Shown here in pieces: positions 1 through 64,000 of a stretch of 64,000 nucleotides of DNA; positions within the stretch are counted from its first letter, which is position 1; every line of letters begins with the position of its first letter. Under the pieces are notes generated by a model that was not told the origin of the DNA, did not search any database, and was given only the letters and a program-made list of their open reading frames with translations. Source of the stretch: a virus; IMG/VR virus record IMGVR_UViG_3300010367_000050, positions 16,509 to 80,508 of that record; one strand, 5' to 3'. A program made the position numbers and the translations under genes.

Positions 1-1219
1 TACCAACGCGGTTTTTTAGCCATACCAATCTGGCTTTGTCCTCTTCAGCTTCTTTCTTGGTCTGATTAATGGACGCTAGAGCGTCAGCAGTAGCCAGCTT
101 GGTGAAATCTCCAGCGATGTCATCTCCCATGGCTGTCTCCTTATTGACACCGCCTCTGTTCGTCTGAGTGACTGTGGCTCCAGCCAGATTCATGGAACCG
201 CACAACCCACGTAGTTCCACACCTAACCAGGCCAACTGTTTGACCTCATCTTTGATGTGTGTAGGCATCTCTAGCAGGTCCAAATAATCCAGTAGAAGCA
301 AGTCTACATCAAAGCCATCCCTGGCTTTTAGCAGCATCAAGTGAGCTCGCAAGCCAGAAATGGAAAGTTTGTGAGCCGGGAACTCCTTGATGTAGACATC
401 TGCTCCAATGTTCTTCCGCAGATTCTTCATCCACTTGGACAGTTTCCGTTTGCCTTCTTCAGTCAATCCGGCTAGATCGTCATCTGTTTTACCCAATAGG
501 CATTGATCATACCGGCCTCTGGTAATGTTCATAGCCAATTCCAGAGTGATGTGAGCTACCCTCTTACCACGCTTGGCTGCACCAGTGCCTATGTTTATGA
601 GCCAATTGGTCTTACCGACGTTGGGAGCAGCCATGAATATAGCCAATTCGCGCTTGCCTAGTCCTCCACGCAAGGGTCCGTCGACACAATCGAATCCTGT
701 TGGAACCACTACACGTGATTCCTCAATGGTCTGACGGGTGTCAGCATCGGCAAGGAGATATGTGCCCTTGCCATCCACTTCTGCTCCTATGGTCTGGGCT
801 TTTTGAATGCGGGCTGTTACCTCGGAGAACTTGCCATTCTGAATGTCTTCAACAGATTCCAACAAGGCTTCTTTCATAGCCTCTCGTTGGCAAAACCCAA
901 TCAGAGTATCCTGGATGAACTCCATTTGCTCAGCAGCATCATCCTGGAGATCAGTGACAATGTCAAGCAGCAGATCGAAATCGTCAGCCGCGCTTTTCTT
1001 GTTGGACTTGTCAAAGTACGTATGGGCCTGGTCGTAGATAGCCATACGTGACGGGTGCTTTTGATACTTGCGATAGTGCTCCAGGATGAACCGGCAGAGA
1101 TGTTGTTCACTTGGAGTCTCAAAATATCTTGGCTGAATCACACTCGAAGCCAAAACAGAGAACTCCGTGCTAACCATCATCAACGAGAGCACGTGATGTC
1201 TAAATGCGTCAGTTTTCAT
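1..1219 (-). CDS. Replicative DNA helicase, DnaB-like (3' end outside window)
   Basis: Open from ATG at 1219 (reverse strand) to the window edge, so the C-terminus is missing. The N-terminal ~170 residues look like a helical domain. Then come a Walker A loop read as APNVGKTNW near residue 210, a Walker B stretch LLLLDYLDLL, and the later VTQTNRGG segment typical of the RecA-fold motor of DnaB/T4 gp41 helicases. Role by family: ring helicase that unwinds the fork 5'-3' on the lagging strand using ATP. Its start overlaps the end of the upstream gene (stop at 1209), so the two are translationally coupled. The family call is secure; whether it needs a separate loader cannot be told, though the upstream unknown gene would be a natural candidate. 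Confidence 0.93.
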   Translation of the reverse strand, partial: MKTDAFRHHVLSLMMVSTEFSVLASSVIQPRYFETPSEQHLCRFILEHYRKYQKHPSRMAIYDQAHTYFDKSNKKSAADDFDLLLDIVTDLQDDAAEQMEFIQDTLIGFCQREAMKEALLESVEDIQNGKFSEVTARIQKAQTIGAEVDGKGTYLLADADTRQTIEESRVVVPTGFDCVDGPLRGGLGKRELAIFMAAPNVGKTNWLINIGTGAAKRGKRVAHITLELAMNITRGRYDQCLLGKTDDDLAGLTEEGKRKLSKWMKNLRKNIGADVYIKEFPAHKLSISGLRAHLMLLKARDGFDVDLLLLDYLDLLEMPTHIKDEVKQLAWLGVELRGLCGSMNLAGATVTQTNRGGVNKETAMGDDIAGDFTKLATADALASINQTKKEAEEDKARLVWLKNRVG

Positions 1220-1979
1220 AGTCGTTCCACTTCAGTGGCCCATGTTCTGTGATAGCAATCATCAGGGCTTCCAGGCAAGCTCCCTGTATGACTGAACTGC
1301 GGTTGAACCTCTTCAGCTGGTCTTGAATCCTGGGATTGTCAATGATTCCAGCCTCAACTAACTCTCTAAACTCCGGATAACACAACAAGTACCAGGACTG
1401 AACTTGAGGATACAGGTACCACAGAGCCTCTGCCAGTGACGGCGTTTGAAGCTCTATCAACCTGTCCGACCACTTCAAGGCTTCCACGTGACCCTTGGAT
1501 ACTCTGTTTCTCAGGTTGCGTTCCAATGAATTGGTTACAGCCTTCTTATCCTCCGTCCGGATAAACTTGCGTTCCTGTCTCTTCTCCCAATCCTCATATC
1601 GCTTCTGCGCCGACTCTCCGAAGCAATGATACAATGTGAAATACTGGATGCGGATACAATCAGCCTGCGCGAGCATCCATCTATCAATGTCAATATTACT
1701 GGCAGTTATGTAATTCAATAGCGCCAATGCTGTAGGAGTGTACTTCCCGCCTACATAGTTTTCTGGAGTTTTGAACGGTGGAAGGTACCCACGTTTCTTC
1801 TTGAGATACGCAATTTTATTGAATGACCTAGACACTAACCCGTAGTTGTGTGTAACACGGAGGGCATGTATGTAAGTGGTCCTGATGTCTTTGGGAATCT
1901 TAGATTTGCGAAGCTGTGACAAGTGCTTTAGTCGGATAGTCTGCTCTTTGCGAGCCTGGTTCCAGGGGTGCGGTGTCAC
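1209..1979 (-). CDS. Hypothetical protein upstream of DnaB-like helicase
   Basis: 256 residues, GTG start at 1979 preceded by GAGG seven bases away. Basic N-terminus rich in K/R, otherwise mixed helical composition with several aromatic clusters; no recognised motif, signal peptide or membrane segment. It overlaps the helicase start by 11 bases, so it is in the same operon. By position it could be a helicase loader or a primosome partner (inference only, no sequence signature). Confidence 0.75.
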   Translation of the reverse strand: MTPHPWNQARKEQTIRLKHLSQLRKSKIPKDIRTTYIHALRVTHNYGLVSRSFNKIAYLKKKRGYLPPFKTPENYVGGKYTPTALALLNYITASNIDIDRWMLAQADCIRIQYFTLYHCFGESAQKRYEDWEKRQERKFIRTEDKKAVTNSLERNLRNRVSKGHVEALKWSDRLIELQTPSLAEALWYLYPQVQSWYLLCYPEFRELVEAGIIDNPRIQDQLKRFNRSSVIQGACLEALMIAITEHGPLKWNDYEN

Positions 1980-1994
1980 TTCTTGCCTCTTGCT

Positions 1995-2570
1995 CTAAGT
2001 AACGGGTTGGGAGTCTAAAGAGACCGCTGCCACTTTCTCAATATACTTCCGGAGTGAGATTAGTTGGAAGAAAAGCCAATCATCAAAGGAAAGGTTGCTT
2101 CCAGACTCCTTGTACTCCAGTTCAATCTTCTTGACCCAGTGCTTGACTTCTTCAACCTCTGTAGGCTTGAACTTCATGGGATTCCGCTGTTGATTCAAGC
2201 AGTCCATCGCTACACGAGCCCGCTTGTCCAAGAGTGTTTCCCACTCCCGTACGAGGTTGGACACCACAATACGCCGATCCAGGGTTGTGTTCAAGTCCAA
2301 CCACTCCTGAACATAACCGGCGCTTTGGTCTTTGTGACACAGTTGAATGTCCACAGGCTGTAGAGGCTTGTTGTTAGTGTGAACAAACAGGAAGATATCA
2401 CACTCACCCATCAGTCTCTCACGATCTTCGTCTGTGAGCTTCCAGCGTGTTGCCACGAGTCCAGCCGGGCTTCTGAGAGCAGGCAAGGGTGTGAACTCGG
2501 GTTGGTCTTCAGCATAGACAACTTCATACGGTTCAAGACCGGTGACGACAGGTGATACTGGATTTGGCAT
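1995..2570 (-). CDS. Hypothetical protein
   Basis: 191 residues. The frame is open further upstream, but ATG at 2570 sits behind a perfect AAGGAG, which decides the start. Proline-rich first 40 residues, then a mixed alpha/beta segment and a charged helical C-terminus (many K/E/W). No motif that I recognise. First gene after an unusually structured leader (2571-2806), and it reads into the helicase operon, so it probably opens an early or middle transcription unit. Confidence 0.75.
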   Translation of the reverse strand: MPNPVSPVVTGLEPYEVVYAEDQPEFTPLPALRSPAGLVATRWKLTDEDRERLMGECDIFLFVHTNNKPLQPVDIQLCHKDQSAGYVQEWLDLNTTLDRRIVVSNLVREWETLLDKRARVAMDCLNQQRNPMKFKPTEVEEVKHWVKKIELEYKESGSNLSFDDWLFFQLISLRKYIEKVAAVSLDSQPVT

Positions 2571-2590
2571 TTCATCTCCTTGTGAAGCAA

Positions 2591-2622
2591 GCCACGAAGT
2601 GGCGAAGCTTAGTGCGAAGCAC
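2591..2622 (-). promoter_or_regulatory. Two mini-hairpins in the leader of the 1995-2570 gene
   Basis: GCCAC-GAA-GTGGC (2591-2603) and GTGC-GAA-GCAC (2612-2622) are perfect short inverted repeats with three-base loops. They lie 20-50 bases upstream of the ATG at 2570 and would fold in the mRNA. They could affect stability or translation (inference). Confidence 0.4.
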
Positions 2623-2629
2623 ACAGGCC

Positions 2630-2653
2630 CTATTTTTCATTTATGAAAAATAG
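2630..2653. repeat. AT-rich palindrome, half-shared with position 47012
   Basis: CTATTTTTCAT-TT-ATGAAAAATAG is a perfect inverted repeat with 11-base arms. Its left 15 bases (CTATTTTTCATTTAT) recur at 47012-47026 in the other long intergenic region. On the minus strand both copies read ATAAATG, resembling the TATAAATA box of T4-type late promoters; another ATAAATG occurs upstream of the small terminase candidate (35578-35586). Confidence 0.45.
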
Positions 2654-2702
2654 AAACATATAAAACATATCCCTGTTATATAACCGGGGGCCAATAGTTT
2701 CC

Positions 2703-2717
2703 CGCGCCTAGGGCGCG
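2703..2717. repeat. GC-rich inverted repeat
   Basis: CGCGCC-TAG-GGCGCG, a perfect 6-base stem in a GC-rich tract that stands out from the AT-rich flanks of this intergenic region. It may be part of a terminator for the gene ending at 2807; no U-run follows, so the role is unclear. Confidence 0.3.
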
Positions 2718-2780
2718 TCCGAGGCGCGCGCGGCACTCAACCCCCAGTCAGTGTATTACGTGAGAATTCGATAATCGATC

Positions 2781-2804
2781 TATTACAGTACGATAATCGG
2801 ACGG
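2781..2804 (-). promoter_or_regulatory. Promoter-like motif (GTCCGA type)
   Basis: On the minus strand this reads CCGTCCGATTATCGTACTG. The CCGTCCGA block is shared with motifs in front of genes at 38974 and 59203. It lies directly after the stop at 2807 and about 210 bases before the next start, so it may drive the 1995-2570 gene. Confidence 0.3.
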
Positions 2805-2806
2805 CT

Positions 2807-3067
2807 CTATGGCCATGTGAATTTCTTGCAGAACTCATCAAGGTTGCGGACGAATGTATCGCCGTCAACTCCAAAGAGGCTCACAGACTTATATACCACA
2901 TAGTCCTTGCCTTCGCGTGCACCATTGTCGGCGCAGACCGCAAGATGAACAACCATGTACCGGTTATTGCTTTTGATGTGACGAAAGAACAAACCTTCGT
3001 TGACGTCTACAGGTTTGAGGTGATCAGGTTTTGGGGTGGGTTTGTCTTTTGGAGCTTTCTTGGGCAC
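2807..3067 (-). CDS. DUF1653-like small protein
   Basis: 86 residues from a GTG start at 3067 preceded by AAAGGA. A longer frame exists, but it would run through the helicase gene. The lysine/proline-rich N-terminus is followed by a short beta-rich core: LFFRHIKSNNRYMV ... DYVVYKSV ... TFVRNLDEF. This matches the pattern of DUF1653 (a ~60-residue domain reading roughly 'YRHfKGnlYrVl...eelVVYqal...WvRpl..F'). The domain's function is unknown. It starts two bases before the helicase stop at 3069, so it is co-translated with it. Confidence 0.7.
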   Translation of the reverse strand: MPKKAPKDKPTPKPDHLKPVDVNEGLFFRHIKSNNRYMVVHLAVCADNGAREGKDYVVYKSVSLFGVDGDTFVRNLDEFCKKFTWP

Positions 3068-3068
3068 G

Positions 3069-4523
3069 TTACATCCTTTCTTGTAGATAAGCGTATACGT
3101 CCGGTGGCAAGGACGGGAAGCCCTCTGCCATCTTGAAACCTTTTGTAGACTCAATAATGATTTGGCGACCTCTGGAGTGCTTGGCACATACAGAGTTGAA
3201 CTCATCGTCAAAGTCCACATACCAGGCTGTCTTGTTGCCTGTGTTATTCTGGCGAAGTGTTCTGCCAATAGACTGTTTGATGCTGATCTCGTTACAACCT
3301 CCACCAGCATAGATAAGTGCTTCAATGTCAGGAACATCTATGCCAGTATCAAAGATGGGAGTGCATATACAAGCAAACTTCTCTCCTGACTCCAATCTCT
3401 TCAGAGTCTTTACACGGTTGCTTGCTTGACTATGAGTTAGGGTTGCTCCAGGGTAGTGTCTGTGTATACGCTTTCCATGATCAGTGTGCCTTACCAGCAC
3501 TACAGTCTGTCGTCCTGTGGCTACAAAGGCTTCAGCTAACAAGGCCACAAGTCTGTTGCGCTCGTCAGCCATCTCCACTACACCCCAGTCTAATCCATAC
3601 TTGCAGGTGGAAGCTAGGCGAGTAAGGTTCACAGGTAGAAAGACCGCATTTAGATTTGCGCTGATTCCTCTCTCGATAAGCGTATCATTCCCGAGGTTGG
3701 CTAGAACCGGACCCGTAAGACCCAATACGAAATGCTTCTGAACATTACCCTCTCGGAAGGGCGTACCCGAGAAGCCTACGCGCACGTCGCCCGTAGTGCC
3801 TTCAACCGAATTGAAATACCTATCGTCGGATAGGCAGTGACACTCGTCAGGGAACACAAACTCTGCGTCTTTCAAGAATCGAATGGTCTTGGAGAGCTTT
3901 GGAGTTTTCTTTCGCTTGGCTATGGTGTGGTACATAGCAACAGTGATATCGTCAGGCTGGAACGTTCCATCTCCAACAATTCCAATGTTACGTTCCAGAG
4001 CAAACGAAAGCCTGTGAGCTGTCTGAGTCAACAACTCCTTACGAGGAACATACACCACACCCTTTTGAAATTTGCCAGCCTTTATTGTGCCGGCCATGAT
4101 CTCAGTCTTGCCGCCGTTTGTGGCAACCTGAATGACACCTCTGCTGTATCGGAGAATCTTCCACACGGCTTCCAGCTGATAATCGCGGAGTTCAATCTGA
4201 CCCAGCTTGGGATGGGGTAGGACAAGCTGTGCTATGGACTCCACAGCCTTGGGCTCGGGATAACCTATGACCTCAACATCGTGCCCGTTCTTGCGCAGAA
4301 CGGTGACAGCTTTGGAGATCAATCCGCTGTAGAACTTGCCAGTCTGTAGAGAGAAGAAGTGCTGTTTGCCGTCCCACATTCCACTCTGGTACAAGGGACT
4401 GAAGAAGTAACCTTCCTTATGGAATGACAAATTATCATCCAACAGCTTGTAGGCATGCCGGAGGTCTCGTGGGTCATCGGCGGATAGCTCAGACCTCACA
4501 CGGTCATATGTGATTGTGATCAT
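3069..4523 (-). CDS. UvsW-like superfamily 2 DNA/RNA helicase
   Basis: 484 residues. Walker A is ATNGGKTE (GVIQVATNGGKTEIM), motif II is DECH (VFPDECHC), motif III is GFSGTPF, and the C-terminal helicase half has SIGRTLRQ. The first ~110 residues carry the small N-terminal domain seen in T4 UvsW (YKLLDDNLSFHKEGYFFSPLYQSGMWDG). By family it remodels branched DNA and R-loops during recombination-dependent replication. I prefer ATG 4523 (MITITYDRV) over GTG 4592, because the GTG lies inside a terminator hairpin and the ATG has GGGACGG upstream. That ribosome site is buried in a hairpin (4529-4548). Confidence 0.9.
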   Translation of the reverse strand: MITITYDRVRSELSADDPRDLRHAYKLLDDNLSFHKEGYFFSPLYQSGMWDGKQHFFSLQTGKFYSGLISKAVTVLRKNGHDVEVIGYPEPKAVESIAQLVLPHPKLGQIELRDYQLEAVWKILRYSRGVIQVATNGGKTEIMAGTIKAGKFQKGVVYVPRKELLTQTAHRLSFALERNIGIVGDGTFQPDDITVAMYHTIAKRKKTPKLSKTIRFLKDAEFVFPDECHCLSDDRYFNSVEGTTGDVRVGFSGTPFREGNVQKHFVLGLTGPVLANLGNDTLIERGISANLNAVFLPVNLTRLASTCKYGLDWGVVEMADERNRLVALLAEAFVATGRQTVVLVRHTDHGKRIHRHYPGATLTHSQASNRVKTLKRLESGEKFACICTPIFDTGIDVPDIEALIYAGGGCNEISIKQSIGRTLRQNNTGNKTAWYVDFDDEFNSVCAKHSRGRQIIIESTKGFKMAEGFPSLPPDVYAYLQERM

Positions 4524-4528
4524 TTTTC

Positions 4529-4548
4529 CGTCCCTAGGAATAGGGACG
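4529..4548 (-). promoter_or_regulatory. Hairpin covering the helicase ribosome-binding site
   Basis: CGTCCCTA-TTCC-TAGGGACG is a perfect 8-base stem with a four-base loop on the minus strand. It ends five bases before the ATG at 4523 and contains the likely GGGACGG ribosome site. Occluding the site in long transcripts, while leaving it open in shorter ones, would delay helicase translation (inference, like T4 early genes read from late RNA). Confidence 0.5.
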
Positions 4549-4585
4549 ATTTTGGGAGTGTAAAGGTTTTCTGGAAAAGAGAAAA

Positions 4586-4603
4586 GGCCCACAACCGTGG
4601 GCC
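4586..4603 (-). terminator. Rho-independent terminator at end of virion operon
   Basis: On the minus strand GGCCCAC-GGTT-GTGGGCC is followed by TTTTCTCTTTT. It lies seven bases beyond the stop of the last gene of the structural/lysis block (4610), separating it from the helicase operon. Confidence 0.8.
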
Positions 4604-4609
4604 AATCCC

Positions 4610-4816
4610 TTATGACTGTTGGTTGAGATCAGCCTCAGCCTTGGCAATCTCAGAATCAGCAAAATCTACGATCTGGTTTGCTTTGGTCTCAGCCATTTTG
4701 TGGAAGTCATCAAACGATAGTGCCGTCTGACCCTTTACAGCCTGGTTTGCTTTGTATTCAGCGTACAGCTGAACGGCCAGGGTAACGGCAGCAAGTACAA
4801 GCTGCTGTGTATTCAC
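4610..4816 (-). CDS. Small hypothetical protein, last gene of lysis block
   Basis: 68 residues, GTG start at 4816 behind AAGGAGGG. The N-terminal hydrophobic stretch (residues ~5-20: LVLAAVTLAVQLYA) is followed by an acidic/helical tail with A/K/D/E. It could be a short membrane-anchored protein. By position beside the lysozyme and holin candidates it may take part in lysis, but there is no family signature. Confidence 0.65.
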   Translation of the reverse strand: MNTQQLVLAAVTLAVQLYAEYKANQAVKGQTALSFDDFHKMAETKANQIVDFADSEIAKAEADLNQQS

Positions 4817-4828
4817 GAGCCCTCCTTG

Positions 4829-5299
4829 TTAGTGGTTGGACAGCTGGACAACAGTGGAGATGGTGTTGAAGCCCAGCTGAATGGACGAAAGCAACTGGTT
4901 GAACTTCGCCAGGGAGTCCGGGTCCAAGCCGCCGACGGAGTTGACGATGACTTGAATATCAGCCAGACCTTGAGCAACTTGTGTACGAATGTCAGCCGCA
5001 CTCGCGTGGGACTTGATCAATCCGCTGAGTACAGGCTCCATCTGGCCGATTTTCTTGAAGGCTGATTGGATGACGATGTGATCCTGTGGCTTGATCAACT
5101 TCAGGGAGTACACGTCAGCTTCAGCCTGTTGAGCCAGTGAAGTGTAATTCATGACGTCATTCAGAACCGATTCGGCCTTGGCATAGGGGTCAAGGGTTGG
5201 GGCAACAACTCCAGTTGTGGAGGTGGAAGCCCGGTGAGCGCAACCGACTGTCGAGAAGACCAGAACGGCTGTAATGGTCAGGGCAAAAATCCTGCGCAT
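4829..5299 (-). CDS. Lipoprotein, candidate outer-membrane spanin or lysis accessory
   Basis: 156 residues from ATG 5299 (AAGGAG upstream). MRRIFALTITAVLVFSTVGC is a lipoprotein signal peptide with the lipobox TVGC; the mature protein would begin at Cys-20. The rest is helical (SLAQQAEADVYSLKLI ...) with no catalytic motif. In the order lysozyme - membrane protein - lipoprotein, the parsimonious role is an outer-membrane lysis protein such as an o-spanin, but it is longer than most o-spanins and no i-spanin partner is obvious. The lipoprotein call is firm; the lysis role is inferred. Confidence 0.75.
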   Translation of the reverse strand: MRRIFALTITAVLVFSTVGCAHRASTSTTGVVAPTLDPYAKAESVLNDVMNYTSLAQQAEADVYSLKLIKPQDHIVIQSAFKKIGQMEPVLSGLIKSHASAADIRTQVAQGLADIQVIVNSVGGLDPDSLAKFNQLLSSIQLGFNTISTVVQLSNH

Positions 5300-5312
5300 G
5301 GGTTGCTCCTTG

Positions 5313-5672
5313 TTATTCGTATTTGGGAATTTCCCTGGACAGACCCTTGGGAAGCTTGGAGTCCAGGAAGTCCAAGACATCGTCGGCCAGATACCCGGCG
5401 AACACCGCGGTCAGCTTTGTGATGGGAGCGGCGTATGTCAATGTGATACCAGCCCAGGCAAACAACTTGTTGGCGAGTGTTGGGTCCCCCACGTAGATAA
5501 GAAACAGACCCAGGAAGATGCCGAAGCGGATCACAAGCGGCACCCATAGCTTGATGAACCACGCTCCCATGGAAGGAGAAACGCCAGCCTTGACAGCGTT
5601 CTGCGCTCCCTTGAGACAGTGAAAAAGGAATCCCAGCAGCAGTAGCAGGGACAGAATGACGAGGTTGTTCAT
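5313..5672 (-). CDS. Integral membrane protein, holin candidate
   Basis: 119 residues, ATG behind AAGGAG. Hydrophobic segments at ~4-17 (VILSLLLLLGFLFH), ~42-62 (WVPLVIRFGIFLGLFLIYV) and ~72-92 (WAGITLTYAAPITKLTAVFAG), ending in a charged tail. Three membrane segments, small size and a position immediately after the endolysin gene are what a class I holin looks like. No specific holin family was recognised. Confidence 0.65.
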   Translation of the reverse strand: MNNLVILSLLLLLGFLFHCLKGAQNAVKAGVSPSMGAWFIKLWVPLVIRFGIFLGLFLIYVGDPTLANKLFAWAGITLTYAAPITKLTAVFAGYLADDVLDFLDSKLPKGLSREIPKYE

Positions 5673-5685
5673 TATGATCTCCTTG

Positions 5686-6264
5686 TTAGATTGTGGGCCT
5701 TGTGTCAGCCCGTCTCAACCACCCATTCAGAAAAACCTTCTGCGTTGGGTCTCGTGCGACGATTGCGTTGTAATGGATTTTAGCCACTTGTACCAAATTG
5801 GTGTAAACCTGCTCTGGCGTGCACAGGTGAAGAGTGCTCAGAGTGGTAGGCCCGAGGTCTCCATCCAACGTGAGATGAACGCCAGAGCAAGCAGTGATGG
5901 CGGTCTGTAGCATAATCCTGCCAACCTTGGGTCCACAATTGTATCCCAGATCGAAGGTCTTCACTGCTAACAGAGGGTCCATCTGCTCGAATGCAGGTAC
6001 ATAAAATTTCAGTACCTTTGCAATTTCTCTAACATCAGAGCGACTCAGCTTGCGCAGATCATCAATGTCTACATCACCGTCTCCGTCCTTGTCAAAGGAC
6101 ACTGCAAAGTGATAAGCCATAGCGACCTTGCTGGCGTTGATCAAAGTTTGAAGGGTGACCCCCATCATTGTAGGGCCACCCTTGTCCAGAGGGTGATTTG
6201 AAAAACCACCCTCTATGTCCGGCCTCAGAGTGAAATCAAGGCACTTGTCCAGTATGTCTGCCAT
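5686..6264 (-). CDS. Endolysin, GH108-type N-acetylmuramidase
   Basis: 192 residues. EGGFSNHPLDKGGPTMMGVT at residues ~19-38 is the GH108 signature (EGG with catalytic Glu, then DxGGxTxxGVT). A C-terminal part with LAVKTFDLGYNCGP and LDGDLGPTTLSTL resembles the peptidoglycan-binding half seen in this family. An insert DKDGDGDVDIDD (~60-71) looks like an EF-hand calcium loop, an uncommon feature here. By family it cuts the glycan backbone of murein to release progeny. No signal peptide, so it needs the neighbouring holin. Followed directly by the holin and lipoprotein genes. Confidence 0.88.
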   Translation of the reverse strand: MADILDKCLDFTLRPDIEGGFSNHPLDKGGPTMMGVTLQTLINASKVAMAYHFAVSFDKDGDGDVDIDDLRKLSRSDVREIAKVLKFYVPAFEQMDPLLAVKTFDLGYNCGPKVGRIMLQTAITACSGVHLTLDGDLGPTTLSTLHLCTPEQVYTNLVQVAKIHYNAIVARDPTQKVFLNGWLRRADTRPTI

Positions 6265-6273
6265 GTTATTCTC

Positions 6274-6876
6274 CTAGTGCATTTGAGACAGGGAGTGGGT
6301 GTAGAACCGGAAGAGTAGCACGCACACAGTGATTACAAGTCCCAGCGCAACAGAGGCAAACACGACAAGCGCACCAAACACCTGTGTAACCAATATGGCT
6401 CCGATCCCTCGCTGTACAAGCTTCTCGTGCTTGTTGAGGTCCATACGGAGTTCGTGATGACCTCTCATCATATCTTCACGAAGCTTTTCAAGAGCTTGCT
6501 CGTTCTTCTCCATGCGCCGCTCGTTGGCTACGTGCATTTCTATTGTTTTTTCTTCTTTGTCTTTCACCATCTTCTCCACGAGGAATTTGGTGTCAACATT
6601 AGCTTGTTGCCAGCCTTTGTCGTAATGCTGACGTCTGGCTGGTTCCCCCTGAATGAAGGACTCAACCTTTGAGGCCCAACCTTCAACCTTGGCAGTAAGT
6701 TCATCAATCTTGCCTGTCAATACTTTCTCAAGTTTAGTCAAAAGTCCATCCGTCCCGCTGTGATCAAAGAGCATATTCATCCGCAACTCCGTCTCAGCTT
6801 GAAAGGTTTTCAGGCTCTCGATATCTTTGTCATGAGATATGTCGAGTGAACGCCCGCTGGCTCTGGTTGTGCCCAT
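6274..6876 (-). CDS. Coiled-coil protein with C-terminal membrane anchor
   Basis: 200 residues, GGAG before ATG. Residues ~15-150 are strongly charged and helical (long K/E/R stretches, likely coiled coil). Residues ~155-190 are hydrophobic (GAILVTQVFGALVVFASVALGLVITVCVLLF), one or two membrane passes near the C-terminus. It lies just upstream of the lysozyme, so a lysis-control or inner-membrane spanin-like role is possible; it does not match a family I can name. Confidence 0.65.
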   Translation of the reverse strand: MGTTRASGRSLDISHDKDIESLKTFQAETELRMNMLFDHSGTDGLLTKLEKVLTGKIDELTAKVEGWASKVESFIQGEPARRQHYDKGWQQANVDTKFLVEKMVKDKEEKTIEMHVANERRMEKNEQALEKLREDMMRGHHELRMDLNKHEKLVQRGIGAILVTQVFGALVVFASVALGLVITVCVLLFRFYTHSLSQMH

Positions 6877-6907
6877 TGTAACTCTCCTCTAAAGCATCGC
6901 CTGCGAA

Positions 6908-7765
6908 CTATTGAACGTCAGTCTCATACCAGGATTGGCTTAGATACGTTGTGGTGCCTCCGCGATTGATCTGATACCACCAACCAGCAGGCACCATACA
7001 CCGGAATCCAACTGGTTGATTATTTGTGGTAGCTCCATATTGATTCGCGTCTATTCTCATAGAGGGAAAGCTTGGACCTACAGTACAGTCAACCCAAGAC
7101 CAGTTGGAACCATTTACGTTGAACCACCCTGATACAAAAATCATGTGGTTGGTGTTATTCTGATACGGAACCCCTGACCCGCGTGAACCACTCACGTCGT
7201 GAACATTTCCACCGATAACTGTGGGGGCTGGCGTGTCACAATTAGCTGATCCAGTGGTAGTTACTCCAGTAGCGAATTGACCAGCGCTGCACTGGTTAGG
7301 TGGATTGGCCAAAGCAGACGCGGTGTTAGCTGTATTGGCACTCCCAGCAGTCGTAGCGTTTCCGGCGTTCGTTGCATTGTCTGCGTTATTGGCGTGTCCA
7401 GCGTTTGTAGCATTTGCTGCATTCGTCGCATTCGTAGCGTTGACGGCATTCGTAGCGTTTGTAGCAGTTGTGGCACTGCCCGCACTACTGGAGTAGTCCG
7501 CGTTGGTAGCATGACCAGCGTTGGTAGCGGAACTTGCGTTTCCATTCAGTGAACCATTGAACACAGACGCTGTAACACTCGTTGCCACGTTCAAAGCATT
7601 AGCTACCAAGCTTGTAAACCCGCCGCTTGATGGCACGTTGTTACCGATTGGAGTGCTGTTGATCTGTGAAAGAGTGAGGTCCACTCCGCGTTGAGGAGTC
7701 AACCCAAAGGCAACTCCCAAGACAACGAGGATAACGGTAGCTCCAAATAATGTCTTGTTACGCAT
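6908..7765 (-). CDS. Fibre-like protein with signal peptide and ATN repeats
   Basis: 285 residues, AAGGAG before ATG. Residues 1-22 (MRNKTLFGATVILVVLGVAF...) form a basic-hydrophobic leader. Residues ~75-150 are a run of short repeats built on ATNA/NATNAxN (more than 15 units), a low-complexity fibrous region as found in trimeric phage fibres. The C-terminal ~110 residues are Gly/Trp/Asn-rich and beta-like, with paired cysteines, suggesting a receptor-binding head. It is the last fibre gene before the lysis genes. A secretory leader is odd for a virion protein that should assemble in the cytoplasm. Confidence 0.65.
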   Translation of the reverse strand: MRNKTLFGATVILVVLGVAFGLTPQRGVDLTLSQINSTPIGNNVPSSGGFTSLVANALNVATSVTASVFNGSLNGNASSATNAGHATNADYSSSAGSATTATNATNAVNATNATNAANATNAGHANNADNATNAGNATTAGSANTANTASALANPPNQCSAGQFATGVTTTGSANCDTPAPTVIGGNVHDVSGSRGSGVPYQNNTNHMIFVSGWFNVNGSNWSWVDCTVGPSFPSMRIDANQYGATTNNQPVGFRCMVPAGWWYQINRGGTTTYLSQSWYETDVQ

Positions 7766-7774
7766 AATGTCTCC

Positions 7775-8674
7775 TTAGATGGCTGTCATAGCCGTGAGAG
7801 GGTACAATTCCAGGTTGTCATGAGCCTTGAATTTCTGCTGCGATCTACTGTTGGCATCTGGAGCGACAAGGCCGAACCCGTGAACTGTGCCGGGGTTGGC
7901 AACGCCTCGGTTACCTAATCCGTCCTGTTGGAATATCAGGGTGATCTCCATACCTTCCTTCAGGTTGCTGAATCCGAAGGTGGCTACATCACTTGATAAC
8001 AGGATATGGAATGTTCTTCCCAGAGAGGCGTCCATAGTCATACCGGTAGCACCATTCACGTGGACTGTGGTTTCCAGTAGCTTTGCGGTCAACAACGCGC
8101 TGGTGATGAGGGCCAGGATAGCCGGGATGGACTGGAAGAATTGTGTGCGTTCAAACTTGATTTGATCAGCTGTGATAGCTGTTTGCCCAAATTCTCGCTT
8201 GACATCGCAAAGAAGACTTCCCACGAATCCGGCTGGGGGAGCTACTGGGTACACCGGTTCGTAGTCTTCATCGCCGACGACGAAAATGTATTGAACGTCG
8301 TCGTATGTTCTGTAGTTGATTACGTCACCCGCAGGAGTGGTGAGGGGAGTATCTGAAGTTTGCTTCGGGCAAGCGTACACTGTGACCCAGCGAGATTTAC
8401 CGGCTGCTGACACTGTGCCAGTCTGGGATAGATCGAGTGCCGTTGCCAGTGATGTTACCACTATGGTTCCGTCCTCCAGTACAATCTTGCCCGGCTGGAC
8501 TAGCACAGACATGGAGTTGACTGGAGTGGTAGGAAGCGTTCCGAACCCATTGACGATGCCTTTGTTTCCAAATGACACGAGGACATCACGGATTCCATTC
8601 TGAGGAACGGTCTCCACGGCTGTCATGTCTGGTACGCCGATGAGTTGTTCAAAATAGTAATTGTGCCGTTCCAT
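7775..8674 (-). CDS. Baseplate- or fibre-associated structural protein
   Basis: 299 residues; ATG 8674 follows GAGGAG, better than the TTG three bases upstream. Begins MERHNYYFEQLIGVPDM, a pattern common at the N-terminus of phage baseplate/tail-fibre connector proteins. Beta-rich middle (VQPGKIVLEDGTIVV) and a Gly/Asn-rich C-terminus ending with a possible tip domain. It sits among fibre genes. Role inferred from position and composition. Confidence 0.55.
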   Translation of the reverse strand: MERHNYYFEQLIGVPDMTAVETVPQNGIRDVLVSFGNKGIVNGFGTLPTTPVNSMSVLVQPGKIVLEDGTIVVTSLATALDLSQTGTVSAAGKSRWVTVYACPKQTSDTPLTTPAGDVINYRTYDDVQYIFVVGDEDYEPVYPVAPPAGFVGSLLCDVKREFGQTAITADQIKFERTQFFQSIPAILALITSALLTAKLLETTVHVNGATGMTMDASLGRTFHILLSSDVATFGFSNLKEGMEITLIFQQDGLGNRGVANPGTVHGFGLVAPDANSRSQQKFKAHDNLELYPLTAMTAI

Positions 8675-8686
8675 CAAATCTCCTCG

Positions 8687-9445
8687 TTATTGAAAGACAA
8701 AGCGCCAGTTGTACCTGGCGGGCTTCATGAATTCCACAATGGTAGCGATCTCATCCAACAGATTGTCGTTGGCTCCAAACATGAAGTAGGGGTCCGCGTA
8801 CAAGTCAGTGACTTCATCTGCAGACACAGTCCTATTCCAAATTCTCACGTATTCCAAAGCTGGATTGTTGTAGAAACTTTCCAATTCAGGAAGGTCTGAA
8901 AACTTTGAGATCGTAAGAAATCTGGCAGCTGGAGACTGAGTATCCGTTAGAATTCCATCGATGTAAGTGAATTGCCCAATTCCGGGGTCTTGTGAGATCA
9001 CAACATGGCGTTGGTGATCAGAATTATCCCACGCTAAATACTCGATGGAGTATTTGCCGGCCAGGAAAACGTCCTCAGCTAAATTAGCATCGGCTCCCGA
9101 GAAGTCAATTCTCAGCGCAGGCCTCGCATCGGTTCCTACTGTAACCCAAGTTGCACCAGAACGAGTCGCGGTGTTCCCGCCAGCTACATCATCAGCATTT
9201 CCTGCACCTTCCCATAGGGGCCAAAATTGCGGTATAAACTCTAATGATGGACCCTGCGCTATGGTCAGACTGGATGACGCGGGTTTAGCCCCGGCTATCC
9301 TACGCTTGACATAAACAATGAAAGTTGGAGAGTTGGGGTCATACAGAATTGTAGCCCCTTCTTCGACAGGGGGCGAAGAAGGGTCATAACCACCCCACCC
9401 ACCTTGACCCCAGCCGCCTTGACCCCATCCAATATTTGGACTCAT
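8687..9445 (-). CDS. LamG-like tail protein with Gly-Trp N-terminal tag
   Basis: 252 residues. The first ~20 residues are GWGQGGWGQGGWGGY, nearly the same tag as in the gpI-like gene at 14522. Residues ~65-215 look like a concanavalin/LamG sandwich (WPLWEGAGNADDV..., YSIEYLAWDNSDHQRHVV, LEYVRIWNRTVSADEVTDLY), a carbohydrate- or ligand-binding fold. The last ~27 residues (LLDEIATIVEFMKPARYNW) resemble the tail end of baseplate gpI proteins. Likely a baseplate-attached recognition protein. Confidence 0.6.
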   Translation of the reverse strand: MSPNIGWGQGGWGQGGWGGYDPSSPPVEEGATILYDPNSPTFIVYVKRRIAGAKPASSSLTIAQGPSLEFIPQFWPLWEGAGNADDVAGGNTATRSGATWVTVGTDARPALRIDFSGADANLAEDVFLAGKYSIEYLAWDNSDHQRHVVISQDPGIGQFTYIDGILTDTQSPAARFLTISKFSDLPELESFYNNPALEYVRIWNRTVSADEVTDLYADPYFMFGANDNLLDEIATIVEFMKPARYNWRFVFQ

Positions 9446-9451
9446 GTGTAA

Positions 9452-9489
9452 CCCTCGGTTTGAAGTATATCACAATCTCAAACCGAGGG
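9452..9489. terminator. Long hairpin between fibre genes
   Basis: CCCTCGGTTTGA (9452-9463) and TCAAACCGAGGG (9478-9489) form a perfect 12-base stem with a 14-base loop, ending seven bases before the ATG of the LamG-like gene. No U-run on either side, so it may attenuate or stabilise mRNA rather than terminate outright. Confidence 0.55.
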
Positions 9490-9536
9490 GTAGTTGATTC
9501 AGAATTACAGGCAACGCTGGTTACCATTGCAACAGG

Positions 9537-12500
9537 CTACCATGTCCAATAAATTGAAACATCGATTGTTGGAGCCGTTGCGCAAGTGCCAGAGCTTATA
9601 GCAATCCCATAATAATGTCCGCTTACTGTTGGAGTTACTCCTGATGCTTGGTAAACACCATCGGACGTACCTGTAAACAAGGTTTGTACAGTAGTTGCGG
9701 AACCATATACTGTTGATGGGCTTGTTCCTAAATCCATCAGGTTGATTGTGGGCGCAACCGTACAAGAAATCGAGCCTTCAAGACGCGCGGTGATGAGCGG
9801 TCCAGTAGTACCGACATAGGTCGTATAAAATACATGACCTAGCATCGTTCCAGTTGCAAATACAGCAGGGGAAATAGTTGTACTGACATTCGTACTTATA
9901 AGCCCATTGTTAATTGCGTTTTGAACATATGCAGTTGTTGCAACTAACGTTGAACTATCAGCGCTTGTTTGAGTTGTGGCTGTTGTTCCATTAGGTAGCA
10001 CTGTCGTATCGACAGCATTTAGGTTGGAATCTATTCCGACAATGTGGCCGCTGGTGAAGGTGCCCAACGCACTTAGTAATTTTGTGCCTGTTGTTCCTTG
10101 TACTCCTGTAAGTAGAGTGCTGCGACCAAAGAGTTCCAGACCTGTTTGCTTGAGGCCCCAGAGACGGTTGTTCAAGCTGTCGGAAAACAATGCTAAATAA
10201 CCAGCAAATGAGGAGTCTGGTGATACAAAAATACCGCATCCGCCCGAAGGACAGGCACCACTGCTGCTGTTAGCCTTGATCCTGAAGATGGGAACAGTCC
10301 CAGTCATGAACCCAGTAGAAAAGGCAAAGTCCATGTTTGGATTGTTTGTGGCGGTTACTTGGAAATTGAATGGCTGAAGGCTAAGAACTCGGTCGTTTCC
10401 GTGAGTATTCCCGCACTGGAAAGCGTGAGACCAGCCATTGGTCATAATGTCAAATGAGCAATAATTGGCTCCGTTGGCTGCGTCTTGCGTCTTGATTCTC
10501 CAAGCTCCAGTACCGCCAAGTACGCTTCCCTGGGCGAAGTACACATTGTAGTTGTTGTCTGGAGTTTTGAACCCGGCCACTGTTCCAAAGTCTATTGGAG
10601 TAGCTGGAGAGTTCACTACAAGATAACCTGACGGGTTCCATTTGCTAGCTGTGTAAACTGTGCCAGCGCCACCAGTATCATACATACAAGGATTGGTCTT
10701 TGTATTCGTGTAAAGGGCTGTGTCATAAACCACGATTGGACCAGAATATCCAGCTGTTCGAATCAAAGAGTAATAGAACGCCCCGAGAATGGGTCGAGGT
10801 AGACAAATTTGAATGTAATTGGTTGCACTCAGAGTTGCAGGCCCAGTAGTGACGTTGACTACAGGAGAACAACCACTGGGGTTGAGATTACCGCCTCCAG
10901 CTGCGCAAATCATGTAAGATGCTGAGGTACTTCCTACTGCCGCTGGAGGAATATAAACAGTAGGAGTTGTAAGAGTGTCCGGTTGGGTGACGAGAGCGCC
11001 TTTGCTAATAATTCCACCCAGTGCTGTTATTTGATGAAGTGCAGGATCAAAATACAATCCAACGCCTCCAGTCCTGGTAAACTTTACTGAAGGGGCTGTT
11101 ACGGACCCTTGACCAACTTCAATAGCAGTGAATGCCTTAGTCGCAAAAAGATCCTGCGGCGGAATTCCTCCAACTTGTTGAGCAATCGAATTTAGCAAAG
11201 CTCGCCCACCAGGACCAATGTGGGTGGTAGGGTCACTAACTCCAAATAACAACCTGGTGAGTCCATCATGTGAGTTGGGTTGAGCAAAACCTACATCAAG
11301 AAACATCGCGTTGCCGCTTACGCCACGATTGATCTGGTTTACTTGAGCCATTATTGCTTGATCTAAAGGACCAACCGCGTTTACAGTGGAAGTATTGCCT
11401 GCTTGGTACGCATCAACCCAAACTAAATCTGCGGTGTACGCTCGGCATTGCGTATCCCACCCGTAACCAGCTGCGTTACAAGCTGTCGATGTGCCATAGG
11501 TAGCTGCTTTGGTTACGTGTTGAGCGTTTGTGCGATCGTAGTCCTTTTGGAAGTAGGTTTCGATTCCATTCCCAGCTTCAGTCCTGTTATCGAAGTACTG
11601 CACATACGTTGTGTCTGGAATTGGCATTCCATTGTACCACGGAGCAGTATACGAGTCTGGAGCCGCAAACAAGCTATCATAGCTCGAACCGCCGAAGCCC
11701 ATGTCTTCAATAACAATACCACTCTGGTTAGGGTTGTAAAGACCAAATCCCACGATCTTCACCGCATCGCCAGAGTTTGTTACCTTCACATAGCCAATTC
11801 CATCATGAGTGACCCTAGCTTCTTGAATGCTTATGTTTGATGTGAGAAGATTCCCCCATGTTGGCAATGAACCAGTACAACTTCCCCCGGTTACAGTTAT
11901 GGTAGATGTGTATGGGTTATATCCACTGCCCTGACTGGTAACAGTGACATGATCAATCTGACCTAGAGAATTAGGAAACGCAGTACCAACGAATCCTGTG
12001 CCTCCAGTAGCTCCAAGAGTGAGTGTTCCACATCCAGACCCGCTGCCTACACCAAGCACTCCAACAGCAACAATACCTCCAGTAGCAGCGCATGAACTTG
12101 GTTGGGTGCTAGAGAGAGTTTCGTTGAAATAGTTGAGACCGTCAGAAGACGTTTGAATATTGATGGTAGATGGCTTACCGTCGCACAGATAGAAGACGGA
12201 AGCCTGCTGCATATTGCGCTGTCGTGTATCTGTGCCCATTTGCGCTGAAACAAGATTGAATGTCAGAGTACCAGTAGTACTGGACGAACCCAGGATAAGG
12301 GACGAACCATTTGGAGTTGTGGGGTCTGGTGCCCCGTTAGGGGAAAGCGTTACAGAACCACTGGTACCGGAATTCAGATTGATTGAGCCCTGACCGAGTC
12401 CATAGAAACCTTCATTGTTAGCTCCACCAGTATGCGCTGTACTAGTGAAATATCCAGCTACACCCAATCCAAAAGACTGCTGCATAATGGAATAAAAGGT

Positions 12501-13331
12501 TGCAAAAGCACTTACGGAGTCACCGTGAAATCTAACAGCCCACTGAACAAGGGAGGGTATTCCTGTGATAGAGGGAGTTACGCCGTTGTTGAGGAGATCA
12601 ATCCAGTGGGACTTGATGGTCCCCTCACGCGGGTAATAATCTTTGCGTTGAGTGGTAGGCTGGAAAAAGTTATTGCCTCGACTTCCAAACGTCTTCCCAG
12701 CGCGGTCATCCACAACCTGTGTCGTGCATGTTGGCGTCATGTAGTTTGGAGTATTGTCAACTGTATCAGTAACAGTTGAGTTCGCAGGTACATACACATT
12801 CAAATTTGTGGCTGGTGCGCAAGCTGCTGTGTAAGCCGCTTGGATAGTGGCGTATGTTACGCCATCAGCTATTACCAGTCCTAATGCCGAAGTTGAACCT
12901 CCATTGGATGTTGAAATAACGTTGTACCCGGAGGTATCCGAAAAGGCCACTCCACTCTGTCCGTTAGCAAAGACAGCAGATGAGCCCGTTGTAGCCTTGA
13001 CGCACACATTCTTACCGCCCAGTGTATTGTTCTTGACGTACACCGCCCTGCCAGGAGAGATTGGAAGAATCAAGCACCTGTCTGCAGTCAAAGAGACAGA
13101 GCTTGAAACGATGAAGGTGCCACGGAAGGGTCCGTCAGCGGCAGGAACAGTGCATCCGCTGGGAGATACGATATCGCAATCCGCATTGCCAATCACAATA
13201 GACGACAACCCGTGATCGCTGTCCGTGGGCGAGTTTACTGTTGAGTGGGCACTCAAGCCGATACCCTGAGCATAGCTCATTGTCCCAGCAAAGGCCAACA
13301 GCAGAGCAAGAAATAATTTGCGCATTTTCAC
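9537..13331 (-). CDS. Large tail fibre/tailspike with SGNH-hydrolase-like domain and signal peptide
   Basis: 1264 residues; either GTG 13331 or ATG 13325, both after AGGGG. Residues 1-22 are a textbook Sec signal ending SYAQG. A long beta-rich body follows. HGDSVSAF at ~269-276 resembles the GDS nucleophile block and DPTTHIGPGG at ~700-709 resembles the C-terminal catalytic His block of SGNH/GDSL esterases (though D and H are four apart rather than three), suggesting O-deacetylation of host glycan. Near residue 1130-1160 TTATTQTSADSSTLVATTAYV is the repeat often found before the foot of tail fibres. By far the largest gene here; the enzymatic call is tentative. Confidence 0.7.
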   Translation of the reverse strand: MKMRKLFLALLLAFAGTMSYAQGIGLSAHSTVNSPTDSDHGLSSIVIGNADCDIVSPSGCTVPAADGPFRGTFIVSSSVSLTADRCLILPISPGRAVYVKNNTLGGKNVCVKATTGSSAVFANGQSGVAFSDTSGYNVISTSNGGSTSALGLVIADGVTYATIQAAYTAACAPATNLNVYVPANSTVTDTVDNTPNYMTPTCTTQVVDDRAGKTFGSRGNNFFQPTTQRKDYYPREGTIKSHWIDLLNNGVTPSITGIPSLVQWAVRFHGDSVSAFATFYSIMQQSFGLGVAGYFTSTAHTGGANNEGFYGLGQGSINLNSGTSGSVTLSPNGAPDPTTPNGSSLILGSSSTTGTLTFNLVSAQMGTDTRQRNMQQASVFYLCDGKPSTINIQTSSDGLNYFNETLSSTQPSSCAATGGIVAVGVLGVGSGSGCGTLTLGATGGTGFVGTAFPNSLGQIDHVTVTSQGSGYNPYTSTITVTGGSCTGSLPTWGNLLTSNISIQEARVTHDGIGYVKVTNSGDAVKIVGFGLYNPNQSGIVIEDMGFGGSSYDSLFAAPDSYTAPWYNGMPIPDTTYVQYFDNRTEAGNGIETYFQKDYDRTNAQHVTKAATYGTSTACNAAGYGWDTQCRAYTADLVWVDAYQAGNTSTVNAVGPLDQAIMAQVNQINRGVSGNAMFLDVGFAQPNSHDGLTRLLFGVSDPTTHIGPGGRALLNSIAQQVGGIPPQDLFATKAFTAIEVGQGSVTAPSVKFTRTGGVGLYFDPALHQITALGGIISKGALVTQPDTLTTPTVYIPPAAVGSTSASYMICAAGGGNLNPSGCSPVVNVTTGPATLSATNYIQICLPRPILGAFYYSLIRTAGYSGPIVVYDTALYTNTKTNPCMYDTGGAGTVYTASKWNPSGYLVVNSPATPIDFGTVAGFKTPDNNYNVYFAQGSVLGGTGAWRIKTQDAANGANYCSFDIMTNGWSHAFQCGNTHGNDRVLSLQPFNFQVTATNNPNMDFAFSTGFMTGTVPIFRIKANSSSGACPSGGCGIFVSPDSSFAGYLALFSDSLNNRLWGLKQTGLELFGRSTLLTGVQGTTGTKLLSALGTFTSGHIVGIDSNLNAVDTTVLPNGTTATTQTSADSSTLVATTAYVQNAINNGLISTNVSTTISPAVFATGTMLGHVFYTTYVGTTGPLITARLEGSISCTVAPTINLMDLGTSPSTVYGSATTVQTLFTGTSDGVYQASGVTPTVSGHYYGIAISSGTCATAPTIDVSIYWTW

Positions 13332-13340
13332 AATTCCCCT

Positions 13341-14465
13341 TTAGTTATTTGGCCTCGGGCTATAGGACCCAGAGATGTAAGTATTGACAGTTGCGTACAG
13401 GCACATACCCACCGAATCGCTGTGTTGATTGGTGAACGTGAATGAAGTGCCAGAGTCCATAACGAGAGCAAACCCCGATACTGTGTCTGTCCATGATGAG
13501 TGGGTACAGCTGCCCGGAGTCGCAACGTAAATCTTCTGACCTCCAGTTGGAGAGTATGGACCGTACACCTTGTTTACAACAGTCGTTACTACCCCAGCGT
13601 CTGTCAGAGTTCCCGACGTGTTTAGAGTACAGTTGTTGCTACTGGCAGAACACGAGGTGGCTCCAGTAGTTCCAACTCCACCGAACGTACGGGCGTTCCA
13701 ACTTACAGTCGTTGATTGTGTCTTGGGAACTCCGTTCCCGGTCGCGTTCAGGGTGAACGTTGTTGAACTCGCTGAATGTTTTACAAATGAGCCTGTTACC
13801 GAGCCGCTGGTGAACGGGCTACTGAGAGTTGTAGGAGAACTGATGCTGTCGGTATTGGTGATGGTAGCGACCGTTGGCGTCACCGAATACGCTGCGCTGA
13901 ACGTTGGATTTGTCAGCGTTGTTCCAATCTCCAGCAACGTTGTAGGCGTCGTAAAGCTGTTGATGGTGAACGACGGACCTGACGAAATTGTGGTGGTACC
14001 CCCACCAGTGGAGATAGCAATGCCGTCACCGGCTACCAAGTTAGGAACATGATTGTCCACATATTGCTTCGTGGTCGCTTGCAACCCCGTAGTTGGGTCA
14101 GCAGGCAGCACAATTGCTCCGGTCATAGTACCACCAGCCAACGGCAAGTAGCCTGCAATGGTTCCGCTGAAGGAGCCAGTGAGAAGGCTCAGATTTCCGC
14201 TTTGATCAATGGACAAAAGGTGGGTTCCGTCATTCTTGTCGATGTAGAAGGTTCCTGAATTGCGCAACCTCCACGGAGCGGAATTGTCTCCTGTGAGATA
14301 GCCTTCCAGCATCGTCATATTGCCATTGGCCACCACATCCCAATTTGGGTAGCCTTTGGGTGGTATGTAGAACTTCAACTTGGGAGTCTGGTACTGAGGC
14401 CCAAGCTGCGCCTGGGCTGATAACAGACCAAACAATAGTGTGATGGCAAATACAATCCGTCGCAT
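13341..14465 (-). CDS. Tail fibre protein with signal peptide
   Basis: 374 residues. Starts MRRIVFAITLLFGLLSAQAQ, a clear signal peptide with an AQA cleavage region. LPLAGGTMTGAIVL and DPTTGLQATTKQYVDN (~105-140) are the hallmark repeats of phage tail-fibre shafts, so the virion role is well supported. The rest is Thr/Ser/Gly-rich, with two Ig-like stretches (TFSAAYSVTPTVATITNT...). It lies between the gpI-like baseplate gene and the giant fibre gene. Signal peptide plus shaft repeat in one protein is unusual. Confidence 0.75.
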   Translation of the reverse strand: MRRIVFAITLLFGLLSAQAQLGPQYQTPKLKFYIPPKGYPNWDVVANGNMTMLEGYLTGDNSAPWRLRNSGTFYIDKNDGTHLLSIDQSGNLSLLTGSFSGTIAGYLPLAGGTMTGAIVLPADPTTGLQATTKQYVDNHVPNLVAGDGIAISTGGGTTTISSGPSFTINSFTTPTTLLEIGTTLTNPTFSAAYSVTPTVATITNTDSISSPTTLSSPFTSGSVTGSFVKHSASSTTFTLNATGNGVPKTQSTTVSWNARTFGGVGTTGATSCSASSNNCTLNTSGTLTDAGVVTTVVNKVYGPYSPTGGQKIYVATPGSCTHSSWTDTVSGFALVMDSGTSFTFTNQHSDSVGMCLYATVNTYISGSYSPRPNN

Positions 14466-14521
14466 GGACTCTCCTTTGAGTCAGGTCTGACGGAGAGTAG
14501 GACACGCTGTCAATCAACAGA

Positions 14522-14986
14522 TTAGGACGTTGTAGTGCCGCCCAAAGTGCTTACACCGAGTCTCCAGCAGTACTCTAGGTCCACACGGATAGTCACGTTT
14601 GCCCCGGTGAGATAACGGATTGCTGAGATCATACCCTGCTTCGTACCCCTGCGAGCATAGATGTCTGTCAACTGTTCCAGCTTGTTGCCAGCTTTCCAGC
14701 GTTCAGGAGTCATGAATGGAAACGGGGTGCCCAGCTTTTGAGCATTGTACGGGATGAAGTCCACGGGCGAATTTCTGACAACGCCGATCTGGCTCAATAG
14801 AACAGTAGCATCCTGTACCTCTTGTTGCTGGGAAGTGTACGCTTCAGCAAAATCCACAAGAGACCCGTCGTCCACTGTGATGTAGATTCCAGGTATGATC
14901 TCAAGTATGTCAATGGGGGTTGCTGAATAGCCCCCATAGCCACCTTCGCCCCATCCGCCCTCGCCCCATCCGCTTTGTGGTGTCAT
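14522..14986 (-). CDS. Baseplate protein, P2 gpI-like
   Basis: 154 residues. Gly-Trp tag at the N-terminus (SGWGEGGWGEGGYGGY). The C-terminal third, LEQLTDIYARRGTKQGM then IRYLTG, is the conserved 'IYRxRGTxxGIxxALxxLTG' block of phage tail protein I. By family it links the baseplate J ring to the tail fibres. Overlaps the J gene by four bases, the usual J-I order. Confidence 0.8.
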   Translation of the reverse strand: MTPQSGWGEGGWGEGGYGGYSATPIDILEIIPGIYITVDDGSLVDFAEAYTSQQQEVQDATVLLSQIGVVRNSPVDFIPYNAQKLGTPFPFMTPERWKAGNKLEQLTDIYARRGTKQGMISAIRYLTGANVTIRVDLEYCWRLGVSTLGGTTTS

Positions 14987-16413
14987 GAGAAAGTAACCGT
15001 CCCCAATACTGGAAATTCATTTACAGCTAGCTGTGTATCAGCAGGAGCAAGAATGGCAAGATTGCGAACCCCAGCAAGTTGCTGAAGAATGGCGATCTGA
15101 ACAGATGTATAGATTCCCATACCGAACTCGGGTTTGAATCCGGAGTACCCATTGACTGGATCATACGCTGGATCATACATATTGATGAGAGCCTGGCGGA
15201 TCACATTCTGTACGCTAACCTGTGTATAGCCTGTAGACACATTCAGCTGAATGTTGTAGTTCATCGTCCTGTACGTCGGGCCCATAACCACGATCTCATG
15301 GCCAAGCACAACTGGCTTCGTCACTGTTAGCAGAGTGATTACGTCAGACTTCAACTGATCTGAAGGTTGTCCACCGCCCACCGGAACAATAAACACTTCA
15401 ATCATCTGACGTGGCAAGCTGGAAAGCGTCTTCCAGTTCACGGCCTGAGCTACCTGAACTCCAGGAATCTGAGTCACGGCGGACTCAATGTCGTCCAAAG
15501 TCAGCAGGGCTTGCGGAACCCGCAGATTGTCTACTGCGTGATAACGTACCTGATCCATGGTTTCCACATCGCCACCCGGAGTAGCCGCAAGAGCATTGAT
15601 AGCCGTCAAACTCAAGGGCTGAGCGCTGCCAGCATCGTTGACGTCAGATACGGCATTGGTCAGCTGCTGAGCACCAATGGCTCCTTTGGATCCACCTCCT
15701 GTTTTGTATGACATTTGGATGTTGGCATTCACAGGCGGCTTCTTGCCAGTAGCTCCATTTCCAAAGATAACTGTCGACACGCCGTTTGAATTGGTATAGG
15801 TCGAGTAATGCGTGTCTGTAGCAAGGGAGTCGACAAAGTTTTTCACGAATGTCCAAGTTACCCCATTGACAACGACAACCACTTCGTCCGGCATAACAGG
15901 GTAGTTGGTTAGATCGTACATCTGGTTAGCAGCACCAGTGCCGGTTGCGTTGTCAGTATATGACACCCACTGCTTCATCAAGACAGCGTCTGATAGTGTG
16001 GCTCCGGCACGAATTACAACGGGCTCAGTGGTCTCATACACAATCCCAGGCAGGGTGGTGTTGAACTGAGTTCCGGCGGGAATTTCTGTATCTGCCGTGA
16101 CTGCTGTTGCTGACTGAATCACCGCTGAAACATAGGAGGGTGTTTGCCAGCGTGGCGTGTATCCAAGGCCACGAGCGTGAGCAAACACATTCCTTGGATC
16201 CAATGCCTCCATGATGAAAGCTTCACGGGCCATACGATTGATGTATGCGAAGTTCATCTCTGCTACCATAGAGATGGCTTCAAGCAACATGATCATATTG
16301 TTGGAGTCTTGGTTGTCGGTCCACTCCGGAAACTTGATGGTGAGGCGTGCGATCAACTCCTGAAGGAGACTGTCAGCAGTAACTGATGTCAAAGGAAGCT
16401 GGTCAACTGGCAT
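14983..16413 (-). CDS. Baseplate wedge protein, gpJ/gp6-like
   Basis: 476 residues. FPEWTDNQDSNNMIMLLEAISMVAEMN near the N-terminus and the central region IPAGTQFNTTLPGIVYETTE and GDVETMDQVRYHAVDNLRVP are typical of the baseplate J family (P2 gpJ, Mu gp47, T4 gp6). It forms the wedge ring that controls sheath contraction. AGGAG upstream of ATG; four-base overlap with the gpI-like gene. Confidence 0.9.
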   Translation of the reverse strand: MPVDQLPLTSVTADSLLQELIARLTIKFPEWTDNQDSNNMIMLLEAISMVAEMNFAYINRMAREAFIMEALDPRNVFAHARGLGYTPRWQTPSYVSAVIQSATAVTADTEIPAGTQFNTTLPGIVYETTEPVVIRAGATLSDAVLMKQWVSYTDNATGTGAANQMYDLTNYPVMPDEVVVVVNGVTWTFVKNFVDSLATDTHYSTYTNSNGVSTVIFGNGATGKKPPVNANIQMSYKTGGGSKGAIGAQQLTNAVSDVNDAGSAQPLSLTAINALAATPGGDVETMDQVRYHAVDNLRVPQALLTLDDIESAVTQIPGVQVAQAVNWKTLSSLPRQMIEVFIVPVGGGQPSDQLKSDVITLLTVTKPVVLGHEIVVMGPTYRTMNYNIQLNVSTGYTQVSVQNVIRQALINMYDPAYDPVNGYSGFKPEFGMGIYTSVQIAILQQLAGVRNLAILAPADTQLAVNEFPVLGTVTFS

Positions 16414-16422
16414 GAAGGACTC

Positions 16423-16821
16423 CTACAGAGAGAATTGAACCTGCGTGTTTGCTGTGGACTCCGTAAAGTCCGGATTGATAACTGTGTAGTTGATGGTGAT
16501 ATTGAAGTTGTTGGAAGTATCTGTATCAATGGTTATGTCAGACGCTTCAACCTTGACCCTGGGCTCCCATTTCTTGATAGCTTCCAGTATTAGGTTTGTA
16601 ATCAATTGCTTGGTCGAATCCGAGGTGTCCTCAAACTGCATACGGCACACGCGGCAGCCGAATGTGGGATTCCAAGGACGCTCTCCAGGAAACGTTTGGA
16701 GAATCTGCAACAATGAGGAGTTGATCAATGCAATAGTATTATTGCGGACATAGGTCAACCTGCCTACCGCAGCCTTGCTGATCATCGGAAATGGGAATCC
16801 AGACTGTTGACTCAGACTCAT
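16423..16821 (-). CDS. Baseplate wedge protein, gp25/gpW-like
   Basis: 132 residues. PWNPTFGCRVCRMQFEDTSD... followed by IKKWEPRVKV and a beta C-terminus matches the gp25-like fold: 'G..~~~plFGs~l~~~lFep.....~~l...i~~ai~~wEPRv~v~~i'. In phage tails it joins the sheath initiator to the wedge. Position between the hub/spike and J genes agrees. Confidence 0.88.
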   Translation of the reverse strand: MSLSQQSGFPFPMISKAAVGRLTYVRNNTIALINSSLLQILQTFPGERPWNPTFGCRVCRMQFEDTSDSTKQLITNLILEAIKKWEPRVKVEASDITIDTDTSNNFNITINYTVINPDFTESTANTQVQFSL

Positions 16822-16842
16822 ATGGACCTCGTTGGATTATAT

Positions 16843-17430
16843 CTACACCATGCTAATAATGAGACCGCTCCGCACAGTAATCACCTTCCCACTAGCCGTA
16901 AACACGCCGCTGGCTCCGGTAGCAAAGTCGGCGTTACCCTCCACGGATAGCTCGCCGGTTAGCGAGAGGTCACCATTTATAGAGAGATTCCCTTCCACTT
17001 GAATTCCTGCCGTAGCGACCTTGATGGACGTTTCCTCTACCCGTAACGTGATAGAATTATCAGAACGGTCTAGTACAATCCTAGCGCCCTCTTTGGTAAT
17101 CAAGAGAATCTTGGAATTGGAAGCCTCGTCAGGGCTTTCTCCGGTACCCCACCACCCGCCAGACCAGAGCGGATATTCGGCTCTGCCATGATCAAACTCT
17201 ACGTACACCCAGTCTCCAACATCTGGAATATGCCATAATGAGAACGCGCCGGCAGCAGAGGCTATTGGTAGAGCCCACGTGTCAGGGTAGTCTTGAATGC
17301 CATGAACTTGTGGACAGTGCACCTTGATACGTCCAAGGTTGTTCGGGTCACTGTTATCAATAACTTTGGCCCTGTACTTGCCGTAGAACAGCCCACAATA
17401 CTCTAGGCCATGTATAATCTCTTGGCTCAT
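16843..17430 (-). CDS. Baseplate spike protein, gpV/gp5-like OB-fold
   Basis: 195 residues. YGKYRAKVIDNSDPNNLGRIKVHCPQV is the start of the OB-fold found in phage spike/VgrG-type proteins, followed by PVGDWVYVEFDHGRAEYPLWSGGWW-like sequence. The C-terminus turns into a repetitive Gly/Asn beta-helix (VEGNLSINGDLSLTGELSVEGN) that would form the triple-stranded membrane-piercing needle. Overlaps the hub gene by four bases. Confidence 0.87.
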   Translation of the reverse strand: MSQEIIHGLEYCGLFYGKYRAKVIDNSDPNNLGRIKVHCPQVHGIQDYPDTWALPIASAAGAFSLWHIPDVGDWVYVEFDHGRAEYPLWSGGWWGTGESPDEASNSKILLITKEGARIVLDRSDNSITLRVEETSIKVATAGIQVEGNLSINGDLSLTGELSVEGNADFATGASGVFTASGKVITVRSGLIISMV

Positions 17431-18683
17431 TTGATTGATCCTGTCTCTGCGTCCACGCTGACAGTCCTGTCTTTGGACTTGGTGTTTGAAGGCAGCTGCT
17501 TGTTCAAGGGTTCCTTGTTCTTCTCGCCGGTCTTGGTGTTATTACCGTGACGGGCTAACTCAAACTGAGTTGTAAATCCGGATTCTTGTCCTATGCGATG
17601 TTCCACGCAGCAAGTGTACCAATTTCCTGAATCGCGCTTGGCCAGGCCTCGCACGTGTACAATATCCCGAGCTTTGGCCGAAGGGATGCCCTCTGTATAA
17701 ATAGTTAGCTCACCTTTCTTCTTGCGTTTCTTGGTAAGCTCTCCTGTTGCCATAGCAGCTGTGTTATTGCCGAAGTAGTCTGGAGTGGACATCACGTTCC
17801 CGACATCAGGAGGAATTTGTGAGATGTCAGTCTTGGATAATTCTGTCCATTTCAGAGCACCAGACTTGTAATTCTTGCCTTGAGCAGTTGTAGGGCTGGG
17901 CGAAGTTAGCCACGAATGTCCGTCCTCCCCGGAGATAGCCAAGGCCCTCGTGTCTCCTGATCCTTGACCTTTCACCACTTCCTTGGTGTATGGATTGATG
18001 CTTATGGCAGTAGTGGCGTTGTCGCCAAGAGACTTCTTGGCGTCCACATTCACAGTGGCAGTAAGTATGTTGCTATCCTCGCCCTGGCCAAACACAAGTT
18101 CCAATCTTGGCACGGCTCCATAGTCTCGACGAGCAAACACAATAGTGTCATTTTCAAAGGATAGCTGATATCCAAACCTATCTGCTAACACCCGGAGAAC
18201 TTGTCTATCGCTCCAGTTGGCGTGGGAGAAGGCTGGAACACGTTCAGAGCCTCCTGAGATGCTACTGTTCAATCCATTGCGAGCAGCAATCTCAGACACG
18301 ATGTTGCGCAAAGAGGTTTCGCCATAGCTCTTTTGTGCTCTACGCGCTGCCAAAGTAGCTGACTTGGTGGTCGCCTTGATATGGCTGTAGATACCATCCA
18401 TGGAGTAATGAGTGGATGGCTTCATGATTACATATCCAGAGCGTTCAGCGCTGAGGTCACCTCCGGTGTACCCCCATTTGATTCCAAGAATTCCTCCCAC
18501 CTTGATGATAGCAGAATCGGCAATCTTGAATTTGGAGTCTTCACAAATCAGGGTAACCTCATTGTCACCTTCGTCTTCATCACGCACGTGTACCTCTTCC
18601 AACTGTAAATCTGCTGGAAGAAAAAGGTGCCCGTCAATAGTGACGAACACCTCGACTCCTGAGAAACCTTTATATGTTGGCAT
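17427..18683 (-). CDS. Baseplate hub protein, gpD-like (late control protein D family)
   Basis: 418 residues. KATTKSATLAARRAQKSYGETSLRNIVSEIA...NGL followed by HANWSDRQVLRVLADRFGYQLSF matches the gpD/gp27 hub family: 'W..~f~~~t~~~lv~~ia~~~gl...~Q.~eSd~~fL~rLa~~~g'. The last ~40 residues are K/T/S-rich and likely flexible. Forms the ring carrying the gpV-like spike, encoded immediately downstream. Confidence 0.85.
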   Translation of the reverse strand: MPTYKGFSGVEVFVTIDGHLFLPADLQLEEVHVRDEDEGDNEVTLICEDSKFKIADSAIIKVGGILGIKWGYTGGDLSAERSGYVIMKPSTHYSMDGIYSHIKATTKSATLAARRAQKSYGETSLRNIVSEIAARNGLNSSISGGSERVPAFSHANWSDRQVLRVLADRFGYQLSFENDTIVFARRDYGAVPRLELVFGQGEDSNILTATVNVDAKKSLGDNATTAISINPYTKEVVKGQGSGDTRALAISGEDGHSWLTSPSPTTAQGKNYKSGALKWTELSKTDISQIPPDVGNVMSTPDYFGNNTAAMATGELTKKRKKKGELTIYTEGIPSAKARDIVHVRGLAKRDSGNWYTCCVEHRIGQESGFTTQFELARHGNNTKTGEKNKEPLNKQLPSNTKSKDRTVSVDAETGSIK

Positions 18684-18987
18684 CCAACACCTCCATCTCC
18701 ACGGCTCGTTGGCTGGGGATGCGTAAGGTGACGCCTACAGGTAGAAACAAAGGATGGTCCAATAACTGTGAAGCGTTAGAGTCATAGATGACCCACCACA
18801 ATCTTACATCCTTGTAAAACTTGTAAGCAAGCACCGGCAGACGGTCACCTAGCTTAGTGACATACTGGATGTCATCCACGCGTTGCTGCTCCAACAGTGG
18901 AACCCGTGTGCTGAACTCCAGGCTTCCATTCACGTTCAAAAGTGGACACCGGCTCGGAAGCTCATAAACTGAAATGTTCAAACTCAT
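18670..18987 (-). CDS. LysM-like baseplate/tail protein (gp53/gpX position)
   Basis: 105 residues. DDIQYVTKLGDRLPVLAYKFYKDVRLWWVIYDSNAS follows the LysM pattern 'y~v~~GDtl~~iA~~~yG~~~~w~~I~~aN', as in T4 gp53 and P2 gpX-type proteins. It ties the tube or hub to the wedge. Overlaps the hub gene by 14 bases and the upstream gpU-position gene's extension by four. Confidence 0.8.
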   Translation of the reverse strand: MSLNISVYELPSRCPLLNVNGSLEFSTRVPLLEQQRVDDIQYVTKLGDRLPVLAYKFYKDVRLWWVIYDSNASQLLDHPLFLPVGVTLRIPSQRAVEMEVLDANI

Positions 18988-19097
18988 TGAATACCTCCCA
19001 AGCCTGTATAAACTGTGTCGTCCTCAATCTCATCCAGCCGTAGTCTCACACGAGTCTCTTGTATGGACATACCATCAGCGTATGTAAAGATGGGCGG
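18984..19097 (-). other. In-frame continuation of the 19098-19433 gene beyond its TAA
   Basis: Directly after the TAA at 19098-19100 the same frame stays open for 37 codons and stops in a TGA that overlaps the next ATG. It reads PPIFTYADGMSIQETRVRLRL then DEIEDD. The 'y.DG.piR.~v~l~L~Ei' pattern is how gpU-type tail proteins normally end. An internal ATG (DGMSIQ) could start a 28-residue peptide, but no ribosome site precedes it. Readthrough, a recent nonsense mutation and sequence error are all possible. Confidence 0.5.
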
Positions 19098-19433
19098 TTA
19101 GTTGTCTACCTCCAGCAAAAGATAACGCTTGCCCACGTATTGAGAACCAATGTTGATGTAGAACGGGTGAGGCGCTCCTGTGTCTGATTGCGCCCGTAGC
19201 CAACTCTTTAGCAGAGCTACCTTGGAGTCTGTATCAGGTCCCAACAAGAAAATCTCAAGCTGTAACTCGCTGTCACCGCATCCTACCCACAAGTGATTGG
19301 ATAACCTGCGGCCAATTACATCGCGCTTGGCAAAGTTTGTGCGTTGCCGCTCCTTTGTAACCGGCTCGAAGTCAAATTCAAACTTTGTAAGGTTGACAAC
19401 ATCAACGATGCTACCCCGCTTTCTGTCACTCAT
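19098..19433 (-). CDS. Tail protein in gpU position, ends at a premature-looking TAA
   Basis: 111 residues, GGGAG before ATG. Starts with a basic stretch and continues as a beta-sandwich: FDFEPVTKERQRTNFAKRDVIGRR ... LQLEIFLLG ... APHPFYINIGSQYVGKRYLLLEVDN. Location between tape measure and LysM-like gene is where gpU/DNA-circularisation-type tail proteins sit. The protein seems to lack its last strand, which is encoded in frame after the TAA (see the adjoining entry). I cannot decide whether the short form is functional. Confidence 0.7.
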   Translation of the reverse strand: MSDRKRGSIVDVVNLTKFEFDFEPVTKERQRTNFAKRDVIGRRLSNHLWVGCGDSELQLEIFLLGPDTDSKVALLKSWLRAQSDTGAPHPFYINIGSQYVGKRYLLLEVDN

Positions 19434-19436
19434 GCT

Positions 19437-21794
19437 CTATCTCCCAGATGCAGTCTCACCCTGCTGATGAGTTGTAACCGCGTTACCCACCGCACGCCCG
19501 TCAAGCTTGACTGTGCTGTTGACTTGGATAGGCCGTCTGCTCATGTCTCGGGTAGCAGTAGCCAGCTGTTGAACATGCTGCTGTGTAATCGCGTGCTGCG
19601 AGTCTTGTCTATTCTGATTAGCTGATTGCGGTCCAATCAGAGCATCAGCGTGTTCACGCGGGAGAGTTCCTTGTGGAGTCAACAGAGTCATCGTCTCTCC
19701 GGCCATTGCTGCCCCAATGCCAGGGATGATCGATAAGGCTGCTCTGACAGCCACGCCCAGAGCTTCAAATTTGGAGATGATCCAGTCAATGGCTTTCTGA
19801 AACGTGTTGCTTATCCAAGATGTGAACTCTCCAAACCAAGACTTGAGCAACCCCCAGTTCTGAATAATGAGGATGGGCAGAGCAAACCACGGAGCTAACA
19901 TCGTGATGGCTGTCTTAGCCGCCGTCCCAAGCCCGGTGAACCATCCAACAATCTCATTGCGGTATCGCAAGAACGCGATAATGCCTACAACTAGCGCAGC
20001 AATAGCGGCAATCACTAATCCAATCGGATTGGCAGTCATAGCCGCGTTCCACGCCCATTGTACGGCTGTGGCAATTCTGGCGGCTGCGGTGAAAGCAATG
20101 GTGACAGCGTTAGCGATTCCTACAGCTACAGCACCGGCTGCGGTAGCCACTCTCCATACAGCAATAGCCGCCGTCCAAGCTATCTGAGCGGCTGTCGCCA
20201 CAATAACTCCAACACGGTAGGCGGCTACAGCAAAGATAAGGGCACCCATTGTGACCCCAAATGCTTTCCAAACGCCGGAGCCCATGCTGGTTCCGAGAAG
20301 TCCCAAAGTTTCAAGCAGACGCATTCCGGCCCATACCAATCCCCACAGAGGCGCGGTGACCCACAGAACTGCTGATGTTAGGTATCCCATCACCTCGATA
20401 GCAATCTGGATACCTTCAACTAAGCCAGTAACAAACTTGTATGCTCTGTAGAAGATCATGAACAACTCTGTAACAATACCGGTCAACCCGTTCTTGGCTA
20501 AGGCATCGGCTGTTGAGCCTGACAATTGACCAATTCCATTCTTCATGGACATCACAAGCTGTACCATAGCTGTGCCTACAAGAATGGTCTTATCCCAGAA
20601 GCTCTTCAGCACGTCACCAATTCCAAGGAAATTGTTCTTGACGGCTACATAGATCAATCCTGCTGCTACCAAGAACCAACCCACGGGTCCGGAGAGCGCG
20701 AGTAGGCTCTGGCCTAGAGCAGCTACCTGTTGCGCTCCCATGACGAACTGAACGAACTTCCATACGCCCAGCAGAATAAGTGTCGCGCCTGCTGCGTTGA
20801 GAACTGCTCCAGTCAAAGCTATCACAGCTATAGCCAACTTAGTAAAACCAGGATGCTGTTGGGCTAGTGTCATAAACCAGATAGCCAGCCGCCCGATGGG
20901 AGCTAGCAGAGCCGTTGCGCCTTTGAGAACCCACGCCAGTCCATCACCTACCGCCTTTGCGAATGGGATTACCACAGATGGGTCGAACACGTCCAGTACA
21001 GCCTGTAGAATCTGCTTGATCTGGGGTTTGATGCGGTCACCGATCTGAGCCCCAAGAATGATCAACTGATCCTGAACGTTGGACCACATACCAGGGATAG
21101 TGCCCATGTACATCTTCATGCCACCGGCAAACTTGGCTTCAATAACCTTGTTGACTGCGGCCAAGAATTTCTCTGGGTCAGCACCCTTGACGGTTCTGTG
21201 AGTCTTGGGGTCAATTGGGCCTCCAGCTTCCTGAATATCCTGGTAGCTAATGCCACGTACCTGCATAAACCGCATGGCCTGTGCGTAGGCTCCGGTGCGG
21301 ACCTTACCAAGGATCATGGCAGCATAGTCAATGGGCATCTGCATCATCGAGGCCCATTCTCCGGCGGTCTGAAGTTCCTTCATGACTCGTTGAGACGTAA
21401 AACCAAACGCCAATAGGTTCTTGGCGCCAGCCATGACCTGTGGAATAGTGAACGGGGTCTTCACAGCGAATGTCGTCAGCTGCTCAAACAGATTGTCGCC
21501 CACAGTCGCGTCCCTAGCCATCAACCTGATCTGATTACGCAATATTTCCAAGTCATTTGACGACTTGAGGGACACCTTACCGATGCCCCCCAAGAACGCC
21601 ATGAGTCCAGTACCAAGGAACATAAGGCTGCTTCCGGCTCCCATCAACTTCCAACCATTGTTGATCTGATTCTGGTTGTTGATGATAGCATTGGTGAGGT
21701 TCTTGGATGAACTCACAATGGCCTGGCTAGGGGCAGAGAACATGTTGCGTAGTTGTACCGTCACTCCCATTCCCAGCATATCTGTCAAAGCCAT
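19437..21794 (-). CDS. Tape measure protein
   Basis: 785 residues. ATG 21794 is six bases after GGAGG; a GTG three bases earlier is too close. N-terminal half has the tape-measure core (LTTFAVKTPFTIPQVMAGAKNLLAFGF ... MQVRGISYQDIQEAGG). The middle and C-terminus are hydrophobic Ala/Val/Ile-rich helices (~300-660) typical of proteins packed in the tail tube, followed by a polar Gln-rich tail. It sets tail length and may form the channel for DNA passage. At roughly 0.15 nm per residue the tail would be around 120 nm (inference). Confidence 0.9.
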   Translation of the reverse strand: MALTDMLGMGVTVQLRNMFSAPSQAIVSSSKNLTNAIINNQNQINNGWKLMGAGSSLMFLGTGLMAFLGGIGKVSLKSSNDLEILRNQIRLMARDATVGDNLFEQLTTFAVKTPFTIPQVMAGAKNLLAFGFTSQRVMKELQTAGEWASMMQMPIDYAAMILGKVRTGAYAQAMRFMQVRGISYQDIQEAGGPIDPKTHRTVKGADPEKFLAAVNKVIEAKFAGGMKMYMGTIPGMWSNVQDQLIILGAQIGDRIKPQIKQILQAVLDVFDPSVVIPFAKAVGDGLAWVLKGATALLAPIGRLAIWFMTLAQQHPGFTKLAIAVIALTGAVLNAAGATLILLGVWKFVQFVMGAQQVAALGQSLLALSGPVGWFLVAAGLIYVAVKNNFLGIGDVLKSFWDKTILVGTAMVQLVMSMKNGIGQLSGSTADALAKNGLTGIVTELFMIFYRAYKFVTGLVEGIQIAIEVMGYLTSAVLWVTAPLWGLVWAGMRLLETLGLLGTSMGSGVWKAFGVTMGALIFAVAAYRVGVIVATAAQIAWTAAIAVWRVATAAGAVAVGIANAVTIAFTAAARIATAVQWAWNAAMTANPIGLVIAAIAALVVGIIAFLRYRNEIVGWFTGLGTAAKTAITMLAPWFALPILIIQNWGLLKSWFGEFTSWISNTFQKAIDWIISKFEALGVAVRAALSIIPGIGAAMAGETMTLLTPQGTLPREHADALIGPQSANQNRQDSQHAITQQHVQQLATATRDMSRRPIQVNSTVKLDGRAVGNAVTTHQQGETASGR

Positions 21795-21964
21795 CACTTA
21801 CCTCCGGATGCAACTGATTCCTCGTACTCCAACTGCTTTTTGTGAATGTGTAGCAAGATTGCTCGTTCCGTTACTGTAAGCTCAAGAAAGTCATTCCAAC
21901 CCAACGGGGCTCCACCTTTGGCAAGAAAATACCAATCGGCTAGTAGTCCATGTTGGGGGTTATA
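21794..21964 (-). CDS. Frameshift extension of tail assembly chaperone (GT-type)
   Basis: A 56-codon frame with no ATG/GTG start, beginning in the -1 frame of the gene at 21940-22689 and ending in TGA that overlaps the tape-measure ATG (ATGA). It reads ...GLLADWYFLAKGGAPLGW then NDFLELTVTERAILLHIHKKQL, the shape of GT extensions ('~~~~g~s~~e~~~l~~~er~~~~~~~'). With the slippery site at 21964-21970 the fused product would be 298 residues. This is the G/GT arrangement of lambda and many myoviruses. Confidence 0.8.
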   Translation of the reverse strand, partial: YNPQHGLLADWYFLAKGGAPLGWNDFLELTVTERAILLHIHKKQLEYEESVASGGK

Positions 21965-22689
21965 AAATTTGGCTGCTCAATCAGGTTGAACACGACTTCA
22001 GCACCGCAACTTGGGCAAGGCAGTTTCACCGTGGAGTCAAGCTCGCCTTCATTGGCACGGACCTGCTTGCGAAGTTCATTCAAGTACTTCTCTTGCATCT
22101 TGCCGAGTTCCAGCGGAACCCAGGTTTCTTCCACTTTGACATGGACGCTGCGAAGGGACAAGTCAGTTAGGCTGTCCGCATTCTGGCGCATACGCAGGAT
22201 ACGCATCTCATCGTTTCCATCAAGCGGTTTGAACTTCATCTTCATCCCAAGCACGTCAATCTCGATGATCCGGGAATCCCCATTCGGGTAAGGGCGAACT
22301 TGGAACGCTGTGGGGTCGTTGAGATCCACTTCCCAATCATTGCGAACCTTGCACTGTGGGCACTCAGTGGCAAACTCGAATGAGTCCCCAATACTGTGTC
22401 GCCGAATCTGGAACAACAGGGTGGTGCGGTCTCCCGACAGCATGTCGAGAACAAATTGTAACCGCTTGTTGTCATCGGCAGGCAGGGCGTCTTCACCCAC
22501 CGTCTCAGTGCAGTTAGCCAGGAGTTCCTGAATCGCCATACCGTTCATGAGCTTGGAGCGATTCATGAAATTCCGCTGGTCCGCGCCGGTCATCTCCCGC
22601 ACAGTAGCTTTCTTGCCGCTTGGAAGGGTTACGTCAACCGGAGCACGATTGCCGTACAATGCTGCTAAGATTTCGTTCTGTTCTGTCAT
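21940..22689 (-). CDS. Tail assembly chaperone (gpG-like short form)
   Basis: 249 residues, GAGGA before ATG. N-terminal VTLPSGKKATVREMTGADQR is the opening seen in myovirus tail assembly chaperone / gp26-like proteins. Two CxxC pairs, CPQC near residue 111 and CPSC near 229, suggest one zinc site. Precedes the tape measure, which it would coat during tail assembly, and carries the slippery site that yields the longer GT-like form. Confidence 0.75.
   Translation of the reverse strand: MTEQNEILAALYGNRAPVDVTLPSGKKATVREMTGADQRNFMNRSKLMNGMAIQELLANCTETVGEDALPADDNKRLQFVLDMLSGDRTTLLFQIRRHSIGDSFEFATECPQCKVRNDWEVDLNDPTAFQVRPYPNGDSRIIEIDVLGMKMKFKPLDGNDEMRILRMRQNADSLTDLSLRSVHVKVEETWVPLELGKMQEKYLNELRKQVRANEGELDSTVKLPCPSCGAEVVFNLIEQPNFITPNMDY
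21964..21970 (-). promoter_or_regulatory. -1 ribosomal frameshift slippery heptamer A AAT TTT
   Basis: On the minus strand the zero-frame codons are CCA AAT TTT ATA, giving A AAT TTT, a full X XXY YYZ heptamer in the correct phase. After slipping, AAA and TTT re-pair perfectly. It lies nine codons before the zero-frame TAG, with no start codon available for the downstream frame. Confidence 0.8.
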
Positions 22690-22707
22690 GTATTCCTCGC
22701 AAAAAGT

Positions 22708-22735
22708 AAGGGTCAGGATGGTTGTCCTGACCCTT
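22708..22735. terminator. Bidirectional terminator between tube and chaperone genes
   Basis: AAGGGTCAGGA-TGGTTG-TCCTGACCCTT: 11-base perfect stem. On the minus strand it is followed by ACTTTTTG, on the plus strand by TT. It would reduce transcription from the abundant head, sheath and tube genes into chaperone and baseplate genes. Confidence 0.85.
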
Positions 22736-22761
22736 TTGTAATGTGAGGATTGAAATCAGCA

Positions 22762-23298
22762 CTAGGAAAGAACGACGGTGCTCCCGATGTTCATGCCATT
22801 CGAGCTAACCCCGCCACTGACTTGAACCGAGCCAGACGTGGGAATGTAGCGGTCCACGTTGAACTTCAGCTTGTCGATGGCGTTACCCTCACCAAGCTTG
22901 TCGAGGTCAGCCAGATCGATATCAGCCGGATAAACTCCCCAGAGTTCATGGCGCTCCACAATCGTGACACCATCAGCAGAGTACTCCACGATTGAGATGT
23001 TCTTCTTGTAAATCTCCGGAGTTGCCATGGCGCCGGATTGAAGATTGACGATGAGAGCAAGCCAATCCTTCCACCAGACAGCTGCTGACTCCGAGGGTTT
23101 GAGGGTTTCCATCTCAAGCTGCCCGAAGTTGACGCGGGAAGCTGTGTTGACGGTGAAGGGGCCATCGCCATGCTTGGCGGAGGCGACTTCAAACTTGGGA
23201 AGCTTGACCTTCTGCGCATAAGCAGTATCAAGTCCTTCCACTTCCACCGCAAAGCGGTAGACTTTGCGCGGATTGATTTGACGTCCAATTGCTGCCAT
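22762..23298 (-). CDS. Tail tube protein
   Basis: 178 residues, AAGGAG before ATG. RKVYRFAVEVEGLDTAYAQKVKLP then FEVASAKHGDGPFTV is the N-terminal half of the T4 gp19-like tube fold, and YSADGVTIVERHELWGVYPADIDLADLDK its C-terminal half. Forms the inner tail tube. Follows the sheath gene and ends just before a strong terminator, as expected for a highly expressed gene. Confidence 0.88.
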   Translation of the reverse strand: MAAIGRQINPRKVYRFAVEVEGLDTAYAQKVKLPKFEVASAKHGDGPFTVNTASRVNFGQLEMETLKPSESAAVWWKDWLALIVNLQSGAMATPEIYKKNISIVEYSADGVTIVERHELWGVYPADIDLADLDKLGEGNAIDKLKFNVDRYIPTSGSVQVSGGVSSNGMNIGSTVVLS

Positions 23299-23325
23299 TT
23301 TACAGTATCTCCTTAGTGGACTTGT

Positions 23326-24813
23326 TTACTGCTCGCTCACAGAAGCCTGGAACAGGCTCTGAAGGTTGTTGACCTGGATGGTGAACAGAATATTGCGGAT
23401 GTAGCCGATGGGGGTGAACGCGATGAGCGTCTTGTAGGTTCCCACGGCCAGATCATCAGGCTGGTTGTACTGGGCGTCAGTCACAACCGAAGCTTCCTGA
23501 TCACCAATATAGCTCCATCCCGAATAGATGGCGCGGTTGGCTTCGTAGTTCTGAAGGATTGGAAGTGCCTTCAGGTACGCTTTCCGCCAGCTGACCGGGT
23601 CCATCGGGTCAAACAGGATGCTCTTGAACAGTGGAGTCAGCTTGCGGTTCATGTCCACCAACAGGCGACGGACATGAATTTGATTGAAGGCTGATCCATT
23701 GGTGTCCTTCAGGAAAGTGTCAGCACCCCAGACACACGCTCCAAAGTCAGGGTCATTGCCGACAATGTTGATACCCAGAGTGGAAAGGTTATCAGCATCG
23801 TCAACGTTGGCCGGAGAAAGCAGGTTGTTTGCAAAGCTCTTGATGTTGGGAATCACCCCACGAGTTCCGCCTGCCGGCGCACGGTAGATGTTGCCAGACA
23901 GAGTATCGCTGTAGGACCACACTGCTGCGACATCCAGCAGGCAAGGGCCAGCTACGTCTGCTTGATCTTCCACGCTGAACGCCGTTGTTAGCGAACTGCG
24001 GTATCCAGCAAGGTAGCTGGAGTTGAAGTTGAGTCCGGCAGCAAAGGTGGTAGCCTGGGCTGCGGACGAAGCCGGGTCAACCTCGAACAAGCCGATCACG
24101 TCACCACGACCCTCAGCGTAAGCCTTCAGGTTCTGAATGTGGGTTGAGGTGTAGATGCCCATGGCAAACACCGAGGTCAAGCCGACAACGTCATCGAACT
24201 TGGTTAGCAAGTTGTTGATGGCAGTTGCCTTCGCGGTGTCATCAGCAAATGCTCCATCGGTTCCGGTTGCGAGATACACCGGGACGCCGGCAGTGGCAGG
24301 GGGCTCCGTATAGCCAGCTGTGGTGGTGATTACGATGCGCTGAGATTTGGCGTTCACCGTGGCAATAAGGTTATCTAAGCTGGTGCCCGTGAAGGTCTCC
24401 TCCAGCGAAGGGTTGGTGGGATACCGGACAATCAGCTTGTTCACGCCGCTGGCAACCGGGAAGTATTCAATCCCCAGCTTGGCGTTGGCCCAGCTTCCCA
24501 AATCCTTGGCAGTCACAGTGACCTTGGGGCCAACCCAGGTGTACAATGCCGCTGTTGCGCCGGTGGCGATGAGGCGAACGATGTAAAGTGTCGTACCGCG
24601 TACAAGTGCACGGCGAATCTGAGGATAGAATGGGGATTGAGTCCCATTCGCACCGAATAGTCGCTTGAACTGATCGACCGTGCTGACCTTATATGCCTTG
24701 TCAGCCTGGCCAAACAGAGTGGGGACGACGACACCATGGATTCCTGACAGGGACACTGCCGGAACCAGGGAGTTGTCTATCGTCAAAGATGATGTTTTCG
24801 GAAGTCCTGCCAT
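23326..24813 (-). CDS. Contractile tail sheath protein
   Basis: 495 residues. Begins MAGLPKTSSLTIDNSLVPAVSLSGIHGVVV, with VSTVDQFKRLFG (~43-54) and the conserved C-terminal domain RAIYSGWSYIGDQEASV ... VGTYKTLIAFTPIGYIRNILFTIQVNNL. This is the sheath family (T4 gp18 / P2 FI). Its presence proves myovirus morphology. Directly upstream of the tube gene. Confidence 0.93.
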   Translation of the reverse strand: MAGLPKTSSLTIDNSLVPAVSLSGIHGVVVPTLFGQADKAYKVSTVDQFKRLFGANGTQSPFYPQIRRALVRGTTLYIVRLIATGATAALYTWVGPKVTVTAKDLGSWANAKLGIEYFPVASGVNKLIVRYPTNPSLEETFTGTSLDNLIATVNAKSQRIVITTTAGYTEPPATAGVPVYLATGTDGAFADDTAKATAINNLLTKFDDVVGLTSVFAMGIYTSTHIQNLKAYAEGRGDVIGLFEVDPASSAAQATTFAAGLNFNSSYLAGYRSSLTTAFSVEDQADVAGPCLLDVAAVWSYSDTLSGNIYRAPAGGTRGVIPNIKSFANNLLSPANVDDADNLSTLGINIVGNDPDFGACVWGADTFLKDTNGSAFNQIHVRRLLVDMNRKLTPLFKSILFDPMDPVSWRKAYLKALPILQNYEANRAIYSGWSYIGDQEASVVTDAQYNQPDDLAVGTYKTLIAFTPIGYIRNILFTIQVNNLQSLFQASVSEQ

Positions 24814-24864
24814 GTTCCACTTCTCCTCTCACAGATATTGCTTCGTGGATTGTTAGAGTTGGCC

Positions 24865-25476
24865 TCAAGATTGAGGAGTGTATTCAAAATCAACGTTGAT
24901 TGTCTTGATCGCCGGAACAGTTTCGGTGGCTGTCGGAAAGTCAAAGACCTCAAAGCGGATATTGAAAATTCTGGAGTAAAACTCCTGATCGGGCTGGTCT
25001 CGGTTGATGTAGCCTGCGTAGTTGTAATTTACAAAGCTGCTTGTGAACCCTCCGACAGCATCTCCATTTCCGTCAGTGATAGTGGAATCCCACACGTGCA
25101 TAATTCCCCTGGGGGGGAACGTGTCGTGTACAATTTGTTGAAATTGGCGCATCCAGGTTACAGAATCCGTCTGAATCTCGATCTGATAAATGCGGTCATA
25201 CGCCTTGGGCCAGTCTGACCTCACGTAGCTATCAACCTTGTTGTTCACTACAACAGGATCAAGAAACTGAGCTTTGGTACCGCCGCCATTGCCCGGATTG
25301 AATACATCAGTCACCTGCATAACGCTGAATACCGCGTGCTGGTTCTTCAAGTCGGCTTTGGTCACCATGCTGTTCAGAACTGGCTTATCGATGTTCTTGG
25401 CAGCGAGAGCTTGCTTCAACTTCTGTTGAATACTCCGTTCGATCTCTGTGTAGCAGTCCAGTAGTTCAGGCATCAT
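24865..25476 (-). CDS. Neck / tail-completion protein candidate
   Basis: 203 residues, AGGAGA before ATG pair. Mixed alpha/beta; DRIYQIEIQTDSVTWMRQFQQIV and FNIRFEVFDFP segments resemble tail-terminator-type proteins, which cap the tube. Placement between the HK97 gp10-like gene and the sheath supports a tail-terminator or neck role. No decisive motif. Confidence 0.6.
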   Translation of the reverse strand: MMPELLDCYTEIERSIQQKLKQALAAKNIDKPVLNSMVTKADLKNQHAVFSVMQVTDVFNPGNGGGTKAQFLDPVVVNNKVDSYVRSDWPKAYDRIYQIEIQTDSVTWMRQFQQIVHDTFPPRGIMHVWDSTITDGNGDAVGGFTSSFVNYNYAGYINRDQPDQEFYSRIFNIRFEVFDFPTATETVPAIKTINVDFEYTPQS

Positions 25477-26018
25477 CTTTCTCCTAAAGGCTTTCCAGTA
25501 GCCATCGCTTTGATATCCTGCGTGGCCCAGTACACAGCTGTCCCAATTCGGCTTTGGTTCACGCGCTTGTTATGCTCGTTCAGAGGTCTCCAGAGGGGTC
25601 TCGGAGGAATCTTGACATTGAACTCCTCCCAGCCATACTCCAACAGTTCAGCAATGTTGTACAAGGGAATGTCGTTCTTGTTCATGGGACCCTCAGTACG
25701 CATCAAACCGACAGTACCAGTGATTACAGACCCTTCGTCTGCTACTTGGTTGGTTATGGCCTGTAAATACGTGGAGGTCATTATGTAAATCTGCTCAGAG
25801 TAACCCTTGTGTTTTTTCCACTCTACATACCATTCCTGGAGAGCAGTCCAGCTGGTTCCGTCAGCGGCAACCTGATTCTGGATGGATAGGACAGCATCGC
25901 GCTCCATAGCCTGTACGATCTGCTGTACGGCTCTGATCAAACGTGCTTTGATCTTTGGCTCCAGTTGCTGGAGTAATGGGAGATTGTTATTGTCAATGGT
26001 GAGTTCAACTGTGTACAC
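25473..26018 (-). CDS. HK97 gp10-like / virion morphogenesis protein
   Basis: 181 residues, GTG start 26018 with GGAG. AVQQIVQAMERDAVLSIQNQVAADGTSW then LQEWYVEWKKHKGY, and IPPRPLWRPLNEH, recall the gp10-like/gpS completion family that joins the head connector to the tail. Four-base overlap with the next gene. Position in the connector cluster agrees. Confidence 0.68.
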   Translation of the reverse strand: MYTVELTIDNNNLPLLQQLEPKIKARLIRAVQQIVQAMERDAVLSIQNQVAADGTSWTALQEWYVEWKKHKGYSEQIYIMTSTYLQAITNQVADEGSVITGTVGLMRTEGPMNKNDIPLYNIAELLEYGWEEFNVKIPPRPLWRPLNEHNKRVNQSRIGTAVYWATQDIKAMATGKPLGER

Positions 26019-26019
26019 C

Positions 26020-26457
26020 TTACTCCACCCATTCCAATTCCACTTCCCACAAGAGCGTGCCTAGATCGCTGAACTGCGCAGAGGGTGTTGCCATCCTGAT
26101 CTCGTACTCTTTGCCAGCGTATGGGCCATCCGAGAAGAGGATGCAGTCAGCTTCGCTGTCAATGACAATGTTTTGCGCGTCCAGGTCGGCTTTCCAGAAG
26201 TACAGGCGCCAAGTTTCCTGGCCTCGCTGACCCATATCTGATTTTGCTACGTTCTTGTACCTACCCGATTCACCAACGCTATACTCGAAAAGCGCGACGA
26301 GAGGTTTATCAGAGGTAGTTGAGACAGGATGTTCGCCATACGTATCGACTCCGGTAACCCGCTTTCGCAGGACGACGTTCTGCTTGAAGAACGTATCTCT
26401 GACGTCCTTGAGGGCACTAAACACAGTTTGGAGGTCATCTGTAGACAAGAGGTCCAT
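26020..26457 (-). CDS. Head-closure / connector protein candidate
   Basis: 145 residues. Beta-rich with FFKQNVVLRKRVTGVDTYGEHPV, RLYFWKADLDAQ and EYEIRMATPSAQFSDLGT, a pattern like phage head-closure (gp16-type) stoppers. It starts two bases after the downstream neighbour's stop spacing and lies in the connector cluster. Assignment is mostly positional. Confidence 0.6.
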   Translation of the reverse strand: MDLLSTDDLQTVFSALKDVRDTFFKQNVVLRKRVTGVDTYGEHPVSTTSDKPLVALFEYSVGESGRYKNVAKSDMGQRGQETWRLYFWKADLDAQNIVIDSEADCILFSDGPYAGKEYEIRMATPSAQFSDLGTLLWEVELEWVE

Positions 26458-26458
26458 G

Positions 26459-26947
26459 TTAGCAATCCTTTATGAAGTAGGCACCGGCCTGTACAATGTA
26501 ACCTTCTGACGGCCAGCAGTCTCCAGAGACAATCGACTGTAGGTACGCTGGCGGAATGGGCTCCTGCTGGAAGAACACGTTCTCAGCAGCTTCGTACATC
26601 ACAAGTTCTTCAGTCCACAGAGGCAACAGAACCTTGTACAGGGAAGACACATTCTGGAATTCTACTTGGGCGGGTCCAGCGCCAGCCTTAGCCAGGACGC
26701 GGCCGGAAAACAGCTTGTTCACTACACCAATCACACTGATGGCGGCACGGAGAGCAATCATAACCTTCTGACGTTCATCAAGACGTGTCTCGTCAAGAGT
26801 GATGGGAGGAACGTCTTCTGGAAACAGGTATGTCCAGTAAAGAGCCATGGCCCCGTTCAACGCCGCTGCTATGTTGTACGAAGGCATCAACGTAGCAACA
26901 TCAGGGATGTATGTCTGAAAGTAATCCTGAAGCGTGAACTGGGCCAT
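26459..26947 (-). CDS. Head-tail adaptor protein candidate
   Basis: 162 residues, GGAG before ATG. Helical (IAAALNGAMALYWTYLFPED, RQKVMIALRAAISVIGVVNKLF), a composition matching the four-helix head-tail adaptors (gp15/gp6-type) that sit on the portal. First gene of the connector run after the capsid region. Function inferred. Confidence 0.58.
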   Translation of the reverse strand: MAQFTLQDYFQTYIPDVATLMPSYNIAAALNGAMALYWTYLFPEDVPPITLDETRLDERQKVMIALRAAISVIGVVNKLFSGRVLAKAGAGPAQVEFQNVSSLYKVLLPLWTEELVMYEAAENVFFQQEPIPPAYLQSIVSGDCWPSEGYIVQAGAYFIKDC

Positions 26948-26970
26948 GGCTTATCTCCGCTGGTTAGGGG

Positions 26971-27450
26971 TTAATTGTCGTCGCCAGATTCTTCTGCCTT
27001 GGCGCTCTTCTTGACCTTCTTGATGGCCTTGCTCTTCTTGGGGCTGTCTTCGTCGTCGTTGAGAGCTTCATCCAGTTCATCCACGTCCTCTTCGTGGTCG
27101 TCGCCAGCCGGAGGGTTGGGGCTCTCATAGAGGTCTTCGGCAGTCTCAACAGGTTCGGTTTCAACGTTCTCACCCTCCTGAACAGCCTTCTCGGATTCAG
27201 CCTCTTCTTTCTTGGCCTTCTTGAGCTCTGCCTTGAGGTCAGCCACGTACTGCTTGGCCTCAGTAAGAGTCATGGGAATCAGACCACCGTTTTGGATCCA
27301 CTGACGCATATGATGGCTGACGGTGCTTTCCACCTTGGCAACCTTTTTGCCAGTGACGTTGATGCCGGTCTGGGTGTCCAGAAAATTGTGCTCGGTGTTG
27401 GCGAGGCGAATCCAGAACGGCGTTTGCAGGTTGTGTGCTTGTTTTGCCAT
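26971..27450 (-). CDS. Small structural-region protein with acidic then basic tail
   Basis: 159 residues, AAGGAG before ATG. The N-terminal ~75 residues are compact and mixed (PFWIRLANTEHNFLDTQTGINVTGKKVA). The rest is low complexity, first acidic (DDHEEDVDELDEALNDDED), then lysine-rich (KKSKAIKKVKKSAK). Reminiscent of capsid-associated or head-vertex proteins with disordered arms, but no family is recognised. Confidence 0.6.
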   Translation of the reverse strand: MAKQAHNLQTPFWIRLANTEHNFLDTQTGINVTGKKVAKVESTVSHHMRQWIQNGGLIPMTLTEAKQYVADLKAELKKAKKEEAESEKAVQEGENVETEPVETAEDLYESPNPPAGDDHEEDVDELDEALNDDEDSPKKSKAIKKVKKSAKAEESGDDN

Positions 27451-27474
27451 CTTTTCCTTCTCCTTGATACTAGA

Positions 27475-27503
27475 AAAGCCCAGAGTTGGAGTCTCTGGGC
27501 TTT
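27475..27503 (-). terminator. Terminator downstream of the major capsid gene
   Basis: AAAGCCCAGAG-ACTCCAA-CTCTGGGCTTT on the minus strand, 11-base perfect stem, followed by TCTAG. It begins 22 bases after the capsid stop. Confidence 0.8.
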
Positions 27504-27524
27504 CCTGTGTTGTGTTCGAGTGGG

Positions 27525-28601
27525 TTAGTACAGAGGCGCCAGGAAGCTGGGGAACGCCGCCGTGCTGGACTTGTCGAGGATAACGCGCGCATCACGGAAC
27601 ACGTTCATGAATCCCGTGGTGGTGGACACGTATGTGGAGTTGATCTGGCGCTGAACAATGCGGTCGGACTCCACGGTGAGCGGAACAGCGGTCAGCTGAA
27701 CGGCGGCCAGGGTGGGGTCAACCATGAGCAGTTGGTTGGCGGGGATGGTGTTATGGGTGTAGGCGTCGATGTCACGCGGAACCGGGGTCTTGGTGTTCAG
27801 GCCCAGTTCGGAGTTGCCCACCTTGGCGGTCTTGCGGAACTCATCCATGTTCAACATGTAGTTGATCATGTCCTCGTTGCCGATAACCTTGGTCCACTTG
27901 CGGTTGCGGAGCGAACCACGTACGAACACCTTGATCAGGTCAGCATAGGTCATCGTGCCGTTGACGGCCACGCCGACTGTGCCCGAAGACTCGGAACCGT
28001 CAGCCTGATCGCCGTTGATGAGAACGCTGATCAGATCGCGGGTCAGGCGCGAACCCAGCTTGATGCCCACATCCTGGAGGAAGATGGATAGCATGGAGAC
28101 GCTGGTGTAACGGATGGCTTCGTCAACCAGTTCCAGGCCGATGCCGCGCTTGCCAATGTGTACGGTCTTCTGACCGTACTTCAGCGAACCCAGTTCCATG
28201 GACTCGCCGGCACCGAGGTCTTTGGGCTCGTTGTTGAGGCCAGTGGTGTCCCAGAACGGGGCAACCTGCGTGGGCTGCGCCACGGTCTCTTCACGGATGA
28301 TGAAGTCACGATAAATGGGGCTGTTGATGAAGCCCTTGCGAATGGCGTCACGGAAAATCTCCGGCACCAGCCAGCGTACGGCCTCGTCTTGGCGGTCCAG
28401 AATCTGGGTGACGGTCACGTTGGTAGGATCAATGGCCAGTTCCTCGTACAGTTTTTCAACTGTATAGGGCGTGGTATTGTCGCAGTCCATCGTGTAGTTG
28501 TCCTTCAGGTGCTGGGACAAAGTAACGTCAAAACCCTTCTGACGCTTCGCCTCCATCTCCTTGTGGAGTTTCTTGGGTGAAAGCTGTTCCTTCCGTTCCA
28601 T
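27525..28601 (-). CDS. Major capsid protein
   Basis: 358 residues from ATG 28601 (AAGGAG ten bases upstream); the frame is open a further 40 codons but those lie in the leader. Contains the HK97-fold elements of large myovirus capsids: long N-arm, DRQDEAVRWLVPEIFRDAI, KYGQKTVHIGKRGIGLELVDEAIRYTSV (spine helix region) and FVRGSLRNRKWTKVIGNEDM. The gene is unusually GC-biased at third positions compared with its neighbours and is followed by a strong terminator, both signs of high expression. Lies downstream of protease/scaffold and decoration genes as in other myoviruses. Confidence 0.88.
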   Translation of the reverse strand: MERKEQLSPKKLHKEMEAKRQKGFDVTLSQHLKDNYTMDCDNTTPYTVEKLYEELAIDPTNVTVTQILDRQDEAVRWLVPEIFRDAIRKGFINSPIYRDFIIREETVAQPTQVAPFWDTTGLNNEPKDLGAGESMELGSLKYGQKTVHIGKRGIGLELVDEAIRYTSVSMLSIFLQDVGIKLGSRLTRDLISVLINGDQADGSESSGTVGVAVNGTMTYADLIKVFVRGSLRNRKWTKVIGNEDMINYMLNMDEFRKTAKVGNSELGLNTKTPVPRDIDAYTHNTIPANQLLMVDPTLAAVQLTAVPLTVESDRIVQRQINSTYVSTTTGFMNVFRDARVILDKSSTAAFPSFLAPLY

Positions 28602-28653
28602 GTTTGCTTGTCTCCTTGAATGAGGTTGAAGTTGCGTTGAGGGTGGGAAGGAA

Positions 28654-29034
28654 CTAGCCCCTGGGGACCACTGAGATGGTTGCGCCGGTGGCTCCACCGT
28701 TGAGAGCGATGCCGAAAGCAAGTGGAATATCCGTGGCGACTGTTGCCGGAGCCGCCGGAATCACTGTGTTTGCGGCAGACATCTTGACATTGTTGCCGGC
28801 AACGACAGCGGTTGCTCCAACCGTGACCTCGAAAATCTGAGCAGCAAAGAGTTCAACAACCACAGTGCCCTTGTACTTGTCGATGGTGATGACGCGGCCA
28901 ATGGCCCGGCCAGTCGTTGCGGTGGTAACCGTGAGGTCGCCGCTGATCTGGACCAGGTCATTCACCGCAGCCGTTGAGATGCTGGCGTGGGTGAAGCTCT
29001 GGGCTACAATCCCCTGACGCTGAAACTTGTTCAT
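28654..29034 (-). CDS. Capsid decoration/cement protein
   Basis: 126 residues. Small beta protein: LVQISGDLTVTTATTGRAIGRVITIDKYKGTVVVELFAAQIFEVTVGATAVVAGNNVKM matches DUF2190-like capsid cement proteins ('G.lv.......~iG~V~~~~~G~v~V~~~g~f~~~a..ai~~Gd~v'). Immediately upstream of the capsid gene. Confidence 0.72.
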   Translation of the reverse strand: MNKFQRQGIVAQSFTHASISTAAVNDLVQISGDLTVTTATTGRAIGRVITIDKYKGTVVVELFAAQIFEVTVGATAVVAGNNVKMSAANTVIPAAPATVATDIPLAFGIALNGGATGATISVVPRG

Positions 29035-29085
29035 GTCTTTGTCTCCTGTTTCAAAGCTGGTTGAGTGTTGTTCGTTCAGTGAATA

Positions 29086-30363
29086 CTAGTCGTGGATGGA
29101 AGCCACACTTGCCGTCACACGACGAGCTTCCAGCTTGGTCTGCTTTGCGGGCTCGGTCACTTCCTGCTTGGACGAACGACGGGAAAGTTCCGTTGCGCCG
29201 CACTTGGTGCAGGACAGAGGAGCAATGGTGTTTGCGCGCTCCGTGTACGAGGTGATGAAGCTCTGGGCTACTTCCAGGGACGCCGTATTGAGCATGGTGC
29301 GCATGGCATCGCTGGCCTTGTCGCCTTCGACCAGATTGTACAGACGCAGGGCTTCGGTGCGACGGTCTTTGACGATGAGCTCCAGGGAGTCCTTGGAAAC
29401 CTTGAGGCCGTCAACTTCCGTCTTCAGGGTGGTGTTCTCGGTTGAGAGCGTGGTGACCTTGGCAGTCTCGGCTGCGAGTTCCGCCGTCTTGGTCTCAGCC
29501 TGAGTCTTGAACGTATCACGTTCCGTGGTCAGAGTCACGATATTGGCGTTGGCGGTTGAAATCTGAGTATTGAAGTTGGCAATCGCGGCGAATACTTCTT
29601 CGTCGCTGGGTGCTTCCTTCTCAAGCTTCAGAACGGCAGCGAGTTTCTTGATATCCAAGGTTTCCTCCAGGGATTGTGAATTGGATGTAGTGCCTGGAAC
29701 AGTGATGGACCCATCTTGACCAATCTGCTTGGCGTACGGGTCTGCTCCCTGCCACACAACACTGTATTCATATGTACGAGTAATCTTGGTGACCAAAGCC
29801 TGTACCATACGGCCATCGACAGTGGAGCCAAGTTTCCACGCAAACTCTTCATCCTTCATCTTTGGATGAGATTTTACGTAGTCGAACTCAATTGTTACAG
29901 AGCCTGAGTTCAGTGCGCCTGAGACCAACCCCCGAGCTACCTTGGGGTCAGCCTTAGAATCAACCTTGAGCATGAAGTTCACACCGTGAGGAACGCCGGG
30001 TGTCTTCTCATCCCAGTAAGCGTCCTGCGTGGTGCCAATCCAGTTATCCACGTTCATGTCGTGGTTCTTGAGGATAACCAGGCTGTTGAACATTCCAACA
30101 GCGTCCTTCAGAGCCTGTCCGTTGTTGTAGCTAAAGTCAATTGCTCCATCACGAACAGTGGTAGCTGACAGCGCACGAAACGGAACAAGGATGTAATCTT
30201 CAGGCTTGACTGTTAGGAAGTCACGAAGCTCAGCCTCACTCATGGAGGAGAAGTCCTGGCTCAGGGACTCCGACAAATGAGCCTTCAAACCCTCAGAGCC
30301 CAGAGGCAGCAGGCTACCGCTCACCTGCATCCTGCCGCGTCCATCTTGTAGACGGATTTTCAT
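29086..30363 (-). CDS. Prohead protease fused to scaffold
   Basis: 425 residues. N-terminal ~220 residues look like an S78-type maturation protease: ILVPFRALSATTVRDGAIDF, LVILKNHDMNVDNWIGTT (catalytic His in KNHD) and VSGALNSGSVTIEFDYV (candidate Ser). Residues ~240-365 are a heptad-rich coiled coil (TERDTFKTQAETKTAELAAETAKVTTL ...), as in scaffold proteins. A CTKC pair lies near residue 386. Protease and scaffold in one chain allows self-removal during head maturation. Catalytic residues are my reading of the motifs, not certain. Confidence 0.75.
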   Translation of the reverse strand: MKIRLQDGRGRMQVSGSLLPLGSEGLKAHLSESLSQDFSSMSEAELRDFLTVKPEDYILVPFRALSATTVRDGAIDFSYNNGQALKDAVGMFNSLVILKNHDMNVDNWIGTTQDAYWDEKTPGVPHGVNFMLKVDSKADPKVARGLVSGALNSGSVTIEFDYVKSHPKMKDEEFAWKLGSTVDGRMVQALVTKITRTYEYSVVWQGADPYAKQIGQDGSITVPGTTSNSQSLEETLDIKKLAAVLKLEKEAPSDEEVFAAIANFNTQISTANANIVTLTTERDTFKTQAETKTAELAAETAKVTTLSTENTTLKTEVDGLKVSKDSLELIVKDRRTEALRLYNLVEGDKASDAMRTMLNTASLEVAQSFITSYTERANTIAPLSCTKCGATELSRRSSKQEVTEPAKQTKLEARRVTASVASIHD

Positions 30364-30503
30364 TTTTCCTTGGTCTCCTTGCCCTTGTCCTTCTTTTCTT
30401 CAGGGGTGAACACCTTATCGGGGTTGTGACGCATGGCCTCACGACCAATAACGCCTGCCTCGTTGGAGCCCACTGTGATCTTCATTGAATTGATCTTTCC
30501 CAT
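30360..30503 (-). CDS. Small hypothetical protein before the protease gene
   Basis: 47 residues, ATG 30503 after GAGGTG, stop overlapping the next ATG (ATGA). Reads MGKINSMKITVGSNEAGVIG ... with a Lys/Glu-rich end. No function assigned; the overlap and ribosome site make it a real gene. Confidence 0.6.
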   Translation of the reverse strand: MGKINSMKITVGSNEAGVIGREAMRHNPDKVFTPEEKKDKGKETKEK

Positions 30504-30550
30504 AATCACCTCACTGTTAGATTGAAAGTTGAAACTAGGCCCTCAAACCA

Positions 30551-31399
30551 TCATTCAACAGAGTACGCCGGTGTTTCATTTTCAGCATAAAAATCCTTGA
30601 ATACTGTACGGTGGCGGCACTCCGGGTGGAATGGGGGCACTTCATAACCGAGGGCTTGTAACTCTGCGTCAGAGGAGTTTTGCAAGTCTTCATAACTGAT
30701 CTTGCCTTTCAAGAACGGCATGAATGATTCATAGTCCTGGCTTTGGGTCAGAGAGTCCAACCGCGACAATGACGACGATAACGTGAATACACGTCCAATC
30801 ATGTTACGGCAAAACTCACAGGTCTTCAGATCGTCAGGGCCAGCAATCTCAAACGTCTGAACATGGGCTTGGCGCATGTTGTTTAGCTGACCAAACACCC
30901 TGGACCTCGACACGGTTGTGTTCACGATCTGACGAATCTTGGCTCTGTCATTGCCTAGTAGGTCTCCAAAAGTGGAGATGAATGCGTCCATCTCCTTACG
31001 GTCAGTTGCGATCGATCTACCGTTTTCAATAAATGCCTTCCGTATGTAATCCATCACCTTGGTCTTCAACTCTTCGCTTTCAACGTACTTGGCAATATAG
31101 CTCTGAGAAGCGAGGTCTAGGAACTTGATGGCACGATAGTCAGGGAGACGCAGAAACGAGCGAGGCAATTGTGAATCAGAGGCCACCAAAGCCCTGTAAA
31201 TCTCCGAAGTCTGTGACGCTATCATGTTCTTGAACCGGCGAGAGTTCAACTTGATGCCGTATTCCTGGGTCAAAATGGAGTACAAGCTATTGGATATCTG
31301 CGTAAGGTCAGCCGGATTGAGCTCAGCTGAGCCAAGATAGTGTATGATTCTATCAAAGGCCGAGGCTTCGGCGTCATCGAGTTGTGCCAGAATTATGCT
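30551..31399 (-). CDS. MuF-type head morphogenesis protein, read by +1 frameshift from portal
   Basis: 282 codons if joined at 31399. Contains the SPP1 gp7/Mu gpF signature: RVFGQLNNMRQAHVQTFEI, TCEFCRNMIGRVF and PPFHPECRHRTVF (the C..C...H.ECRH zinc-like core). From the upstream in-frame TAA to codon 38 there is no ATG or GTG; the first usable codon is TTG 31285, with no ribosome site and after ~38 well-formed residues (ILAQLDDAEASAFDRIIHYL...). A prfB-like site at the portal stop leads exactly into this frame. By family it is an ejected or capsid-internal protein next to the portal. Confidence 0.75.
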   Translation of the reverse strand, partial: SIILAQLDDAEASAFDRIIHYLGSAELNPADLTQISNSLYSILTQEYGIKLNSRRFKNMIASQTSEIYRALVASDSQLPRSFLRLPDYRAIKFLDLASQSYIAKYVESEELKTKVMDYIRKAFIENGRSIATDRKEMDAFISTFGDLLGNDRAKIRQIVNTTVSRSRVFGQLNNMRQAHVQTFEIAGPDDLKTCEFCRNMIGRVFTLSSSLSRLDSLTQSQDYESFMPFLKGKISYEDLQNSSDAELQALGYEVPPFHPECRHRTVFKDFYAENETPAYSVE

Positions 31400-31412
31400 A
31401 AAGATACCTCCG
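31397..31412 (-). promoter_or_regulatory. prfB-like +1 frameshift signal at portal stop
   Basis: On the minus strand the portal frame ends CGG AGG TAT CTT TAG C. The E. coli prfB signal is AGG GGG TAT CTT TGA C. Shine-Dalgarno-like GGAGG, the same three-base spacing, the same CTT slip codon and a stop followed by C are all present; only the stop differs (TAG, read by RF1). Slipping CTT to TTT puts the ribosome in the MuF frame at AGC. Confidence 0.75.
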
Positions 31413-32990
31413 ATATTTGGATTTTAGTTCGTCTTCCTGTTTGGACAGAGACACAGGCGGCATTCCAGCATCCGTGCGAAGCGTGTTGAGTACCTCAATA
31501 GGAGTGTCCCGCTTGAAGTAGTATTGCTTCATCTCCTTGTTGTAGGCGAACTGAACAGACGCTTGTTCCTTGGGCTGCTTTTTCTTGGGGTTCTTTGGGG
31601 TGTTGTCTGTCTTTCCACCGGTACTCGGGCGTTGATCCAGGTTCTTGTCTTGAGCATTCGGGTCCACACGGGGTTCAGCTTGGTCAGGCACAGCATAACC
31701 AAGTCTGTTTGCCTTCTCCGTCTGGTCAATGACGCCACCGTTGTACAGAGCTTCGGCGTTGGCGATGTCGATCATCTCAGCCTGAGCCTTCTGAAGGTTA
31801 CTCAAGGCCTGTGATTCGTTGAAGCCTACGCAAACTTGCGCTGTGATGCCAGCCATTAGCAAGTCCAAGCCCCATCCAAAGTCCAAGCTCTTACCCACTA
31901 GTCTCTGATAGTTGGTAAGCTGAGACACCATCTTGGAGTGCACCACGCTGGCATATGTTTCTGTAGTGCTGTACGTTCTGCCGTGCATGGCGGGGTCTGC
32001 CATGATCGCAGAGAACAGCTGTTCCTCGTTCATCTTGAACAGATCGTTGATGCCGCGCACGTCACTAGTGACACTCTTCACGTCGAACTCAAACGCACCC
32101 TGAAACCCAGCGGCGATGCCGTCTCCAAAGGAAGTCTTCAGGTTATCTGTAACCTGGTTCAAATAGGCCAAGCAGCGAGCAGTGTATCTGTCCTGATTCT
32201 CACCGGGGTTCTGTTTTGGAGGAGTGACCTTGTAAGTCATCAGACCCATGATACCAACCTTCTTGATAACCTTGTTGATGTTACGAAGCATCGCCTGCTG
32301 TAGAGCTACCGGCTGGAGAGCAGCAATGAATGGAGGAACAGCGTATGGGCTGTCTTCGATAGTCTCAGCGTTGGCGTAGAAGTAGGTCTTGAGGTTGAGC
32401 TTTACAGCGTTGCGGTAGTTATCCAAGGCCAAGACAGTGTTACGGGGAACCTGCACGGGATAATATCCCATACCGTCCTGCCTAGGTACCCACCGAATGT
32501 CTCGCACGGGTACAAAGAACACTTTGTCAATACCAGATAGATTGTTGGTAGGCACCCACTCAGTGGAGATAGCTCCCATGCGAGCGACCTGAGCAAAGAT
32601 ACCGTTGATCAGTCCGTCTGGGCCTCCGCCAAACGGATACATGACGTCAGCGCGGTCGCGGATACGCTGTACCGCAGCTTCGATCACTGTGTCACTCTCG
32701 CCCTTGACGCTCAACAGATGACCCGTGTTCCCTAGTTGCACGATGTGACCCACAGCCTGCCGGATATCGGGATTGATCAGGCTGAGATTGGCGATGGCTT
32801 CATAGATAGCGATAGGCCACTTGCGGGGCAGAGTGAAGTCATACTCACCCTTCAACTCTGAGATTAGCAGTCCAGGGTCATCAGGTGCCGATACGCGAGT
32901 GACAGGCAGTCCACTAACGTCCGTTGTCTGCGTCACTGACTTCGTTGTATTTTTGGCTCGAAGCCCTGTTATCCAATCTCGAAATCCCAT
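31398..32990 (-). CDS. Portal protein
   Basis: 530 residues, AGGAG before ATG. LISELKGEYDFTLPRKWPIAIYEAI ... NPDIRQAVGHIVQLGNTGH, then GLINGIFAQVARMGAISTEWVPT and the late NLQKAQAEMIDIANAEALYNGGVIDQTEKANRLGY segment are the pattern of myovirus portals. It forms the dodecameric DNA channel of the head. Its stop is embedded in a +1 frameshift signal that would add the MuF protein as a C-terminal domain (812 residues in total). Confidence 0.87.
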   Translation of the reverse strand: MGFRDWITGLRAKNTTKSVTQTTDVSGLPVTRVSAPDDPGLLISELKGEYDFTLPRKWPIAIYEAIANLSLINPDIRQAVGHIVQLGNTGHLLSVKGESDTVIEAAVQRIRDRADVMYPFGGGPDGLINGIFAQVARMGAISTEWVPTNNLSGIDKVFFVPVRDIRWVPRQDGMGYYPVQVPRNTVLALDNYRNAVKLNLKTYFYANAETIEDSPYAVPPFIAALQPVALQQAMLRNINKVIKKVGIMGLMTYKVTPPKQNPGENQDRYTARCLAYLNQVTDNLKTSFGDGIAAGFQGAFEFDVKSVTSDVRGINDLFKMNEEQLFSAIMADPAMHGRTYSTTETYASVVHSKMVSQLTNYQRLVGKSLDFGWGLDLLMAGITAQVCVGFNESQALSNLQKAQAEMIDIANAEALYNGGVIDQTEKANRLGYAVPDQAEPRVDPNAQDKNLDQRPSTGGKTDNTPKNPKKKQPKEQASVQFAYNKEMKQYYFKRDTPIEVLNTLRTDAGMPPVSLSKQEDELKSKYRRYL

Positions 32991-33032
32991 CGTTGTCTCC
33001 TAATCTAGTCCATACTGTAAAGGTTCAAGGCA

Positions 33033-34658
33033 CTAACTGAACAATACCGGTAGGTTCACTGAATGCTTGTAGCGGGCTCTTGCTAGCTGTGCTATCAACC
33101 AGGCCAACACCAAGTCGTCGTTGTACCCGTCATTAGCTCTTGGGTTAGGCTTGCGAGTTTCCTGAAAATTGAACACCAACATCTCGTTGAGCAAACGCAA
33201 ACTGTTTATGAGAAGAACTGCTTCAGGAATATGCCCTTTCTGGCGTAATTCCTCATGCTCTCTGATGAGCTCTTCACCTGCTGAGATAAGTACCGGGCGG
33301 TTGGCTGAGGTCGTGGTAAATCCAACAATCAGTGTCTCTTCATTGGTAACCGTTTGAGTGTTCGCCTCTTCATCGATGGTAGCATCTTCCTTGATGTAAG
33401 TGTACAGATTGGGATAGTTCTTGTCAATCATCTTCTGTACAGTTACAAGACCAACACCGTTCCGCTCGATTACAACCTGTCCCCAGTTGTAGTACTTTCC
33501 AATAGCGAACAGATACGACGCAAACACGTTTGGCTTGCAATGAACCCGCATCTCTGCCGCTTGCTCGCCGGTCTCCCACTCCACTACTTGTATAGCATGA
33601 AAATCACTTCCGTCTCCAGTAGCGGAGTCCGCTCCAATGATGTATAGCTTTCCAGGAACAGGCTTCTTGAAGATGTACAGCCCCTCGGCCTTCTTCCCAT
33701 AAAGTCCATCGTAGTCATCAAATCTCTCTGGGGCATACAACACTTTACCAATTTTACGAGTGCGAAGCACCTCAGACCAATCAGATAAAATGGTAGTGTC
33801 GAACACAGGACGGCCAGAGTTCAAAAAGTCGCAGTCAACCTCCTGAGCGCATAGTGCCGGGCCAAGTTCCCGCCTCTGCATAGCATACCACTTCTCATCC
33901 CGCTCAGGGTGCATCTTCCAATGAAGCCTTATGGGATTGAAGTCTGACAGCTTACCTACGGCGTCTCTCCACTTGCCAGCAAACCAATTGCCTAGGCCAT
34001 TAGCTGTAGAGATAGCAATGGCTTGTCCGCCCGTCGACAGAGTGGGAAAAGCCGCACCCCAAATCTTGTCAATCCACCTTACAAAGGCAGCTTCGTCAAT
34101 GATCAGAAGTGATAGACCTTCTGAACGGCCTGCCTCTTCAGAAGTCGGCACAGACATGATTCTGGAGTTGTTCTCGAACACAATTGTACTGGTGTTCCAC
34201 TGCGCTGCGAGAGGGCCTTTTAGCCACAACGGTAAATGACGGTAGGCATACTTGATTTTGTCGAGGAAGCGTTTCGCAGTCTCTTCCTTGATCGAGATGA
34301 TGACCACGGTCTTATCCGCACGAAACATCGCGTACCAGAGAGCAAATAGAGCTACAAGCCAGGATAGTCCCATCTGACGAGGCTTCAACACGATGTTGAA
34401 GACGTGAAGCAGAAACTGCTTCAGAGCAATCCTCTGGAAGGGATACAGCTTCATAGGGATACGGCCCTTGACTGGGTCTTGTATGTAGCAGTAATTATGT
34501 ATGAAATGAATGGGGTTGGCCGCACACCGTAGCCACTCCTCGACCTCTGGACCCTTTGGGTCTCTACCAGGTAGTTCAGAGAATCCCCACGATAACCGCG
34601 TGGAGTCAAACTCTATCTCATATTTTTTGATCTTGATCTTGCCTAGCAGCTTTTTCAC
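33033..34658 (-). CDS. terL: Terminase large subunit, T4 gp17-like
   Basis: 541 residues, GTG start 34658 after AGGAAAGG. Walker A-like KPRQMGLSW (~92-100), Walker B with catalytic Glu LLIIDEAAF (~185), then the RNase H-like nuclease: IIGADSATGDGSDFHA, VIERNGVGLVTV and NDGYNDDLVLAWLIA. Pumps DNA into the prohead and cuts concatemers; T4-type terminases usually package headfuls. Overlaps the upstream gene by four bases. Confidence 0.95.
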   Translation of the reverse strand: MKKLLGKIKIKKYEIEFDSTRLSWGFSELPGRDPKGPEVEEWLRCAANPIHFIHNYCYIQDPVKGRIPMKLYPFQRIALKQFLLHVFNIVLKPRQMGLSWLVALFALWYAMFRADKTVVIISIKEETAKRFLDKIKYAYRHLPLWLKGPLAAQWNTSTIVFENNSRIMSVPTSEEAGRSEGLSLLIIDEAAFVRWIDKIWGAAFPTLSTGGQAIAISTANGLGNWFAGKWRDAVGKLSDFNPIRLHWKMHPERDEKWYAMQRRELGPALCAQEVDCDFLNSGRPVFDTTILSDWSEVLRTRKIGKVLYAPERFDDYDGLYGKKAEGLYIFKKPVPGKLYIIGADSATGDGSDFHAIQVVEWETGEQAAEMRVHCKPNVFASYLFAIGKYYNWGQVVIERNGVGLVTVQKMIDKNYPNLYTYIKEDATIDEEANTQTVTNEETLIVGFTTTSANRPVLISAGEELIREHEELRQKGHIPEAVLLINSLRLLNEMLVFNFQETRKPNPRANDGYNDDLVLAWLIAQLARARYKHSVNLPVLFS

Positions 34659-35563
34659 TGGCCTTTCCTCTCATTGATGCCGATCTGCATAATCTCATCG
34701 TCCTCATCGGTCATCTGTATGGCTTTAGGCACAGCTAAGTCTCCAGCCCTGCGTGCAGACGGCAAAACCCCAGCGAATTCCTTGGATACAAACTCTTGAA
34801 GCATTTTCACCGGCATTACATTGAGATTGTTGTTATTGATGACCAGCGAATGAGCCTTTACAATAGCCTGAAGCTTGGCTCCTGAGCCGGTGATCTTGAA
34901 CAGGTCATCCATGCCCTTTGTGGCTCTGTTGGCCATATCAAGAGCAGCTAAGGCAGCGCTGTACATTGATGCACGGTCTCTTCCTGTTAGAGCATCAATC
35001 TTTACATTTGAGGCTATCTTGCCGTCTTTCCTCATCTGTATGAGCTCTTTAGTCTGAGCGTCAGACCGTTCAATGTCGTTGCGTATAATGTTGAATAACG
35101 CCAACGCCCGGCCTCTGTCCTGAAACCGCATCTCCATCAAGGCAAAAGCCAGAGCAGGCAAATCGCGCTCGTCATTTCCCAAAAAGAATTTGGAGTGCTG
35201 ATCCTTCAATTCCTTGATGTCAATCTGGACGGTCTTCAATGGTACGTTCAAACACTTGGCTAGTTCTGACTCAGTAACCAGAACACCATTATGGGTGTGG
35301 CCGTTCATCATCCAGGCACGAACCTCTTCCCGTCGCATCTGGGTGTGCTCGCCTTTGGCCATTGCCTCGTCACCTGTGATTGCCATTTCACTGTACATGG
35401 CTGCTACATGCTGCTCATGACGTGCCGGGGTCAGACGGGGTTCTCTCACAATCTGTTCGGGAGGTAACACCTGAGCCTGCGGAGCCTCAACGGGCTTCTT
35501 TTTCTTGACTTTCTTAGCCTTTTTGCCAAGGGAATCCACTCCACGCAATGCTACTAGTGCCAT
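34655..35563 (-). CDS. Terminase small subunit candidate
   Basis: 302 residues from ATG 35563 (GGAG six bases upstream; another ATG lies 12 bases earlier). Contains a helix-turn-helix-like stretch LVTESELAKCLNVPLKTVQIDIKEL (~95-120) and a helical body (ERSDAQTKELIQMRKDGKI ...), ending acidic. Directly upstream of TerL and overlapping it, the usual place of the small subunit that recognises DNA for packaging. It is larger than most TerS proteins, and the name rests on position plus the HTH. Confidence 0.65.
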   Translation of the reverse strand: MALVALRGVDSLGKKAKKVKKKKPVEAPQAQVLPPEQIVREPRLTPARHEQHVAAMYSEMAITGDEAMAKGEHTQMRREEVRAWMMNGHTHNGVLVTESELAKCLNVPLKTVQIDIKELKDQHSKFFLGNDERDLPALAFALMEMRFQDRGRALALFNIIRNDIERSDAQTKELIQMRKDGKIASNVKIDALTGRDRASMYSAALAALDMANRATKGMDDLFKITGSGAKLQAIVKAHSLVINNNNLNVMPVKMLQEFVSKEFAGVLPSARRAGDLAVPKAIQMTDEDDEIMQIGINERKGQ

Positions 35564-35674
35564 ACGGTTCTCCAATCGACATTTATGTAGCTATTTGCTA
35601 CAAATGATAAACATTTTCTATTCAAAGGTTTCGTTTCGGACTACTTTAGAGTAGTATTGAATTCGGAGGTTTAC
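35564..35674. promoter_or_regulatory. Divergent control region with two inverted repeats
   Basis: Separates the leftward virion operon from the rightward HTH gene. GTAGC-TATTT-GCTAC (35587-35601) and ACTAC-TTTAGA-GTAGT (35640-35655) are perfect 5-base inverted repeats with related half-sites (CTAC/GTAG). On the minus strand CTACATAAATG near 35580 resembles a T4-type late box ahead of the small terminase gene. TTGCTA and TATTCA, 18 apart (35595-35624), could be a plus-strand promoter. The adjacent HTH protein may bind the repeats (inference). Confidence 0.5.
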
Positions 35675-35902
35675 ATGGCTCGACCAACTAAAATGACCGG
35701 ATGGTGGAAAGAACTGCTCGAACAACGAGCGAGTGGCCGGGTTGATCTGCTTGCCACCTTGTGCGGGGTTGATGTGCGCAGTGTGCGGAGGTGGAGCCAA
35801 GGTACTAAGCTGCAAGGGGAACACTTGACCAAGCTCCGGAAGGTGGCTGGTAAAGAATTGCTTCAGACTGCCCCAAGTCATATCAGGGGTAACCATGGCT
35901 AA
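35675..35902 (+). CDS. Small helix-turn-helix DNA-binding protein
   Basis: 75 residues, GGAGG before ATG 35675. LLATLCGVDVRSVRRWSQGTKLQGEHLTKLRKVAG is a helix-turn-helix of the Cro/MerR-like shape with a clear recognition helix (DVRSVRRWSQG). It sits next to two inverted repeats and divergently from the terminase operon, so it may control the switch to late transcription. Overlaps the next gene by eight bases. Confidence 0.65.
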   Translation: MARPTKMTGWWKELLEQRASGRVDLLATLCGVDVRSVRRWSQGTKLQGEHLTKLRKVAGKELLQTAPSHIRGNHG

Positions 35903-36476
35903 GGTCACCCCCATTCCAATCTCTTGGATAAACAAGAAGGCCAAGAAGACCTTGATAAAGATGTATGGCAAGCAGAGACTCATGATACAAGCGTTGCCCA
36001 ACATCGTGAGTCCTGATGACTTCCCCCACCAGGCCTGTTTCGATGTGGAATTCATGATAGCTCTGCTCAGCCATGGAGCGTGGATAACCAAGGATTGGAA
36101 ACCGTACGCCAGGTACACCATAGCACAAAGACTCAAGACCAACAAAGAGGCAATATTCGTTGAACCCTTTGACAAGATAGCTGATGACTTCTTGAACTTC
36201 CAGCTATACGGAGGCACATTCCAGGCCGCAGCAGCCCTCCGCAAACAAGCTGTTGCTACCATGAAATCTGGCGGAAGGACAGCAAGACAAATGGCTGCGG
36301 CCAAGTTGATACTGAGTACCATGGATGAGATACAATTCAACACGTTGGTCCAACCCTTTCACTGGATACGACTGGCTAAGGCTGTGGAAGAACAGTGCCC
36401 TGTCTATTCGCTAGCAGCCTACGCCATAGAGAAGCACAAACAGAAGTTGACGCTTGTAAGGCTGTTACAGTCCTAG
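35895..36476 (+). CDS. Hypothetical protein
   Basis: 193 residues, mostly helical and basic (KKAKKTLIKMYGKQRLMIQ ..., RLAKAVEEQC...HKQKLTLVRLLQS). No domain recognised. Co-transcribed with the HTH gene; its 3' end abuts, on the other strand, the stop of the sigma factor gene (36473), so the two genes converge. Confidence 0.65.
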   Translation: MAKVTPIPISWINKKAKKTLIKMYGKQRLMIQALPNIVSPDDFPHQACFDVEFMIALLSHGAWITKDWKPYARYTIAQRLKTNKEAIFVEPFDKIADDFLNFQLYGGTFQAAAALRKQAVATMKSGGRTARQMAAAKLILSTMDEIQFNTLVQPFHWIRLAKAVEEQCPVYSLAAYAIEKHKQKLTLVRLLQS

Positions 36477-37816
36477 CCTTCAGCCATCAACATCTCTTGT
36501 CTCTTGGTCATGACAACCTTTTGAGCTTGTAACAGACTCTTGGTCTCAAACGAGAGCCGTTGCTGTATATCTGTCAATACCACAAGATTCCTGCTGGTGT
36601 TGAACTTGCCAAAGGGCTGCTTGATGTCAGATAGGAACGCAGATACAGTAGCCTTAGCAGCTGATTCTGTGCCTCCGAACCTATCCTTCACCTGCTTGAC
36701 CAAGTCATTCCGGGTGCACTTACCTGTAACAATCAGCGTGTAAATCAAGCTGTTTCTACAGCCCAATTGAAAACCCATGCTATCTGTGTTTCCAAGACGA
36801 CGCCGGGGTGGAGTTTTGCGTTCTCCAAAGGATGGAATGGGTTTCTTCTTGATCTTCTGAGACTCTGCGCTCTCGTATCCAGGTATTTGATCCAAGCTAA
36901 TGCGTTTGGACACAAGCTCCCTGTACTCATGGTCTGTATGAAGCTTGTGTAGGCAGGTCTTATACACTGCCTTGATACCTTCAGGACTAATGTTGTGTTT
37001 CTTGGACAAGGTTGGGCCACAAGTCCAATCTCGGGACAACGCCTTGAGTATCTCCAAGTCCCTGTCGATGGCATCAATCTGATCCACAGACGGCACAGTA
37101 AAGGTCAGTCCACCAAAGAAGTGTATGAGTCTTTCAAATGCCCGTTCTCCAAGCAGTCCACGTAACTCTGGAATCATGGAATGCTTGAACCTGTTGGAGA
37201 ACATCTTGTCGTCCCTGACTGGCTTCACTCCCTTGGAGTACTCCGTGCGGAGAGTCACCAACACATGGTCTAACAGGAATCTGGCGTGCTTTGGGTTGAC
37301 GTCGAAGCCCTGGACCACGGTTTTCAATACTCGTGTGCGGTTACTCTCGAAATCATTGGAACTAAGAACGCCGAATACATATTTTGCAGCCTCCTCTGCA
37401 CCCGGTTCGGTTCTCAGCTTCTTCAAGGTTTTGTCACTAAGTTCCAGCTGAGGTATCTCATGGATGTTAGCCTTGGAGGGTTGGGCTATGGCGTCGAACT
37501 CGTACTCATCAGGGGTCCGCTTGTGATCCAGAGGTCTCAGTTTAGCCTCATACCACAGAGCCCTCTTGATGACTTGAGTGGCATATACGAACAGGTTACC
37601 CTGATTGGGATTGAATTGATCGATAATGTCTCCACACTTGATCAGTGCGATCTGTACCAAGTCATCTTCTGACTGGTTACGCTGGTCATACACAACATTG
37701 TTGCGTGCTATGTTTTGTATGAGTGGGACAAAATGAGGCAGAATAGCCTCTTTCCGCATGCCAATTCCAATCATGCGGGAGACCTTATGTGTATCAAATA
37801 CGTCAGGATGCTTCAT
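36473..37816 (-). CDS. RNA polymerase sigma factor, gp55-like, with extra C-terminal domain
   Basis: 447 residues, GAGG before ATG. Residues ~25-105 match sigma region 2: PLIQNIARNNVVYDQRNQSEDDLVQIALIKCGDIIDQFNPNQGNLFVYATQVIKRAL. A region-4-like HTH may lie around 285-310 (GPTLSKKHNISPEGIKAVYKTCLHKL). Residues ~350-425 (GFQLGCRNSLIYTLIVTGK...SAFLSDIKQPFGKFNTSRNL) match a module also found in the proteins at 46293 and 52338. It should redirect host polymerase to phage promoters, most likely the late ones. The next upstream gene is HU-like. Confidence 0.82.
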   Translation of the reverse strand: MKHPDVFDTHKVSRMIGIGMRKEAILPHFVPLIQNIARNNVVYDQRNQSEDDLVQIALIKCGDIIDQFNPNQGNLFVYATQVIKRALWYEAKLRPLDHKRTPDEYEFDAIAQPSKANIHEIPQLELSDKTLKKLRTEPGAEEAAKYVFGVLSSNDFESNRTRVLKTVVQGFDVNPKHARFLLDHVLVTLRTEYSKGVKPVRDDKMFSNRFKHSMIPELRGLLGERAFERLIHFFGGLTFTVPSVDQIDAIDRDLEILKALSRDWTCGPTLSKKHNISPEGIKAVYKTCLHKLHTDHEYRELVSKRISLDQIPGYESAESQKIKKKPIPSFGERKTPPRRRLGNTDSMGFQLGCRNSLIYTLIVTGKCTRNDLVKQVKDRFGGTESAAKATVSAFLSDIKQPFGKFNTSRNLVVLTDIQQRLSFETKSLLQAQKVVMTKRQEMLMAEG

Positions 37817-37822
37817 GATCGG

Positions 37823-38239
37823 CTACCTCTTCTCAGACGGAACAACCGTGGGATTGCTCGACAAGGCATCCAACTTCTCTTTGGCCCTTGTTCTGAGTGT
37901 GTCGTTCAGCTTCTCTGACTTCTTGAAATGCAGGATAACGCTGGGTTTGCTCAAGTATCGAACGCCCTGCGTGCGGTTGAACCGCATCCTGGGGGCCAAC
38001 TCACGAGCCTCAAACTTTCCAAGACCTTTGAGTTGTACGCTGTAGCCCTCAGCAAGAGCGTCAATCATACCCTCAATCAAAAGACGGGTGGCTCTGGACA
38101 TGGCTACTGATGACACGCCATACCGCTTCGATACCCAACGGGCAAACTGAATGTTAGAGAGGGTGACTTTTCCAGGAAGGATTCGTGTTACAGGCTTATA
38201 CGGATCTGGCACAGGGATTCTCCAATCACCACTAAGCAT
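37823..38239 (-). CDS. HU/IHF-like DNA-bending protein
   Basis: 138 residues. The HU pattern is clear: LLIEGMIDALAEGYSVQLKGLGKFEARELAPRMRFN ... GVRYLSKPSVILHFKKSEKLND, with a ~35-residue N-terminal extension and a charged tail. Homologues of T4-like phages carry similar proteins; this one would bend or coat DNA during replication, transcription or packaging. Seven bases separate it from the sigma gene, suggesting co-expression. The ribosome site is weak. Confidence 0.8.
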   Translation of the reverse strand: MLSGDWRIPVPDPYKPVTRILPGKVTLSNIQFARWVSKRYGVSSVAMSRATRLLIEGMIDALAEGYSVQLKGLGKFEARELAPRMRFNRTQGVRYLSKPSVILHFKKSEKLNDTLRTRAKEKLDALSSNPTVVPSEKR

Positions 38240-38296
38240 AGCCGTACTTGCTGAGCGAGTAAATGGAAAAATCCCCTAGCCTACTGGGTTATGATA

Positions 38297-38326
38297 AATT
38301 GAGTGGGACGAAGAAACCGCTCAATT
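38297..38326 (-). terminator. Hairpin at the end of the endonuclease gene
   Basis: AATTGAG-x-GG ... CC-x-CTCAATT (one wobble pair, 10-base loop), overlapping the stop at 38321 and followed on the minus strand by TATCAT. Probable terminator for the gene at 38321-38887. Confidence 0.6.
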
Positions 38327-38887
38327 GAGACGGATGCGTTTTACAACAGAGGCGTCACAGTTTTCAATAAACGACTGTAATTGGAACATATGAAGCGTAT
38401 GGTCCACAGTTGACCGATGAAAGGTCAGACTGATCCTGCGAGCCTTCTTGATATCTGTGAACTTATTCAACAACTTGAATGTGCGCTCGTCGATGGCAAC
38501 CAACGTCTGCTTGCGGTTCTCTTTGAACACAAGCAAGGGCAACTTGCCTACTGATTTGGCGTCGTCTTCACACTGTTTCCACCAGTCATACACCGGCGAT
38601 TTGCCGTACAAGCACTGATACAGTTCAACGCAAGCATAAGTCTTGCACTCCACAGAGAAAGGAAACCTGGCATCTGGCGGAGCTACAATATCACCGTGGA
38701 AGTCTCTCGTGGCATCGCTGGCCTTACTGAACCTGGATTGGCCTTGTTTGCCCCAGGCTCCAGATCCAGGTGTACGTCTGAATGTGCATCCAAACCAAGC
38801 TCCAAGGCTCTTGGCTACAACGCGCTCAAATTCTTTCCAATCTTTTGCCACGTCTGTTTGTTCTCCTGTCAACCCTAATAACGTCAC
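38321..38887 (-). CDS. PDDEXK-type endonuclease / Holliday-junction resolvase-like
   Basis: 188 residues. FERVVAKSLGAWFGCTFRRTPGSGAWG ... DFHGDIVAPPDARFPFSVECKTYA fits the PD-(D/E)xK core: a Glu in the first helix, Asp of HGD, and the ECK triad. Phage resolvase-like nucleases have this layout. It would process branched DNA or degrade host DNA. The GTG at 38887 sits only three bases from AAGGAG; a GTG 36 bases later is an alternative start. Confidence 0.7.
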   Translation of the reverse strand: MTLLGLTGEQTDVAKDWKEFERVVAKSLGAWFGCTFRRTPGSGAWGKQGQSRFSKASDATRDFHGDIVAPPDARFPFSVECKTYACVELYQCLYGKSPVYDWWKQCEDDAKSVGKLPLLVFKENRKQTLVAIDERTFKLLNKFTDIKKARRISLTFHRSTVDHTLHMFQLQSFIENCDASVVKRIRLN

Positions 38888-38943
38888 AATCTCCTTAGAA
38901 GTTCTCAGAATGGAGATAAACTCAAAGCTTTCCTTGAATTATA

Positions 38944-38962
38944 ACGTCCGATACTCTAATAG
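38944..38962 (+). promoter_or_regulatory. Promoter-like motif before the dCMP deaminase gene
   Basis: ACGTCCGATACTCTAATAG ends 11 bases before the ATG at 38974, with GGAGG between. The GTCCGATAC core recurs in the other strand orientation before genes at 59203 (CCGTCCGAGAGATACTAAGA) and in the gap at 47059. Candidate phage promoter. Confidence 0.4.
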
Positions 38963-38973
38963 CCGGAGGTAAC

Positions 38974-39537
38974 ATGAATGCTGACGAAATGAAAGCTCTG
39001 CGTAATGCTCGCAGAGAGAAGTGGGACATGAGGTTTCTCCAGATGGCCTGTATGCTAGGCAAATGGAGCAAAGACCGCAGTGATCGCACTCCTGGGGTTG
39101 GGTCCGTTATTGTCGACCGATCTACTCTGCGAGTTGTGTCTGTTGGGTACAACGGGTTTCCGGCAGGGATCAACGATGATATAGCCGGACGGCACGAGCG
39201 TCCAGAGAAATACCAGTGGACCGTTCACGCTGAAGCCAACGCTATTGCCGGAGCAGCACAACTTGGAATTCGCCTGGCTGGAACCTCACTCTACAGTACA
39301 CAAATCCCATGCTCAGGTTGTATGGCTCTGCTTATTCAAGCGGGTATTCAATTTGCCATATTTCCCAATTTCACTGATCTTCCGGAGAAATGGTTACAAG
39401 ACTGTGCTATTTCTATACAAATGGCCCAAGAGGCAGGAGTGATAACAAGAATCTATGAGTCAATCGCGCCAATATCTATTGAGCATCGTCGCCCAACTTC
39501 CGGAACACTTCAGAAAGCTTTGTCGTCACGTAGTTGA
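38974..39537 (+). CDS. dCMP deaminase
   Basis: 187 residues, GGAGG before ATG. Zinc-dependent deaminase motifs: VHAEANAIAGAA (HAE, catalytic Glu) and PCSGCMALLIQAGI (PCxxC). The N-terminal SKDRSDRTPGVGSVIVD and GYNGFPAGINDD are typical of phage/T4 dCMP deaminases. Converts dCMP to dUMP for dTTP synthesis. The 3' end overlaps the HD-domain gene by 83 bases in another frame. Confidence 0.93.
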   Translation: MNADEMKALRNARREKWDMRFLQMACMLGKWSKDRSDRTPGVGSVIVDRSTLRVVSVGYNGFPAGINDDIAGRHERPEKYQWTVHAEANAIAGAAQLGIRLAGTSLYSTQIPCSGCMALLIQAGIQFAIFPNFTDLPEKWLQDCAISIQMAQEAGVITRIYESIAPISIEHRRPTSGTLQKALSSRS

Positions 39538-39976
39538 TAACAGTGAGTTCCAACTTGTTGCCGCTTCCAGAACACAACATCACAACTATGTCGGGGGCTT
39601 GGAAGAGCACACCGCAGAAGTGCTCCAATTTGGAGTGAAACAGATAGGCGTTGATCCCGTATTTGTTGTGGCTGCAATCTGGCACGACTTCGCCAAGATT
39701 TTTGAATACGAGTTCATAACAGCCGACGAGACAAGTGCTGACCTTGTTGTTGTTTCCAAACCTTACAGAGACCTTATAGGACACATTGTGGGCAGCTACA
39801 CAGAATTCGTACAAGTAGCTCAGTCCTTCGGCTACCCTGATTCGTTCATAGCCAGCGTTGGTCACTGTATATTGGCTCACCACGGCAGAAAAGAATGGGG
39901 TTCTCCAGTAGAACCCAGAACTCCAGAAGCCTGGATGCTACACTCTTGCGACATGATGTCTGCGCAGCGCAAGTAA
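39455..39976 (+). CDS. HD-domain phosphohydrolase
   Basis: 173 residues. HHNYVGGLEEHTAEV (~41-55), AIWHDFAKIFEY with HD at ~77-78 and GHCILAHHG (~130-138) give the full H...HD...H...H metal-binding set of the HD superfamily, closest in look to YhaM-type proteins. Likely a nucleotide phosphohydrolase or small nuclease in nucleotide metabolism, next to the dCMP deaminase. Starts at ATG 39455 inside the deaminase gene, because residues 9-22 (LLSIVAQLPEHFRK) are part of the expected fold. Confidence 0.83.
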   Translation: MSQSRQYLLSIVAQLPEHFRKLCRHVVDNSEFQLVAASRTQHHNYVGGLEEHTAEVLQFGVKQIGVDPVFVVAAIWHDFAKIFEYEFITADETSADLVVVSKPYRDLIGHIVGSYTEFVQVAQSFGYPDSFIASVGHCILAHHGRKEWGSPVEPRTPEAWMLHSCDMMSAQRK

Positions 39977-40020
39977 ACCTTTTAGACTTCACAACCGTTA
40001 CAGTACTACAGGAGAATTTC

Positions 40021-40404
40021 ATGAAATTCGCGTCATGCGCTATGTTCCTATTGTTAGCTGTGTCGTCCATCGCTCAAACTCCGACTGCCAAACCGAGCCC
40101 CAAAACGCCAAATACACAGACTGCTTCAACTCAATCTGTCGATGGCCAAGATCGAGCTCAGCTGCTTCAGCAAGCTTCAGCCATGTACCGCGAGAATGTG
40201 ATGCTGAAGATGAAGCTCAACAAAGAACGCCTCTTGCGCCTTCAAGAGCAAGCTCTGCCGCTACAACAAGAGCGCCAGGAAATGATTCAGGAACTCAACC
40301 AGTCCAACCCCGGTTATCACTGGGATGAAGGCTCGGAGTCTATGGTGAAGAACCCCGAACCCGAAAAGCCTGCTCCGGCTCCCGCGCCGCCTGCCACGAA
40401 ATAA
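40021..40404 (+). CDS. Exported coiled-coil protein
   Basis: 127 residues from ATG 40021 after AGGAGA. MKFASCAMFLLLAVSSIAQT is a Sec signal (cleavage near IAQ-T). Mature part is a Pro/Thr linker, then a helical segment RAQLLQQASAMYRENVMLKMKLNKERLLRL likely coiled coil, and a Pro/Ala-rich tail (PEKPAPAPAPPATK). A periplasmic protein, perhaps involved in superinfection exclusion or lysis control; no family recognised. Confidence 0.65.
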   Translation: MKFASCAMFLLLAVSSIAQTPTAKPSPKTPNTQTASTQSVDGQDRAQLLQQASAMYRENVMLKMKLNKERLLRLQEQALPLQQERQEMIQELNQSNPGYHWDEGSESMVKNPEPEKPAPAPAPPATK

Positions 40405-40424
40405 CGATTCTTCTCTCATTGTTA

Positions 40425-40470
40425 CGGGGTGCCATGGTTTCCGGAAGGGGAACGGGCACCCCGAATCCTT
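40425..40470 (+). terminator. Terminator after the exported protein gene
   Basis: GGGGTGCC (40426-40433) pairs with GGCACCCC (40455-40462), followed by GAATCCTTTT. The loop is 21 bases and itself contains TTCCGGAA. It lies 20 bases after the stop at 40404. Confidence 0.65.
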
Positions 40471-40499
40471 TTAGCAATTCTCAGCGCAACGGAGCGATA

Positions 40500-40925
40500 A
40501 TGCACAGAGTACCCTTCACCAAGCACCATGTTAGGCTCTTTCTGGATGCCAAACTAACAGAATTGAGCACTAAGAAAGCCAGACTTGGACTAGTGATTGA
40601 TCTATCCAACAATGAGCACATTCAAACTGAGATTGATCGTACCCAAGCTCAAATAGCTGTTTTGGAGTCCGTCAGGGGAGCCATTGTGGGTCCCAGAACC
40701 TCCCTCAAGCCTTTGAACACAAGACTTTGCCGGTTCACCCGAGACGGCAGCACCTGTGGGCGACCTATCGCACCTCACAACAAGACTGGAATCTGCACCT
40801 ACTGTTGGAAGCGTAACTCTGAAGGTGTAAATAACCTGTTGGCTTCCGAAGGGTGGGACAGAGAAGATCCAAGTACACACTATAAAGACAAGAGCTTACT
40901 GGGTCTTCCGTCTCGCCTACAATAA
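40500..40925 (+). CDS. Zinc-binding hypothetical protein
   Basis: 141 residues from ATG 40500 (GGAG five bases before). Helical N-terminal ~65 residues (RLFLDAKLTELSTKKARLGLVIDL...), then CRFTRDGSTCGRP...GICTYCWKRN, a C..C...C..C zinc ribbon. Small nucleic-acid-binding protein by appearance. Function unknown. Confidence 0.62.
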   Translation: MHRVPFTKHHVRLFLDAKLTELSTKKARLGLVIDLSNNEHIQTEIDRTQAQIAVLESVRGAIVGPRTSLKPLNTRLCRFTRDGSTCGRPIAPHNKTGICTYCWKRNSEGVNNLLASEGWDREDPSTHYKDKSLLGLPSRLQ

Positions 40926-40929
40926 TAGC

Positions 40930-41223
40930 ATGAACCGGCCTCCAGTACAAGTAACCTTTGGCAAGATAAACCACATCGATGAGGCTGATAAGCACCCTGA
41001 CGAGCAGTTCCAACATGCGCTGGACTGGGCCACCGGAGACAACACTCCAGGCATGTGGCGGAAAGACGAATTCAAGCCAGAAAGCGACTGTGGACTGTGG
41101 TACATAGTCAAGTTTTCGTTCCTCGTTTACATCATCGGGTGTGGTACAGCCCTGAATGAAGTGCTAAACGACATTACGGCCAAGTACGGGCCTGTGAGAG
41201 AATGGATTCAATTAGGAGATTGA
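40930..41223 (+). CDS. Hypothetical protein
   Basis: 97 residues. Acidic, His-rich start (NHIDEADKHPDEQFQHALDW), a hydrophobic stretch near 60-78 (GLWYIVKFSFLVYIIGCGTAL) that may be a membrane or amphipathic helix. It abuts the next start (stop at 41223, ATG at 41224). No family. Confidence 0.55.
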   Translation: MNRPPVQVTFGKINHIDEADKHPDEQFQHALDWATGDNTPGMWRKDEFKPESDCGLWYIVKFSFLVYIIGCGTALNEVLNDITAKYGPVREWIQLGD

Positions 41224-41487
41224 ATGGACAGTATTGAACTCGACAAACAAAAGATCATCGACGGGCTGCGTATACAGGAAACCCCTGTATCGGCCAGCAA
41301 TACAGACTGCGCGCATCCCGAAATTCAACCAAGGTTCGTGAGCCATATGTTCGATGGACCTACTGTTGTACTGATGGGCTACACCTGTCTCAAATGCAAA
41401 CATACCTTTGACGTTTGCCACGCTTGCACGGCTACCATTGGGCTCCCGGCTTTCCATGTTGGAGGCGACAAATGGCACAACAGCTAA
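41224..41487 (+). CDS. Zinc-ribbon hypothetical protein
   Basis: 87 residues. YTCLKCKHTFDVCHAC is a CxxC...CxxC ribbon; another Cys lies at NTDCAHPE. Overlaps the Nudix gene start by 16 bases, so it belongs to the same operon. Role unknown. Confidence 0.58.
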   Translation: MDSIELDKQKIIDGLRIQETPVSASNTDCAHPEIQPRFVSHMFDGPTVVLMGYTCLKCKHTFDVCHACTATIGLPAFHVGGDKWHNS

Positions 41488-41915
41488 TCTCGTATGTAAC
41501 AGGATTCATGGTGTGCTGTGGAAAGGTCTTGCTTATCAATAAGGTACGACCAGTTTGGCAAGAAGGACTGGCAAATGGGGTGGGCGGTAAGATCGAACCA
41601 AATGAAACCCCGTTACAAGCCATGATAAGAGAATTCCAAGAAGAAACAGGGTATCATCAACCTGTTTGGGAAGAGTTCTGCGAACTCAGCGACGGGGCAA
41701 ATTTCAAAGTTCACTTTTTCGTTTGTGTATTGCCGTTTCAACCCAAGGTAAGATCAGTCACTGACGAGACAGTATTCTGGGTTGACCACAGTCCATTTCC
41801 TCCCGGTACATTTGTAATTCCTAATCTGAGATGGTTACTGCCCATGGCGTTCAATAGACTAGACGCAAGGCACACTATCGAGAAATTCACTGTCCTAGAA
41901 CAAGTGCGAAGGTAA
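41472..41915 (+). CDS. Nudix hydrolase
   Basis: 147 residues from ATG 41472 (GGAGG six bases upstream). Complete Nudix box: GKIEPNETPLQAMIREFQEETG (G-x5-E-x7-REFQEE-x-G). Beta-strand surroundings (QLISYVTGFMVCCGKVLLINK) fit the family. Hydrolyses a nucleoside-diphosphate-linked compound such as dNTP, NADH or ADP-ribose; substrate not predictable. Sits in the nucleotide-metabolism part of the cluster. Confidence 0.87.
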   Translation: MAQQLISYVTGFMVCCGKVLLINKVRPVWQEGLANGVGGKIEPNETPLQAMIREFQEETGYHQPVWEEFCELSDGANFKVHFFVCVLPFQPKVRSVTDETVFWVDHSPFPPGTFVIPNLRWLLPMAFNRLDARHTIEKFTVLEQVRR

Positions 41916-41917
41916 CT

Positions 41918-42148
41918 ATGCGTCCTGACCTGGAGATCGTCAACGGCAGACCGAAACAGCGCAAGCTTACACCAAAACAGAAATACATCAACAAATATCG
42001 TGAAGAGGCTCTGAAGGAACTCAAATGCCACATACATGTTACTGGCAGTAACTCTGACGTGGTAGCTTGTGTCAGAGCCGTGATGAGGTTTACAGAGACT
42101 ATGTGGCCGGGCGTTTGGAGTGAGGATGATCGTTTATCGCAAGACTGA
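41918..42148 (+). CDS. Hypothetical protein
   Basis: 76 residues. Basic helical start (RPKQRKLTPKQKYINKYREEALKEL), then a short mixed domain with VRAVMRFTETMW. No motif. Its end overlaps the next gene by 23 bases. Confidence 0.5.
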   Translation: MRPDLEIVNGRPKQRKLTPKQKYINKYREEALKELKCHIHVTGSNSDVVACVRAVMRFTETMWPGVWSEDDRLSQD

Positions 42149-42588
42149 CGTTGGGAAGATAGTGTTTCATGGATCGTCTTCTGTGTTTGATGAATCCATA
42201 GCGCAAGGCTGGAAGGGCACAGTTCATGTAACTGATGTACCCCGTCTTGCGGTTATGGAGGCTGTATGGAAGTGCTCTGGAGATGGGTCGCATATAGATG
42301 ACTCTCTCAAGAAAGTACACGTTGGTGGGCGTCCTACTCTCTACATGCTTGTTGTCAATCCACGCAAACTACGTTGGGATGACGCATGGTGTAAAGAAGA
42401 CGGACCCCCACTTTTGCTGGTCGTTACCGGCTTCTGCCATTTGGGATACAGTAAAGTTAGACCGCGCGTGCTTGAAACAATTGATACAGGAGTTGTTGGA
42501 GAAACGCACGTACCACGACTACAACAAGATTACACTTATCAACGACACCGAAAGTCTGAATCAGATACGTGTGGTCCAAGGAGAATAA
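42126..42588 (+). pseudogene. Frameshifted hypothetical gene (extra C in a C run)
   Basis: ATG 42126 behind GGAG starts a sensible frame (YRKTDVGKIVFHGSSSVFDESIAQGW ...). At CCCCC (42405-42409) it becomes implausible and runs through the next gene. The +1 frame then becomes plausible: DTVKLDRACLKQLIQELLEKRTYHDYNKITLINDTESLN..., ending four bases before the next ATG. Removing one C joins both into one 153-residue protein. Real mutation, sequencing error and +1 slippage are all open. No family recognised. Confidence 0.6.
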
Positions 42589-42591
42589 CAC

Positions 42592-43611
42592 ATGTCGCAA
42601 AGCCCCTACGCATCCTGGCTTCCTCCCCTTGCACGCATGACGAAGTCATTCCTGAAACAGAACATTCCTGGTACCAAACGCACCTATGCTGTGACTTCCA
42701 ACAAATTCACAGCCCTTGGAAGCGCCGCAATAACCGGACTCAACACTCCCGGTGTTGGCAATGGAGTTGCTATCATAACTGGTCCTGGACCATACCAAGG
42801 TAAGCAGGCGCGCAGGTTGTCTGTTATGGCTCCAGATGGTCAACAAGCCAATGGAATTGCCTACACTATGTTGGACGCCACTATGGGCCTGCCACCGTCT
42901 GCTACTGTTTCCAATGGCGCACTCATTATCACAGCCGCTGTAGACAGTGTCAACGCCGATGGCTCTGTGAATATGAGAGTTACAGCTACCAATGTAAACG
43001 CGGTTCAGCTGTACGTTAGCAACAAGCTGATCACACAACAGGACTACAAAGGTTCCCCAATAAATTTCACCATCAACACGCAAGGGAACAATAATGTCGG
43101 GTTCCAGGGATGGAACGGGAACAACAGCGTACTTGTAAACGTGCAAGTGTCGGTAAACGTCCCTATCCTTCCCGACATCAAGAGCGGAACAATCAGAGGC
43201 AGTTTCCTTGCAGACAAAATGCCACAAGCGTTCGAGTTCCTTCTGGAACTGCAGATGAACGGGTGGAATGCTCCTGTAAGTGGGCAGATTAGGCCAACCA
43301 CGTTCCACGAATGGAAGGATGAAACAACAGAATGGGTAGATGTTGGTATCGACACCGGATTTGTTCCAGGACAGTGGAACACATTCGAGCTTCATGCCTC
43401 ATTCGATATGGCCAACCGCAAGTACTACTATGAGTGGTTGTACATCAACGATGTTCCTGTATTCATCGACCGTCACGTGGGGTACAACTACACTCCAGCA
43501 GTCATGCCTAACAGAGAGCCCAAGAACGGAACTGGAATCTATGTCGCTGTTCAACAGGACTGGGTAGGTGCTGTATGGGTTGCCGATCTGGAGATTGACA
43601 TTTACAGCTAA
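42592..43611 (+). CDS. LamG-like protein, possible virion or surface protein
   Basis: 339 residues, AAGGAG before ATG. Beta-rich; ~100-200 look like an Ig/BIG-type domain (SVNADGSVNMRVTATNVNAVQLYVS ...) and ~205-339 like a LamG/concanavalin fold (WKDETTEWVDVGIDTGFVPGQWNTFELHASFDMANRKYYYEWLYIND). Similar LamG-like domains occur in the tail protein at 8687. It is the only large gene in this cluster and is followed by a terminator. Could decorate the head or tail, or act on the host surface. No signal peptide. Confidence 0.6.
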   Translation: MSQSPYASWLPPLARMTKSFLKQNIPGTKRTYAVTSNKFTALGSAAITGLNTPGVGNGVAIITGPGPYQGKQARRLSVMAPDGQQANGIAYTMLDATMGLPPSATVSNGALIITAAVDSVNADGSVNMRVTATNVNAVQLYVSNKLITQQDYKGSPINFTINTQGNNNVGFQGWNGNNSVLVNVQVSVNVPILPDIKSGTIRGSFLADKMPQAFEFLLELQMNGWNAPVSGQIRPTTFHEWKDETTEWVDVGIDTGFVPGQWNTFELHASFDMANRKYYYEWLYINDVPVFIDRHVGYNYTPAVMPNREPKNGTGIYVAVQQDWVGAVWVADLEIDIYS

Positions 43612-43619
43612 CAACTCAG

Positions 43620-43660
43620 GGCTATCCTTGGTAACAATACAGGGATAGCCTATTCTTTTG
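43620..43660 (+). terminator. Terminator after the LamG-like gene
   Basis: GGCTATCC (43620-43627) pairs with GGATAGCC (43643-43650) and is followed by TATTCTTTT. Confidence 0.75.
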
Positions 43661-43673
43661 GAGGCATAGATGC

Positions 43674-43865
43674 CTGAAGAATGACATATCAGGCAGGTGC
43701 GACGCGGGACCACATCCGGTTAGTGAAACCACCAGCTGCGTAGACTGTGGCAAGGAACTACACTGGAAAGATGGGAATTGGTGGACATGGGATGCAGACT
43801 TATTTCCTCACAAGGAGCCACAACACGGAGGAACTCCAAGGAGAGACAATGCCAAAGTGGAATAG
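43674..43865 (+). CDS. Possible small zinc-finger protein with non-standard start
   Basis: 63 codons: LKNDISGRCDAGPHPVSETTSCVDC then GKELHWKDGNWWTWDADLF. Three cysteines (C...C..C) and aromatic residues look like a real small domain, and its stop overlaps the next start by 17 bases. GGAGG leads to ATG 43670, but that ATG is in a different frame (a four-codon peptide). The zinc frame could start at CTG 43674 or be restored by losing one C of the CC pair. Uncertain. Confidence 0.4.
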   Translation: MKNDISGRCDAGPHPVSETTSCVDCGKELHWKDGNWWTWDADLFPHKEPQHGGTPRRDNAKVE

Positions 43866-44127
43866 GTACAACCGCAAAGATCACGTCATACAGTATGCAC
43901 TGATGACACCCAGGGCTTGGATACAGGGTCAGCCTGACTTCAACAGTAGATGGTGGTCCGGAGACCATAATGGAGCTTCGCATTGTATACTCATGAGAGA
44001 TGATGGAAAGCTCATGGCTGTAACCTGTGATGAAGCTAGGCAGTACGGATGGGAAACAGCCATGATGTATGACTTTGGAAAGAACCCTGTAATCGTCAAG
44101 CACATGTACGTGAGGATGGTAATATGA
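43849..44127 (+). CDS. Hypothetical protein
   Basis: 92 residues, AAGGAG before ATG 43849. Aromatic and basic (YNRKDHVIQYALMTPRAWIQ, DFNSRWWSGDHNG) with an ending like HMYVRMVI. No family. Overlaps the next gene by four bases. Confidence 0.6.
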   Translation: MPKWNRYNRKDHVIQYALMTPRAWIQGQPDFNSRWWSGDHNGASHCILMRDDGKLMAVTCDEARQYGWETAMMYDFGKNPVIVKHMYVRMVI

Positions 44128-44378
44128 CAATGTGGAACAAGTTCAAGACCAAGCTACGCCTGTGGTGGAACGGCCGTTGCCCAGGGTGTTACATAAATGA
44201 TGGCGTTATCATGGCGTTGGACTCCAGAGGCAAGTGTATTCGTTGTACCGATGGGAACGGCAACAGCAAGCAAGACCCTGGTGAGGTATCTCCAATTGTG
44301 ACTTGGCTTGAAAACGCAAGAACAAATGACGACAAGCCGGGTCCAACTCCACGCCCCAGGAACAAGCAAGGATATTGA
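44124..44378 (+). CDS. Zinc-ribbon hypothetical protein
   Basis: 84 residues. WWNGRCPGCYINDGVI...GKCIRCTDGNG gives CxxC...CxxC. The C-terminal half is polar and Pro/Asp-rich. Last gene of this sub-cluster before a 98-base gap. Confidence 0.6.
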   Translation: MTMWNKFKTKLRLWWNGRCPGCYINDGVIMALDSRGKCIRCTDGNGNSKQDPGEVSPIVTWLENARTNDDKPGPTPRPRNKQGY

Positions 44379-44450
44379 CGTCTATTGGGCAATTTTCCAC
44401 TAAAAATTTTATTCAACATTACCTCCTGTCTACAAGAAGGAGTTAGTCTA

Positions 44451-44471
44451 TCCCCTAGAGGGAGAGGAGAG
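44451..44471 (+). repeat. CCCCTAG/GGGAG repeat copy 1
   Basis: TCCCCTAGAGGGAGAGGAGAG. First of four similar motifs (44451, 44861, 45591, 45712) centred on a CCCTAGRGG palindrome in 1.3 kb. Here the purine half also provides the ribosome site of the gene at 44476. Confidence 0.45.
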
Positions 44472-44475
44472 TGAG

Positions 44476-44700
44476 ATGACTGTTGTGAGTCCCAATCCCG
44501 TTGTGGTTGTGTCTGTTATGGGCGTTGTATTGTCCAGTCTTGTCCTTTGTGCCCGTGGAATTCATATGGCAGTGACAGATTGGCCCAATACCCGCCATGT
44601 TGTACGGATTGTGTTCATCTTGTTGGTGACACTGTTGTCAGTTTTGTTATTGGATGTGTTTGTCATTTGTTGGCATAGTCTTGTGGGGATACAGCAGTGA
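44476..44700 (+). CDS. Small membrane protein
   Basis: 74 residues with two hydrophobic segments: residues ~9-26 (VVVVSVMGVVLSSLVLCA) and ~46-68 (IVFILLVTLLSVLLLDVFVIC). GGAGAGGAGAG upstream. Function unknown; part of four consecutive small membrane-protein genes with overlapping ends. Confidence 0.6.
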   Translation: MTVVSPNPVVVVSVMGVVLSSLVLCARGIHMAVTDWPNTRHVVRIVFILLVTLLSVLLLDVFVICWHSLVGIQQ

Positions 44701-44858
44701 TTGACAAGGCGTATCCACGGTTGAAATCCATAATGACAGGCAAGTGGTATGTTGTACTTATGAAGCGGCCACGGTGGTCGTGGGAAACTACTGGAGCTTG
44801 GAATGTCTATGGAGTTAGCATGGGCATTCGCACATCGCTATCTGTACGTGCAGCGTAG
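44697..44858 (+). CDS. Small basic hypothetical protein
   Basis: 53 residues from GTG 44697, which overlaps the previous TGA (GTGA). Reads VIDKAYPRLKSIMTGKWYVV ... MKRPRWSWETTGAWNVYG, basic and aromatic. No hydrophobic segment long enough for a membrane pass. The coupling makes it a likely gene. Confidence 0.5.
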   Translation: MIDKAYPRLKSIMTGKWYVVLMKRPRWSWETTGAWNVYGVSMGIRTSLSVRAA

Positions 44859-44860
44859 TA

Positions 44861-44885
44861 CTCCCCCTAGGGAAGAGGGAGGGAG
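44861..44885 (+). repeat. CCCCTAG/GGGAG repeat copy 2
   Basis: CTCCCCCTAGGGAAGAGGGA followed by GGGAG. Same arrangement as copy 1; its purine half is the ribosome site of the TTG-start gene at 44888. Confidence 0.45.
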
Positions 44886-44887
44886 CC

Positions 44888-45094
44888 TTGGGAAATAGTA
44901 TCAGCGCTGTATCAGTTGCAATGGTAGCGTGTACGGTGTGTGCTCTCTTGTCTGCTAACACGGCTTCACGCCTGTACAAGAGAGGTGGAGACGGTATGGA
45001 CGCTTGGATTACAGTTACAGCGATCATGTTGATGTCTGTCTTTGGCTTTGCATCCTTGTTATTGATGGGGGCGGTGTTGTCGTTATGTCTGTGA
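44888..45094 (+). CDS. Small membrane protein
   Basis: 68 residues from TTG 44888 after GAGGGAGGGAG. Two hydrophobic segments (~6-23 and ~40-66). Overlaps the next gene by ten bases. Unknown function. Confidence 0.55.
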   Translation: MGNSISAVSVAMVACTVCALLSANTASRLYKRGGDGMDAWITVTAIMLMSVFGFASLLLMGAVLSLCL

Positions 45095-45294
45095 ATAGCT
45101 TGATCTGCACGGTTGGAGTGGCTTCCTTGGGTATCCTGTTGGAGAGTCGTGTCTTCAAGGACAGGGTGCTTGTCTCCATGGATGTGTTGTGTGTTGTGGC
45201 TATGTTGTTGCTCCTGTCGTATTGGAGCCTGGTCCATTCTGCTATGCATGTTTGTACCGAGTTGTTGTGGAGGATATATGTGGCTCTTGGGTGA
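45085..45294 (+). CDS. Small membrane protein
   Basis: 69 residues from ATG 45085, with hydrophobic segments ~5-20 (SLICTVGVASLGILL) and ~31-50 (VLVSMDVLCVVAMLLLLSYW). Shares an A with the next start (ATGA overlap). Unknown function. Confidence 0.55.
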   Translation: MSVNSLICTVGVASLGILLESRVFKDRVLVSMDVLCVVAMLLLLSYWSLVHSAMHVCTELLWRIYVALG

Positions 45295-45524
45295 TGTATT
45301 GGCGTCTTATGTCAAAATTTGTGTTTGCGAGGTTGGGCAGCCAGTTTCCGCACGTCCTGAGTGCTGAGCCTGGGAGGCCATGGGGAGGTGTGGGGCCCCT
45401 TGTGTGCTGTGTGTCAGCGGCTGTGCTCCGATGCATTCAGTCAAGCTACAAGCACAACAGACAACTGGGCACGTGGGAAACAACCTCAAAGCCCAGAGAC
45501 GCAATCCTACGGAGGGGATTCTAG
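45294..45524 (+). CDS. Hypothetical protein, end of small-gene cluster
   Basis: 76 residues from ATG 45294, overlapping the previous TGA. Begins MYWRLMSKFVFARLGSQFPH; one central hydrophobic patch (GVGPLVCCVSAAVLR). Ends with a charged segment. Judged real mainly by coupling to its neighbour; low certainty on function. Confidence 0.45.
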   Translation: MYWRLMSKFVFARLGSQFPHVLSAEPGRPWGGVGPLVCCVSAAVLRCIQSSYKHNRQLGTWETTSKPRDAILRRGF

Positions 45525-45784
45525 GGAGCAGGTGCTGTTCTCTGGACTTGTCTCTATGGGAACTGTAGGGACTATCAGGACTGGTCTCTGCTCCCTCCCT
45601 AGGGGCTTTCTAGAGCAATACACAGACGGTTGTGGGTCCCAGTTACAACAAGGAATGGACTAGGTGGGATTCTCAACACGAGGCTGTACTCTCCTGTGTT
45701 CACTCCCATGCGTCCCTCCCTAGGGGTAGCTAGAGGGTATTTCTAACAGTACTTGCAGACGCTGGTCAGTTCTGACAATACAAA
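45525..45784. other. Noncoding stretch with two CCCTAGGGG repeats
   Basis: No credible gene on either strand. Holds repeat copies 3 (CTCCCTCCCTAGGGGC, 45591-45606) and 4 (GTCCCTCCCTAGGGGTAGC and TAGAGGG, 45712-45737), both with TCTAGAG or CTAGAGG downstream. Ends at the leftward terminator 45785-45804, so the plus-strand cluster and the leftward operon converge here. Confidence 0.5.
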
Positions 45785-45804
45785 AGGCACCCCGAAAGGT
45801 GCCT
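45785..45804 (-). terminator. Terminator of the leftward 46.9-45.8 kb operon
   Basis: AGGCACC-TTTCGG-GGTGCCT followed by TTTG on the minus strand. It lies 26 bases past the stop at 45831. Confidence 0.75.
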
Positions 45805-45830
45805 AGTGGCGCTGCGATCTGAGCTGTGTA

Positions 45831-46107
45831 CTATAGGCTGGGCGTAGTTCGTCCAGCTGTAAAACTGCAATGGTTGCCCGTTCCGATGGGATGCCGATGG
45901 CCGCAATAGCAAGGATATGTACTGTTGATGTGCGCCCTCATGGCGATGGCTGTGTTGACTGCGTCTTGCGCGTCATTCGTGAAGTAGACCGCTGGATGCT
46001 GCCAACCTTTGTCCCACTCTTGGAGACGTACCTGGAATTCCCCTTCGACGACTCGGATAACTTACGCCGTGCTCTTTCGCGATTGCTTTTGCCTGAGCCT
46101 GTGTCAT
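45831..46107 (-). pseudogene. Frameshifted small gene (extra base in a GGGG run)
   Basis: ATG 46107 follows GGGAGA. The first frame reads MTQAQAKAIAKEHGVSYPSR then runs into nonsense. After GGGG (46040-46043) the +1 frame reads EFQVRLQEWDKGWQHPAVYF ... CYCGHRHPIGTGNHC and ends at TAG 45831, 26 bases before a terminator. One base fewer in the G run gives a 91-residue protein with a CxC...C zinc-like end. The plus-strand frame here lacks a ribosome site. Confidence 0.55.
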
Positions 46108-46136
46108 AAATGTCTCCCTGCCGCGTTCCTATCGGA

Positions 46137-46232
46137 CTAAAGGTTGGAGGCTTCGCTGAGGTTGGACCGTACTTCGAGGGTTACAAAGACGGCTGCGATG
46201 ACGATGAGGTATGCGATAAAAAGGTGTTCCAT
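46137..46232 (-). CDS. Tiny membrane protein
   Basis: 31 residues, AAAGGAG before ATG 46232. MEHLFIAYLIVIAAVFVTLE is one membrane segment. Preceded by a hairpin (46263-46284). Confidence 0.55.
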   Translation of the reverse strand: MEHLFIAYLIVIAAVFVTLEVRSNLSEASNL

Positions 46233-46262
46233 AAAATTGTCTCCTTTGAGCTTTGAGGGACA

Positions 46263-46284
46263 GGGGAGTCGTACGGACCTCCCC
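46263..46284. terminator. Hairpin after the 46293 gene
   Basis: GGGGAG-(10)-CTCCCC, a perfect 6-base stem nine bases past the stop at 46293. No U-run, so likely partial termination. Confidence 0.4.
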
Positions 46285-46292
46285 TCCGGACC

Positions 46293-46877
46293 CTACTTGA
46301 CGCTGAGGTTGTACTGCGAGAGAACCTTGGCGTACTTCCCGGCTTGGCGCTTCGGGCTGATACCGCGAAGGTCTTTGAGGATTCCCTTGCCGAGGGCCTC
46401 TACTGCCTTGTTGAGGGATTCGTCCTTGACGGAGATGACTCCGCTGTCCTCGTTGACGTTGAGCTCCAAACCGCGTGAGGCGTGATAGGTACCGATCGAA
46501 CGCTTGATGTCGCTGAAGAATACGCTGGCCGTGGTCTTCTTGCGGCGGTTGTCTCCGTCCGTACCGTCGCTGAACTTTGCGAGGAAGGAGTCAATAATCT
46601 CCTTCTTGGTCGAAGTACCGGCGATGAGGAGTTCGCTGAGGAAACCCGTTTCGGTGGCCGCGCCGAATCCGAGTGCGTTGAGCTCGCGTGCCGGAGTTGC
46701 TTCCGTGGTGGTTTCGGTCTCGGTGGACTCTTCGGTAGGCGCGGGTGTCTCTTCCGGGGTTACGTTGACCGGAACGAGTTCGTTGGACTCGACGGTATCG
46801 ACCGTTTCGATGGTCTCTTCCGCTACGGCTACGTGCTGTTCGATGCTCTTGGACGACTTGCGAATCTTCTTCGACAT
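46293..46877 (-). CDS. Small protein with FLSDI/SRGL domain, paralogue A
   Basis: 194 residues, AAGGAG before ATG. N-terminal 65 residues are acidic Thr/Glu/Pro-rich. Residues ~66-140 (LGFGAATETGFLSEL ... ASVFFSDIKRSIGTYHASRGLEL) align to the C-terminus of the sigma factor (36473) and to the protein at 52338. The C-terminal ~35 residues are basic. Codon choice (G/C-ending) is unlike its neighbours and suggests high expression. Probably a DNA- or polymerase-binding protein. Confidence 0.75.
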   Translation of the reverse strand: MSKKIRKSSKSIEQHVAVAEETIETVDTVESNELVPVNVTPEETPAPTEESTETETTTEATPARELNALGFGAATETGFLSELLIAGTSTKKEIIDSFLAKFSDGTDGDNRRKKTTASVFFSDIKRSIGTYHASRGLELNVNEDSGVISVKDESLNKAVEALGKGILKDLRGISPKRQAGKYAKVLSQYNLSVK

Positions 46878-47332
46878 TTTTGTTCTCCTTCCCCGGTATC
46901 CGCCGGAGTTCGGGTTAGAGGTTTCGCGTGGACTTCGGTTGCTTCCGTTGCCCTTTCGATTACAAATACAAGGTTATCGTAGTTTCGGACTAAAGTAAAG
47001 CGAAAAACGAACTATTTTTCATTTATTTCGTCAGCGGAAGGGTCCGAACTGCCGCGAACGTATCGGACTATATAAGAGAAAGAGACCCACCGATTGCTCT
47101 GAACCCATCCTAGCGCGATTACGGGGTATTCTCATTTCACCACGCTTACCCTTGGAGACTAGCCTTTGCGTTGCACCTAGGTGTATCCTAGACGTATATG
47201 GTTTTTCATAGATTTTTGAAGAGTCTATGGGATATGAAAGCCACCTATGAGAAATGGTATCACTATTAGGAACTGGCGAGACGGTATCGGACGTTTATTA
47301 ACGCCCATCTCCATCGCTCATAGAGAATCGCC

Positions 47333-47373
47333 GTTCGCTAATGCGATTCGCCAAATGCCATTCGCCAATCCTC
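47333..47373. repeat. Three degenerate 13-14-base tandem repeats
   Basis: GTTCGCTAATGCG, ATTCGCCAAATGCC and ATTCGCCAATCCTC, in direct tandem and preceded by GAATCGCC. Iteron-like spacing. Confidence 0.45.
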
Positions 47374-47426
47374 ATTCACATCGGTCATACGCGCAGGGCC
47401 ATTTTCAACGCCCAGGCCGACTGGCT

Positions 47427-47443
47427 CTACGCAAATTGCGTAG
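47427..47443. promoter_or_regulatory. Perfect palindrome
   Basis: CTACGCAA-A-TTGCGTAG: 8-base arms around a single base, the typical form of an operator. It lies about 100 bases past the end of the gene at 47542. Confidence 0.4.
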
Positions 47444-47541
47444 ACTAAAAAGTGGATAACATGTTGTGATGGGGAGGGCTTTGTAGCGTCTCGATCTAGG
47501 GAAGTCTCCGTGTCCGATAGAGTCCCGAGCCTTGAGGAACC

Positions 47542-47811
47542 TTACAGAAGAGTTTTCTCTGAGAATCGCGGAAACTTTTTTCGAGGGGTAAGAGATGTAC
47601 TCGGGATAACTTGTCGAAACCAAGATGCAAGCTTCACGAGGTCTTCGATTGTAGGATACCCGCGTTGACGTACACAGAAAGCGCAGTAAGCAAATCCGCA
47701 GCGATTCTTCTGATGATCTCTCCACATAGCCGGATAGTCATTCTGTAACTGTTCCTGCGTAGGCTCCGGGGCAGCATTTGAACTACAATTCTTCAGGTCC
47801 ATCGCTCTCAT
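47542..47811 (-). CDS. Cysteine-rich hypothetical protein
   Basis: 89 residues; ATG 47811 or ATG 47802, neither with a strong ribosome site. NRCGFAYCAFCVRQRGYPTIEDLVKLASWF has three clustered cysteines, likely a zinc site. Unknown function. Confidence 0.5.
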   Translation of the reverse strand: MRAMDLKNCSSNAAPEPTQEQLQNDYPAMWRDHQKNRCGFAYCAFCVRQRGYPTIEDLVKLASWFRQVIPSTSLTPRKKFPRFSEKTLL

Positions 47812-47817
47812 TCTCTT

Positions 47818-47841
47818 ATGGGGGAGGTGGTTTATTTTTGA
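47818..47841. repeat. 23-base intergenic repeat copy 1
   Basis: ATGGGGGAGGTGGTTTATTTTTGA; nearly the same sequence occurs at 55705-55726. On the minus strand both contain CCACCTCC (anti-Shine-Dalgarno) right after a gene stop. Confidence 0.4.
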
Positions 47842-47843
47842 AA

Positions 47844-48155
47844 TCAGTCGCAGGAAGTTTCTGTTACTTTATAGCTGCCCCCAACGGTAATCACCTTGCC
47901 ACCGTTGAAGTTGTCCTTGAACGTGATTGTACCGTTGTCGTTGAAGTACACGTGCTCCGTGTATCCCAAGCTCAAGAATCCATAGTTGATCAGGTAGCAC
48001 TTTGTTGGTGGGGCCGGGTGCTGTTGCGGCACGATCTCAGTTTTCTGTAATTGTTCATCCTGCTTATCAAACGCTATGGCTGCCAGACCGCTTCCAAGGG
48101 CGACTATTACCACCAGAAGCAACCCTCTCATAAGTGACTTGTCGTCTACGCTCAT
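47844..48155 (-). CDS. Membrane-anchored hypothetical protein
   Basis: 103 residues. Short charged start, membrane segment at ~11-29 (LLLVVIVALGSGLAAIAF), then an exported-looking beta-rich domain with two Cys. Overlaps the previous gene's end by four bases. Confidence 0.6.
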   Translation of the reverse strand: MSVDDKSLMRGLLLVVIVALGSGLAAIAFDKQDEQLQKTEIVPQQHPAPPTKCYLINYGFLSLGYTEHVYFNDNGTITFKDNFNGGKVITVGGSYKVTETSCD

Positions 48156-48325
48156 AGGTTCTCCCAGATGTCATCAAAGATAGAGGCAAGGCAGTATTGG
48201 TCCTTAGTGCAAGGAGAATGTTCCGAGAGGAACTTGTCCCGTTCTTCCTCTTCACCGTCAGCAATAAGCTCAAGCTGCTCTTTTGTAAGAGTTTTCAGCC
48301 AGTTCTCAAGGCGTACAAAGATCAT
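48152..48325 (-). CDS. Small acidic hypothetical protein
   Basis: 57 residues from ATG 48325, mostly acidic helix: RLENWLKTLTKEQLELIADG ... DEDEx. Its start lies inside the end of the next upstream gene. Function unknown. Confidence 0.5.
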   Translation of the reverse strand: MIFVRLENWLKTLTKEQLELIADGEEEERDKFLSEHSPCTKDQYCLASIFDDIWENL

Positions 48326-48476
48326 CGAGGTACACGCCCTCAGCGCCCAGTGCTTCGTCCATAACTTTCTCGATGCGCTGAACAGCGTCAGGCTCTTCAC
48401 GGTTGATCATTCCCGCTGACTGGGCCATACTCAACGTAACTTCCCATATCAGCGGGAATCGATCTTTGTTGGACAT
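48306..48476 (-). CDS. Small hypothetical protein
   Basis: 56 residues, ATG 48476. MSNKDRFPLIWEVTLSMAQS ... AVQRIEKVMDEALGAEGVY, amphipathic helices. Overlaps the following gene by 20 bases. Confidence 0.5.
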   Translation of the reverse strand: MSNKDRFPLIWEVTLSMAQSAGMINREEPDAVQRIEKVMDEALGAEGVYLDDLCTP

Positions 48477-48481
48477 GCTTT

Positions 48482-48712
48482 CTACTCCTCATCAATCTCG
48501 TTCTTCAGAGTATCCCAAAAGTCGTTCTCAGAAACCCTGTTCATATCAATCATGAACTCGGTTCCGGTCTTCTCTCGGGATTTGACTACGTGGACAGAAA
48601 ACTTGCTATGTGGCAAGTTTCTGACAGGCGGAACGATGATTGTCTCACCGTCCAGGATAGCTTTCTTGGCATCCTCGAAGGACATTCCAAGTATGTTGAC
48701 TTCTTTACTCAT
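48482..48712 (-). CDS. Small hypothetical protein
   Basis: 76 residues from ATG 48712 (GAGGTG). ILGMSFEDAKKAILDGETIIVPP, mixed. A promoter-like motif lies 31 bases upstream (48743-48763). Unknown function. Confidence 0.5.
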   Translation of the reverse strand: MSKEVNILGMSFEDAKKAILDGETIIVPPVRNLPHSKFSVHVVKSREKTGTEFMIDMNRVSENDFWDTLKNEIDEE

Positions 48713-48742
48713 AACAACACCTCGTGTGGGAGAAAAGTACTG

Positions 48743-48763
48743 CAATACTACAGTCTTAGTCTA
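48743..48763 (-). promoter_or_regulatory. Promoter-like motif
   Basis: TAGACTAAGACTGTAGTATTG on the minus strand, 31 bases before the ATG at 48712. Shares ACTAxGACTGTA with the motif at 50111. Confidence 0.35.
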
Positions 48764-48958
48764 CCGCTTCGGTGTAGCAATAGCGAGACGAGCGGCCTCT
48801 ACAAAGGTGTCCCAACGAATCAGCTTGACATCGTGAATAATGTCCTGTAAAGGACGGTTAGAGGTAAAGATTCCAACTCCTAACACCAGGAATCCCAAGA
48901 TCAGAAGAGACAGCTGAACGTGAGCGTTTTCACTCGCGTTCTTCAATAATACTTTCAT
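48761..48958 (-). CDS. Small membrane protein
   Basis: 65 residues from ATG 48958. One membrane segment at ~15-33 (VQLSLLILGFLVLGVGIF), then a charged tail. The ribosome site is weak; a GTG nine bases upstream is an alternative. Confidence 0.5.
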   Translation of the reverse strand: MKVLLKNASENAHVQLSLLILGFLVLGVGIFTSNRPLQDIIHDVKLIRWDTFVEAARLAIATPKR

Positions 48959-49529
48959 GGTTGTCACACTCCACTAACACTGTTTTTATGAGGCCCTGGA
49001 GATAAAATACGCCATCAACCTCAACCCATCGCTTGTCGTCAACAAACGCAGCGTTATCAGGCAAGCGGGACTTGAAATGTTCCGGTACACGTCCACCGAA
49101 CCAAACATTATGGGAGACAATAACCTCACCTGTAAGCGTTCTGAACTCAAACTTGGATCCACCGAACCCCAGGCCAAATCTGGGCTTTGCCTTCAAATTA
49201 GGTTCCGGTCCAATCTGATAACAGCCACCGTTGACACGGAGAGTCTTATTGGGATCAACGTCATTCAGCCAGAAGTCACAGTTGATACAAGTTTTGTTGG
49301 CTCTCAGTTTCTCTCCATGAACGTAGTGAGTCCCATCTTGGCAACCGCAGACAGAGCACGTGATGACTTGCTCTTTCTCTATGAGCTCCTCAAGAGTCTC
49401 ATACGCGAGTCCTCGACAGGACAACTTCTTACGTGCGTTGACCTCACTCCAGAGTTCGTGAACAATCTCTGGTTTACCCTCGAAAGGATGTATCAAGCAA
49501 AAGTACTTCTTGTTCGGGTCGATTATCAC
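48930..49529 (-). CDS. Zinc-finger hypothetical protein
   Basis: 199 residues. ITCSVCGCQDGTHYVHGEKLRANKTCINCDFW gives two CxxC pairs, a likely zinc ribbon. The rest is mixed alpha/beta with many aromatics. Its end overlaps the next start by 28 bases. Function unknown. Confidence 0.58.
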   Translation of the reverse strand: MIIDPNKKYFCLIHPFEGKPEIVHELWSEVNARKKLSCRGLAYETLEELIEKEQVITCSVCGCQDGTHYVHGEKLRANKTCINCDFWLNDVDPNKTLRVNGGCYQIGPEPNLKAKPRFGLGFGGSKFEFRTLTGEVIVSHNVWFGGRVPEHFKSRLPDNAAFVDDKRWVEVDGVFYLQGLIKTVLVECDNHESIIEERE

Positions 49530-49546
49530 GGTGTCTCCTGTCCTTT

Positions 49547-49744
49547 TTATAAGAGCGTTACTCGGGGGACATCTTCTGTCCCGTAGGTTCGTTTGCCCCA
49601 GCCGATAGCAGCCTCTTCTGAGGTATCAGGACAATAGGCTATCAAATAGCAAATGAGATGAGGGAGTTTGTACTCAATCTTGTAGTTCAAGGGAGCATCC
49701 GGGTCACGGCCCATAGCGATATTGCGCATCTGATGTTGAGTCAT
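49547..49744 (-). CDS. Small hypothetical protein
   Basis: 65 residues from ATG 49744 (AGGAG). MTQHQMRNIAMGRDPDAPLN then a hydrophobic stretch LPHLICYLIAYC. No family. Confidence 0.5.
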   Translation of the reverse strand: MTQHQMRNIAMGRDPDAPLNYKIEYKLPHLICYLIAYCPDTSEEAAIGWGKRTYGTEDVPRVTLL

Positions 49745-49746
49745 GG

Positions 49747-50079
49747 CTAAGCTCCTGCCGGAAGGTGCGTGTAACGTCCGCAGCCGTAGTGATGGATGAG
49801 GTATTCGTTGGGCTTGAACTGGGGTCCATCCCCGAACTCCCACGCAATGCCCGTGACGTACTCAAGGTGCTGAATCTTGCGAACCTCCGACTGAAGCCAG
49901 ATATCCTCCAACGTTACATCCATGTCAGGGTGCTGCTGGCTCAGAGAGTTCCAAAGCAGCGTAGCAGCAATTGATCCCTTGACGGTGTTGTCAAAGTGCT
50001 CTGTGTACTCAAGAGTTTGGTGTTCGCCTTTGGCGTTCAGCATGTACATCTTGACGATATAACGGGCATCGAGTTCCAT
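49747..50079 (-). CDS. Hypothetical protein
   Basis: 110 residues. Acidic/aromatic alpha-beta protein. A promoter-like motif lies 32 bases upstream (50111-50130). No family. Confidence 0.5.
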   Translation of the reverse strand: MELDARYIVKMYMLNAKGEHQTLEYTEHFDNTVKGSIAATLLWNSLSQQHPDMDVTLEDIWLQSEVRKIQHLEYVTGIAWEFGDGPQFKPNEYLIHHYGCGRYTHLPAGA

Positions 50080-50110
50080 ATCAGTTCCTTTCCCACAGCC
50101 GGGATTACCT

Positions 50111-50130
50111 TACAGTCCTAGTATCGGCGA
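50111..50130 (-). promoter_or_regulatory. Promoter-like motif
   Basis: TCGCCGATACTAGGACTGTA on the minus strand, 32 bases before the ATG at 50079. Shares GATACTA with 54131 and 59221. Confidence 0.38.
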
Positions 50131-50145
50131 TGGCGCATACAAAGT

Positions 50146-50514
50146 CTAGTGGAAAGTTTCTTGCTGGCCGTATTCTCGCCGTGTACAGAATCCCCAATAG
50201 TCAGTCTGTAGCAGCTTGATCTGATAGTTGATGTCAGCAATAGATTCGTATATCAATTGTTGGGCGTCTGTAACGAATGCAGGTAGTCTCCCGCTTACAA
50301 GGAAGCTTGCAGTGTTAGTCCAGTACTTACACAAGTGGCCCTCAGCGCGGAATAGGACTCCACGAACGTGTACGAGTTCCCGCATCCACTTCCTACGCAG
50401 AAACAAGATAACCCACAAATACGTGAGAACGCTACCGATTCTGTCAAGGGTGTACACTTTGAATATCCTTTCACGCTCGCAATTTGCGGAGAGCTTCGTC
50501 AACAGACATACCAT
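50146..50514 (-). CDS. Hypothetical protein with possible membrane segment
   Basis: 122 residues. Residues ~26-40 (IGSVLTYLWVILFLR) may be a membrane segment. The start overlaps the end of the next gene and has no clear ribosome site; ATG at codon 44 (AGGA upstream) is a credible alternative. Function unknown. Confidence 0.4.
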   Translation of the reverse strand: MVCLLTKLSANCERERIFKVYTLDRIGSVLTYLWVILFLRRKWMRELVHVRGVLFRAEGHLCKYWTNTASFLVSGRLPAFVTDAQQLIYESIADINYQIKLLQTDYWGFCTRREYGQQETFH

Positions 50515-50828
50515 CCCAGCACGTCTTCCAATTCCTCACGCTTGCGGTCTTCGTTTTGTCGCTCTATTGCCTTTTGTCGGTTGAACTCTTCTCTCGCCAG
50601 CTTTCCTGCTTCTGTGCGCGCAGGGTCAACAGTAATGAAGAGTGATACCTCACGGCCTTCGCGGTCTACAAAAACAAGCGTCCCTGTTGGCTTAGCAACT
50701 ACAGTAAAGTGGGCCTTCACCAATCGGTTAGCGGTCTCAAGATCAAGAGAACCTCCAAAAGAACCCCAGCACACTTTGATTGCGCTGTTGTTTGCCAACC
50801 GGGTATGATATCCAATGGATTTACGCAC
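50499..50828 (-). CDS. Hypothetical protein
   Basis: 109 residues from GTG 50828 (GGAGG six bases upstream). Beta-rich centre (KAHFTVVAKPTGTLVFVD), Lys/Arg/Glu-rich helix at the end. No family. Confidence 0.48.
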   Translation of the reverse strand: MRKSIGYHTRLANNSAIKVCWGSFGGSLDLETANRLVKAHFTVVAKPTGTLVFVDREGREVSLFITVDPARTEAGKLAREEFNRQKAIERQNEDRKREELEDVLGWYVC

Positions 50829-51069
50829 TCTTGTCCTCCACAACCCTCACCACGGTTGCGTCCACTTCCACGCAGCCTTGTCCTGACATCAGCTTTCCAA
50901 ACTCGGCAAACGTGAGGTTGACACTTAGCCGGAAATGGGTTCTCAAGGTGTTTGGATCGTTGCTAACGATGTTCAGATAGATGCGGCCTTCACGAGGATC
51001 AATGCCAGTCCCTCGGATATTGCCTGTAGCAATCTCGACTGGAAATTGCTCTTCAATGCGCTCACTCAC
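50821..51069 (-). CDS. Small hypothetical protein
   Basis: 82 residues from GTG 51069 (GGAGG eight bases upstream), overlapping the tiny membrane protein's stop. A beta-rich small domain (EGRIYLNIVSNDPNTLRTHFRLSVNLTF). No family. Confidence 0.5.
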   Translation of the reverse strand: MSERIEEQFPVEIATGNIRGTGIDPREGRIYLNIVSNDPNTLRTHFRLSVNLTFAEFGKLMSGQGCVEVDATVVRVVEDKSA

Positions 51070-51161
51070 TGCTGTTTCCTCCTGCGCGTGTATGCTGCTT
51101 GAATGGGTATCCCAACCGTGAGATACAGCAGAACCAAGACAATTCCAATATCCAATATCAC
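51066..51161 (-). CDS. Tiny membrane protein
   Basis: 31 residues from GTG 51161, overlapping the previous stop (TGA) and the next start. VILDIGIVLVLLYLTVGIPI is a single membrane segment, followed by a basic tail (YTRRRKQQ). Preceded by GGGAGG. Confidence 0.55.
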   Translation of the reverse strand: MILDIGIVLVLLYLTVGIPIQAAYTRRRKQQ

Positions 51162-51715
51162 AGCAAGTCCTCCCACACTTGATAGAGCATCTTCCCAATC
51201 TTCTCGGGATCAGGGCTGGTCAGCACGATCTCAAAGGCTTTATCACTGTCTCCCATAGCGAGCACGCTCTGTTCCGCTCCAGAAAGGCCTGAGAGCCAAG
51301 AATCGAGTGCTGCTATCACAGATAGATCAATAGCCCTGGATTCTCCGATGTACTTGTTGAATTTACACTCATAGTCGAACAGGGACTGAGGCTCTGTCGA
51401 ACCTTTCGCCATGGCCAGAGTGTATTGGCGTGCCACGAGTTGCCACACCTTGCTGAACATATGGGAGTAGTCAGGATTGGTAGGACGATACTCAGTCCAA
51501 GCATTGTAGCCGGCGTCAGTCATTGCCAACACGTACATGGCAACATCCATATTCGCCCCGTAGTTGTTAGTGACTTTGTTATTGGCTACGCCAGTGGCCC
51601 TAACATGAAACTCTTTGACAATGCGATCACCGTTGCACTTCAAGAACACTACCACGCTGCCCAGCTTGAGCTTGGTAACAGACTCGATCATCTTGCGACT
51701 AACAACCTGATTCAT
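51158..51715 (-). CDS. Hypothetical protein
   Basis: 185 residues, mostly helical. Ends at a TGA that overlaps the next GTG. A promoter-like motif (51741-51757) lies 26 bases upstream of its ATG. No family. Confidence 0.5.
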   Translation of the reverse strand: MNQVVSRKMIESVTKLKLGSVVVFLKCNGDRIVKEFHVRATGVANNKVTNNYGANMDVAMYVLAMTDAGYNAWTEYRPTNPDYSHMFSKVWQLVARQYTLAMAKGSTEPQSLFDYECKFNKYIGESRAIDLSVIAALDSWLSGLSGAEQSVLAMGDSDKAFEIVLTSPDPEKIGKMLYQVWEDLL

Positions 51716-51740
51716 ACTATTCCTTTCCCGTTCTTAGGGA

Positions 51741-51757
51741 TGTACTAAGTATCCTCT
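51741..51757 (-). promoter_or_regulatory. Promoter-like motif
   Basis: AGAGGATACTTAGTACA on the minus strand, 26 bases before the ATG at 51715. Confidence 0.32.
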
Positions 51758-51796
51758 ATGTAATTATCAATAGCTAGTCCACGTTGAAATACAAAG

Positions 51797-51820
51797 AGCC
51801 AGCCGGTGAATTGGCTGGCT
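51797..51820 (-). terminator. Terminator after the 51844 gene
   Basis: AGCCAGCC-AATTCACC-GGCTGGCT on the minus strand, followed by CTTTGTATTTC. Confidence 0.75.
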
Positions 51821-51843
51821 CTCTTCCCCTGGGAGTGGCGGGG

Positions 51844-52281
51844 TTATGCAGGCGTGTGCTGTGAACGCCCGACATCTGCTCGACTCTTTGGTTTGAACTT
51901 TGTACGAGTTGGTTTGAGCTTGACTTCGCCCTTGTCCTTGCGGTGCTCCTCACGATTGAATACCGCGTGCTTGGCCTTGACCTTGAGTGGGTTGATAGGA
52001 ACAACCACGTTGGCCATGCGCTGTGGCTGCTTCATCACAGGCTTGTTGACCCTGGCCTGTGGGTTGTTCATGCGCAGTTCCTTGAACACGTTGTTGGCCG
52101 CGGTCTCAGCGAACGCACGAGCGTCCTTGGACGTGGGGAAAGGTGAGCCGGTGACCTTCTGCTGGTTACAAAACAGGTTCCAGTTGTGAGTCTTTGGGTC
52201 CTGCTCCAAATACAACTCACGACCGTTGAAAGATGCGGAGAATGCTGTCTGAGACTCCGCTTTCCACTGTAGCAATGCCAT
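51844..52281 (-). CDS. Basic hypothetical protein
   Basis: 145 residues from ATG 52281 (GGGAG eight bases upstream). N-terminus reads QWKAESQTAFSASFNGRELYLEQDPKTHNWNLFCNQQ, a compact beta start. Second half is strongly basic and disordered (KVKAKHAVFNREEHRKDKGEVKLKPTRTKFKPKSR), suggesting nucleic-acid binding. Sits next to paralogue B and has its own terminator. Confidence 0.6.
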   Translation of the reverse strand: MALLQWKAESQTAFSASFNGRELYLEQDPKTHNWNLFCNQQKVTGSPFPTSKDARAFAETAANNVFKELRMNNPQARVNKPVMKQPQRMANVVVPINPLKVKAKHAVFNREEHRKDKGEVKLKPTRTKFKPKSRADVGRSQHTPA

Positions 52282-52337
52282 TACAATCACTCCCTTGCGT
52301 TTTGACAAGTTATCTCCTGTTAGGAGTTGTTTACCAG

Positions 52338-52913
52338 CTACTCACCAACCTTGGGGAGCTTGAACTTCTTGATTACTGCAGCAACCTTCTCGGGATGCTT
52401 CTTGAGGGTGAAGCCTTTGAGCTCTTTGAGCACGCCGTTCTTGATTGCTGACTTGATCAGCTTGGTGCGATCGGGATCAAGGGAAAGCTTGCCGCCGTCG
52501 CCCTCGACAATAATCAGGCCACGAGATGCGTGGTAGGTTCCCCACTGCTTGCGCACGTCGGACAGGAAGACGCCAAAGGATATTTTCTTGCGCTTGAACC
52601 CGCCTGGGTCCTTGGACTCAGGGCCAGCGAATTTCTCCTGGAACATCTTCAGCATCTCATCCTTGGTATACTCGCCAGTAGAGAGCAATCCAAGCAGATA
52701 GCTGGTCTCAGTGTTCTCACCGAACCCAAACTCATCGAGTTCTCCAAGTGCCTTGAAGGGCTTGGCCTTCTCAGCCTTTGCCGTTGTGACGGCCTGTTCC
52801 ATCTCTTCCACAGCAGAAGGCGGAACTTCGGTTGGGGTTGCGTTCTTCTTGATTGCAACCTCGTCAGTAAGAATGCCAGCTTTCTTGGCACCCCTTGGTG
52901 TCTTCACTCCCAT
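52338..52913 (-). CDS. Small protein with FLSDI/SRGL domain, paralogue B
   Basis: 191 residues, AAGGAG before ATG. N-terminal ~58 residues are Lys/Ala/Pro-rich; residues ~59-137 (LDEFGFGENTETSYLLGLL ... FGVFLSDVRKQWGTYHASRGLIIV) are the module shared with paralogue A and the sigma factor. C-terminus is Lys-rich. Codon use is G/C-ending, as for paralogue A and the capsid gene, unlike most genes here. Preceded by a promoter-like motif (52951-52967). Confidence 0.72.
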   Translation of the reverse strand: MGVKTPRGAKKAGILTDEVAIKKNATPTEVPPSAVEEMEQAVTTAKAEKAKPFKALGELDEFGFGENTETSYLLGLLSTGEYTKDEMLKMFQEKFAGPESKDPGGFKRKKISFGVFLSDVRKQWGTYHASRGLIIVEGDGGKLSLDPDRTKLIKSAIKNGVLKELKGFTLKKHPEKVAAVIKKFKLPKVGE

Positions 52914-53002
52914 TTTGTTGCTCCTTACCCGTTGTGGGTGAATACTTGTAATGCTACTCTCGACCGGAACCCAAGCGAAGTGTGTTGGTAGGTTCTATTT
53001 CT

Positions 53003-53623
53003 TCACTTGAACTCTGTGTCATTGACATAAACCGCGTCAACGTCCTGCAATGAAATTTGATGAGGTTGGGGTAACTCCTTGTTTATGGCTGCAACAATGG
53101 CAGCACGAAATTTGGCGCCAGCATGGGAGTGAGCGTGTTTCAAACCTAACAGATAGTCTGATACAGCGGTCTGTTGTTTGAGAGTGGCTGGAATCTGGAA
53201 ATCAAGCCGGGCCTCGACTGTGAGCTCATAGGCTACAGCAACAGTAACATCCAGCATAGCCGCTCCAGCGAGAGGATCAAATGGATTGTGCTCCCAGTTT
53301 AGAGGCTCCCAACCAGCAATTTCCAATGCCCGCAGACTCCATGGTGCCGCAAGCAGTGTTTGGTATCCTGCTTGAATCGCGTGGCCATAAGTAGTCAACG
53401 CCAACTCAGGTGGATGAGGTAGAATAAAACCGTGCATCTGAGCTGTATCGATTAGTTGTATGCTATTGCGGTCTACTATCATTACCGCATCACGGAGGCC
53501 TAATTGCGGTGGCCAATCACGAACCTTGGTGTAGGCAATCAATGGGTCTGTTCCTGGGCAAAACTCCTCAGCACCAGCAAAAGTCTTCCAATCGTGCTTG
53601 CTAAATGGTCTCAATAAATCCAT
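53003..53623 (-). CDS. Hypothetical protein
   Basis: 206 residues from ATG 53623 (AAAGGA). Mixed alpha/beta with many Leu/Ala, DAVMIVDRNSIQLIDTAQMHGFILPHPPEL. Possibly an enzyme; no motif recognised. A possible promoter motif (TAGTCTTTAGATATCC, 53652-53667) lies upstream. Confidence 0.5.
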   Translation of the reverse strand: MDLLRPFSKHDWKTFAGAEEFCPGTDPLIAYTKVRDWPPQLGLRDAVMIVDRNSIQLIDTAQMHGFILPHPPELALTTYGHAIQAGYQTLLAAPWSLRALEIAGWEPLNWEHNPFDPLAGAAMLDVTVAVAYELTVEARLDFQIPATLKQQTAVSDYLLGLKHAHSHAGAKFRAAIVAAINKELPQPHQISLQDVDAVYVNDTEFK

Positions 53624-53712
53624 TATTCCAGTCCTTTCTCCCGCGTATCGGGGATATCTAAAGACTAACTCTCCATTTATCCCAATAAACGCCAACGAAT
53701 CCTATTGACTCG

Positions 53713-53883
53713 TCAGAGCGAGTAGAGACGAACTGCTTGCACGCTGATGCATGAGCTTCGGTTCAGACTGTCAAACCGTTCGACGTTAGCATATGCTGTC
53801 TCCGCTGCGCCCTTGGTGTCAAACTCCACAAGTTGCGAAGACATACCTTCGTTGGCTATCATAATGACTAGCAGTCTGTACAA
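53713..53883 (-). CDS. Small hypothetical protein, TTG start
   Basis: 56 residues from TTG 53883 (AGGAG eight bases upstream). LYRLLVIMIANEGMSSQLVE then FDTKGAAETAYANVERF, resembling small phage proteins that pair a beta strand with a helix. No function. Confidence 0.5.
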   Translation of the reverse strand: MYRLLVIMIANEGMSSQLVEFDTKGAAETAYANVERFDSLNRSSCISVQAVRLYSL

Positions 53884-53895
53884 TGTTGTTTCTCC

Positions 53896-54114
53896 TCAGT
53901 ATATGATTGGTAGATTGGTGATGTTTTCTGCCGCTGCTCGCAGCCTTGCGTCTTCGACTTCTTCCAGCCAGTCATTCTCATCAACAAGATCAAGGAGTTC
54001 CAAGGTCTGTTTCTGAACATGAGCGGCTGTTGAGCCAGGAGCAAGTTTGAGCCCTTTGATATGTGCTCGAATGAAATCTGTATCAATTGGTTGTAACTCG
54101 GTGACCCTCGCCAT
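53896..54114 (-). CDS. Small acidic helical protein
   Basis: 72 residues, GGAGGA before ATG. ELQPIDTDFIRAHIKGLKLA ... LDLVDENDWLEEVEDARLRAAAE, acidic amphipathic helices. A promoter-like motif lies 17 bases upstream (54131-54148). Function unknown. Confidence 0.5.
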   Translation of the reverse strand: MARVTELQPIDTDFIRAHIKGLKLAPGSTAAHVQKQTLELLDLVDENDWLEEVEDARLRAAAENITNLPIIY

Positions 54115-54130
54115 ATTCCTCCGGTGTAAC

Positions 54131-54148
54131 TCTAGTATCGTTCGACGG
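54131..54148 (-). promoter_or_regulatory. Promoter-like motif
   Basis: CCGTCGAACGATACTAGA on the minus strand, 17 bases before the ATG at 54114; close to the 59221 motif. A hairpin AAACCG-(8)-CGGTTT (54161-54180) precedes it and may end the transcript of the gene at 54193. Confidence 0.42.
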
Positions 54149-54192
54149 AGACCCCAGGGTAAACCGCTTGATAACGGTTTTGTTACAATGTA

Positions 54193-54342
54193 CTAACGCT
54201 TGGGGATGTTCATACCCATAAAGCGCATGAACCACAGGCGGAAGGATACAACACGATGTTGGCGATAAACAGCACGAGTGAGGCGTATATCAGCCTCACA
54301 GTACTCCATCATTGCTCTTTGGTACTCAATATCTCTCCGCAC
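54193..54342 (-). CDS. Small basic hypothetical protein
   Basis: 49 residues from GTG 54342, or 39 from ATG 54312. Reads VRRDIEYQRAMMEYCEADIR ... HRVVSFRLWFMRFMG; basic and aromatic. Overlaps the previous gene's end. Moderate confidence. Confidence 0.4.
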   Translation of the reverse strand: MRRDIEYQRAMMEYCEADIRLTRAVYRQHRVVSFRLWFMRFMGMNIPKR

Positions 54343-54490
54343 GGTTCAATCTGACCTTCCTGAGCCAATTCCTCTTGCTCAATCTGTTGATGAGTCGCTG
54401 ACGGTCCACGTTGTCTCTGCCCTCTTCGCAGTTGTTACACAGAGCCCATTGCACCAATACTTCTCTACGTTTGAGTTTTTGTTTCACCGT
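54326..54490 (-). CDS. Small basic hypothetical protein
   Basis: 54 residues from GTG 54490 (AAGGAG). Basic, with CNNCEEGRDNVDRQRLINRL. Overlaps its neighbours on both sides. Confidence 0.42.
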   Translation of the reverse strand, partial: TVKQKLKRREVLVQWALCNNCEEGRDNVDRQRLINRLSKRNWLRKVRLNRAERY

Positions 54491-54839
54491 CTGTCTCCTT
54501 GTGTTCTTTGATACCTGTAAACAGATCCAGCCTGTCGTTGGCAATACAGACGTTCTCCAAGTACATCAACAGCATCTCAGAGATGTAATGCTCAAAGTCT
54601 GTCTTGTCAGCAATCTCACGTGAGCTCTTGTTCAATATCTCAATCGTAAACTCGCTCAAGGGCTTGTGCCACAGGAACTTGATACTGAACGCAATCTTGT
54701 CGCCAGTCCCAGTGGTGTAGACCGATGTGAGATAGTAAGCCCGGCTGGTTTCCTGATGTTCCCAATTAGCAAGTTTGGGATGGTCGAATCCATCGGCCAC
54801 CCCAAGGATAACACTGCGTTGTGCTACACGTTCAGCCAT
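54465..54839 (-). CDS. Hypothetical protein
   Basis: 124 residues from ATG 54839 (GGGAGG). Mixed alpha/beta, with TSVYTTGTGDKIAFSIKFLWHK. Overlaps the membrane protein gene by eight bases. No family. Confidence 0.5.
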   Translation of the reverse strand: MAERVAQRSVILGVADGFDHPKLANWEHQETSRAYYLTSVYTTGTGDKIAFSIKFLWHKPLSEFTIEILNKSSREIADKTDFEHYISEMLLMYLENVCIANDRLDLFTGIKEHKETDGETKTQT

Positions 54840-54942
54840 TACGACCCTCCCAAACCCTGACGAGGATGCCAAAAAGAGCCATGAAAATGAGGAAAGAGAG
54901 CATTACCCATAAGCCTCCATTTGTTATATGAACGTTTTGCAT
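54832..54942 (-). CDS. Tiny membrane protein
   Basis: 36 residues from ATG 54942; a shorter ATG also fits. One membrane segment (LWVMLSFLIFMALFGILV). Confidence 0.45.
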   Translation of the reverse strand: MQNVHITNGGLWVMLSFLIFMALFGILVRVWEGRNG

Positions 54943-54944
54943 GA

Positions 54945-55181
54945 CTACGCGCAAGCCTCCAACATCGGGTCACTAATAACCGGATGGACTACAAAACCGC
55001 CATCCAAATTGATTTCCCAGGTGCAGGGCACCTTGGTGTGTCGGAATACAAACGGAACGTCTTGTGTCAATACTGACGGTCCCAAATATCCGCTGGGAAG
55101 GTCCGGCCTGAATACTGGCTTCAAGCTGAGGGCTTCCATGTCGCAGACAAACTGTGTATGGTCTCTGTGGGTGAACTTCAT
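54945..55181 (-). CDS. Small hypothetical protein
   Basis: 78 residues. MKFTHRDHTQFVCDMEALSL then a Pro-rich beta portion. Ends immediately before the next ATG. A motif AGACTAGGTGTATAAG (55208-55223) lies 27 bases upstream. No function. Confidence 0.45.
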   Translation of the reverse strand: MKFTHRDHTQFVCDMEALSLKPVFRPDLPSGYLGPSVLTQDVPFVFRHTKVPCTWEINLDGGFVVHPVISDPMLEACA

Positions 55182-55467
55182 TTCCTTGCTCCAATTTCGG
55201 GCATCGACTTATACACCTAGTCTAGCCTCTAAACTCCTCAAACGAAAGCGATGTGCCATGCAACTCTAAAACATCCGCTCAACAGAAAGCGGCGAGAGTT
55301 GTTGAACAGCAACAGCACTCAAAATCCATACACGTTATAACGGCTAACATGTTATGTGCTGCTCACCTTCCGGGGAGAACGGGGCATGTAATTTCAAGTA
55401 GACTACAGAAAATGTCTTGGGCTGAGAACCGTAGATCGTAGATTCTAACAGTCCCTAGCCCTCGACA
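55182..55467. other. Intergenic region without a clear gene
   Basis: 286 bases. A possible promoter motif near 55208-55223 and a few tiny frames (16-62 residues) without ribosome sites. I do not annotate a gene here. Confidence 0.45.
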
Positions 55468-55686
55468 TTACGAATCAAGCTTAGTGTCTTCTTTCATTTT
55501 GGGCGATATTCCTGGGGGAAGTGCCCGTTGACTTCGGGTAGTTGGCAGGGTAAGGTCAATGAGAGGTCGGCTGTCGTCATGCATTGGATCAACTTCAACG
55601 ACAGTCTCATAGCTCATTGAAACGTGTTGGTACACTGTCCTGGTGCGTTGAACAGTGACTTTCTTGGAAAGTGGAACTCTGAACAT
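55468..55686 (-). CDS. Small hypothetical protein
   Basis: 72 residues. Basic start, then VYQHVSMSYETVVEVDPMHDD. No family. Short Shine-Dalgarno (AGGA). Confidence 0.42.
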   Translation of the reverse strand: MFRVPLSKKVTVQRTRTVYQHVSMSYETVVEVDPMHDDSRPLIDLTLPTTRSQRALPPGISPKMKEDTKLDS

Positions 55687-55704
55687 TCCTGTACGTACTC
55701 CTAC

Positions 55705-55726
55705 ATGGGAGGTGGGTTATTTTTGA
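55705..55726. repeat. 23-base intergenic repeat copy 2
   Basis: ATGGGAGGTGGGTTATTTTTGA; matches 47818-47841. Again overlaps the end of a leftward gene (stop at 55717). Confidence 0.4.
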
Positions 55727-56016
55727 GAATAGTATGAGTTTACGTACTGAATGAAACACTGGGCCTGAAGCTTATCCCGTTGTGCTTTCACCCTGGGGTT
55801 AGTACGGCACGCATACGTCAACTCTCTGTACCGAGGGTAATGCACCCATTTTGAACTGATCTTGTTACCCTTTCGAGACCGGCAGTACTCTCCACGACGA
55901 GCACCGCATACAGAACAATGTTGCAAGCACACAGTGACGCGAATATGGTCATACGGCCTATAACCGCCATATAACTTGTAGTATAACTCCGGAATTACAT
56001 CATGGCGTCTTTTCAT
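55717..56016 (-). CDS. Zinc-finger hypothetical protein
   Basis: 99 residues. CLQHCSVCGARRGEYCRSRKG is a cysteine cluster of zinc-finger type, with a basic end (RYRELTYACRTNPRVK). Overlaps the TopoVI-A-like gene by four bases; may work with it. Confidence 0.58.
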   Translation of the reverse strand: MKRRHDVIPELYYKLYGGYRPYDHIRVTVCLQHCSVCGARRGEYCRSRKGNKISSKWVHYPRYRELTYACRTNPRVKAQRDKLQAQCFIQYVNSYYSQK

Positions 56017-57020
56017 AAGAGGAACTTGGGCCGTTCATTATCGTTACACTTACATGTGGGATTGTTCTGTGTAGCTCCGCACTTGTTACAGATTATCGGA
56101 GAGTTGTCTTGGTCGCGTATGTCGCGAATATGTTGAATCAGCTGGGGGTAATATGTGGAAAAGTACTTGAGTGTATTCTTCCCACGAATCTCCAACTTGT
56201 CGGCCTCTTTCCAGAGGTCTTCATCAATGAATGCCTTGATGTTTCTTTGTATAACGTCAACTAGTACATCCGGTTGGAGTGCGTCCAACTCCCAGGACAC
56301 ATCGCCGTACTCATTCCTATATTTGACGTATCGTGGATCAGTATGCTTGGCAGGGTCTGGGGGAGGGTCATACTTTTCGATCTGTGACATGTTCAGAGCA
56401 ATACGGCACACCTTGATGTCCTGCCTCATGAACAGGCTCAGCTTCTCTTTGATGTCTCTTGACATGTCCAATCCGGATGGGTCATGATCTCCACAGTGGA
56501 GAATAGTTACAGTCTTGCCAGACTTTTGCTTGCCTAGCAATCTCTGGGAAGCATTCCATAGTTCCGTCTGTGATGAATACCCTCTGCAAGAGAAATGAGG
56601 CACATCCAACGGGTAACAAGCCGCGTCCACGATACCCCGCAGGGCATCCTTCTCCACCCACACCTCCACGTAGTTGCTCTGGTTGAACCAGTGATCAACG
56701 TGGTAGGACTGTATTGTGGCCTCTATGATCTGCGATGGCTTCTCCCAGGATGTGGGCTTAATGAGGTTCCGGGTACGATCTACCACAGAGAACCAATCCA
56801 CCAAGCCAGCCATTCTGGCTTCAGATATGAGGTTTTGGAGTTTGTTGTACTCCTCCACCTTGTTTGGAATGAACTTGCGTGAGACAAACTGATAGTACAG
56901 CTGTCTCACGCTCATGTCCAAACCTTGCTTGTGGTACTCCTGAAAGATGGAGTTGGCAATAGCAATCCTGCGTTCATTCTCCGGACTGAAACGCTTGTTG
57001 ATGTATTGTATGATCGGCAT
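56013..57020 (-). CDS. Spo11/TopoVI-A-like TOPRIM protein (Mini-A type)
   Basis: 335 residues. The N-terminal half has a winged-helix-like region and the family opener SVRQLYYQFVSRKFI, EYNKLQNLISEARMAGLVDW and VVDRTRNL. The TOPRIM fold follows: VEVWVEKDALRGI (catalytic Glu), then TVTILHCGDHDPSGLDMSRDI (DxD). The C-terminus has a CNKC...CKC zinc motif. Homologues of the archaeal topoisomerase VI A subunit without an adjacent B subunit are known in mobile elements and phages; their activity is poorly understood. It might cut or remodel phage DNA. Overlaps its neighbours. Confidence 0.75.
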   Translation of the reverse strand: MPIIQYINKRFSPENERRIAIANSIFQEYHKQGLDMSVRQLYYQFVSRKFIPNKVEEYNKLQNLISEARMAGLVDWFSVVDRTRNLIKPTSWEKPSQIIEATIQSYHVDHWFNQSNYVEVWVEKDALRGIVDAACYPLDVPHFSCRGYSSQTELWNASQRLLGKQKSGKTVTILHCGDHDPSGLDMSRDIKEKLSLFMRQDIKVCRIALNMSQIEKYDPPPDPAKHTDPRYVKYRNEYGDVSWELDALQPDVLVDVIQRNIKAFIDEDLWKEADKLEIRGKNTLKYFSTYYPQLIQHIRDIRDQDNSPIICNKCGATQNNPTCKCNDNERPKFLL

Positions 57021-57979
57021 TAGTTCAGCCTGTCTTGGGACTTACCTGCCCCAACTTGGTGGTCCAGGTTGATACTTTCTCCAGCCTTACTACCGCTGGT
57101 GTAGGCTCTCCAGTCCTTGCGCTCAGATTCCCTGCGTCGCTCCCTTTGCCACCGGGCCTGATCTCGGGCGTATCTCTTGTCAGCCTGAATCCTCTGATTC
57201 TCCTCCCCCTTCTCACGCTTGGCCCGCTGCTGTGGAGTTTCGTTCTTGAGAACCTCAATGCGTTCCTGCTCTTCTTTCAGCTGAGCTTCCTTGCGTTCCT
57301 CGCTCCACTTCTGTTGGCTCTCCTGCTGACGCTTGTAAGCACCCTCTCCATACAGGGCGTCATAATTCTTCTCTTCCTCAATCTTGGCTACGTCACGCAG
57401 AGCCAGGGCAGTCGAAGGTCCATCAGGCGTGGAGGCTTTGAGTTCACGAAACTTTTCCCACAAGCGCATCCGAAGACGATCTGCGCAACCTTCGCGCCAG
57501 GATATCGCAGATCGGCTCAAACGTTCCACATGCGGAAAAGGGAGTATGCGTTCAATCGTGTCACAAATATATTCACCCATCAACTTGGCAGCGATCACAT
57601 TGGACTCACGACCCAGTATTGTAAATCGCTTCACCCGTCGGCTGCGCAAGATGGTTCCATCACGCTTGCTGTAGTCGTGTTCCTTACGGTTCTGAACCCA
57701 AATCCAACAAAAGTTGACGTCTCCAATAACTCCCCAGAGCTCGCGCTGCCACTTGTACATGGCCGAACGGTTGATGACAGATTTCTCACGCTTCTCTTCA
57801 ACAGGCTTGGTTCCACCTGCTACCGGAGTGTTCTCAACAGTAGCGATGTCGAGGTTGTATTTGGCCATCAAGTCCTGAACCATGGACATAGCGGTGGCAG
57901 CTTCGGCCTCTGTTCCGGCGTTTTGAGCCAGCGCGTAAGCCTTCTGAATCTTGCGGATAATGCTTTCTGAGACTTCCAT
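57020..57979 (-). CDS. DUF2786-domain protein
   Basis: 319 residues from ATG 57979 (GGAGG). IIRKIQKAYALAQNAGTEAEAATAMSMVQDLMAKYNLD is the DUF2786 start, followed by a DUF7168-like middle and a long charged, repetitive C-terminal helix (KEEQERIEVLKNETPQQRAKREKG...). Found in many large phages; function unknown, perhaps a DNA-associated protein. Its stop overlaps the TopoVI-A-like start (TAATG), so the two are coupled. Confidence 0.72.
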   Translation of the reverse strand: MEVSESIIRKIQKAYALAQNAGTEAEAATAMSMVQDLMAKYNLDIATVENTPVAGGTKPVEEKREKSVINRSAMYKWQRELWGVIGDVNFCWIWVQNRKEHDYSKRDGTILRSRRVKRFTILGRESNVIAAKLMGEYICDTIERILPFPHVERLSRSAISWREGCADRLRMRLWEKFRELKASTPDGPSTALALRDVAKIEEEKNYDALYGEGAYKRQQESQQKWSEERKEAQLKEEQERIEVLKNETPQQRAKREKGEENQRIQADKRYARDQARWQRERRRESERKDWRAYTSGSKAGESINLDHQVGAGKSQDRLN

Positions 57980-58073
57980 TACTTCCTCCAATAAGGGGTG
58001 GCGTTACTCGATTAGAATAACGCCACTCTCTTCTCACGCTACTATGTTGGGTTATCTGTATCTAGTCAACAGA

Positions 58074-58340
58074 TCAGAAGGTGATCCCATGGTTGCGGAG
58101 GAAGAGGTCAATGTCTTGTACTTCTGACATCAGCTTCTGCCGACGAATGACGAGGAATTCAATGACTTCCTCACACTTGCCATCCAAGTGCGCGTTGTCC
58201 TGCTGAAGCTTGGCGATCTCTGCTCCTCGGTTGAGGTACAGAGATTCATAACCAGGTTCAGAACATTCGTTCACAACCGGCGTTTGAGCTTGGCTCTTCT
58301 TGGGACGGTATCCGTTGGTCTTGGGTTTCTGAGTCGCCAT
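58074..58340 (-). CDS. Small coiled-coil protein
   Basis: 88 residues. Basic Pro-rich start (KPKTNGYRPKKSQAQ), then a heptad-rich helix (LNRGAEIAKLQQDNAHLDGK). Unknown function. Confidence 0.5.
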   Translation of the reverse strand: MATQKPKTNGYRPKKSQAQTPVVNECSEPGYESLYLNRGAEIAKLQQDNAHLDGKCEEVIEFLVIRRQKLMSEVQDIDLFLRNHGITF

Positions 58341-58348
58341 AGTTCTCC

Positions 58349-58690
58349 TTATCGTGCTACTGGTTTACAACTACACTTTTGGACAGCGTTGAAACATCCT
58401 GTACACTCGTTGCGTTCGTTCAAAGAGCGTCCACACGTACACAGTATGTTTGAAATGATCTCACCAGGTTTCAGAAGTCCCAGATCAGAGGCCAGTACAA
58501 GCTGGTCCAAGCGTTCCAATGTCCTACCCATGAGCGAAGCACCTACCTTGTAGAACAGATAGTCACGCTCCAATTCTCCGTTAGCACCATTCAAGATGAC
58601 TTGACCAGCAGCGGCAACTGCCTCGCGCAATACAGTCTGTCGGCGCAAATCCTCACGGAGCAACAACTTCTGTTTTTCCTCAGGCAGCAT
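58349..58690 (-). CDS. Zinc-finger hypothetical protein
   Basis: 113 residues. Helical body (LLREDLRRQTVLREAVAAAGQVI), then CTCGRSLNERNECTGCFNAVQKCSC, six cysteines of zinc type. Overlaps the next gene by 11 bases. Confidence 0.55.
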   Translation of the reverse strand: MLPEEKQKLLLREDLRRQTVLREAVAAAGQVILNGANGELERDYLFYKVGASLMGRTLERLDQLVLASDLGLLKPGEIISNILCTCGRSLNERNECTGCFNAVQKCSCKPVAR

Positions 58691-58976
58691 GTTCCAGCCG
58701 TTTCATATCCAAAGTGAGGAAAGCTGCTGCCAGAGCTAGATTTTCCAAGACGGTTGGCCGTAAGTCATACGGAGGAAGACAAGCTGGATACCTGTCAAAC
58801 GCCATGAGCACGTAGTCCTCGGTGTTGCCGCGTTCCTGTCTGCGAGCCGCTTCGATATGACACTGTGAGGCAAACTCCAACTCGCCAAATTGGAACTTGG
58901 ACACATCACCATCAGGGATTGTGTAGCACAACAGATTGTAAACGTAACGATGTACAAGTGCTTCAAGGTTAGTCAT
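58680..58976 (-). CDS. Hypothetical protein
   Basis: 98 residues from ATG 58976 (GGAG five bases upstream). Helical (TNLEALVHRYVYNLLCYTIP). Overlaps its neighbours by 4-11 bases. Function unknown. Confidence 0.52.
   Translation of the reverse strand: MTNLEALVHRYVYNLLCYTIPDGDVSKFQFGELEFASQCHIEAARRQERGNTEDYVLMAFDRYPACLPPYDLRPTVLENLALAAAFLTLDMKRLEHAA

Positions 58977-64000: not shown

Follow-up and report, generated by a model that had tools for sequence, protein, structure and literature searches.

A prfB-type signal at the end of a phage portal gene as a candidate +1 frameshift site joining portal and MuF proteins

Described frameshift sites and portal-MuF arrangements

In the +1 frameshift of prfB, a Shine-Dalgarno-like sequence 3 nt before a CUU codon strains pairing in the P site, and tRNA-Leu moves to UUU during the slow reading of UGA C, as outlined in PMC12421855 and PMC5009743. 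A survey of 8,164 prfB sites found TGA in 98.6%, TAA in 1.4% and TAG in none (PMC12421855). Among the slip-site tests presented in PMC5009743 were 32 variants with UAG as the next codon, of which CUU_U was by far the best, and GGAGG is described there as a minor Shine-Dalgarno variant among prfB sites. In the RECODE collection every CUU-stop +1 site is prfB, according to a 2024 tool paper (PMC10885494). A search of the open-licence literature found no prfB-type signal outside prfB or in a phage, and no frameshifted portal.

Phages are known to use +1 shifts near the ends of structural genes. In SPP1 (gp17.1/gp17.1*) and Listeria phage PSA such shifts add a C-terminal domain to some of the subunits (PMC6316719; PMC5009743). 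Proline codons are the slip sites there (CCC_U for SPP1), the PSA capsid gene has a pseudoknot, and the accounts of them in those two papers describe no internal Shine-Dalgarno sequence. The subunits are major tail or capsid proteins that receive Ig-like or FN3-like decoration, whereas the protein considered here is a portal. In the tail assembly chaperones gpG/gpGT, too, a phage gene pair is joined by a frameshift that sets the ratio of two products. That shift is usually -1, at heptamers and without a Shine-Dalgarno-CUU signal, and it yields an assembly factor, not a part of the virion. The SPP1 case of these chaperones is among the subjects of PMC6316719.

Genetic fusions of portal and MuF proteins occur in Microbacterium phages of clusters EA and EB (PMC7302621), and a portal-MuF fusion matches PHROG phrog_2662. 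These, like the fusions in three relatives described below (L036, L040 and L041), place two domains in one polypeptide, as is proposed here. In a genetic fusion every portal subunit carries MuF because the frame is continuous, whereas subunits both with and without MuF would come from the frameshift. SPP1 gp7 is a separate portal-binding MuF protein, present at 1-2 copies per capsid in the accounts of PMC5576092 and PMC6316719. As with gp7 in those accounts, MuF would be brought to the head interior via the portal, but gp7 is bound non-covalently and has its own gene, whereas the proposed link is covalent and made by recoding.

The end of the portal gene in the window

The stretch analysed, referred to as the window, is 64,000 nucleotides long and comes from an IMG/VR virus contig of 80.5 kb, in which it takes up positions 16509-80508. 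Its minus strand, on which all features given here lie, carries a head and tail gene cluster of the ordinary tailed-phage kind. The portal gene (31398-32990) has an ATG start with a good Shine-Dalgarno sequence and a zero-frame product of 530 aa, ending in RRYL before TAG; a match to the PHROG portal protein phrog_3753 (E=1.2e-79) places it in the portal family. Directly upstream is the large terminase gene (33033-34658), which served for finding relatives, and downstream is a gene resembling a head maturation protease/scaffold (29086-30363; phrog_8158, 2.7e-41). A putative minor head protein of the MuF or SPP1 gp7-like kind occupies the +1 frame (30551-31399), with 282 residues past the slip point and no start codon of its own. 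It matches a PHROG head morphogenesis family (1.5e-7) and, at E=2.4e-6 and 27.9 bits, under the curated cut-off of 39.65, TIGR01641 (phageSPP1_gp7); a Pfam search gave no match. The place of the gene after the portal fits the MuF/SPP1 gp7 family.

Elsewhere on the same strand, three proteins (36473-37816, 46293-46877 and 52338-52913) have in common a domain of roughly 100 residues, with 28-39% identity. In the first the domain is C-terminal and there is a weak match to sigma-70 region 2, which suggests a phage transcription factor; the other two would be paralogues without a recognised Pfam domain.

The portal gene ends AAA TAT CGG AGG TAT CTT TAG C. Re-reading of the minus-strand letters bore out the codons and coordinates given in a preliminary description of this DNA. 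The putative internal Shine-Dalgarno sequence GGAGG (31407-31411) is separated from the slip codon by 3 nt, the triplet TAT (31406-31404). The slip codon CTT (31401-31403), in the P site, makes CTTT with the next base, and tRNA-Leu can re-pair on UUU. The zero-frame stop TAG (31398-31400) would be in the A site, with 31400 as the skipped base; the C after it (31397) does not vary in four of four lineages and is present at prfB sites too. A TAA (31424-31426) closes the MuF frame ahead of the slip point. When one base is dropped after CTT the reading enters the MuF frame exactly and ends at 30551, and the joined protein is 812 aa long, both as first described. In this 812-codon reading CTTT falls in frame once, at the slip site.

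The site is like that of prfB (AGGGGG TAT CTT TGA C) in its internal Shine-Dalgarno sequence 3 nt before CTT, the CTT slip, the C after the A-site codon and the +1 direction. The E. coli prfB site likewise has TAT between the Shine-Dalgarno sequence and CTT. The phage site differs in lying outside prfB and not near a gene start, in having GGAGG as its Shine-Dalgarno sequence, in the A-site codon (TAG, or TGA, CGG or TGT in relatives) in its products, which are portal and MuF rather than RF2, and in the absence of RF2 feedback.

Since TAG sits at the junction, the frames might be joined by stop-codon readthrough or a recoded TAG. Readthrough keeps the zero frame, in which MuF does not lie; furthermore, TAG terminates 43% of the counted genes of this phage and is therefore an ordinary stop in it. 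We give this explanation a negligible probability.

Taken by itself the bare pattern is weak evidence, because about one occurrence of the loose form RGGNNNCTTTRRC (RGG-N3-CTT-TRR-C) is to be expected in the window. But GGAGGTATCTTTAGC, a 15-mer, is unique, and among the 165 open frames with 100 codons or more RGGNNNCTT stands before the stop in one, that of the portal. A search downstream of the slip site found no RNA structure (z about -1).

Conservation of the site among relatives

Relatives were sought with terminase, portal and MuF profiles, which yielded three split and two fused lineages; single-sequence scans with the portal and with MuF found none. In the collections searched, IMG/VR among them, the portal-MuF family has four split and two fused lineages, the window included. 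The split relatives from the terminase-based scan of IMG/VR, L002, L003 and L004, have terminases 68-70% and portals 51-60% identical to those of the window. All three keep GAGGTATCTT to the letter, and in each the MuF frame is +1. The site reads TTTGCGAGGTATCTT TGA C in L002, TACAGGAGGTATCTT CGG C in L003 and TACCGGAGGTATCTT TGT C in L004; L037, another contig from the L003 virus, repeats the L003 site. GAGG-TAT-CTT is constant in the four lineages (GGAGG-TAT-CTT in the window), giving each a Shine-Dalgarno-like purine run 3 nt before the slip codon. Slip codon and next base are CTTT in the window, L002 and L004, and CTTC in L003/L037. The A-site codon varies, from TAG in the window to TGA, CGG and TGT, and is always followed by C. 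A stop read by RF2 (TGA, rarely TAA) is found there in L002 alone and is lacking in three of the four lineages. The stop is not a fixed part of the signal, because two relatives have sense codons in its place.

Where the sense codon (CGG or TGT) follows the slip codon, the portal frame continues for 8 or 10 codons and overlaps MuF (L003, 9164-9190; L037, 221-247; L004, 9244-9276).

Selection on the site was examined in a four-way portal alignment (window, L002, L003 and L004). Sixty-one runs of three columns are invariant in amino acid in the four portals, and just one of these, RYL at the slip site, is also invariant in codon. At other invariant portal residues the codon was kept in none of 8 cases for Arg, none of 16 for Leu and 2 of 11 for Tyr. 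All four have C next to the A-site codon though the MuF residue that this base completes differs (Ser, Asp, Gly and Val), an invariance with a chance probability of about 0.02 by codon usage. An alignment of relatives, which the preliminary description had put forward as a check, found the site constant and little conservation in the 60 residues of the portal C-terminus around it. The relatives show that selection keeps the signal, in all likelihood to fuse the portal to the minor head protein.

Chance is untenable as an explanation because the signal is conserved in three other lineages. When RGG-N2-4-CTT-NNN-C was sought at junctions between long frames in 2.3 Mb of strand, GAGGTATCTT came up solely in the four split viruses. 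The DNA pattern GAGGTATCTTNNNCNNNRTNCTR, applied to all of IMG/VR, matched 27 stretches, none of which joins two long frames outside the portal-MuF family; the non-family matches are interior, antisense or without a long +1 frame. Two candidates were rejected: a perfect GGAGGTATCTTTGAC in the L050 group, which is antisense to genes, and a GGAGG-ACTTTGA match in the gut phages L032 and L033, which lies inside a protease gene where there is no MuF. Gene decay, or an error of sequencing or assembly, could conceivably have produced the split, the contigs being metagenome-assembled, but the same-base +1 split occurs in four divergent lineages from different datasets with the flanking frames intact, and such an origin is scarcely credible.

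A start codon for MuF was looked for in the four split viruses. As at prfB-type sites, the downstream product lies in the +1 frame and has no start of its own. The first ATG, GTG or TTG of the MuF frame comes 38, 21, 18 and 5 codons past the slip; these codons have no Shine-Dalgarno sequence and their positions are not homologous. None of the three start codons falls within Shine-Dalgarno range in the MuF frame, and in 20 of the 21 genes checked a Shine-Dalgarno sequence stands 3-11 nt ahead of the start. A startless stretch of 38 codons had been reported for the window. The figure holds from the slip to the first candidate (TTG 31285), not from the TAA: 8 codons separate the TAA from the slip, making 46 before the first ATG, GTG or TTG, and the first ATG is codon 58 past the slip.

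The sole MuF ORF open to a gene caller (30551-31285) begins at this TTG and gives a clean reading of 244 aa, lacking a Shine-Dalgarno sequence and the conserved N-terminal segment. If MuF began there, or at an ATG in its frame, the similarity upstream would be accidental. This we consider highly improbable: start positions are not conserved among the relatives, and the 38 codons ahead of the TTG align to the natural fusions described below. Differences by codon position in the segment before the first possible start are 126/96/150 at positions 1/2/3, summed over six comparisons. Judged by this pattern and by the alignment, the segment is coding in the MuF frame.

A further possibility is that MuF is made separately, with GGAGG as its ribosome binding site and translation re-initiating on ATA, CTG, ATT or another non-standard start codon immediately past the portal stop. 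GGAGG adjoins that stop, as in coupled genes, and an AUA lies 10 nt from it in the window and a CUG 10 nt from it in L002. In L003/L037, however, TTC, GGC and CAG are the codons that the MuF frame offers within 12 nt of GGAGG, and therefore even a non-standard start is implausible; in L004 they are TTT, GTC and CAA. In L003 and L004, moreover, the portal stop is 8-10 codons farther on. Re-initiation also leaves the invariance of TATCTT and the exact 3-nt spacing unexplained, and the conserved N-terminal segment of MuF takes in residues encoded upstream of the slip. Separate initiation is very unlikely on this evidence.

Programmed +1 frameshifting of the prfB type is, in all probability, the explanation that best fits these sites, as the preliminary description had held: the signal is kept and the MuF start is unusable in three of three split relatives. 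Relatives with a normal start and no signal would have told against it, and the opposite was seen in all three. In farther relatives of the window phage the fusion is encoded in a single frame. Portal and MuF form one uninterrupted ORF of 801-825 aa in L036 (4914-7319), L040 (7905-10382), L041 (7917-10388) and L044 (235-2712). L036 is a viral contig, and L044 is viral and matches L040. L040 and L041 may be prophages or co-binned phages of Deltaproteobacteria, since they are contigs of two 'Deltaproteobacteria' metagenome-assembled genomes. The shifted products of the split viruses would have 812, 819 and 837 residues, lengths that agree with those of the one-frame fusions. At the junction, RRYL before the slip point and SIILAQLDD after it align with REYFAAVYPVLRG and ETYLNAVLPYFDE of natural fusions, and residues from both sides make up a single conserved segment. 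No argument for the fusion as the product translated from the split genes is stronger than this spanning segment. For one natural fusion the predicted structure had a mean pLDDT of 50.5, too poor for junction geometry, and a search of solved structures found no relative.

In fHoEfm07, a farther portal relative, a separate head-morphogenesis gene has its own start. The human gut phages L032 and L033 (MT835790 and MT121964) are distant portal relatives in which a protease/scaffold gene directly follows the portal, with no MuF between.

Proposed mechanism and meaning

We infer the slip itself, its efficiency, the copy number per head and the mixed ring from the sequences compared here. At the portal end the anti-Shine-Dalgarno sequence of the ribosome would pair with GGAGG, just 3 nt from the P-site CUU. 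The strained duplex, helped by slow reading of an A-site codon whose context is weak (UAG C in the window), would let peptidyl-tRNA-Leu slip from CUU to UUU. CUU_U was the best of the 32 sites that had UAG next, and TAG is therefore compatible with such slipping. The L003 site would call for a move from CUU to UUC, where a tRNA-Leu with anticodon GAG can presumably pair too. Ribosomes that slipped would go on in the MuF frame to give the 812-residue portal-MuF chain, and those that did not would terminate at UAG, giving the 530-residue portal. Such a shift would probably serve to attach MuF domains covalently to part of the portal-ring subunits, which would bring them into the head interior and spare MuF a gene start of its own.

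The +1-shifted portal-MuF fusion is very probably the intended product, to judge from the junction and the relatives. We see an even chance of a partial shift with mixed portal rings as its outcome; the earlier prediction of only a limited number of portal-MuF chains in each head is plausible. It counts against the frameshift reading that two relatives (CTT CGG C and CTT TGT C) are without the stop thought to drive slipping in prfB. No feedback on RF2 is possible in them, because they have no stop codon there, and sensing of RF2 or RF1 is excluded as the common function. Setting the ratio of portal to portal-MuF would be the simplest remaining purpose. The signal may be a stop-independent form of that in prfB, in which GGAGG 3 nt from CUU and a slow A-site codon, stop or sense, suffice for a fixed ratio of portal to portal-MuF and for mixed 12-subunit rings with MuF on some subunits; the case for this is evenly poised.

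A phage family that assembles its virions with the help of a prfB-type signal, and whose A-site codons include TAG and even sense codons, would separate the slip mechanism from RF2 feedback, and the natural A-site variants offer a means of testing which parts of the signal are needed. In phages with the split arrangement gene callers would report a shortened MuF and overlook the fusion. The arrangement also suggests a route by which phages may come to have asymmetric portal rings.
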